In this document: piece after piece, positions 1-32,989 of the stretch | How positions within the stretch are numbered: the first letter of the stretch is position 1 | How the letters are laid out: each line of letters starts with the position of its first letter | Source of the DNA: Gemmatimonadota bacterium | GTDB taxonomy: Bacteria > Gemmatimonadota > Gemmatimonadetes > Gemmatimonadales > Gemmatimonadaceae | Length of the DNA: 32,989 bases | Reading direction: 5' to 3' | Assembly (NCBI GenBank): GCA_027622655.1 | Contig: JAQBYI010000038.1 | Coordinates: forward strand, 1 to 32,989 | Notes under the pieces: model-generated | Told to the model about the DNA's origin: nothing | Database searches by the model: none | The model's input: the letters and a program-made list of their open reading frames with translations, nothing else | Program-made: the position numbers and the translations under genes

Positions 1-149
1 TGGCGGGATTCACGCTCTAGTATCGAGACACCACCTGATGTTTTTCAACTAGATCTGGGACTTACCCGCGGGGTCAAGCGAAATGTTTGCCGTAGTGTTT
101 GCCGGTCGGTGCGTGCCAATGGCGCTAAATGTGGTCGGTGAACGCCAAA

Positions 150-183
150 GCCGCACTATGAAAACGCCTCTTCATAGTGCGGC
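150..183. terminator. Perfect 13-bp hairpin beside truncated tRNA-Ser
   Basis: Positions 150-162 (GCCGCACTATGAA) pair without mismatch to 171-183 across an 8-nt loop. Read on the minus strand the hairpin lies 5 nt after the tRNA-Ser(GCU) fragment and is followed only by a short TTT, so it could terminate the tRNA transcript. It could equally be part of a recombination site. The structure is certain; the role is inferred. Confidence 0.5.
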
Positions 184-188
184 CCGGT

Positions 189-231
189 CGGTTTAGCAAA
201 CCGCCGCCTTCAGCCTCTCGGCCACGTCTCC
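189..231 (-). pseudogene. Truncated tRNA-Ser(GCU), 5' half only
   Basis: Read on the minus strand from 231, the sequence has a Ser-type acceptor strand (GGAGACG), a class II D-arm (GCC...GGC) and an anticodon arm with loop TTGCTAA; anticodon GCU is at 195-197. The match stops at about nucleotide 42: the expected variable arm, T-arm and the acceptor complement CGTCTCC are absent down to position 1. In their place are a short linker, a perfect hairpin and repeats. tRNA-Ser(GCU) is normally the sole reader of AGC/AGU, so either another intact copy exists or the 3' half lies outside the window. An integration junction or a decayed duplicate are the likeliest explanations. Confidence 0.75.
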
Positions 232-286
232 TGACAATCGTGTTCGGGCTGCAAAATCTAGATGTTGGCGCAACAACGAACAACCA

Positions 287-372
287 CGGAGGGCACAGGA
301 CTCGAACCTGTAAGCGGCTTTCACCGCGGCGGTTTTCAAGACCGCTGCCTTACCAATTAGGACTAGCCCTCC
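287..372 (-). tRNA. tRNA-Ser(UGA)
   Basis: An 86-nt class II tRNA on the minus strand. The acceptor arm GGAGGGC/GCCCTCC pairs fully with discriminator G. The D-stem is GTC/GGC with one G-U pair, the anticodon stem GCGGT/ACCGC holds loop CTTGAAA (anticodon UGA, 336-338), the variable arm is GCGG/CCGC, and the T-arm is ACAGG-TTCGAGT-CCTGT. No CCA is encoded. Anticodon UGA and the 3-bp D-stem fit serine; a tRNA-Sec would need anticodon UCA and a longer D-stem. Confidence 0.93.
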
Positions 373-470
373 AGCTACAGTCGGGAATCTCGCGGACCGT
401 GGCCGTCGGCACAACTTCGCGTTGGAACGCCGCCGGACGATAGCGTGTTTCGTTGGCGTCCCGTACGTTT

Positions 471-899
471 ATGGCGTCGGCGCCACGCGCGGCCCGCGAT
501 GTTCCCGCATTCATCCTCTACGACACAGCTGACGAGGGAATGACTGAACTTCCCGAAAGCGCGAAACCGGCGCTCGATATGCTCAAGAGTGTTGGCGGCG
601 ACGACATGGTTGCCATGCTGATGCGTACGTTCCTTCAGTTCGCCGACGAGCGGGTGGCCAAGCTCGCGGAGGAGTCCGGCCAGGGACGCTGGGAGGAAGT
701 GGCGAGCATCGCGCATGCGATCAAGTCGAGCGCGCGCCAGCTCGGTGCGAACGCCCTTTCCGATGCGTGCGCCGTGACGGAGGAAGCCGGCCGCGCGGGT
801 GACGGAATCCAGGCCGCCGCCGGCGTGACGGCGATTCAGGTCGAATTCGCCGCCGCGCGCGAATGGATGCAGGAACTCGCGTCTAAGGCGTCTTCTTAA
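471..899 (+). CDS. Hpt-domain phosphotransfer protein
   Basis: Short cytoplasmic protein (142 aa from ATG471) resembling histidine-phosphotransfer (Hpt) domains, which relay phosphoryl groups between response-regulator receivers in multistep phosphorelays. The signature is the helix HAIKSSARQLGA, with the phosphorylatable His at codon 714-716. It follows a predicted helical region (ALDMLKSVGGDDMVAMLMRTF) typical of the Hpt four-helix bundle. No kinase or receiver domain is fused and no two-component partner lies nearby, so it is an orphan relay component. The start is uncertain: TTG453, ATG471 and ATG540 are in frame and none has a well-spaced Shine-Dalgarno; the Hpt fold needs only the part after about 560. 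Its 3' end overlaps the convergent DUF2723 gene by 17 nt. Confidence 0.8.
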   Translation: MASAPRAARDVPAFILYDTADEGMTELPESAKPALDMLKSVGGDDMVAMLMRTFLQFADERVAKLAEESGQGRWEEVASIAHAIKSSARQLGANALSDACAVTEEAGRAGDGIQAAAGVTAIQVEFAAAREWMQELASKASS

Positions 900-3198
900 C
901 CGGTACCTGCGTCCGGACCGCCGAGTCACCGATCGGCGCGATGGGCAGCATGCTGGTGTCGGGAGGCGGAACCTGATCGTCCAGGCGAGCAGCGCGAGCC
1001 ACGGCGTATGCGCGGCGCAATGATGCTGCACCTTCGGCCGATTTCCCCTGCGCGCGCTGAACGCTCGACAGGAGATACCCGAGGTTCACGTACAGATACG
1101 GGATGCCCACCGACGGCTGGTCCACCCAGTCGCCCTTGAATACGAGCGACTCCGGGGCCTTGTACTCGTTCCAGAGCGCCTCGGTCCGGGACACGTTCAT
1201 GTAGCCGTCGATCGGAAGGTCCACGATGTTGCCGTCGGTCTTCACACTGTCGGTCATGACGCGGCGCGTCAGCCCTTCGGTAACGAGGTACTCACCGAGA
1301 CCCAGCGTCTCGAACGGATAGCCCGCCGACGTCCGACTGAAGTACACCGGGCGGTTTCCGTCCTTGATCATCTGCAGAACGAGAACGTCGGCTTTCTGCA
1401 GGAAGCCCGCGGGGACGACGGCTCGAATCTTTCCGGCCTCGAATAACTGTGCTTGCGGAAGCTCGTAACCCTCCGGGATCCGGTCCACCTCATCCAGCGA
1501 GAGTGAGAGCGCCGGCCCCGCGGGTCGCGGCCAATCTCTCCCTCTGTATGCCGCAGGCCCCTTGGCGGTGTCGTAGTCTTCGGGCTTCCGGCGCACCATC
1601 TGCCGGGCGTACCAGTCCGTGTTCATCAGCGACGTATTCGCGATGAGCACGTCGCGCCGCACTCCGAGCACTTCCTGCGCGTACCAGAGCGGGAACGTGT
1701 CGTTGTCGCCAACGGTGACGAGAATTCCGTACGGCTCGACAGAGTTCAACAGGTCCGTCGCAAAATCGGCCGTGTCGGTCTCGCCGCGACGTGACGAACT
1801 GCTCCAGTTGGCGAAAAGCGGAATGAAAGCCAACACAAGGATCGGCGAGGTGAGGAGCCAGTTTCGCCGCGAGGGCATTTCCACCGTCGTATCGCCGAGT
1901 TTCTTCGGCTCGGCGCCGAGTACCGCAGCGAGCGATTCCCAGACGTATGTGAATCCGAGCGCCGCCCAAACGCTCCAGGCGGAGAAACTCCAGAGATAGA
2001 AATAGTCGCGGTCGCGAACCTCACGCATCACGGAGTCGCCGAGCTCGACTGCCTGCGATGCCCCGTACTTGAAGTTCAGGTAGTAGATGAGCACGAGCGT
2101 CAGCGTGAACATCAGCGGCCCGAAGAACGTGAAGCTCCGCGGGTCGCGTTTGTAGTGGACCCAGCCTCCAAGCAGGCCAAGCACGAGGAATACCGACGCC
2201 AGCGCACCCTGCAGGCCAGGCCGTTCGCCGTGGGCGTCGCGCACCCACTGCCACTTGAAGTAGTACCACCACATGCCAATCTGAGCCGGGAACGCCTCTG
2301 CAAAAGAGCATGGGTATGTGTTAACCGAGCACGCCTGACGATCGCCCATCTGGGGCTTGCCGTACTGCTCACGGTTGAAGTTGTACATGAACGCGTCCTT
2401 CGTCGCCGTCGAGAAGGTGCATCCCAACCCGATCTCCTCGCGGCAACCGGTCGGTTCACCTTCGTTGACGGCGGGGAAGTAAGCCGCGCGAATGGGCTGC
2501 GTGGCGAACGGCGTGATGCCGAGCAGAAACACGCCAGCGAACGCCGCCATGAGCTTCCAACGCAGAATCGTCTTCGGACGGCGGATGAGCACGGCCAGCG
2601 CGACAGCCGGTGCCGGGAGCAATCCGGCCATGTGCACACCGTACCCGATGCCGAGGATGTACGCGATGATGATGAGCGTCTTGTCCGAGTTGCTGCCGTC
2701 GGGGTCGTCGCACCAGCGGACCGTCAACCACGCTACAATCGCCAACAGAGCCAGCGATACGGTATAGACCTTTTCGTTCACGACCGACTGCGACCAGACC
2801 GTGAACGACGTCGCGCCGATCAACACGGCCAGCGACCCACCCGCGATTCGCATCCAGCGTTCCGTGAACCAGCCCACGAGTACGCGTTCGGTGATGAGGA
2901 ACCACATCCCGGCCGCCGTAGCGCTCGAGAGCGCGGCGAGCAGGTTCACCCGCATCGCTACCGAAGGGGCGATGGGAAGGATGCTGAATACCCGGCCGAC
3001 CAGAACGAACATCGGGTTGCCGGGCGGATGCGGAATCCCAAGCGTGTACGCGGCCGCGATGTACTCGCTCGTGTCCCACATCGCCGTTTCCGGCGCCAGC
3101 GTGATGACGTACAGCACGAGTACGAGCAAGGCCGCGATTGTCGCGGCACCGTAGCTCGGGCGGTAGTCGAGGGAAACGGAGTTGCTGTGTGATGCCAT
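883..3198 (-). CDS. DUF2723 multi-membrane glycosyltransferase-like protein
   Basis: Large polytopic membrane protein (771 aa from ATG3198) of the DUF2723 family (Pfam PF11028). The family is related to GT-C protein O-mannosyltransferases and includes eukaryotic TMEM260. Near the N-terminus, after the first membrane span, are family motifs WDTSEYIAAAYTLG and HPPGNPMF; acidic residues here are expected to be catalytic by analogy with GT-C enzymes. Several hydrophobic spans follow, then a soluble C-terminal half with the family motif VGDNDTFPLWYAQEVLGVRR and NTDWYARQM, ending in a short helical TPR-like stretch. A longer frame opens at 3285, but ATG3198 precedes the family homology and is preferred; its Shine-Dalgarno is weak. 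It is the last gene of the valS-to-purH run. Substrate is unknown. Confidence 0.85.
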   Translation of the reverse strand: MASHSNSVSLDYRPSYGAATIAALLVLVLYVITLAPETAMWDTSEYIAAAYTLGIPHPPGNPMFVLVGRVFSILPIAPSVAMRVNLLAALSSATAAGMWFLITERVLVGWFTERWMRIAGGSLAVLIGATSFTVWSQSVVNEKVYTVSLALLAIVAWLTVRWCDDPDGSNSDKTLIIIAYILGIGYGVHMAGLLPAPAVALAVLIRRPKTILRWKLMAAFAGVFLLGITPFATQPIRAAYFPAVNEGEPTGCREEIGLGCTFSTATKDAFMYNFNREQYGKPQMGDRQACSVNTYPCSFAEAFPAQIGMWWYYFKWQWVRDAHGERPGLQGALASVFLVLGLLGGWVHYKRDPRSFTFFGPLMFTLTLVLIYYLNFKYGASQAVELGDSVMREVRDRDYFYLWSFSAWSVWAALGFTYVWESLAAVLGAEPKKLGDTTVEMPSRRNWLLTSPILVLAFIPLFANWSSSSRRGETDTADFATDLLNSVEPYGILVTVGDNDTFPLWYAQEVLGVRRDVLIANTSLMNTDWYARQMVRRKPEDYDTAKGPAAYRGRDWPRPAGPALSLSLDEVDRIPEGYELPQAQLFEAGKIRAVVPAGFLQKADVLVLQMIKDGNRPVYFSRTSAGYPFETLGLGEYLVTEGLTRRVMTDSVKTDGNIVDLPIDGYMNVSRTEALWNEYKAPESLVFKGDWVDQPSVGIPYLYVNLGYLLSSVQRAQGKSAEGAASLRRAYAVARAARLDDQVPPPDTSMLPIAPIGDSAVRTQVPVKKTP

Positions 3199-3310
3199 CT
3201 GGTTCTGTACGGTCCGAGGGTGAATAATCCTACAATGTCGCGCCGTGGCAGCCCCTCGCGAAAGCGGCTTGAGCACTACCGGCACGTCTACAATGTCCGC
3301 GAGGCGTCCG

Positions 3311-3357
3311 TCCCGGGTATCCCCGGGTATCCCCGGGTATTCCTGGGTATTCCCGGG
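3311..3357. repeat. 10-bp tandem array, CCCGGGTAT units
   Basis: Four consecutive 10-bp units (tcccgggtat, ccccgggtat twice, tcctgggtat) plus a partial fifth lie between the end of purH and the start of the DUF2723 gene. Each unit except the fourth contains the palindrome CCCGGG. The period is about one helical turn. No gene is visible in 3199-3378 beyond this array and a 10-bp direct repeat, CTACAATGTC, at 3230 and 3288. Confidence 0.9.
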
Positions 3358-3378
3358 CGCCCGGCACTGGGATGCAGC

Positions 3379-4941
3379 CTAGTGGCGAAAGGTTCGACGG
3401 CCGGTGAACGCCATGGCAATCCCATGCTCGTCGGCGGCGGCAATGACCTCAGCGTCGCGCACCGATCCTCCGGGCTGGACGATGGCCTTCACTCCGGCGG
3501 TAGCAGCATGGTCAACACCGTCGCGGAACGGAAAGAAGGCGTCCGAGCCGAGGGCACACCCCGCCGTGTCATGGCCGGCGGACTTGGCCTTGTGGGCGGC
3601 AAGAAATGACGCATCCACCCGTGACATCTGGCCCGCCCCAATGCCGATCGTTGCGCCGTCGCGCGCGAGCACGATGGCGTTCGATTTGACGCCGGCTACT
3701 GCACGCCATGCAAACAGGAGATCCTTGCGCTCGGCCGCCGTCGGTGCGCGGCGTGTCACGACGTTCCACGTGGTGTCGTCGAGCCGTGCCGACGGGCGGT
3801 CCTGCACTAGGACACCACCGCGAACGCGCTTGAGGTCGGTCGCCACATATGGGCCCGGTCGTCCGACGAGCACGCGGAGATTCTTCTTGCTGCCCAGCGT
3901 TGCGAGGGCGCTGGGCGAGAACTCTGGCGCGACCACGCATTCAACGAAGAGTGCCGCAACCAACTCGGCGGCCGCGTCGTCCACCGGCGCCGAGAAGGCG
4001 ATGACCGAGCCAAACGCGCTCACCGGATCGCACGCGAGCGCCTTGCGGTACGCATCTGCCGGGGTTGCGCCCGTGGCGAGGCCGCAAGGCGTCGTGTGCT
4101 TTACGATCGCGCATGCGCATTCATCGCCGAACGGGTCGAGTGCGAGCAACGCGCCTTCGAGGTCGAGGAGGTTGTTGAACGACAACTCCTTGCCACCATG
4201 CTGCACGAGTGCCGACAGGCCGGCTCCGGGCCCTTCGATGTAGAACGCCGCTTTCTGTTCTGGGTTCTCGCCGTACCGAAGCAGCTGCTTGCGCGCGAAT
4301 GACAGCGCCAGCTGTTCCGGGAACTGGTCTTCTCGCTGCGTGGCAAACCACGCGGCGATCGCCGCGTCATACGCCGCTGTATGCGCGTACACCTTGGCGG
4401 CCAGTTCGCGTCGGAGGTCGGCGATATCGGCCGGGGCGGACGCGGTCGCGTCGGCAGTCTCACCAATCCCGTCGAGTCCGGCGAGCACACGCGGGTAGTC
4501 TGCAGGATCGACGACGACGGTCACGGAAGCGAAATTCTTCGCGGCCGAACGGAGCATCGAGGGTCCGCCTATATCGATCTGCTCGATCACGTCCTGCGGA
4601 GCAACGCCAGGTTTCCGCGCGGTTTCGCGAAACGGGTACAAATTCACGCAGACAACGTCGATCGGCTCGATGTCGTGCGCCTCGATCGCGTCGAGATGCG
4701 CGGGAATATCCCGGCGCGCGAGCAAGCCGCCGTGCACGGCCGGATGCAACGTCTTGACGCGCCCGTCCAGCATTTCCGGGAAATGCGTGATGTCGCTGAT
4801 GTCGCGGCATGAAAGGCCGGCTTCGCGCAGTACGCGGGCCGTTCCGCCGGTGGAAACGAGGTCGAACCCGCGCTGAGCGAGTCCGCTGGCGAACTCAGTG
4901 AGGCCGGTCTTGTCTGAAACGGAAAGGAGCGCGCGCGGCAT
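3379..4941 (-). CDS. purH: Bifunctional AICAR transformylase / IMP cyclohydrolase
   Basis: Catalyses the last two steps of de novo purine synthesis in the cytoplasm: 10-formyl-THF-dependent formylation of AICAR to FAICAR, then cyclisation to IMP. The 520-aa length is normal. The N-terminal IMP cyclohydrolase (MGS-like) domain has VSTGGTARVL (29-38) and KTLHPAVHGGLLARRD (63-78). The transformylase domain has RYGENPEQ (222-229), the Lys-His motif KHTTPCG (281-287), SNAIVLARDG, GAGQMSRVD, SDAFFPFRDG and a C-terminal QPGGSVRD...FTGRRTFRH. KHTTPCG has Thr where many homologues have Asn. purN lies 59 bp upstream on the same strand, so glyA (C1 donor), purN and purH in this window share folate chemistry. 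No PurR or riboswitch site was recognised. Confidence 0.98.
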   Translation of the reverse strand: MPRALLSVSDKTGLTEFASGLAQRGFDLVSTGGTARVLREAGLSCRDISDITHFPEMLDGRVKTLHPAVHGGLLARRDIPAHLDAIEAHDIEPIDVVCVNLYPFRETARKPGVAPQDVIEQIDIGGPSMLRSAAKNFASVTVVVDPADYPRVLAGLDGIGETADATASAPADIADLRRELAAKVYAHTAAYDAAIAAWFATQREDQFPEQLALSFARKQLLRYGENPEQKAAFYIEGPGAGLSALVQHGGKELSFNNLLDLEGALLALDPFGDECACAIVKHTTPCGLATGATPADAYRKALACDPVSAFGSVIAFSAPVDDAAAELVAALFVECVVAPEFSPSALATLGSKKNLRVLVGRPGPYVATDLKRVRGGVLVQDRPSARLDDTTWNVVTRRAPTAAERKDLLFAWRAVAGVKSNAIVLARDGATIGIGAGQMSRVDASFLAAHKAKSAGHDTAGCALGSDAFFPFRDGVDHAATAGVKAIVQPGGSVRDAEVIAAADEHGIAMAFTGRRTFRH

Positions 4942-5000
4942 CTCGGATCGGTGAGGGAAACGTGGAGATAAGGGAATATGGCTCCACGTCCACGGTCATA

Positions 5001-5669
5001 TCACCCCGCGAGACGGATCGTCACGCCGCTCGGTGGGCCGGCGAAGAGTGGCGCGGCGTTGGCGCCAACCAGCAGCGCTCCAGACGATCCGAGCGCGATT
5101 ATACCAACCGACAGCGCGTGCACGGCCCTTGGGAGTACGAAGTGCTCGGCGACGAGCACGCGTGCTGCGAGCGTTTCCGCAGTGTCGTCCGGTGCGACCG
5201 GGACGTGTGCCCGCACGATCGGGGCACCCCGGTCGTAGCGGGAGTCGACGAAGTGCACGGTGGCGCCTGACTCGGCGTCGCCGGCGGCCAGCACGGCTCG
5301 ATGCACGCGCGCGCCGTACAGACCTTCGCCTCCGTGGGCCGGAAGCAGCGCCGGATGGACGTTGACGATCGCACCCGCGTACCGAACCGTCACGTGCATC
5401 GGGACGAGCTTGAGGTAGCCCGCGAGCACGACCATATGGGTGTCGTGCCCCTCGAGGCGGGCTGAGAGCGCCGCGCCGTCGTACACGTCGGGGATTACTT
5501 CGGCGGCAATGCCTGCATCGCGGGCTCTGATCAACGCACCTGCATCGGCACGGTCGCTGAGGACTACACGTACTTGAGCCGGCGCGGGATCGGGCAAAGA
5601 TGCCAGGTAAGAGAGCAGCGCGCCGAGATTGGAGCCGCCGCCGGATGCGATGACGGCGACATTCTTCAC
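5001..5669 (-). CDS. purN: Phosphoribosylglycinamide formyltransferase
   Basis: Transfers the formyl group of 10-formyl-THF to GAR in step three of purine synthesis. Visible motifs are ASGGGSNLGALL near the N-terminus (phosphate-binding loop), LAGYLKLVP, NVHPALLPAHGG with the catalytic Asn and His, GATVHFVD and the Asp-containing YDRGAPI. GTG5669 is chosen as start because GGGGGG lies just upstream and the family begins with this VAVIASG strand; it gives 222 aa, close to the usual 200 or so. A longer frame to 5885 reads Arg-rich sequence overlapping the gmhB-like gene and is not credible. The C-terminal 20 or so residues are an Ala/Gly-rich tail. It precedes purH in the same operon. Confidence 0.95.
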   Translation of the reverse strand: MKNVAVIASGGGSNLGALLSYLASLPDPAPAQVRVVLSDRADAGALIRARDAGIAAEVIPDVYDGAALSARLEGHDTHMVVLAGYLKLVPMHVTVRYAGAIVNVHPALLPAHGGEGLYGARVHRAVLAAGDAESGATVHFVDSRYDRGAPIVRAHVPVAPDDTAETLAARVLVAEHFVLPRAVHALSVGIIALGSSGALLVGANAAPLFAGPPSGVTIRLAG

Positions 5670-5718
5670 GAGCCCCCCATGCAGAGACCGCTCGGCAGTA
5701 CCCGCGCTGACGGCGCCG

Positions 5719-6273
5719 TCATAGGTTGGCGATAGCCGTATCGATTGCCGCCTGCAGTGAGGTCGCGACGGTGGCCTCGGCGTGCGCGCGTTCGATATCC
5801 TCTGCCGGCGTGGCTGCGGACGGTACGAGGATGCCGCGCGCGCCGTAGTGTGCAGCCGGAGCGACGTCGCGCCAACGGTCACCAATGAAGCTCGATGCGT
5901 CCGCGTCGATCCCGTGTTCCGCGATGGCCTGGTCGAACAGGGCCAGCCCCGGTTTTCGGCAGTCGCAGGGCCCCGTGAAATCGGGATGGTGTGGGCAGTA
6001 GTACTCGGCGTCCACGAACGCCCCGAACTCGGCGAGCAGCTGGTGCATTCGCTTTCGTACCGACTCGTACTGCTCGAGCGTGATCAGTCCGCGGGCGATG
6101 CCCGATTGGTTGGTCACGACGACCACGGCCACCTGTACGTTGTGGGCCGAACGAAGTGCGCTCGCGGCGCCCGGAAGGAGCTCAACGGCGTCGGGGTCGC
6201 TCGGATAGCCGGTGTCGCGGATCAGCGTGCCGTCGCGGTCGATGAAGATGGCTCGTCGGGCTTCGCGCAGCAT
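5719..6273 (-). CDS. HAD phosphatase, GmhB-like (heptose bisphosphatase)
   Basis: HAD-superfamily hydrolase of the histidinol-phosphatase/GmhB group, which removes the 7-phosphate from D-glycero-D-manno-heptose 1,7-bisphosphate for LPS core or S-layer glycan. Visible: motif I FIDRDGTLI (Asp12, Asp14), motif II VTNQSG, zinc-site residues in CPHHPDF...CDCRKP (Cys93, His95, Cys103, Cys105) and motif IV GDRWRD (Asp132, Asp136). The 184 aa from ATG6273 is the normal length. An in-frame ATG at 6387 overlaps the selA stop as ATGA and has AAGG upstream; it would add 38 residues rich in Gly, Pro and Ser, in which a 12-bp repeat (6335 and 6374) encodes IEES twice. Coupling to selA would favour the long form; family alignment favours the short one. 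The exact sugar substrate is unproven. Confidence 0.85.
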   Translation of the reverse strand: MLREARRAIFIDRDGTLIRDTGYPSDPDAVELLPGAASALRSAHNVQVAVVVVTNQSGIARGLITLEQYESVRKRMHQLLAEFGAFVDAEYYCPHHPDFTGPCDCRKPGLALFDQAIAEHGIDADASSFIGDRWRDVAPAAHYGARGILVPSAATPAEDIERAHAEATVATSLQAAIDTAIANL

Positions 6274-6383
6274 ATCGCCACGTACTGCTGAGCGCACGAC
6301 CGAAACACGACGGCTGCGGCTCGGCCCGCTCGGAGATTCTTCGATCGGCCCTCGACCCGGAGGCCCGCCGTGGGATTCTTCGA

Positions 6384-7748
6384 TCATACGGCGAGCACCT
6401 TCACCGAACTGGCGACGAGCAGTTCGTCGTGCAGCGGCGGAACGGTGCGGATGTCGAGCACGAGATGCGACTCTACGATGCGGCCGACGACCGGAACCGC
6501 GGCTCCATGCAGCCGGGCGTTGGCATCCGGCGCAGAGATCCCGTCGAGCCGGACTGCGGCCGAGGGAATACGTGCGCCCGGGAACGCACCGCCTCCGACT
6601 GTCGCGTCGCTTTCGACGACGGTGCATGCGGTTCCGCCGTCACGCATCGCAAGGGCAATTGCTTCGGCGCGCGTGCGAACCGAGTCGACCGAATCGGTCA
6701 GCATGCGGAGCACGGGAATTTCACGGACGGCTACGTCCGCATCGCGGTACAGCTCCAGCGTCGCCTCGAGCGCGGCGAGCGTCATCTTGTCGACGCGCAA
6801 AGCCCGGGCGAGCGGGTTGGCGCGCATCGCACCGACGCTCTCGGCACTTCCGAGCACGATTCCCGCCTGGGGGCCGCCGAGCAGCTTGTCTCCACTCATC
6901 AGCACCAACGTAGCCCCGTCGCGGACGGCGTGGCGCGCCGTCGGTTCGCCGCGGAGCCCCCACGGTGAAAGGTCGGCCATCAGACCGCTGCCAAAGTCGT
7001 GCACCAGTGCCACACCGGCCTCTGCCGCGAGCTTCGCCAGTTCAGCGGGCGATACGGACGCGACGAATCCCTCAAGCACGAAGTTGCTGCGGTGCACCGA
7101 AACGATTGCGGCCGTATTTGGGCCGACGGCTGTGCGATAGTCCGCAGCGTGCGTGCGATTAGTCGTTCCGACTTCCACAAGAGACGCGCCGCTGCGGGCC
7201 ATGATGTCGGGCACGCGCAAACTGCCGCCGATCTCGACGAGTTCGCCACGCGAGATGACGGCTTCACGGCCGTCGGCGATAGTATTGAGCGTCAGGACCA
7301 GCGCGGCGGCGCAGTTATTCACGATCATCGCGTCAGCGGCGCCTGTGAGTTCGCACAGAAGTCGAGCGCAATGCTGATGACGCGAGCCGCGCGCTCCGCG
7401 CACCACATCGTATTCGAGGTTCGAGTAGCCGGCTGCGACGTCGCGTACGGCTGCGAGCGCCTGAGCCGCGAGCGGGGCGCGCCCGAGGTTCGTGTGGAGC
7501 ACCACTCCGGTGGCATTGATCACGGGGCGCAGCGAGCGCACGAGTGCGCGTTCAACCTCTGCGGCAATCGCGGCAACCCATGCCTCGTCTGAATCGGGCG
7601 TATCTGTCGACTCGCGCCGCGCGGCCTCGACGGCACGGCGCACCGAGTCCGCCACCAGGTCGCGTGGCGCGCGCGCTGTGAGTTCGCGAACGCCGCTCAA
7701 CTCGAGCAGTGTTCCGATCGCCGGCAGGCGGCGACGGACATCTGTCAT
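6384..7748 (-). CDS. selA: L-seryl-tRNA(Sec) selenium transferase
   Basis: PLP enzyme that converts Ser-tRNA(Sec) to Sec-tRNA(Sec) using selenophosphate, for selenocysteine insertion at UGA. The 454 aa match full-length SelA: an N-terminal helical tRNA-binding domain, then INATGVVLHTNLGRAPL (77-93), NNCAAAL (144-150), EIGGSLRVPDIM, HDFGSG and the PLP-lysine motif SGDKLLGGPQAG with Lys288. The start codon shares a base with the upstream lipoprotein stop (TGATG), and the stop overlaps a possible gmhB-like start, indicating translational coupling. selB, selD and selC are not in the window, and the nearby tRNA-Ser(UGA) is not tRNA-Sec. The catalytic Lys and surrounding motifs make a decayed copy unlikely. 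Confidence 0.95.
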   Translation of the reverse strand: MTDVRRRLPAIGTLLELSGVRELTARAPRDLVADSVRRAVEAARRESTDTPDSDEAWVAAIAAEVERALVRSLRPVINATGVVLHTNLGRAPLAAQALAAVRDVAAGYSNLEYDVVRGARGSRHQHCARLLCELTGAADAMIVNNCAAALVLTLNTIADGREAVISRGELVEIGGSLRVPDIMARSGASLVEVGTTNRTHAADYRTAVGPNTAAIVSVHRSNFVLEGFVASVSPAELAKLAAEAGVALVHDFGSGLMADLSPWGLRGEPTARHAVRDGATLVLMSGDKLLGGPQAGIVLGSAESVGAMRANPLARALRVDKMTLAALEATLELYRDADVAVREIPVLRMLTDSVDSVRTRAEAIALAMRDGGTACTVVESDATVGGGAFPGARIPSAAVRLDGISAPDANARLHGAAVPVVGRIVESHLVLDIRTVPPLHDELLVASSVKVLAV

Positions 7749-9058
7749 CAGGACGGACCCCGGGGGGGCGGGCGCCCACGGCCCGTTGTGTCTGCCGGCG
7801 CCGGCCTGCGTCGCATTAGTTGGCGCTCACTCGTGCGGGGCGGGCCCACGAGTGCCTGCACGTCGGTCACGACGATGCGCAGCGGGACATCCACTTCCAG
7901 CGGCTCTGCCGTGATGATCACGAATTCCGTCGGTGGCACCGGGCGCCCGAGCGTTGGAAGCGTGTCCAGTTTCGTCGTGTCGCGTGCGGCGCGCAGCGCG
8001 CCAATCTGCGCTTGCGCCGAATCGCGTTGCGATCGCACGCGTCGCAGCGAGTCGGCCGTCGCCACTTCACGGCGTCCGCGCTCGGAGGTATCGGCGCGCG
8101 CGATTGAGTCCGCGAGCGCTTCGCGGCGCGTCGCCGCTGCTGAGTCGTACGCCGGAGCGGCCTGAAGTCGCGAAAGTGTGATTTCGGTCGAATCGCGCGC
8201 TCGGAAGAGTCGGAATTGCGAGAGTTCAATCGGAGCAGGATCGCGCAGTCCGTGGTCGAACTTCACCCGAATCGTGACTGAATCGGCGACCGCCACGTCG
8301 GCGATTCGCGCGCCGATCGTATCGTGCGGAAAGAGATAAAGTTCATGCCTCACGGAATCGCTAACCGTGACCGACACAGTATCCCACGGTTCACGCGAAT
8401 CACGAATCCCGTTTCCGTTCGCGTCCATCCAGGCCGTCAGTACAAACGCCGACGGTGGTAGCGAAGTGAGAGCGAACCGGCCGCCCGAGTCGGCGGCAAT
8501 GCTGTACCGGAGAAGGGTGTCGGAACCGATTGTGGCTTCGATACGCGCCGCGCGCGCGACCTTGCCGCCCATCCAGTCGAACGCGACGCCGCGGACCACG
8601 CCGTCGGGAATCGTCGCGCCGGTCGAGAACACCGTGTTAAACGACTCGGTCGCCACATTGCCTCGGAGGTCGGCGAGTCCCGGAAGTACGGTCACCGTGT
8701 ACGCCATATCCGGTCGCCATCCGTGGCGCGGCCGAACAATGACCCGGTCGCGGCCCCAACTCACGTCAGGCGGCCCGTCGCTCGGCGAAATGACCACGAG
8801 CTGTGCGAGCGTCTGCGCATTTCGCGGACGTTCGCTGACCACTTCACTGAAGCGAAAAACGACCGATGACGGTTTGGTGTTGACCGAGCCGCTGTCCGGC
8901 GTCACAGCAATCAATGTTGGGGCGGCCACGTCCGGCGGGCCGCCCGGCGGCATTCCCTGCGAGGCGCACGCTCCGGCCAGAGCGGCCGACGCCAGTGCTG
9001 CGATCAAGCGCGGGAGTGCCGGACCGCGGGCCAGTAGTCTTGCTCGCACGGCCGTCAC
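7748..9058 (-). CDS. Big_5-type (SbsA Ig-like) lipoprotein
   Basis: Predicted outer-membrane or periplasmic lipoprotein of 436 aa. The N-terminus has Arg residues, a hydrophobic stretch and lipobox LAGAC (Cys31), followed by a PPGGPPD linker. Next comes a Big_5/SbsA-type Ig-like domain (PTLIAVTPDSGSVN...VVFRFSEVV...VSWGRDRVIVRP), then a carboxypeptidase-regulatory-like beta region with DANGNGIRDSREPWDTV, a charged coiled-coil-like segment rich in Arg, Asp and Ala, and a Pro/Arg-rich tail. GTG9058 is chosen because it overlaps the valS stop as GTGA and directly precedes the signal peptide; a longer frame to 9112 lies inside valS. Similar proteins occur in Bacteroidota and relatives. No function is assigned. 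Confidence 0.8.
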   Translation of the reverse strand: MTAVRARLLARGPALPRLIAALASAALAGACASQGMPPGGPPDVAAPTLIAVTPDSGSVNTKPSSVVFRFSEVVSERPRNAQTLAQLVVISPSDGPPDVSWGRDRVIVRPRHGWRPDMAYTVTVLPGLADLRGNVATESFNTVFSTGATIPDGVVRGVAFDWMGGKVARAARIEATIGSDTLLRYSIAADSGGRFALTSLPPSAFVLTAWMDANGNGIRDSREPWDTVSVTVSDSVRHELYLFPHDTIGARIADVAVADSVTIRVKFDHGLRDPAPIELSQFRLFRARDSTEITLSRLQAAPAYDSAAATRREALADSIARADTSERGRREVATADSLRRVRSQRDSAQAQIGALRAARDTTKLDTLPTLGRPVPPTEFVIITAEPLEVDVPLRIVVTDVQALVGPPRTSERQLMRRRPAPADTTGRGRPPPRGPS

Positions 9059-11853
9059 GCCCCGCCGAGCGCGGTGAGCTTGGCGACGAGTTGCGCTGCA
9101 CGCGTCGCCCACTCCCGCTCTTTCGTGCGCTCAGCTTCGACGATGGCTGCGGGCGCCTTGCTCGTGAACTTCTCGTTGGCGAGCCGCACGCGGAGGGCGT
9201 CGAGCTGCGTTTGGAGCTGATCGAGCTCTGCCGAGAGTTTGTCTCGCTCGCGGCCGAGGTCCACCACGCCTTCGAGGGACACTACGACCTCGACGCCGCC
9301 GGCGAGCACCCTGCGCGCTGCCGCTCCGGGCGGCACGGCCGCCTCTGCCACGAGCTCACAGCGTGCCACGCGAGCAATGAACGCTGCCTCGCGCGCGGCC
9401 GCAGCGGATCGGAGCGGCGCCGTGCCACTGAGGGCTGCCTGAACGATCTGCCCAGCTGGAACGGCGTAATCACTTCGAATTTCCCGGATCGCCGAGATAG
9501 CACTCCGCGCCGCGTCGAACTCATCCGCTGCAGCGCCTGCCGACCGCCGGTCGGCTGCGGGCCACGAAGCGCGAGCGAGCAACTCGCTTCTGTCGCGTCC
9601 GGGCAGTTTTTTCCAAAGCGATTCGGTGACGAACGGCATCACTGGATGCAGGAGCCGCAATGCGCGGTCAAACGCGTGCACGAGCAAAGCCCGCGTCACC
9701 TCGCGCTCCGCGTGCCCGGGCTGTAATCGCGTTTTTGCGTGCTCGAGGTACCAATCGGCCAAGTCGTTCCAGACGAACGCACGTGCGGCTTCCGCGTATT
9801 CATCGAGGCGCAGCCCCTGGCGCAGCTCGTCCGGGCGCCACGCGTTACCGTCGGCGGGGCGGGCGGGCCCGAGTGCGGTATCGGCAGCGGCAATCGCAGC
9901 ATCAATGCGGCCCAGTATCCAGTGATCAGCCGGCGCGAGTTCGGCGTCGGATATGTCGCTGAGCGAACGCACCGGTACGGTGCCCACCTGCAGCAGAAGA
10001 AAGCGGCCGATGTTCCAGAGCTTGGTAGCGAAGTTCCGCCCCGGAGCGAACGACTGTTCGATGTTCTCGTGATCGAGCAGGAGGTCGGACCCCAGGCCCA
10101 TTCCGGCAATCACGGTCCAGCGCAGCGCGTCGGCGCCATATGCATCGACCACGTCGAGCGGATCGATTCCGTTACCCAGCGATTTTGACATGCGCCGATG
10201 TTGTGCGTCGCGCGCCGTGCCGTGGAGATACACCGAGTGGAACGGGGCCACACCGTCGGGATTGTCGGTTGAGCGCGTCACGTACATCCCGCTCATGATC
10301 ATCCGGGCCACCCAGAAGAACAGGATCTCCGGCGCTGTGACCAACACGTCGGTGGGGTAGAATGCGGCGAGGTCGGGCGTCTTGTCGGGCCACCCTAGCG
10401 TCGAGAAGGGCCAGAGTTGCGACGAGAACCAGGTGTCGAGAACATCTTCGTCCTGACGCGTGGCGCCGCCGCACGCAGGGCACGCGGGAGCGTCATCGCG
10501 GCTTGCGAAGTGCGCCGGGCATCCTGTCGCCGGCGACTGGCAGTAGAACACCGGCACGCGGTGCCCCCACCAGATCTGCCGCGAAATGTTCCAGTCGCGG
10601 ATGTTCTCCATCCAGTTCACGTATACCGCTTCCCATCGTTCGGGAAGAATGCGGACGCGCCCGTCCTTTACCGCCTGGAGCGCTGGCGCGGCGAGCGGCG
10701 CCATCTTCACGAACCACTGGTCGGAGAGTCGCGGCTCGACGACCGTGTCGCATCGGTAGCATTTGCGCACCGAATGGTGATGCTGCTCCGATTTCACCAG
10801 GGCTCCCGACCGCTCGAGCTCCTTTGCCACGCGCTTCCGAGCGTCGAATCGCTCCAGGCCCACGTATTCTGCGGGCACGCGACCGGCCGCGTCCGTGCCT
10901 TCGACAACGAATCCCTCGGGCGACAGGATGATCGGCATCTTGAGCTTGTGGCGTTTGCCGACTTCAAAGTCGTTCGCGTCGTGTGCGGGCGTGATCTTGA
11001 GAGCGCCCGTGCCGAACTCGCGCTCCACATATGAGTCGGCGATGACCGGGATCTTGGCGCCGTTGGCCGGGTTGATTACTTGCTTGCCAACCATTCCTGC
11101 GTATCGAGAATCCTCCGGATGGACTGCGATCGCGACGTCGCCAAACATCGTTTCCGGGCGCGTCGTTGCGACGATGATCCCACGGGCGGCGTCGCTGGCA
11201 AGCGCGTAACGCACGTGGTACATGAGTCCCTGCGCGGGATGCGACTCGGCTTCTTCGTCGGACAGCGCCGTGAGGCAGCGCGAACACCAGTGCGTCACAC
11301 GGTGCCCGCGATAGATCAGCCCGTCCTCGTACCACCTGACGAAGATTTCGCGCACGGCACGTGAGAGTTCCGGCGAAAACGTGTACGCTGTCCGTTTCCA
11401 GTCGCACGACGCGCCAATGGCGCGCAGCTGCCGAAGAATGACTCCGCCTTTTTCAGCGACGAATGTGCGCACTTCGTCGAGAAAGGCATCGCGTCCAAGG
11501 TCCTGGCGCGTCTTGCCTTCGACGGCGAGCTGCCGCTCGACGACGTTCTGGGTGGCAATGCCGGCGTGATCCGTGCCCGGGAGCCAGAGCGCGGCGTCGC
11601 CGGACATCCGGCGCCAGCGCATGAGTACATCCTGAACGCTGTTGTTCAGCCCGTGCCCCATGTGCAGCACGCCCGTGACGTTGGGCGGGGGCATCACGAT
11701 CACGAAGGGGTCGGCCGTTCCTCCGGCGCGCTTCGATGAGTCGGGAGTGACGCCGAATACACCTGATGATTCCCACGCCTCGTACAGCGGCGCGTCGGCC
11801 TGTGCCGGGTCGTAGCGCGACGGAAGGTCGTCTGCGTTGGGCGGGATCGTCAT
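9055..11853 (-). CDS. valS: Valyl-tRNA synthetase
   Basis: Charges tRNA-Val with valine; class Ia synthetase, 932 aa, normal length. Visible in order: PPPNVTG and the HIGH motif as HMGHG (64-68), LPGTDHAGIATQ, the CP1 editing domain with ATTRPETMFGD, a Cys-containing insertion (CYRCD and CPAHF...CPACGG, possible zinc sites), WNISRQIWWGHR, DVLDTWFSS, the KMSKS loop as RMSKS (554-558), an anticodon-binding domain (HPVMPFVTESLW), and the C-terminal coiled coil (LGRERDKLSAELDQLQTQLD) typical of ValRS. It heads the minus-strand operon; its stop overlaps the lipoprotein start. The 155-bp gap to divergent thrS holds no convincing promoter, T-box or riboswitch that I can see, and no Shine-Dalgarno precedes ATG11853. 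Confidence 0.98.
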   Translation of the reverse strand: MTIPPNADDLPSRYDPAQADAPLYEAWESSGVFGVTPDSSKRAGGTADPFVIVMPPPNVTGVLHMGHGLNNSVQDVLMRWRRMSGDAALWLPGTDHAGIATQNVVERQLAVEGKTRQDLGRDAFLDEVRTFVAEKGGVILRQLRAIGASCDWKRTAYTFSPELSRAVREIFVRWYEDGLIYRGHRVTHWCSRCLTALSDEEAESHPAQGLMYHVRYALASDAARGIIVATTRPETMFGDVAIAVHPEDSRYAGMVGKQVINPANGAKIPVIADSYVEREFGTGALKITPAHDANDFEVGKRHKLKMPIILSPEGFVVEGTDAAGRVPAEYVGLERFDARKRVAKELERSGALVKSEQHHHSVRKCYRCDTVVEPRLSDQWFVKMAPLAAPALQAVKDGRVRILPERWEAVYVNWMENIRDWNISRQIWWGHRVPVFYCQSPATGCPAHFASRDDAPACPACGGATRQDEDVLDTWFSSQLWPFSTLGWPDKTPDLAAFYPTDVLVTAPEILFFWVARMIMSGMYVTRSTDNPDGVAPFHSVYLHGTARDAQHRRMSKSLGNGIDPLDVVDAYGADALRWTVIAGMGLGSDLLLDHENIEQSFAPGRNFATKLWNIGRFLLLQVGTVPVRSLSDISDAELAPADHWILGRIDAAIAAADTALGPARPADGNAWRPDELRQGLRLDEYAEAARAFVWNDLADWYLEHAKTRLQPGHAEREVTRALLVHAFDRALRLLHPVMPFVTESLWKKLPGRDRSELLARASWPAADRRSAGAAADEFDAARSAISAIREIRSDYAVPAGQIVQAALSGTAPLRSAAAAREAAFIARVARCELVAEAAVPPGAAARRVLAGGVEVVVSLEGVVDLGRERDKLSAELDQLQTQLDALRVRLANEKFTSKAPAAIVEAERTKEREWATRAAQLVAKLTALGGA

Positions 11854-12008
11854 GAACTGCTAAAACTAGCTGGGCGGTGGCGACGGGCGCGACGCTGCCG
11901 TTAGCTTGCAATGTGGCCTCCCGCCACGAGTTGCGCCGTTTTCGGGCGACCCGCTGGGGGCGGTAAGACTGGCCCAGAACGGCCCCATTCCGGACGGATC
12001 CGACGCAA

Positions 12009-13955
12009 GTGGCGACAGAGACCATTCAACTCGTGCTCCCAAACGGCGCGACGCGAGATGTGCCGGCCGGCACGCCCGCTCGCGACGTCGTGGCTTCAAT
12101 CGGCCCTGGGCTTCTCAAGGCTGCCATCGCCGTTGCTGTAGATGGCGAGGTGCAGGACCTCGCCACGCCTCTGCGGAAGAGCGGCGCGTTCGTGGTGCTC
12201 AAGGAGAGCGATCCGCGGTCGTTGGCGGTACTTCGCCATTCCGGCGCCCATATCCTCGCCACTGCGGTACGCCGACTTCGCCCCGAAGCCAACATCGGAT
12301 TCGGGCCGTCGATCGACGACGGGTTCTACTACGATTTCGAGGTTGATAAGCCGTTCACGCCTGAGGACCTCGAGGCATTTGAGGCCGAGATGGTGAAGGT
12401 GGCGGCGGAGAAGTACCCGTTCGAGCGCGCAGAAGTGTCAAAGGCCGAAGGCGAAAAACTATTTGTCGACGATCCGTTGAAGCTCGAGCGACTCGCCGAG
12501 CTTGGCGACGACGAAGTGATTTCCACGTACACCGACGGTCCCTTCGTCGATCTGTGTCGCGGTCCCCACGTGCCCGACACCTCGTACCTGAGGCACTTCA
12601 AGCTGCTGAGCACCGCCGGGGCGTATTGGCGCGGTGATGAGCGGCGGCAGATGCTGCAGCGAATTTATGCGACTGCGTTCTGGAAGAAGGACGACCTGGA
12701 CGCGCACCTGCACAGGCTCTCTGAAGCGCGCCGTCGCGATCATCGCGTGCTCGGCAAGCAACTCGATCTCTTCCATTTCTTTCCCGTGGCGCCGGGCGCC
12801 GCCTTCTGGACCGAGCGCGGCACTCATCTCTGGAACGCACTCGAAGGATTTGTGCGCGAGCGCCAGCAGGACGCGTTCAGCGAGATTCGTACGCCGCTCC
12901 TCTACAACAAGACGCTGTGGGAGCAGTCGGGGCATTGGGGGAAATACCGCGAGAACATGTTCCTGGTGCTCGACAAGGAATCGGGCGAGCACGACATGTC
13001 GCTCAAGCCTATGAATTGTCCGTCACACCACCTGTACTTCGCGGCGCACAAACATTCGTATCGCGAGTTGCCGGTGCGGTACGTGACGTTCGATCCGCTC
13101 CACCGAAACGAGCTTTCTGGTGCGCTCTCCGGCCTCACTCGCGTGCGTCAGTTCTCGCAGGACGACTGCCACGTGTACCTGCGCGAAGACCAGATCGCCG
13201 GCGAAGTGCAGTTCCTCATGGATTTCATTCTCAGCTACTACGAAACCTTCGGCCTCGTCGCGAAGCTCAAGTTCGCCACGCGGCCACCGGAGCGTATCGG
13301 CTCGGATGACCTTTGGGACCGCGCCGAAAGCTCGCTGCGCGCAGCGCTCGACCAGACCGGACGTGAATACGAGCTCAAGGAAGGAGATGGCGCGTTCTAC
13401 GGTCCGAAGATTGACTTCGACGTCCTCGACTCGATCGGACGCGCGTGGCAGATCGGCACTATCCAACTGGACTACAACGCGCCCGAACGGTTTGACCTCG
13501 AGTACACCGGAGAGGACAATGCCGCGCACCGGCCCGTCGTGATCCATCGCGCGGTGAGCGGCTCGTTCGAACGCTTCATCGCGATTCTGATTGAACACTT
13601 TGCCGGCGCGTTCCCGGTGTGGCTCTCACCCGAGCAGGTGCGTGTGCTGCCGATTGCCGACGATTTCGCGCCACAGGCCCGAGAGGTCACGGCCAAGCTG
13701 CGGGCGGTCGGAATTCGCGCGCACCTCGACTCACGCAACGAAACGCTGAACTACCGCATTCGCGAAGCCGAAACCATGAAGACGCCTTATATGGCAGTGA
13801 TCGGCAAGCGCGAGGCAGAAGCCGGTACGCTCGCTGTCCGCGAGCGTGGGCAAGGGAAGAAGCAGGATGTGATTTCCGTGGACGCGTTCATCGCGCGAGT
13901 GCTCGAGGAAACGCGGACGCGTGTGCTGCCGACGCCGGGGGCAAGTGATGCATAG
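12009..13955 (+). CDS. thrS: Threonyl-tRNA synthetase
   Basis: Class II synthetase charging tRNA-Thr, 648 aa. Domains in order: TGS (about 5-65), the editing domain with HSGAHILATAV and FGPSIDDGFYYDF, the SAD segment with TDGPFVDLCRGPHVP, the catalytic core with motif 2 (RNELSGALSGLTRVRQFSQDDCH), the zinc Cys in MNCPSH (Cys337), motif 3 (HRAVSGSFERF) and the HGTP anticodon-binding domain (RVLPIADDF...IREAETMKTPYMAVIG). The start is GTG12009, with only a weak GGA upstream. It is divergent from valS. The downstream exported-protein gene starts 8 bp inside the thrS 3' end. Confidence 0.98.
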   Translation: MATETIQLVLPNGATRDVPAGTPARDVVASIGPGLLKAAIAVAVDGEVQDLATPLRKSGAFVVLKESDPRSLAVLRHSGAHILATAVRRLRPEANIGFGPSIDDGFYYDFEVDKPFTPEDLEAFEAEMVKVAAEKYPFERAEVSKAEGEKLFVDDPLKLERLAELGDDEVISTYTDGPFVDLCRGPHVPDTSYLRHFKLLSTAGAYWRGDERRQMLQRIYATAFWKKDDLDAHLHRLSEARRRDHRVLGKQLDLFHFFPVAPGAAFWTERGTHLWNALEGFVRERQQDAFSEIRTPLLYNKTLWEQSGHWGKYRENMFLVLDKESGEHDMSLKPMNCPSHHLYFAAHKHSYRELPVRYVTFDPLHRNELSGALSGLTRVRQFSQDDCHVYLREDQIAGEVQFLMDFILSYYETFGLVAKLKFATRPPERIGSDDLWDRAESSLRAALDQTGREYELKEGDGAFYGPKIDFDVLDSIGRAWQIGTIQLDYNAPERFDLEYTGEDNAAHRPVVIHRAVSGSFERFIAILIEHFAGAFPVWLSPEQVRVLPIADDFAPQAREVTAKLRAVGIRAHLDSRNETLNYRIREAETMKTPYMAVIGKREAEAGTLAVRERGQGKKQDVISVDAFIARVLEETRTRVLPTPGASDA

Positions 13956-14535
13956 CAAACTGCTCAACGCCATCTGTGCGGGCGCCGTTGTCGCGCTTTG
14001 CGCGACCGAAGCAACCGCCCAGCGTATTGATATCGGTTTGGGGCTGCGCGTCGGCGTCTCTGCGGCGGCCGGACCGCTGTTTCAGGCATCGACATCCACC
14101 AGCGAAAAACCCCCACTCGAACCGGCGCGAGTCGCGGGTCAGCTTCTTGCCGGCGCGTATGCCGGCATTGGCGGCTATGTGATCGGTAGCTTGGCTGGTG
14201 GCGCGCTCACTGGTGCGATGCCAGGAGTGTCCGACGACGCGAAGTCGACGATCAAGTTCACGGCAGGTGTGCTGGGCGCCGCCGCCGCAACCGCAGGTGC
14301 CGTCTGGACTGTTGGCGATATCGGCGACCAGGCTGGTTCATACACGGACGCGCTCATCGGCACGGCCGGCGGAATCGCGACTGCGTTTCTATTCAACAGA
14401 CTCGTTTACGGGCACGCCCGACTTCCGTCGGAGCCGGGCTCGTCACGCCTGCGGTGGATTGAGGCCTCGCTCGAGGCGCTGCTTCCATCGCTTGGCGCCA
14501 CAATCGTGTTCAACTCGAACAGGCGCTACAAATGA
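13948..14535 (+). CDS. Small exported glycine/alanine-rich protein, unknown
   Basis: I do not recognise the family. ATG13948, preceded by GGGGG, gives 195 aa. Residues 1-24 look like a signal peptide with cleavage near ATA-Q, followed by a short soluble part. Then come hydrophobic, Gly/Ala-rich segments (GAYAGIGGYVIGSLAGGALTG, AGVLGAAAATAGAVWTV, GTAGGIATAFLF), which could be membrane helices or glycine-zipper-like hairpins, and a polar C-terminus ending NSNRRYK. The gene overlaps the thrS 3' end by 8 nt and shares ATGA with the following thiolase, so it is probably co-translated with both. A cell-envelope location is likely; no function is inferred. Confidence 0.75.
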   Translation: MHSKLLNAICAGAVVALCATEATAQRIDIGLGLRVGVSAAAGPLFQASTSTSEKPPLEPARVAGQLLAGAYAGIGGYVIGSLAGGALTGAMPGVSDDAKSTIKFTAGVLGAAAATAGAVWTVGDIGDQAGSYTDALIGTAGGIATAFLFNRLVYGHARLPSEPGSSRLRWIEASLEALLPSLGATIVFNSNRRYK

Positions 14536-15746
14536 CCGATCGTTCCAGGATTCCAGTCATCGTGTCAGCCGTCCGCACCCCCATTGGGCGGTTCCTCGGC
14601 GGACTGGGCTCCGTTTCCGGTCCAGACCTTGGTGCCGTGGCTGTACGCGCCGCTGTCGAGCGCGCGAAGATCGACGGCGCGGCACTCGACGAAGTGATCA
14701 TGGGCAACGTCGTGCAGGGCGGTGAAGGCCAGGCGCCCGCGCGGCAGGCAGCGATTCGGGCGGGCGTGCCTGCCACCGTTCCCGCGTTTGCCGTGAACAA
14801 GGTCTGCGGTTCTGGGCTGCAGGCGGTGATGCTCGCGGCGCAGGCAATCAAGGCCGGCGACGCGCAGGCGCTGGTGGCCGGCGGAATGGAGTCGATGAGC
14901 AACGCGCCCTATTACGTGAATGGTCTCCGTGCCGGAGTGAAGTTCGGACAGCAGCAGCTGGTGGACGGCTTGATTCACGACGGACTCTGGTGCGCGTTCG
15001 GACAGAACCACATGGGCGGCTACGCGGAATACGCGGCGAAGAAAGCCGGAATCTCGCGACAGCGACAGGACGAGTTCGCGTACGAATCGCACCAGAAGGC
15101 CGTCGCCGCCATCGAGAGCGGCGCGTTCGCCGCCGAGATCGTCACGGTCGAAGTTCCCGGTCGGAAGGGGCCGACGTTCGTTTCGACGGATGAGAGTCCG
15201 CGCAAGGACACTTCGATCGAAGCGCTCGCGAAGCTCAAACCAGCGTTTGCGAAGGACGCGCGTGACATGAAGCCCGATGAGCTGACGGTGACCGCCGGCA
15301 ATGCGCCCGGGCTTTCAGACGGCGCGTCGGCGTTGGTTGTAACGAGCGAAGCGTTCGCCGCCGCCAACGGCCTTTCCGTTCTCGCTCGTATCACGGGCTA
15401 CGCTTCGGGTGGCATGGAGCCGCGGGACCTTTTCTTTGCGCCGATTGTGGCAGTGCAGAATCTGATGACGAAGACGGGCGCAAAGATCGGTGACTACGAC
15501 CTCATTGAAGCGAACGAAGCGTTCGCCAGTCAGGCGCTTGCCGACGGCGACGCTCTCGGATGGGACTGGACCCGCGTGAACGTCAACGGTGGTGCGATCG
15601 CGTTGGGCCATCCCATTGGGTGTAGCGGTGCGCGCGTGCTCACGACGCTGCTCTACGCGTTGCAGGCGCGCGGCAAGCAGACCGGCCTTGCGACGCTCTG
15701 CCTTGGCGGCGGCAACGCCGTCGCCCTGAGCATCGAACTCGCGTAG
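14532..15746 (+). CDS. Acetyl-CoA C-acyltransferase (thiolase)
   Basis: Thiolase-superfamily enzyme, 404 aa, catalysing reversible Claisen condensation of two acetyl-CoA to acetoacetyl-CoA or thiolytic cleavage of 3-ketoacyl-CoA. The nucleophilic Cys92 is in [11 protein letters not shown], the NEAFASQ motif is present, His360 lies in [10 protein letters not shown], and the acid/base Cys390 is in CLGGGNAVA, where many thiolases have a Gly shortly after the GGG. The start overlaps the previous stop as ATGA. The neighbouring 3-hydroxyacyl-CoA dehydrogenase and acyl-CoA dehydrogenase make a degradative or butanoate-type cycle plausible. Chain-length preference cannot be read from sequence, so AtoB/PhaA-type and FadA-type roles both stay open. 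Confidence 0.95.
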
Positions 15747-15750
15747 CCGG

Positions 15751-15785
15751 TTCGCCCGCCTGTTGATCGCACGCAGACGGGCGAA
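15751..15785 (+). promoter_or_regulatory. Hairpin abutting the CPBP gene start
   Basis: TTCGCCCGCCTG (15751-15762) pairs with CAGACGGGCGAA (15774-15785) with a single mismatch over an 11-nt loop. The 3' arm ends directly at ATG15786 and contains the only G-rich sequence that could serve as ribosome-binding site. It also lies 4 nt after the thiolase stop. There is no U-tract, so translational control or mRNA-end protection fits better than termination. The role is inferred. Confidence 0.5.
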
Positions 15786-16709
15786 ATGACCGGAACCGCG
15801 CTTCGTACCGAGGCAGGCGTACTTCGCGCGCCTTGGCGACTCGCCGTGTTTGGCGCGGCCGTAGTTGCCTCGTCGATCGTGATTGGGGTCATTGGATTTT
15901 CGCTGGCGTCGCTTACTTCGGTGTCCGCGATGTCGCGCGCCGCGCGCCTGCCGCTCGACCAACTGCTGAGCGCGATCAGCATCGTCGTGGCAACGTGGGC
16001 CACCGGGCGGATGGTCGCTGGTGAAGACTTCGCGATCTGGCGCTATGTCGGTGTCGGTGCGGGGCACTGGTCACCTCGCGTGATCTCTTTGGCGACGGGC
16101 GCCGGCGCCGCCACTATTGCCCTGCCGGCGCTCGTGCTTGTCGGCATTGGTGCCGCACAGTTCGATCCGTCGGTTTCGACGGATTCTGCGTGGGCCGTCG
16201 CGTGGGCCGCGTTTGCTCTCATGATGCCGGCTGCCATCGTGGAGGAGCTCCTCTTTCGCGGATACGCATTCACGGTGTGCGTTGAAGCGATTGGAAGCCG
16301 CGGCGCGATTGTCGTCACGAGCGTGCTGTTCGCACTCGCCCACGTATTCAATCCCGATCCAACCGTCGCATCAGTTACCGCGGTGGCGTGTGCGGGCGTG
16401 TTCCTCGCCGTTGTGCGGGTGACGACCGGAAGTCTCGTGGCGGCAGTGGCTGCACACTTCTGGATCAACTACACGCAGGCCGTGGCGCTGCACGCGCCGG
16501 TGAGCGGCCTCGCACTTCAGATGCCGGGATACCGGTTCGTCGAGGCGGGGCCCGACTGGCTGACCGGCGGTGCGTGGGGCCCCGAAGCAGGCGCTGGGGC
16601 CGTGCTGACGTTCGCCGTTGCTAGCTTTCTCTACCTCAGACGCTTCACCAAAAGATCGAATTCAACTTCCGCGGCGAACTCAGGCGTGACACCGCCGCCG
16701 ACGCCGTGA
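15786..16709 (+). CDS. CPBP-family intramembrane metalloprotease
   Basis: Polytopic inner-membrane protein, 307 aa, of the CPBP (CAAX protease and bacteriocin-processing, PF02517) family. The signature is EELLFRGYAF with Glu153, Glu154 and Arg158, then the second motif FALAHVF with His186, then AAHFWINYT with His224. These residues build the glutamate/histidine active site in the membrane core. At least six hydrophobic segments are visible, with a polar Ser/Thr/Pro tail. Bacterial members act in peptide maturation, immunity to bacteriocins or unknown processing; no peptide substrate gene is adjacent. A hairpin covers the translation start. Confidence 0.9.
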   Translation: MTGTALRTEAGVLRAPWRLAVFGAAVVASSIVIGVIGFSLASLTSVSAMSRAARLPLDQLLSAISIVVATWATGRMVAGEDFAIWRYVGVGAGHWSPRVISLATGAGAATIALPALVLVGIGAAQFDPSVSTDSAWAVAWAAFALMMPAAIVEELLFRGYAFTVCVEAIGSRGAIVVTSVLFALAHVFNPDPTVASVTAVACAGVFLAVVRVTTGSLVAAVAAHFWINYTQAVALHAPVSGLALQMPGYRFVEAGPDWLTGGAWGPEAGAGAVLTFAVASFLYLRRFTKRSNSTSAANSGVTPPPTP

Positions 16710-16725
16710 GGACACGGAGCCTTCC

Positions 16726-17580
16726 ATGACCGAAACGATTGCAGTGATCGGCGCCGGACAGATGGGGAACGGTATCGCGCACGTGAGCGCGCAGGCCGGC
16801 CTGCCTGTCACGCTCGTCGACGTGTCGTCGGACGCGCTTGCGCGCGGTAAGGCGACGATCGAAAAGAACCTGGAGCGCCAGGTGAAGAAGGGCGCGATTG
16901 ACGCGGTTGCTCGCGATGCTGCACTGGCGCTGATTGGAACCGACACCGACCTCGGAGCCGTCTCCGGAGCGACGGTGGTGATCGAAGCAGCGACCGAAGC
17001 GCGCGACCTCAAGTTCAAGATCTTCTCCGACCTCGACCGCCTGGCACCGGCCGGAGCACTCCTCGCCACGAACACGAGTTCCATATCGATCACCGAGATC
17101 GCGGCGCAGACCAAGCGTCCGGAGAACGTGATCGGAATGCACTTCATGAATCCCGTGCCGATGATGAAACTCGTCGAGGTAATTCGCGGCCTCGCGACGA
17201 GTGACGAGACATGCGCGCGCACGGTCGCCCTCGCCACGTCTCTCGGCAAGACGCCGGTCGAAGCCAACGACTATCCGGGATTCATCGCGAACCGGATTTT
17301 GATGCCGATGATCAACGAGGCCGTGTACTGTGTCATGGAGGGCGTTGCCGCGCCGGCAGCGGTTGACGAGGTGATGAAGCTCGGAATGAACCATCCCATG
17401 GGGCCGCTCGCACTGGCTGATTTGATCGGGCTCGACACGTGCGTTGCGATTCTCGACGTATTGCACGAAGGTTTTGGCGATCCGAAGTACCGCGCGTGCC
17501 CATTGCTCAGGAAGTACGTCGCGGCAGGGTGGTTGGGGCGGAAGACCGGAAGAGGCTTCTTCAACTACAAAGGCGAGTAG
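16726..17580 (+). CDS. 3-hydroxyacyl-CoA (3-hydroxybutyryl-CoA) dehydrogenase
   Basis: NAD(P)-dependent oxidoreductase interconverting 3-hydroxybutyryl-CoA and acetoacetyl-CoA, 284 aa, the usual length of single-function Hbd/PaaH enzymes. The Rossmann motif GAGQMGNGIAH is at 9-19, VIEAATEA and ATNTSSISITEIA follow, the catalytic His139 lies in GMHFMNPVPMMKLVEVI, and the C-terminal dimerisation domain has NDYPGFIANRILMPMINEA and HPMGPLALADLIGLD. CGGAG precedes ATG16726. It works on the product or substrate of the thiolase encoded 1 kb upstream. No fused enoyl-CoA hydratase domain is present. Confidence 0.96.
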   Translation: MTETIAVIGAGQMGNGIAHVSAQAGLPVTLVDVSSDALARGKATIEKNLERQVKKGAIDAVARDAALALIGTDTDLGAVSGATVVIEAATEARDLKFKIFSDLDRLAPAGALLATNTSSISITEIAAQTKRPENVIGMHFMNPVPMMKLVEVIRGLATSDETCARTVALATSLGKTPVEANDYPGFIANRILMPMINEAVYCVMEGVAAPAAVDEVMKLGMNHPMGPLALADLIGLDTCVAILDVLHEGFGDPKYRACPLLRKYVAAGWLGRKTGRGFFNYKGE

Positions 17581-17594
17581 ACAGTGAACGGTCT

Positions 17595-17665
17595 ACGGTT
17601 GACGGGCACCGGTCGGGAGCGGCTGGTCAACCGTGCACGACCTACAGCCGTCCGCCGTCAACCGT
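17595..17665. repeat. ACGGTTGAC inverted and direct repeats
   Basis: ACGGTTGAC (17595-17603) is inverted as GTCAACCGT at 17626-17634 and again at 17657-17665, within the 115-bp gap between the 3-hydroxyacyl-CoA and acyl-CoA dehydrogenase genes. The first pair can form a 9-bp hairpin with a 22-nt loop. CTAC-containing words between the copies resemble the longer array at 18888-18998. Confidence 0.8.
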
Positions 17666-17695
17666 CCACTCGCTGTTGCCGTTGCGGTTCCAGGG

Positions 17696-18856
17696 ATGAT
17701 CGAGACCCTCACTCCGCTTTCCGAGCAGCAGCGAGCGATCCAGCTTCTCGCACGTGATTTTGCCACACGCGAACTCGCCCCGCACGCAGCGGCATGGGAT
17801 CGGGCGTCTCAGTCGGATCCCGTGATTGTGCGAAAACTCGGCGAGCTCGGATTTCTCGGCATGCTCCTTCCCGAAAACGTCGGCGGACTTGCACTTGATT
17901 CGCTTAGTTATCTCCTCGCTCTCGAGGAGATTGCGGCCGCCGATGCGTCGACGGCCGTTTTGATGTCCGTACACAACTCGCTCCCGACCCGGATGATCCT
18001 GAACTTCGGGAACGACGCGCAGCGAGACCGCTTCCTCCCCAAGATGGCGACCGGTGAGTTGCTCGGCGCGTTTGCGCTCTCGGAACCTGATGCAGGCTCG
18101 GACGCGTCGGCCGTTCGCACGCAGGCCGTGCGCGACGGCGACTCGTGGGTGCTCGACGGCACGAAGGCCTGGGTCACCAACGGGAACACGGCCGATGTGA
18201 TCGTCACCATGGTGCGCACCGATTCCGCGGACGCGAGGCGTGGCTCACGCGGCATCTCGGCGTTTATCCTGACGCCGGATCTTCCCGGGTTCAGGGTCGG
18301 AAAGAAGGAAGACAAGATGGGTCTCAGGGCGTCGCCCACCGTGCAGCTCGCGTTCGACGCGATGCGCGTTCCGGCTGACCGGATGATCGGTGAAGAATGG
18401 CAGGGGTTTGTTTACGCCATGCAGTCGCTGGAAGCCGGGCGCCTCGGCATTGCCGCACAAGCCGTAGGGATTGCCCGTGCCGCCCTCGAGGCGGCAATCG
18501 CGTACACGAGAGAGCGTCACCAGTTTGGCAAGCCACTCAATTCGTTTCAGGCAGTTGAGTTCCGCCTCGCAGACATGGCGACGCGGCTCCACGCGGCACG
18601 CGCCATGCTCCATACGACTGCGGCCGCCAAGGACCGCGGCTTGAACGTCGGCGCTCATGCCGCCATGTGCAAGCTTCTCGCCAGCGAAACCGCCATGTGG
18701 ATCACAACGCATGCGATTCAGCTCTTCGGGGGATACGGTTACGTCACCGACTATCCGGTTGAGCGACTGTTCCGCGACGCGAAGATCACCGAGATTTACG
18801 AGGGAACTTCGGAAGTTCAACGCATCGTGATTGGCCGTGCCGTGGCGGCACGCTGA
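17696..18856 (+). CDS. Acyl-CoA dehydrogenase (short/branched-chain type)
   Basis: FAD enzyme introducing a trans-2 double bond into acyl-CoA and passing electrons to ETF. ATG17696 gives 386 aa, the usual size; the longer frame from 17633 runs through the intergenic repeat. Visible: N-terminal helical domain, FALSEPDAGSDASAV (flavin/substrate loop), WVTNG, the FGKPLNSFQAVEFRLADM segment, QLFGGYGYVTDYPVERLFRD and the catalytic base Glu369 in YEGTSEVQRIVIG, at the position used by butyryl- and other short-chain acyl-CoA dehydrogenases (isovaleryl-CoA dehydrogenases use another site). With thiolase and Hbd upstream it could act in butyryl-CoA or 2-methyl-branched acyl-CoA oxidation. Substrate not provable from sequence. 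Confidence 0.95.
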   Translation: MIETLTPLSEQQRAIQLLARDFATRELAPHAAAWDRASQSDPVIVRKLGELGFLGMLLPENVGGLALDSLSYLLALEEIAAADASTAVLMSVHNSLPTRMILNFGNDAQRDRFLPKMATGELLGAFALSEPDAGSDASAVRTQAVRDGDSWVLDGTKAWVTNGNTADVIVTMVRTDSADARRGSRGISAFILTPDLPGFRVGKKEDKMGLRASPTVQLAFDAMRVPADRMIGEEWQGFVYAMQSLEAGRLGIAAQAVGIARAALEAAIAYTRERHQFGKPLNSFQAVEFRLADMATRLHAARAMLHTTAAAKDRGLNVGAHAAMCKLLASETAMWITTHAIQLFGGYGYVTDYPVERLFRDAKITEIYEGTSEVQRIVIGRAVAAR

Positions 18857-18887
18857 GGCGTGCGCTGAGGCCCTGTATTTCGTTTTT

Positions 18888-18998
18888 GTAGTTCGTAGTT
18901 GTAGTTCGCAGTCGTAGTTCTACGGGTACAGTCTACCGTACACCGTCTACAGTCTACTTCGGTCGTCGTTACCCACTACCGCCTACACTCTACTTCTA
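18888..18998. repeat. GTAGTT / GTCTAC intergenic array switching strand
   Basis: The gap before leucine dehydrogenase begins with four copies of GTAGTT-type words (18888-18920) and continues with CAGTCTAC, CCGTCTAC, AGTCTAC and looser CTAC words to 18995. The second half is roughly the reverse complement of the first in word content, so the array flips orientation near 18920. The arms are too imperfect for a clean hairpin. No promoter or Shine-Dalgarno is obvious before ATG18999. Confidence 0.8.
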
Positions 18999-20075
18999 AT
19001 GAAGCTATTTGAGTCGATCGAATCCCTCGGCCACGAGCAGGTCGTCGCCTGCTACGACAAGGCGTCGGGGTATCGCGGCATCATCGCCATCCACAACACG
19101 ACGCTCGGGCCGGCACTCGGCGGAACCCGCGTCTGGAACTACGCGTCCGAGGACGACGCCTTCTTTGACGTGCTCCGCCTGTCGCGTGGCATGACGTACA
19201 AGAACGCGGTGGCCGGCCTCAACCTGGGCGGCGGAAAGGCAGTCATCATTGCCGACAACGCGACCGCCAATCGCGAGTTGATATTCCGCGCGCACGGACG
19301 CTTTGTCGAATCACTCGGCGGCCGGTACGTCACTGCGGAAGACGTGGGCACGAGTCCGGCAGATATGGACTACGTGCATATGGAGACCGACTACGTTGCC
19401 GGCCTCGCGAACAAGTCGGGCGATCCGTCGCCGGTTACCGCGCACGGCGTTTTCCGTTCGATTGAGGCGTCAGCGAAGTGGCGTTGGGGTTCGCCGGCGC
19501 TGGCGGGGAAGACTGTCGTGGTCCAGGGCATTGGGCATGTCGGCTACTATCTTTGCAAGGAACTTCATGAGGTCGGAGCGAAGCTCATAGTCGCCGACAT
19601 TCGGAAGGACAAAGTAGAACAAGTCGTGAAGAAGTTCGGTGCCAAGCCCACAACGGACGATGCGGTCTACTCCGAGAAGGCCGACATCTTCGCTCCGTGC
19701 GCGCTCGGCGCGATACTCAACGACGAGACGATCCCGCAGCTCAGGGTCGAAATCGTCTGCGGCGGAGCCAATAATCAGCTACTTGAACCCGCCAAGCATG
19801 GCGAGGCGCTGGCCAAGCGCGACATAGTGTACGCGCCGGACTACGTGGCCAATGCCGGTGGCGTAATCAACGTGTATTCCGAACTCGCAGGGTGGACGAC
19901 TGAGCGCGCGCTTCGCAAGGCCGACGAGATCTTCGATACGGTGCTCGGCATTTACAGTCTCGCAAAGGAGCAGGGCATCCTGACTTACGATGCGGCGGAC
20001 AAGCTCGCCGAGCGGCGCATCGAGGCTATTCGCGGCCTGACGCGCACGAAGCCGCAGTGGCCACGGAAGGGATGA
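18999..20075 (+). CDS. Leucine dehydrogenase (Glu/Leu/Phe/Val family)
   Basis: NAD-dependent oxidative deaminase of branched-chain amino acids to 2-oxoacids, 358 aa, close to Bacillus-type leucine dehydrogenases. Catalytic Lys80 is in GLNLGGGKAVI and Lys68 in MTYKNA; TAEDVGTSPADMDYV and the Rossmann motif GIGHVGYYL follow, with CGGANNQL and DYVANAGGVINVYSEL in the C-terminal part. The shorter length and these motifs separate it from hexameric glutamate dehydrogenases of about 450 aa. The acyl-CoA dehydrogenase upstream suggests a branched-chain amino acid catabolic setting, though the 142-bp array between them could separate transcripts. The stop overlaps the rpiB start as TGATG. Confidence 0.93.
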   Translation: MKLFESIESLGHEQVVACYDKASGYRGIIAIHNTTLGPALGGTRVWNYASEDDAFFDVLRLSRGMTYKNAVAGLNLGGGKAVIIADNATANRELIFRAHGRFVESLGGRYVTAEDVGTSPADMDYVHMETDYVAGLANKSGDPSPVTAHGVFRSIEASAKWRWGSPALAGKTVVVQGIGHVGYYLCKELHEVGAKLIVADIRKDKVEQVVKKFGAKPTTDDAVYSEKADIFAPCALGAILNDETIPQLRVEIVCGGANNQLLEPAKHGEALAKRDIVYAPDYVANAGGVINVYSELAGWTTERALRKADEIFDTVLGIYSLAKEQGILTYDAADKLAERRIEAIRGLTRTKPQWPRKG

Positions 20076-20515
20076 TGGCGGAACGCATTCCGATCGCGTC
20101 CGACCACGCCGGCTTCGAGATGAAGGAGAAGATCAAGGCGAAGCTCACGGCGATGGGATACGACGTGCATGACCTGGGCACGACTTCAGCGGCGAGCACC
20201 GACTATCCCGACTACGCGCATCCGCTCGCCAGGGAAATCGAATCCGGCGCTGCCGCTCGCGGTGTGTTGCTCTGCGGTACCGGACTTGGCATGTCGTACG
20301 CGGCCAACCGGCATCCGAACGTACGTGCGGCGGTTGCGTGGCTTCCCGAGATCGCGGAGCTGGCCCGCAAGCACAACGACGCAAACGTGCTGGTGCTGCC
20401 TGCGCGCTTCGTGTCCGAAGCGGACGGCGAGCAGATCCTGGCCCGTTTTCTGGACACCAAGTTCGAAGGCGGGCGGCACCAGCCGCGCGTGGACAAGATT
20501 GAGATCGGGAAATGA
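20075..20515 (+). CDS. rpiB: Ribose-5-phosphate isomerase B
   Basis: Interconverts ribose 5-phosphate and ribulose 5-phosphate in the pentose phosphate pathway; LacAB/RpiB family, 146 aa from ATG20075. Signature: SDHAGFEMK (Asp10, His11), DYPDYA, and the catalytic Cys67 in [16 protein letters not shown], then [17 protein letters not shown]20075 is preferred over upstream in-frame GTG20057 and ATG20072 because GGAAGG is well placed and the TGATG junction couples it to the previous gene. glyA follows with an ATGA overlap; rpiB next to glyA is a recurring bacterial arrangement. Confidence 0.95.
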
Positions 20516-21783
20516 CAATGACCGGTTGGAATACGTGGGATCGAGTGGCTCCTGGCCGTGCGCTCACCGAGACGGATCCCGAGATCGCGGCACTCATCAC
20601 CGCCGAAACAGCGCGCCAGTCGGAGGGACTCGAACTGATTGCCAGCGAGAACTTCGTGTCGCCTGCGGTTCTCGAGGCGATGGGTTCGCCGCTCACGAAC
20701 AAGTACGCCGAAGGGTTGCCGGGAAAACGGTACTACGGCGGGTGCGAGGTGGTCGACAAGGTCGAGCAGCTCGCGATCGATCGGGCGAAGGAGTTGTTCG
20801 GTGCGGAACACGCCAACGTGCAACCGCACTCCGGCGCGCAGGCGAACGCTGCGGTCTACTTGGCGTTCCTCAAGCCCGGCGACACGGTTCTCGGCCTCGA
20901 TCTGTCACAGGGCGGCCATTTGACGCACGGTTCGCCCGTGAACTTTTCGGGATTGCTGTACCACGCCGTGCACTACGGCGTGAACGACGACGGCATTATT
21001 GACATGGACTCGGTGGCCGCCGCTGCGCGCGAGCACAAGCCGAAGATGATCATCGCCGGCTACAGCGCCTATTCACGGGTGCTCGACTTTGCCCGTTTCG
21101 CGGATATCGCGCGCGACGTTGGCGCGATTCTGATGGTAGACATGGCGCATTTCGCCGGTCTCGCCGCAACGGGGACATATCCGTCGCCAGTGCCGCACGC
21201 CGACGTGGTCACTACGACGACACACAAGACGCTGCGCGGGCCACGTGGTGGGCTCGTCCTCTGCAAGGCCGCGCACGCCAAGGCCATCGACAAGGCGATA
21301 TTCCCCGGTACGCAGGGTGGGCCCCTTGAACACGTCATTGCGTCGAAGGCGGTCGCATTCAAGGAAGCGCTCGATCCTTCATTCAAGGCCTACTGCGTGG
21401 CAGTAATCGACAACGCTCGGGCCTTGGCGGCCGCGCTGGCGTCGCACGGCTTTCAGATCGTCAGCGGCGGCACCGATAATCACCTGATGCTTGTGGACCT
21501 CCGCTCCAAGGGGCTTACGGGCAAGGCGGCCGAAGAGGCGCTCGACAAGGCCGGCATCACCGTCAACAAGAACACGGTGCCAAAGGAGACTCAGTCGCCG
21601 TTTGTGACGAGCGGAATCCGGATCGGAACGCCGGCCGTCACCACCCGCGGGATGGGACTGGCGGAGATGGATGAGATCGCCGGGCTGATCAACACTGTGC
21701 TCGCTGCTCCGGCTGATGCCGCTGTACACGCTACCGTGCGCACCGCCGTTCGGATTCTGGCAGGGCGGTTCCCGCTCTATTGA
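20512..21783 (+). CDS. glyA: Serine hydroxymethyltransferase
   Basis: PLP enzyme making glycine and 5,10-methylene-THF from serine and THF; main supplier of one-carbon units, used here by PurN and PurH after oxidation. 423 aa, normal length. Motifs: [12 protein letters not shown] (39-50), [17 protein letters not shown] (63-79), [22 protein letters not shown]-lysine Lys239 in [14 protein letters not shown], and [15 protein letters not shown] near the C-terminus. The start overlaps the rpiB stop as ATGA; a second ATG at 20518 is possible. The 70-bp gap that follows shows no clear terminator. Confidence 0.98.
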
Positions 21784-21853
21784 CCGGTGCTCTCAGTTCG
21801 GCAGCCTGTTGAGACTTCACGCGACCGCACGCACCTTTCCCTAAGCGTCGGAT

Positions 21854-22273
21854 ATGCCGACGCCTCACATTCCTGCTCCCTATCGATTGAACGAACTGGC
21901 GTTTCGTGATGGTGTAATGGACCGGATCAGGCTCCGTGAGCCCCGGTTCCACGAGCACGCCTATCTGTTCGTTCTATCGGCGCTCGAGTTTTGCCAAACC
22001 CGACTCCCGGAGCGGCGGCATCTCAGCGGGCGCGAACTCATCGACGGATGTCGCGGCCTCGCGATCGAACGCTACGGCCTGCTTGCCCGGACCGTCCTTG
22101 GTTTTTGGGGCGTTACCACAACGGTTGATTTCGGTGACATCGTGTTCACGCTCGTTGATCTCGGCCTCTTGCAGAGCCAGCCGACCGACACGCGTGATGA
22201 GTTCGCCGACGTGTTTGACTTTGAGGATGCTTTCAACCGCGATTACCCGTGGCAGGTCACGCCGGTCGCGTAG
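21854..22273 (+). CDS. Minf_1886-family uncharacterised protein
   Basis: Small soluble protein, 139 aa, matching my memory of the Minf_1886 family (TIGR04138, first noted in Verrucomicrobia and Planctomycetes). Recognisable features are AYLFVLSALEFCQ, RRHLSGRELIDGCRGLAIERYG, TVLGFWGVTTTVDFGDIVFTLVDLGLL and a C-terminal acidic, aromatic segment (FADVFDFEDAFNRDYPW). Conserved His, Glu and Asp suggest a folded alpha-helical domain, but no enzymatic motif is known to me. It sits between glyA and the NAD(P)HX repair gene on the same strand. Function unknown. Confidence 0.8.
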   Translation: MPTPHIPAPYRLNELAFRDGVMDRIRLREPRFHEHAYLFVLSALEFCQTRLPERRHLSGRELIDGCRGLAIERYGLLARTVLGFWGVTTTVDFGDIVFTLVDLGLLQSQPTDTRDEFADVFDFEDAFNRDYPWQVTPVA

Positions 22274-22300
22274 CGCGGCTTGCGTTGACCTGAACCGCTG

Positions 22301-23839
22301 ATGGTACGCGTCACCACGGCGGCAGAGGCCGCGAAAATCGACGCCGACGCGGTCGCAGCGGGTACCGCCTCGTGGGCGCTGATGCTCGCTGCCGGACATG
22401 CCGCAGCTGCGGTCATTCTGCAACGATTCGGCCCCGAGCTAGGCGACGGCGCAATCGTGTTTGCAGGGTCTGGTAATAACGGCGGCGACGGTTGGCTCGT
22501 GGCAGCCGAACTCGCGGGCGCCGGTGTCCGGGTGGCCGTGGTGGCTTCCGACGATCCGAAAACAGAAGATGCGCGGCGAGCCAAGTCGCTATACCATGAG
22601 GCCGCTCGAACGCCTTCGGCGCCGGACGGCGAGGCTCCAATAGCCGCCCGGGTCGTGATCGACGCGCTTCTCGGGACCGGCTCCGCGGGTGCTCCCCGCG
22701 ACGCGGTCGCCGACGCGATCGGATCCATTGAGGCACTCCGAACCTCCGGTGCGACGATCATCGCGCTTGATATGCCGTCGGGCGTTGACGCGACCTCGGG
22801 CGAGGCGGCCGGCGTCTGCGTCCGTGCCGACGTCACAGTGACTTTCGGGACCGTGAAGCGCGGCCTGCTCCGGAATCGGGAAGCCGCGGGCGCGATCATC
22901 TGCGTTGATATCGGACTCGGCGCGGCTCCGGCAAACTCTGGGGCACTCGAACTACTCGACGGGCGCCACGCCCTCGCGACCGTACCGGAGATTTCAGCCA
23001 CCGCACACAAGGGCGCGCGCCGCCGCTTGCTCGTCCTCGGTGGTGCAGCAGGAATGGCGGGAGCCGCAGTGCTGGCTGCGCGCGGGGCGCTGAGGAGTGG
23101 CGTTGGCATGGTCAAGCTGTGCGTTGAACAGGCGAGCGTGGCGCCGGTTCAAGCCGCCGAGCCGGCAGTACTCACTGCGGCGTGGCCGGCCGATGCCGAT
23201 GTGCTCAAGGAGTATCTCCAATGGGCGCACTGCGTCCTCCTGGGTCCCGGACTCGGCTTGACCCGGGCATCGCGCGAACTGGCGATGCGCGTGCTCAGCG
23301 ATTGGCGCGGCCCCGTGGTTGTGGACGCCGACGCACTCACGGCGTTTGAAGGGAAGGCAGATCAGCTAGGCGAGTTGCTGCAGGGCCGCCCGGCAATCAT
23401 CACGCCTCACGCGGTGGAGGCGCACCGCCTCGCCGGAGTTCCTGCCGCCGACATCGACGTCGATCGGTTCGACGCTGCTGCTCGCCTGGCGCTCCGCGTG
23501 AACGCCGTCGTGCTGCTCAAGGGCGTGCCTACGGTTGTGAGCGACGGACTCCGAACGATCGTCGTCGCCGCAGGCACCCCGGTGCTTGCTACTGGTGGGA
23601 GCGGTGACGTTCTCGGCGGAATCGTGGCAACGCTGCTTGCGCAGAGTGGCGACCCGGTGGCGAGCGCGGCCACCGGAGCGTGGATCCACGGTCGGGCAGC
23701 AGAGCTTGCCGGCGCCGGCCGCGTGAGGGGAGTTGCACTCGATGACGTGGTGAGAGCGCTGCGCGACGCGTGGGTGCCGCCCTCGGCGCCAGTGGCACCA
23801 GTGCTCCTCGAACTTGCGTCGGTCCGCGGCGACCGATGA
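22301..23839 (+). CDS. nnr: Bifunctional NAD(P)H-hydrate epimerase/dehydratase
   Basis: Repairs hydrated NADH and NADPH: the N-terminal YjeF_N domain epimerises R- to S-NAD(P)HX, and the C-terminal carbohydrate-kinase-like domain dehydrates the S form with ADP. 512 aa, as for E. coli Nnr. N-domain: AGSGNNGGDGWLVA (55-68), ALLGTG, LDMPSGVDATSG. C-domain: HKGARRRLLVLGGAAGMAGAA, GPGLG, VVDADALTAF, TPHAVEAHRL, LLKGVPTVV and TGGSGDVLGGIVATLL with the catalytic Asp. ATG22301 lacks a good Shine-Dalgarno. The stop overlaps the thiL start as ATGA. Confidence 0.95.
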   Translation: MVRVTTAAEAAKIDADAVAAGTASWALMLAAGHAAAAVILQRFGPELGDGAIVFAGSGNNGGDGWLVAAELAGAGVRVAVVASDDPKTEDARRAKSLYHEAARTPSAPDGEAPIAARVVIDALLGTGSAGAPRDAVADAIGSIEALRTSGATIIALDMPSGVDATSGEAAGVCVRADVTVTFGTVKRGLLRNREAAGAIICVDIGLGAAPANSGALELLDGRHALATVPEISATAHKGARRRLLVLGGAAGMAGAAVLAARGALRSGVGMVKLCVEQASVAPVQAAEPAVLTAAWPADADVLKEYLQWAHCVLLGPGLGLTRASRELAMRVLSDWRGPVVVDADALTAFEGKADQLGELLQGRPAIITPHAVEAHRLAGVPAADIDVDRFDAAARLALRVNAVVLLKGVPTVVSDGLRTIVVAAGTPVLATGGSGDVLGGIVATLLAQSGDPVASAATGAWIHGRAAELAGAGRVRGVALDDVVRALRDAWVPPSAPVAPVLLELASVRGDR

Positions 23840-24774
23840 CCGACGACATCGCATTCGGCCCGGGTGGAGAGTTCGATCTCGTCCGGTCCCTTATCGTTCG
23901 TTTCGGAAGTGCGGCGCGCGGTATCGGCGACGACGCCGGCGCGTTCGAGGCGCCGGCCGGCGAAACGCTGTTGGTCAGCACGGACGTCGCGGTCGAAAAC
24001 GTGCATTTCCGCCGCCACTGGTTTACGCCCGATGAAATCGGCTATCGGGCCGTGACTGCTGCCGTCTCCGATATGGCGGCGATGGCGGCTACGCCGCGCG
24101 CGATCGTGGTTGCGCTCACTCTGCCGGCTGGTTGGCGCCGGGATGCTGAGTCGCTTGCAGACGGCCTCGCTCGCGCCGCGGTGGCGTGCGACGCTGTAAT
24201 CGTGGGCGGCGACGTGAGCGACGGCCCTTCGCTGTCGCTGGCTATCACTGTCATCGGCTCTGCGCGCGTGCCGCTTTCGCGTGCGGGGGCGAAAACGGGC
24301 GACGCCGTCTGGGTTACCGGGAGGCTTGGGGCCCCGGCGGTGGCGTTGCGTGCATTTGAAGCCGGGACGTCTCCCGAATCAGGTGCACGTGATCGGTTTG
24401 CAGCACCAGTGGCGCGAGTGCGCGAGGCTCAGTGGCTCGCCGCGTGCGGTGCCACTGCCGCGATCGACATATCCGATGGCCTCGCGTCCGACCTCGGCCA
24501 CGTCGCGGCGGCCAGCGCCGCTCGCCTCGTGCTCGATCTCGACCTCATCCCAGTATTTGCAGGCGCCACATCGGGCGACGCTGCGGCCGGCGGCGAGGAG
24601 TATGAAATCGCTGTGACCGGTCCGGCTTCACTCGACGGTGCTGCGTTCGCGCGAGAGTTCGGCATCGAACTCACGCGCGTTGGCAGCGTCGAGGCTGGCC
24701 CGGCTGGCGTCGTCGCCATGCAGGCCGGCGTAGCGGTTCCGCTTCCGCGCGGCTTTGACCATTTCTCACCGTGA
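23836..24774 (+). CDS. thiL: Thiamine-monophosphate kinase
   Basis: Phosphorylates thiamine monophosphate to thiamine diphosphate with ATP, the last step of cofactor synthesis; PurM-like fold. 312 aa from ATG23836, which overlaps the nnr stop as ATGA; a longer frame from 23770 lies inside nnr. Motifs: GEFDLVRSLI, GIGDDAGAF (29-37), STDVAVENVHFRRHW, YRAVTAAVSDMAAMAA, VGGDVSDG, DISDGLASDLGH and GGEEYEI, where Glu replaces the usual Asp of GGEDYEL. No other thi gene and no TPP riboswitch is visible. Confidence 0.94.
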   Translation: MTDDIAFGPGGEFDLVRSLIVRFGSAARGIGDDAGAFEAPAGETLLVSTDVAVENVHFRRHWFTPDEIGYRAVTAAVSDMAAMAATPRAIVVALTLPAGWRRDAESLADGLARAAVACDAVIVGGDVSDGPSLSLAITVIGSARVPLSRAGAKTGDAVWVTGRLGAPAVALRAFEAGTSPESGARDRFAAPVARVREAQWLAACGATAAIDISDGLASDLGHVAAASAARLVLDLDLIPVFAGATSGDAAAGGEEYEIAVTGPASLDGAAFAREFGIELTRVGSVEAGPAGVVAMQAGVAVPLPRGFDHFSP

Positions 24775-24799
24775 TGCACCCGTCCATCTGCGTACCTCA

Positions 24800-25609
24800 A
24801 TGATTCGCGCCGTCTTCGTTCTCATTGTCGCGATCTTCGCAACTCTCACCTGCGCGAACGGAGTGATCATTGCGGGGCTCCTCGGCGTTGAGGACAAGGA
24901 AGGCGGCGCGTTCGACGTGCTGCAGCGTTCGTGGGCGCGCTTGATAATCTGGGCGGCCGGCGTGAAGGTCGTGTTGCACGGCGAAGAACACATTCGGACG
25001 GGCAAGCAGATCATCGTGGGGAATCACGTTTCGTTGTTCGACGTGCTCGCGCTCTGCGCTGCCGTACCGCGCTGCCGCTTTGTGGCCAAACACGAGATCC
25101 GGCGCATTCCGATTGTCGGGCCGGCAGCAGGTGCGGCCGGGCACGTGTACATCGAGCGGGAAAACCGAAAGGCGTCGTTCGAGCAGTACAAGGCGGCGGC
25201 GGCGCGCATTCACGCCGGCGTGCGCGTGATCGTATTTGCCGAAGGCACCCGGGGATACGACTACCCGCTGCGTTCATTCAAGAAGGGTCCGTTCGTGCTC
25301 GCCGTCAGCGCCGGCGCGCCCATCGTCCCGATGCTCATTCACGGCACGATCCCGATGATGCGCAAGGGGAGCTTCCTCGTGCGATCGGGTACGGCGCACA
25401 TCCACTTTATGCCACCAATCGAATCGACCGGACTCAGCTACGACGATCGCAATGCGCTGGCCGCCGAAACGCACGCGGCGATCGCCGCGCTGCTTGAGCG
25501 CGAGTATGGCGTAGCGAGTCCGCGCTGGGATCCGCGGCGCCCGGGCCCAGTTGCCGGCGCTTCCGTAGCGGGTGATTCCGTTACAGCCCCACCCAATAAC
25601 TCGCTTTGA
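24800..25609 (+). CDS. 1-acyl-sn-glycerol-3-phosphate acyltransferase, PlsC family
   Basis: Membrane-bound acyltransferase that likely makes phosphatidic acid from lysophosphatidic acid. 269 aa from ATG24800, with an N-terminal hydrophobic segment (RAVFVLIVAIFATLTCANG). Acyltransferase motif I is NHVSLFD (75-81, the H-x4-D dyad); the second block is RFVAKHEIRRIPIVGP, motif III is FAEGTRGY (Glu148, Arg151; usually FPEGTRS) and motif IV is VPMLIHGT. ATG24800 lacks a clear Shine-Dalgarno; an upstream in-frame start at 24755 would overlap thiL. The Pro/Ala-rich C-terminus runs 29 nt into the end of the convergent DUF5916 gene. Confidence 0.92.
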   Translation: MIRAVFVLIVAIFATLTCANGVIIAGLLGVEDKEGGAFDVLQRSWARLIIWAAGVKVVLHGEEHIRTGKQIIVGNHVSLFDVLALCAAVPRCRFVAKHEIRRIPIVGPAAGAAGHVYIERENRKASFEQYKAAAARIHAGVRVIVFAEGTRGYDYPLRSFKKGPFVLAVSAGAPIVPMLIHGTIPMMRKGSFLVRSGTAHIHFMPPIESTGLSYDDRNALAAETHAAIAALLEREYGVASPRWDPRRPGPVAGASVAGDSVTAPPNNSL

Positions 25610-28328
25610 TCAGAAAGACGTTGCGCGCCGGGGCGCCGAAGAGCGCCCGTGAATCGCGCGAGAAGTCAAAGTCTCCAACCCTCGCCTCGTCTTCCTGCTG
25701 ACGCTGCCAGACCAGAAATAGCGTCGAACCGGGCCGGTACTCCCACCGGAGTACGGCGTTGCCGATGAGCGATCGTACGTTGAAGTCGCGATCGGAAAAC
25801 GAGAAATCGCTGCTTCCGTTTCCGTCGAAGTCGATGTAGCGCTGGCCGGCGGGGTCCGTGCAAGTGCTGCCGCCGGTGCATCCCACGCCCCCGGTCGACG
25901 CGGAATAACTCCCTTCTGCGAACGCGTCGAATGCGAAGCTTCGCGCCTGCTTCAATTGTTTGTACGTCAAATAATTGCCTGACGAGAGAAGCGGCTCGGC
26001 GTACATCTGTAGCGTCAGCGTCGGCGAGAACGTGATGTCCATGCGCGTTTCCACGGCAACCTCGCGCCGATCGAGTTCGGCGAACAGATAGCGGGATCCG
26101 TAGGTCGGCCCGTAGGGAAGGGCAGTGGAAGTCGCCACATACTGCGCGCCGACTCGCGAGCGTTCCCATTTCGGCTCAATGGTGACCTGCACGCGGGACG
26201 ATGGCCGAACCGACACGCCCAGGGCGAACTCTTCGCGACTGCCGGCGCCGAGCGCCTGCCGCTCAAACTCCACGCTTGGCTCAAAGACGAGTGGTTTGCG
26301 CTCGTCGGTCGTCAGGTCGAGCGACAACTGTGCCGCTCGTGGTGCGATCATCATTGGTCCACCGCGCGTACCGCTGCGGTCGGCGCGTTCGGGCGAGAGC
26401 CGAATGTTGGTACCCAACTCCCAATAGTTGAGCAGCGTGGTGTTTGCGCCCAGCGTGATCGAACCATTGACGTGTGAATCGCCCCACGATTTGGCTGACC
26501 ATAGGTCCTCCAGTGCGTCGTGGCTCCAGTTGTGAAACGTTGACAGCGAAAAGCGGTACGAGCGTAGATGATCGTCGGGCGTGATTTCGCGATACTGCAC
26601 GCGAAAGCCGCCGTCGAGCACTTCCTGGCGGCTGCTGAACCCGATGTCGTTCACGTCGAAGGTGGGCGTGACCTGGGCCGCCCACACAGATCCCGTCCAG
26701 TGTGTGCCGCGGCGCTTTTCGAGGGTCATACGCCAATCCACTCCCGCCAACGACGTCGCTGACGAGTCGACGCCCAGTCGAAGGGCGTCGACACGCTGGA
26801 GGTAGTGCGCACTCGATCGTTGCACGCGTATCATGGCCGTCGAGTCGCCGCGAATGTGGCTGCCGGAGAAGTACCCAAAGAACGCGTATGTTCGGTCCTT
26901 CCACTGGTGCTCCCAGTCGATTCCGGCACTGAGCGCTTCGGACGGCAGAAAAGCGAACGACCGGTCTCCGGGGAGTTGGCGCGCCTGTAGCGTCGCGATG
27001 GCGCCAAGAGTCGATGCGCCTCCTCCGAAATCCTGCTTGGCACGGACCGCGCTATGCACTGTCTGCGGTTCGGCTGTGTACGTCGCAGTCCTGCCATCGC
27101 TCTCAAAGAACGCGCGGCCCTTGGCCCGGTCGGTCAACGCGGCGATCGCGCCGATAGAGAGCCCCGACTGCGTGCGCCCGGTGAGTTTCGCGGCGCCGAG
27201 AATCGTCGCAGACTCTGGAACGTCCACGTGATCGGAGCCGTCCGGTTCGCGCCCGCTGGGCCTCCTGCCTATGCGCCTTCCATAGAAAAGCCGGTTGTTG
27301 CCACCCGACAGCTGGAAGTCGAAGATGCGCGCGTCCTCGACAAAGAACGGGCGCTGTTCGTCGAAGAAGGTTTCAAAGGCCGTGAGGTTGATGACGGCAG
27401 GGTCGGCTTCAACCTGGCCGAAGTCCGGATTGATCGTCGCGTCGAGCGTGAACGAGGAACCGAGGCCGTAGCGCATGTCTATCCCAGCGCGACGCGTCCC
27501 CCGCGAACCGTCGGCGAACGGGTTTCCCGGCTCGGCTGGCTCAAACTGACCGCCGGCCACGGCATACGGACGCAGTTCGATGCGGCGTACCGTGCGCTCG
27601 GTCCGGATTCCGGTCAGCGTTCCATATTGCGAGACGAGTCCTTGCTGAAGCTCAGAGATGAGCGAGAAATGCGTCTCTTCGTTCGACGCGAAGCGGCCCC
27701 TGGCAAAGTTGACGCCCCACATCTGGTCACCGGCGGCAGTCTCGTAGCGGAGTTGTGAGAGAGGGATGCGGAACTCCGCGGTCCATCCGACCGAATCGAT
27801 CTGCACCGCCGACTCCCAGACCGCGTTCCAGGCGGAATCTTCTTCCTTGTCGTTGTAGAAGTACTGGTCGCGCTGAACGCCTGCCGCGGATACGAAGAAC
27901 GTGTATGCGGTTCGGCGGTCGAGGCGCGGATCGAACGTGACGCCAATCCAGTCCGCCGTGCCTTCCTCGTCGCGCCGAACGAGCTGGCGCGCAATCGTGG
28001 CGGGGTCTGAGTCGAACATCCGTGCGGCAACGTAGACCGCGCCGTCGTCGTACAGCACGCGAACCTCGGTTCGCTGTTCGGCCGGCGTACCCTCGACCGG
28101 TTTGAGCTGGACAAAGTCGCTGCCGACCGGCGCGTCGGCCCACGCTGCCTCGTCCAGGCGTCCGTCAATCGCGACCGGGCCGGAGCGATGTGCCGCAGCC
28201 AGGGACGGTCGAACCGGTTGCGCGGCCCTCGCGGACTGCGCGCTGGCCGTCGTCGAGCTGGTGGCCAGGCCGGCGCTCCAGATGGCGACGGCCGAGCAGA
28301 ATCGAATCGTTTGGGAGCGCAAAGGCAT
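25581..28328 (-). CDS. DUF5916 outer-membrane protein with CBM9-like domain
   Basis: 915-aa exported protein. Signal peptide 1-30 (ASA-Q), then a CBM9-like carbohydrate/haem-fold domain about 45-230 (GPVAIDGRLDEAAWADA, YVAARMFDSDP, GWTAEFRIPLSQLRY). After that comes the DUF5916 region with its hallmark NPDFGQVEADPAVINL (300-315), ETFFDEQRPFFVE and FYGRRIGRRP, and a long series of amphipathic beta strands ending in an aromatic/hydrophobic C-terminus (ASYWVGL), as expected for an outer-membrane beta-barrel. An inserted IDFDGNGSSDF motif looks like a calcium-binding loop. Such proteins are common in Gemmatimonadota, Bacteroidota and Acidobacteria; ligand and function are unknown. Divergent from eno over 110 bp. 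Confidence 0.92.
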   Translation of the reverse strand: MPLRSQTIRFCSAVAIWSAGLATSSTTASAQSARAAQPVRPSLAAAHRSGPVAIDGRLDEAAWADAPVGSDFVQLKPVEGTPAEQRTEVRVLYDDGAVYVAARMFDSDPATIARQLVRRDEEGTADWIGVTFDPRLDRRTAYTFFVSAAGVQRDQYFYNDKEEDSAWNAVWESAVQIDSVGWTAEFRIPLSQLRYETAAGDQMWGVNFARGRFASNEETHFSLISELQQGLVSQYGTLTGIRTERTVRRIELRPYAVAGGQFEPAEPGNPFADGSRGTRRAGIDMRYGLGSSFTLDATINPDFGQVEADPAVINLTAFETFFDEQRPFFVEDARIFDFQLSGGNNRLFYGRRIGRRPSGREPDGSDHVDVPESATILGAAKLTGRTQSGLSIGAIAALTDRAKGRAFFESDGRTATYTAEPQTVHSAVRAKQDFGGGASTLGAIATLQARQLPGDRSFAFLPSEALSAGIDWEHQWKDRTYAFFGYFSGSHIRGDSTAMIRVQRSSAHYLQRVDALRLGVDSSATSLAGVDWRMTLEKRRGTHWTGSVWAAQVTPTFDVNDIGFSSRQEVLDGGFRVQYREITPDDHLRSYRFSLSTFHNWSHDALEDLWSAKSWGDSHVNGSITLGANTTLLNYWELGTNIRLSPERADRSGTRGGPMMIAPRAAQLSLDLTTDERKPLVFEPSVEFERQALGAGSREEFALGVSVRPSSRVQVTIEPKWERSRVGAQYVATSTALPYGPTYGSRYLFAELDRREVAVETRMDITFSPTLTLQMYAEPLLSSGNYLTYKQLKQARSFAFDAFAEGSYSASTGGVGCTGGSTCTDPAGQRYIDFDGNGSSDFSFSDRDFNVRSLIGNAVLRWEYRPGSTLFLVWQRQQEDEARVGDFDFSRDSRALFGAPARNVFLIKASYWVGL

Positions 28329-28366
28329 ATGGGGCCGTGAGCGTGGAATGGATGTAAGCCCTGTAG

Positions 28367-29719
<1,353 letters not shown>

Positions 29720-29721
29720 TT

Positions 29722-29830
29722 GTGAGGAGGGCGAGCGAAGAGTGAGGAGGACGTGAGGAGGGAGGAGGGAGGGGTGAGGAGGGAGGGGTGAGGAGTGCGT
29801 GACGAGTGAGGCGTGAGGGGTGATGGGTGA
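29722..29830 (+). repeat. GTGAGGAG-rich purine tract with G-quadruplex motif
   Basis: Directly after the enolase stop lies a degenerate array of GTGAGGAGG-type words (29722, 29742, 29753, 29775 and 29789 among others). On the plus strand 29760-29788 holds five G-runs of three or four separated by loops of 4, 1, 6 and 1 nt, which meets the usual G3-N1-7 criterion for an intramolecular quadruplex. It would be transcribed in the eno-ftsB mRNA. Confidence 0.85.
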
Positions 29831-29878
29831 CTCGGCGGAGTGCCGGGGCGTCATTCCGGTGGACCGACAAACTCCGCC

Positions 29879-30211
29879 ATGCCCGCCAAATCCAACCGAA
29901 AAGCGACACTTGCCAGACGCGCCGCGCTGTTCGTAGCAGCGGGGGCAGTGGCGTTGTTTGCAATCCAGGGCGGCGAATGGGGCACATTTGACCTGCTTTC
30001 ACAGCGCAGCCGCATGAAACGCCTCGAAGCCGCCGTGGATTCGTTACAGCACGCGGTGGATTCGCTCAAGCTGTATCGCAAGCGGATCGATAGCGATCCG
30101 GCACTGCAGGAACGAATCGCACGCGAGGAGTTCGGCATGGTACGCGGCAACAAGGAGTTGCTCTACCGGTTCACGGAGCCGCTGCGCGACACTTCGCGCC
30201 GCCCGGACTAG
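29879..30211 (+). CDS. FtsB/DivIC-like septum formation protein
   Basis: Small bitopic inner-membrane protein, 110 aa from ATG29879. It has a basic N-terminus (PAKSNRKATLARRA), one membrane helix about 14-30, then a coiled coil with repeated heptads (MKRLEAAVDSLQHAVDSLK) and the FtsB/DivIC-type C-terminal block ERIAREEFGMVRGNKELLYRF. FtsB/DivIC bridges FtsL and FtsQ in the divisome and helps activate septal peptidoglycan synthesis. An alternative GTG start at 29840 would add 13 residues without homology. Located 159 bp after eno across the purine tract. Confidence 0.88.
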   Translation: MPAKSNRKATLARRAALFVAAGAVALFAIQGGEWGTFDLLSQRSRMKRLEAAVDSLQHAVDSLKLYRKRIDSDPALQERIAREEFGMVRGNKELLYRFTEPLRDTSRRPD

Positions 30212-30329
30212 GCGGGCCGGTCGCGGTGGCGGCCGAGCGGACCCTGATGCGCGGGCTGCTGACGGCATCCGCACGGCCGCGCAAGGCATGGCCACAAGGA
30301 AACTCCTCGTGATACATGCGATATCTGCC

Positions 30330-30357
30330 TTGACTCGGCCTATCGCGGGGCTACTTT
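30330..30357 (+). promoter_or_regulatory. Sigma70-type promoter for initiator tRNA
   Basis: TTGACT (30330-30335) and TACTTT (30352-30357) with a 16-bp spacer lie 12 nt before the mature 5' end of the initiator tRNA. This is the best promoter match in the window. The rest of 30212-30369 shows no gene. Confidence 0.65.
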
Positions 30358-30369
30358 TCGACTCACTGA

Positions 30370-30443
<74 letters not shown>

Positions 30444-30451
30444 TGGTTCTT

Positions 30452-30483
30452 CGAAGGCCCGACCGCTTGCGGTTGGGCCTTCG
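30452..30483 (+). terminator. Strong hairpin after initiator tRNA
   Basis: CGAAGGCCCGACC pairs with GGTTGGGCCTTCG (one G-U) to give a stem of about 14 bp with a tight loop. Only a short TCGTCGTT follows, so termination is likely but the U-tract is poor. Confidence 0.65.
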
Positions 30484-30567
30484 TCGTTAAGGCCTACGTC
30501 GATTGGGCGGACACGCCTGCCGCGCGCGCGGCGTTCGCTTATTTTTCGCAGTTCTAAGATGGCATCC

Positions 30568-30641
30568 GGCAGGGTAGCTCAGGTGGTTAGAGCACGGCAC
30601 TCATAATGCCGGGGTCGCGGGTTCGAGTCCCGCCCCTGCTA
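30568..30641 (+). tRNA. Elongator tRNA-Met(CAU)
   Basis: A 74-nt tRNA: acceptor GGCAGGG/CCCTGCT with a G1-U72 wobble, D-arm GCTCAGGTGGTTAGAGC, anticodon arm CGGCA-CTCATAA-TGCCG (CAU at 30602-30604) and T-arm GCGGG-TTCGAGT-CCCGC, discriminator A. The CACTCATAATG context matches elongator Met tRNAs. A lysidine-modified tRNA-Ile(CAU) is the main alternative. TAAGAT at 30555-30560 may be its -10 box. A tyrosine integrase gene ends 67 bp downstream, so its 3' end is the probable attachment site. Confidence 0.9.
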
Positions 30642-30657
30642 TTGGCACAACGCTCCG

Positions 30658-30683
30658 CGCCCCAACGGGTTGCGGGGCGTTTT
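30658..30683 (+). terminator. Rho-independent terminator after tRNA-Met
   Basis: CGCCCC (30658-30663) pairs with GGGGCG (30674-30679), followed by TTTTGTTT. It lies 16 nt past the tRNA-Met 3' end and could also stop transcription of the convergent integrase gene from running into the tRNA. Confidence 0.7.
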
Positions 30684-30708
30684 GTTTCCTTCGCCAGTTC
30701 GGAGCGGC

Positions 30709-31839
30709 TCATCTGGCACCACCGTTGGCACTAAAGCGTCTGAACTCGTAGTCCGCAAACTTCTTGGCGTCCGCCCTGAGGTCAGCCGCCGAAGGAATAA
30801 ACTGACCGTAGGTGTTGAGCGTGAGCATCGGCGTCGAATGCCCTAGCTGGCGCTGAACGACATAGATGCTTACCCCGGCCCTCAGATGGGTCGCGGCCCA
30901 ATGATGTCGAGCGTTCTTCAGCGGGTAGCGCACTTCGAACCCGAGTGCTTTGACGGTCGCACCGTGCCAATGGCTTACGGTGTGCCTGTTCCATTGAGGG
31001 AAGACGTGTGCCATCCCTATGGCGCGGCGAGCGATCGCCCAGAATAGGTCCCACACTCGATCATCGACAGTGACGATACGGTCACGCGTGTGGGCTTTTG
31101 TTCCCGGAGCACGAATCTGCCTGTTCCTTTCGTCGATGTCGGATCGGCGCACTTGGAGCCCATCCGAAACGTCGAGTCCTGTGCCGTATAGAAGGGCGAA
31201 GTACCCCGCCCGTTCCGGTGTCGGTTGGGCGCGAAGGATCTGCTCTACATAGGGCCAGTCGTAGAACCGCGGCGGCAGTTTGCGTTGCTTGGGCCGTTCA
31301 ACCTCACCCATCGGATCGTGCAGAAACACTGACCGAACTGGTCGGTAGTTGAAGAAGCCTGACCAGAGCGAATGGATCTTGCGCCGCGTTGACGCACTGG
31401 CCGGATAGGTCGTGAGTCGTTGACTGAGCCATGCGGCGTCAAGCTGAGAGGCGGGGATGGCCACTCCTTCGGGGAACAGCCACAAGAGGGCTGTTCGTGC
31501 ATGAGCCACTGTGTCCGGCGAGACCCCACTGCCTGCGTAGCAGTCCAGATACTCAGGCAGCAGCGCCGCAATATCTGCATCGTTCAACTTCTGCCGGAGT
31601 GTCGCTGTGTTGCCACGAGCGTCCCGCCAAGCGTCGAATAGCTTGCCGATCACAAGCGTGTGGTTCTCGACCTGCTCCAGCAAGTCCCATTCACGCCCGG
31701 ATGCGAGGATGTCCCACATTCGGTCGATCTCCTTCGCGAGCCGCCTGTCCTTTGTGCCGGTCGAAATCTGCTTCCACCCGGTGCGGGTTCGAGCTTGGAG
31801 GTAGAGCGACGGGCGATCCTTGCGTTTTAGCACGCTCAT
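30709..31839 (-). CDS. Tyrosine recombinase (integrase), atypical active site
   Basis: Phage-type integrase, 376 aa from ATG31839; this start overlaps the upstream stop as ATGA and has AAGGAGG six nt before it, so the longer frame to 31863 is rejected. Order: N-terminal arm-binding-like basic region, SAM-like core-binding domain about 60-190, then the catalytic domain. In the catalytic domain ALLYGTGLDVSDGLQVRRSDID aligns with the Arg-I box but has Asp223 where the catalytic Arg belongs. The beta-hairpin Lys is Lys248 (GTKAHTRDR), the HxxR box reads KNAR (Lys308, Arg311), LGHS supplies His334, and Tyr344 lies in NTYGQF. Spacings Arg311 to His334 to Tyr344 are normal. Its position 67 bp from tRNA-Met marks the edge of an integrative element. 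Confidence 0.88.
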   Translation of the reverse strand: MSVLKRKDRPSLYLQARTRTGWKQISTGTKDRRLAKEIDRMWDILASGREWDLLEQVENHTLVIGKLFDAWRDARGNTATLRQKLNDADIAALLPEYLDCYAGSGVSPDTVAHARTALLWLFPEGVAIPASQLDAAWLSQRLTTYPASASTRRKIHSLWSGFFNYRPVRSVFLHDPMGEVERPKQRKLPPRFYDWPYVEQILRAQPTPERAGYFALLYGTGLDVSDGLQVRRSDIDERNRQIRAPGTKAHTRDRIVTVDDRVWDLFWAIARRAIGMAHVFPQWNRHTVSHWHGATVKALGFEVRYPLKNARHHWAATHLRAGVSIYVVQRQLGHSTPMLTLNTYGQFIPSAADLRADAKKFADYEFRRFSANGGAR

Positions 31840-32042
31840 GCGGCCCTCCTTGACTCGGCCCACCGGTCGAGGTCAGCGATGCTCCAACGTGGCATCCGTT
31901 TTCGTTTCCCGGTCGGTGCCAAATCGAGGCACCGGAGTTCGGGGGCAACGTGTGCTCGGAAATGGCTGATGCTCATTCCCAAGAACGCTGCGGCTGCCTT
32001 GGCCGACAGATACGCCGGAGATACGCTTGTGAAGCTTGTCAT
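31836..32042 (-). CDS. Excisionase/AlpA-like HTH DNA-binding protein
   Basis: 68-aa protein with a MerR-like winged helix-turn-helix of the HTH_17 kind: YLSAKAAAAFLGMSISHFRAHV, then a short wing with TGKRKRMPRWSIADLDRWAESR. Proteins like this next to integrases act as excisionases or recombination directionality factors, or as regulators of the integrase. ATG32042 is preferred because ACGAGG is well placed and homology begins there; a frame opening at 32129 would start inside the palindrome of the divergent control region. Its stop overlaps the integrase start (ATGA), so the two are translationally coupled. Xis function is inferred from size, fold and position. Confidence 0.75.
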   Translation of the reverse strand: MTSFTSVSPAYLSAKAAAAFLGMSISHFRAHVAPELRCLDLAPTGKRKRMPRWSIADLDRWAESRRAA

Positions 32043-32108
32043 CGAGACCTCGTTGCCGTTGCGGACGGGCCCACCGTGGGCAATACTTGTAAAGCCATTA
32101 TGTACCAA

Positions 32109-32127
32109 GGTAACGTTTTTCGTTACC
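32109..32127. promoter_or_regulatory. Palindromic operator candidate between xis-like and XRE genes
   Basis: GGTAACG (32109-32115) is inverted as CGTTACC (32121-32127) around TTTTT. It sits in the 117-bp divergent region between the excisionase-like start and the XRE regulator start, where a lysogeny-type repressor would bind. TTGAC-like and CATAAT-like boxes flank it on the minus strand, but their spacing is poor. Confidence 0.6.
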
Positions 32128-32159
32128 ACGTCAAGCTAGCACTCCCGCCAAACACCCAC

Positions 32160-32681
32160 GTGAGCACCGATCTCGGCAACCGCATCGCCCTAACTCGAAT
32201 CATCTGGCGGGTCCGTACCCGGTCGCCACTGAATCAGAAGTGGATGGGGATCATCGTCGCGCGCCAGCTGGGCAGAGCCAAGCCGTTTAGCAAGATGACC
32301 GTATCGCACTGGGAAGCAGGTTCATCGGAACCGGATACCGCCACGCTGGCCACGATCGCGAAGCTGGCGGGCGTCGATCCGGGGTGGCTCGCCTTCGGTG
32401 CGGCAAGCAGTGGCCAAGACCCGTTTCAGGCCATGGACGCCGTGACCCAGCGGCTCGTGGAAAGCGAGATGAGTCTCGACAAGATGGGAGGACTGAGCGG
32501 CTACCGCGCACCCGAGGTCGAGGCTGCCGACGCATCGGAGAAGCAGAGGAAGTTGGCCGGTCGCCGGTTGGCCACGCTATTGCGGCGTCAGAAGGAGATA
32601 GCGGCGATGCCCGACGGTAAGGCCAAGGTCAGGGCAATGGAGCGGCTTCTTTTCGGCGGCCGCCGAAAGCATGAGGACTAA
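32160..32681 (+). CDS. XRE-family transcriptional regulator
   Basis: 173-aa protein from GTG32160 with an N-terminal XRE/Cro-type helix-turn-helix at about 5-80: a first helix region (LGNRIALTRIIWRVR), MGIIVARQLGR, then the recognition part TVSHWEAGSSEPDTATLATI and AGVDPGWLAFG. The C-terminal half is charged and probably helical (SEKQRKLAGRRLATLLRRQKE, ending GGRRKHED). The open frame extends back to 31950, but earlier starts would cover the palindrome or the excisionase-like gene. No Shine-Dalgarno precedes GTG32160; ATG32100 is the alternative. Divergent orientation from the integrase cluster suggests it represses excision or replication genes of the element; no peptidase or SOS-cleavage domain is visible. 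Confidence 0.75.
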   Translation: MSTDLGNRIALTRIIWRVRTRSPLNQKWMGIIVARQLGRAKPFSKMTVSHWEAGSSEPDTATLATIAKLAGVDPGWLAFGAASSGQDPFQAMDAVTQRLVESEMSLDKMGGLSGYRAPEVEAADASEKQRKLAGRRLATLLRRQKEIAAMPDGKAKVRAMERLLFGGRRKHED

Positions 32682-32720
32682 GTGGCGCCCCAGTGACGCC
32701 CCGCCCGTAGCATCGCGGGT

Positions 32721-32933
32721 ATGACCAACCCCGAAATGTCCGCGACCCAGCTGGGCCTCTACCTCCGGCGCATCCGGCTCACGCGCTCGATCCCGGCGCT
32801 CTACGCCCTGTCCGACGAGATCGAACGGGAATTACCGACTGACGAAGCCATGCCACGGCTGCTGGCGATGATTGCCGTGAAGGCCGGTTCGGCTGGTGGG
32901 GGCGAACCAGGAATGGTGCTGCCTTGGTGGTGA
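32721..32933 (+). CDS. Small hypothetical protein of the element
   Basis: 70-aa frame following the XRE gene by 39 bp. The middle has a predicted helix-rich stretch (SATQLGLYLRRIRLTRSIPALYALSDEIERELP), then DEAMPRLLAMIAVKAG and a Gly-rich, Trp-ending tail. I recognise no family. No Shine-Dalgarno is visible; TAGCAT lies 8 bp upstream, compatible with a leaderless transcript but not proof. Could be non-coding. Confidence 0.4.
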   Translation: MTNPEMSATQLGLYLRRIRLTRSIPALYALSDEIERELPTDEAMPRLLAMIAVKAGSAGGGEPGMVLPWW

Positions 32934-32989
32934 GCGTCGTTGGCCTGTTGGCTCTATGTTGATCGACAATGCACCGCACCGCTGATCTG

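Follow-up and report, generated by a model that had tools for sequence, protein, structure and literature searches.

RESULTS

Half a tRNA-Ser(GCU) gene lies at a contig end

The window, i.e., the whole stretch of 32,989 nucleotides analyzed, is the entire contig C53 of a 3.14-Mb, 115-contig Gemmatimonadota genome (G000), and its position 1 is therefore an assembly end. The following features were identified at this end.

1-67, unstranded: end of an IS256-type insertion sequence (IS), the remainder lying off the contig to the left; repeated at 13 contig ends
68-188, minus strand: putative left end of an integrated element (attL arm), between the IS and the tRNA half; missing from empty congener sites
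74-103, minus strand: paired direct repeat GGCAAACACTACGGCAAACATTTCGCTTGA, putative integrase arm sites; one of two genomic occurrences
150-183, minus strand: hairpin with a perfect 13-bp stem, 6 bases past the tRNA half; folding z = -5.2
189-231, minus strand: nucleotides 1-43 of tRNA-Ser(GCU), interpreted as the displaced native 5′ half by identity to C15:892-934; with base 232 it makes up the 44-bp attL core
232-285, minus strand: native upstream region of tRNA-Ser(GCU), between both Ser tRNAs as in empty congener sites
286-373, minus strand: tRNA-Ser(UGA) (ARAGORN, Rfam), the native left neighbor of the insertion site; next to an uninterrupted tRNA-Ser(GCU) and gltX in G001, G004, and others

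The original prediction, made from the sequence alone, had correctly recognized the 5′ part of a tRNA-Ser(GCU) but had placed the last matching position at nucleotide 42. Nucleotides 1 to 43 of the tRNA correspond to window 231-189 on the minus strand, homology ends after nucleotide 43, and divergence begins at nucleotide 44. The break falls on the 3′ side of the anticodon stem, i.e., in the anticodon arm, and no T-arm follows it, as had been predicted on both counts: ARAGORN and Rfam called no tRNA at the half gene and no T-arm after it in window 1-231. The nearest tRNA gene is tRNA-Ser(UGA), and the only others in the window are two with anticodon CAU near 30.4-30.6 kb (ARAGORN, Rfam). Window 232-285 presumably holds the original tRNA-Ser(GCU) promoter, which would now drive the half gene only.

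The first bases of the window belong to a repeated sequence. An identical stretch of 66-74 bases occurs at 13 contig ends of the genome (window 1-67 and 12 others, L009-L020), with the same end outward at all of them and different DNA after ...GGGACTTACCC each time. A diverged copy in G140 runs into an ORF that matches the NF033543 IS256 transposase (E = 2e-11, a partial match under the curated cut-off); an exact 19-mer of the IS end had no match in the genome-contig collection searched. The IS accounts for the contig break. As the IS edge lies 121 bp from the tRNA break, insertion of the IS was rejected as the cause of that break.

The complete gene follows an integrase remnant on another contig

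An intact copy had been expected elsewhere in the genome, and a complete tRNA-Ser(GCU) gene is present at C15:892-982. Its first 43 nucleotides are identical to the window half, and the BLAST block between the two spans 44 bp, including one flanking base, at 100% identity (E = 5e-16). A search for further tRNA-Ser(GCU) genes gave this one only. The 5′ half thus has two copies, in the window and in the complete gene; the free 3′ half whose search had been suggested does not exist, the single 3′ half of the genome being part of the C15 gene. Other Ser tRNA genes have the anticodons UGA (a single gene, that of the window), GGA, and CGA.

The order on C15 is the IS end found in the window, an integrase frame, tRNA-Ser(GCU), and gltX downstream. 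The frame (C15:69-869) is the C-terminal part of a tyrosine integrase (PF00589, E = 3.8e-13) and ends just upstream of the tRNA. The proposal that the locus is an integration site of a tyrosine integrase thus gained support from the search for a flanking integrase. The C15 frame carries one in-frame TGA and has lost its N-terminal part at the contig break, and hence it is not the uninterrupted gene of a functional mobile element. Elsewhere in the genome, on contig C113 (L139:1243-2607), an uninterrupted integrase of the same family precedes a tRNA with anticodon CAU by 55 bp; a displaced 5′ half for it was looked for in G000 and not found.

C53 and C15 are separate in the assembly, and the interior of the element is unassembled between two IS ends. 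Since C53 and C15 both carry the same IS end facing outward, a rearrangement may have followed integration. No target duplication of at least 5 bp is common to any pair of flanks among the 13 IS contig ends, and a single IS copy bridging C53 and C15, whose flanks have no matching target duplication, is not supported. Two inverted IS copies, or an IS with long identical ends, possibly lie between them.

Related genomes have empty and occupied versions of the site

In G004 and G001, which belong to the same genus, and in several other genomes, tRNA-Ser(UGA), tRNA-Ser(GCU), and gltX lie side by side, uninterrupted. The window and C15 are therefore very probably the two flanks of one insertion, so that the right flanks of the two contigs would once have been adjacent. 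Judging from the empty congener sites, the window fragment probably lies upstream of the C15 gene and is co-oriented with it.

The same site is occupied in other relatives. The window aligns with G003:C7 over most of its length (16 pieces, 24.7 kb), and the two Ser tRNAs of G003 lie about 18.6 kb apart (L075-L076, G003:C7:10600-29300). In this insertion, a decayed 5′ half lies beside tRNA-Ser(UGA) and a complete tRNA-Ser(GCU) beside gltX; an integrase remnant immediately precedes the complete gene. Another remnant junction, inside the insertion at 15.68 kb, has repeat arms and part of the window hairpin; the G003 insertion is a decayed tandem. At the same site, G008 carries 8.2 kb of inserted DNA, and C15-related DNA lies upstream of its tRNA.

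Displaced 5′ halves recur at other tRNA genes

Integrases were searched for in 298 related genomes. Among 25 integrase loci with an adjacent tRNA, 18 lie just upstream of the tRNA 5′ end and are co-oriented with it, and 7 lie on the 3′ side. The tRNAs at the 5′-side loci are Ser(GCU), Ser(UGA), Arg, Lys, Leu, Met, Phe, Cys, and SeC, and in intact relatives the complete integrase ORF ends 4-112 bp before the tRNA. Seven other genomes yielded displaced 5′ halves, counting the decayed one of G003. The remaining six halves are identical to the complete gene (E = 1e-20 to 4e-17) and were seen directly to lie upstream of it in the same orientation.

G043: tRNA-Lys nucleotides 2-41, element of about 2.9 kb
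G182: tRNA-Lys nucleotides 1-42, element of 3.8 kb
G114: tRNA-Leu nucleotides 1-40, element of 2.4 kb
G135: tRNA-Met nucleotides 1-37, element of about 1 kb
G240: tRNA-Cys nucleotides 1-37, half preceded by an integrase fragment
G132: tRNA-Ser(UGA) nucleotides 1-43, element of about 2 kb

G182 is a Gemmatimonadaceae bin (JACCRF010000013.1), of the same family as the window's genome, which makes a Gemmatimonadaceae host very probable for the window too. The integrase fragment before the G240 half makes that locus probably a tandem. No displaced half was found in the stretches fetched for G082, G196, G182:C52, and some others, some of which are on short contigs. As a control, a pattern for the Ser(GCU) 5′ half was run on 149 relatives; it matched 66 genomes, with two matches only in G000 and G001, and the second match in G001 is on another contig, beside its own gltX-like match.

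Displaced 3′ halves downstream of a complete gene were observed as well, for Met in G135 (L152:5440-5481 and 6775-6855) and for Phe in G121 (L150:8308-8352). As G135 has a displaced 5′ half upstream too, a single tRNA seems to have taken elements on both sides there.

The junctions share a core and paired repeats, and a hairpin usually follows the displaced half

The core common to the two junctions is nucleotides 1-43 of the tRNA. The genome contains exactly two copies of the repeat GGCAAACA-N(2-4)-CGGCAAACATTTCGCTTGA, at C53:74-103 on the minus strand and at C15:822-850 on the plus strand. Each junction has one copy next to it, and relative to the tRNA both copies point the same way. In related elements, including that of G132, paired repeats also flank both junctions, with a sequence that differs per element. 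They resemble arm-type integrase sites, a putative assignment.

Upstream of restored tRNA genes, a TAAGTT box is frequent at about -21 to -25, and some Ser tRNAs of the family that appear to be native have it too. Of 122 regions upstream of tRNAs, 14 have TA[AG]GTT at -35 to -18, where shuffles would give 0.6. A sigma-70 scan upstream of the C15 tRNA yielded no canonical promoter, so we infer, and do not read directly, that the box is a host-type tRNA promoter carried by the element; it would drive the restored tRNA.

The hairpin just past the window half was matched in stability by none of 100 shuffles and in strength by none of 60 local controls. It is possibly a terminator, with a weak T tail, and would then end transcription from the orphaned native promoter. 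A hairpin is usual just past the displaced half. Compared with shuffles, folding is strong in the window, G182, G114, and G135, moderate in G043, and no better than shuffles in the region after the G240 half; in G132 a perfect stem is followed by TTCTTTTTT. The hairpin might instead serve the attachment site as a protein-binding or RNA element, a real possibility, though we hold it the less probable reading. It would fit the weak T tail of the window hairpin, which a stricter terminator scan did not flag, and a hairpin-plus-T test in which G043, G182, and G240 did not rise above their local controls. The other four of the seven elements in that test (the window, G114, G135, and G132) beat all 60 local controls, and the hairpins of the last three start at the end of the half and have a T-rich tail; moreover, the hairpin sequence varies between elements. 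These observations argue for a terminator.

The element appears to have replaced the 5′ half of the gene

Very probably, the window half is the attL of an old, decayed tyrosine-integrase element that entered the sole tRNA-Ser(GCU) gene and replaced its 5′ half. This explanation draws on the sequences of the shared core, the unique 3′ half, the empty sites, the integrase remnant, the paired repeats, and the recurrence in relatives. Crossover would have taken place in the anticodon arm of that gene, the sole tRNA-Ser(GCU), with strand exchange probably within the anticodon loop, and the element would have brought its own copy of nucleotides 1-43. Integration would have left the native 5′ half behind in the window (attL) and joined the element's 5′ half, with element DNA upstream, to the native 3′ half on C15, which would yield the complete gene (attR). 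The predicted attP has, in order, the integrase 3′ end with arm repeats, the promoter-like box, the tRNA 5′ half, the hairpin, and arm repeats. The view that the tRNA had been left unrestored did not hold: the C15 gene is complete, its 5′ half apparently supplied by the element. Since the tRNA is rebuilt on C15, the oddity of the locus is which half was replaced, not a failure of restoration.

A tRNA pseudogene, arisen by local duplication or by an IS-driven rearrangement and involving no integrase, might be suspected in a decayed region where IS ends flank both contigs. We consider this very unlikely, given the distance between the IS edge and the tRNA break and the presence of identical halves, an integrase, and paired repeats at different tRNAs in genomes without this IS at the junction. 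Less likely still is an artefact of assembly or binning, with the half coming from a second strain or a contaminant. The genome is a bin of 115 contigs with an estimated contamination of 4.2%, and the window ends in a multi-copy IS; yet synteny with a congener extends over most of the window, the genome has a single Ser(GCU) gene and a single Ser(UGA) gene, the paired repeats tie C53 to C15, and in G003 the same insertion site is in use. A split or intron-containing tRNA, its halves made apart and then joined, which the lone 5′ half with its native upstream region might suggest and which had already been thought unlikely, was rejected as next to inconceivable, because the unique 3′ half sits within a complete gene that has a full 5′ half.

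Apparent repeated adoption of the 5′ mode

In a quick integrase tree with some long branches, where the label was mostly taken from integrase position and orientation rather than from a recovered displaced half, the 5′ label clusters (a value as low was reached in 1 of 500 shuffles) and needs at least four changes on well-supported branches, which suggests more than one adoption of the 5′ mode. The 3′-side relatives (L115, L117, L124, L167, L168, L170, L172, and L182) mostly face tRNA-Leu (UAA or CAA), and they come from Gemmatimonadota, Acidobacteria, Nitrospira, and a viral contig. In a more distant integrase group, L128 (G241) and L131 (G122), from two genomes of the order, lie 110 bp upstream of tRNA-Ser(GCU) and are co-oriented with it.

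DISCUSSION

Islands that leave a 5′ fragment are known but uncommon, since the Islander collection holds 159 of them, against 3,760 with a 3′ fragment, among 3,919 islands (PMC4383910). In that 5′ kind, for which Islander sets a length of 2-200 kb, a complete tRNA gene has a displaced, co-oriented 5′ fragment upstream, with the integrase between the two (PMC4383910). G000 likewise has a complete tRNA (C15:892-982) and a cognate fragment (C53:189-231) in one genome, and the integrase frame (C15:69-869) is upstream of the tRNA, on the element side, between fragment and gene. Unlike in those islands, the fragment and the complete gene lie on different contigs here, and the element has decayed.

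Recombinant bacterial tRNA genes are described as keeping their original promoter, with very few exceptions (PMC8371274), and integrases of the pTN3 type as unique in archaea in using the tRNA 5′ half (PMC8371274, PMC5495485). As in pTN3, attB is a tRNA 5′ half (41 bp are shared in pTN3, nucleotides 1-43 here), and the restored tRNA is cut off from its original promoter (PMC5495485, PMC8371274). The likeness between the archaeal and the bacterial element is one of descriptions; the integrase hits here are to PF00589 and phrog_1. Furthermore, pTN3 integration disrupts the integrase gene, whereas the uninterrupted integrase ORFs of the relatives studied here end 24-112 bp before the tRNA, so that attP is not within the integrase gene. 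ICEKp1, a conventional 3′-restoring element, also has a tyrosine integrase, a tRNA attB, and a restored tRNA, but it retains the host tRNA promoter, from which its integrase gene is driven (PMC13023037); here the tRNA loses its own promoter region to element DNA, and the integrase points to the tRNA 5′ end. The phages of tRNA-dependent lysogeny similarly break an essential host tRNA gene upon integration, but there the broken gene stays broken and a phage tRNA takes its place (PMC10865867), whereas here the gene is rebuilt at attR.

Neither the Gemmatimonadota set nor the layout of promoter, 5′ half, and hairpin was found described in the open-access literature searched. Both the recurrence in Gemmatimonadota and this layout look new within the known 5′-restoring minority class. 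A broader proposal, to which we give a little less than even weight, is that Gemmatimonadota have recurrent small tRNA-integrating elements whose attP would be a cassette of promoter, tRNA 5′ half, and terminator. Such elements would swap the promoter of an essential tRNA and silence the orphaned native one, and the 5′ mode would have arisen several times from 3′-side relatives, perhaps by reversal of the symmetric anticodon core.

The usual description of elements in tRNA genes is that the host promoter stays and the 3′ end of the gene is replaced; a set in one bacterial phylum appears to do the opposite at several tRNAs. Element DNA would thereby govern the expression of an essential tRNA, and the host may become bound to the element as a result. 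A solitary 5′ half of a tRNA gene is readily written off as a broken gene or an assembly error, yet it can be the sign of an island boundary.
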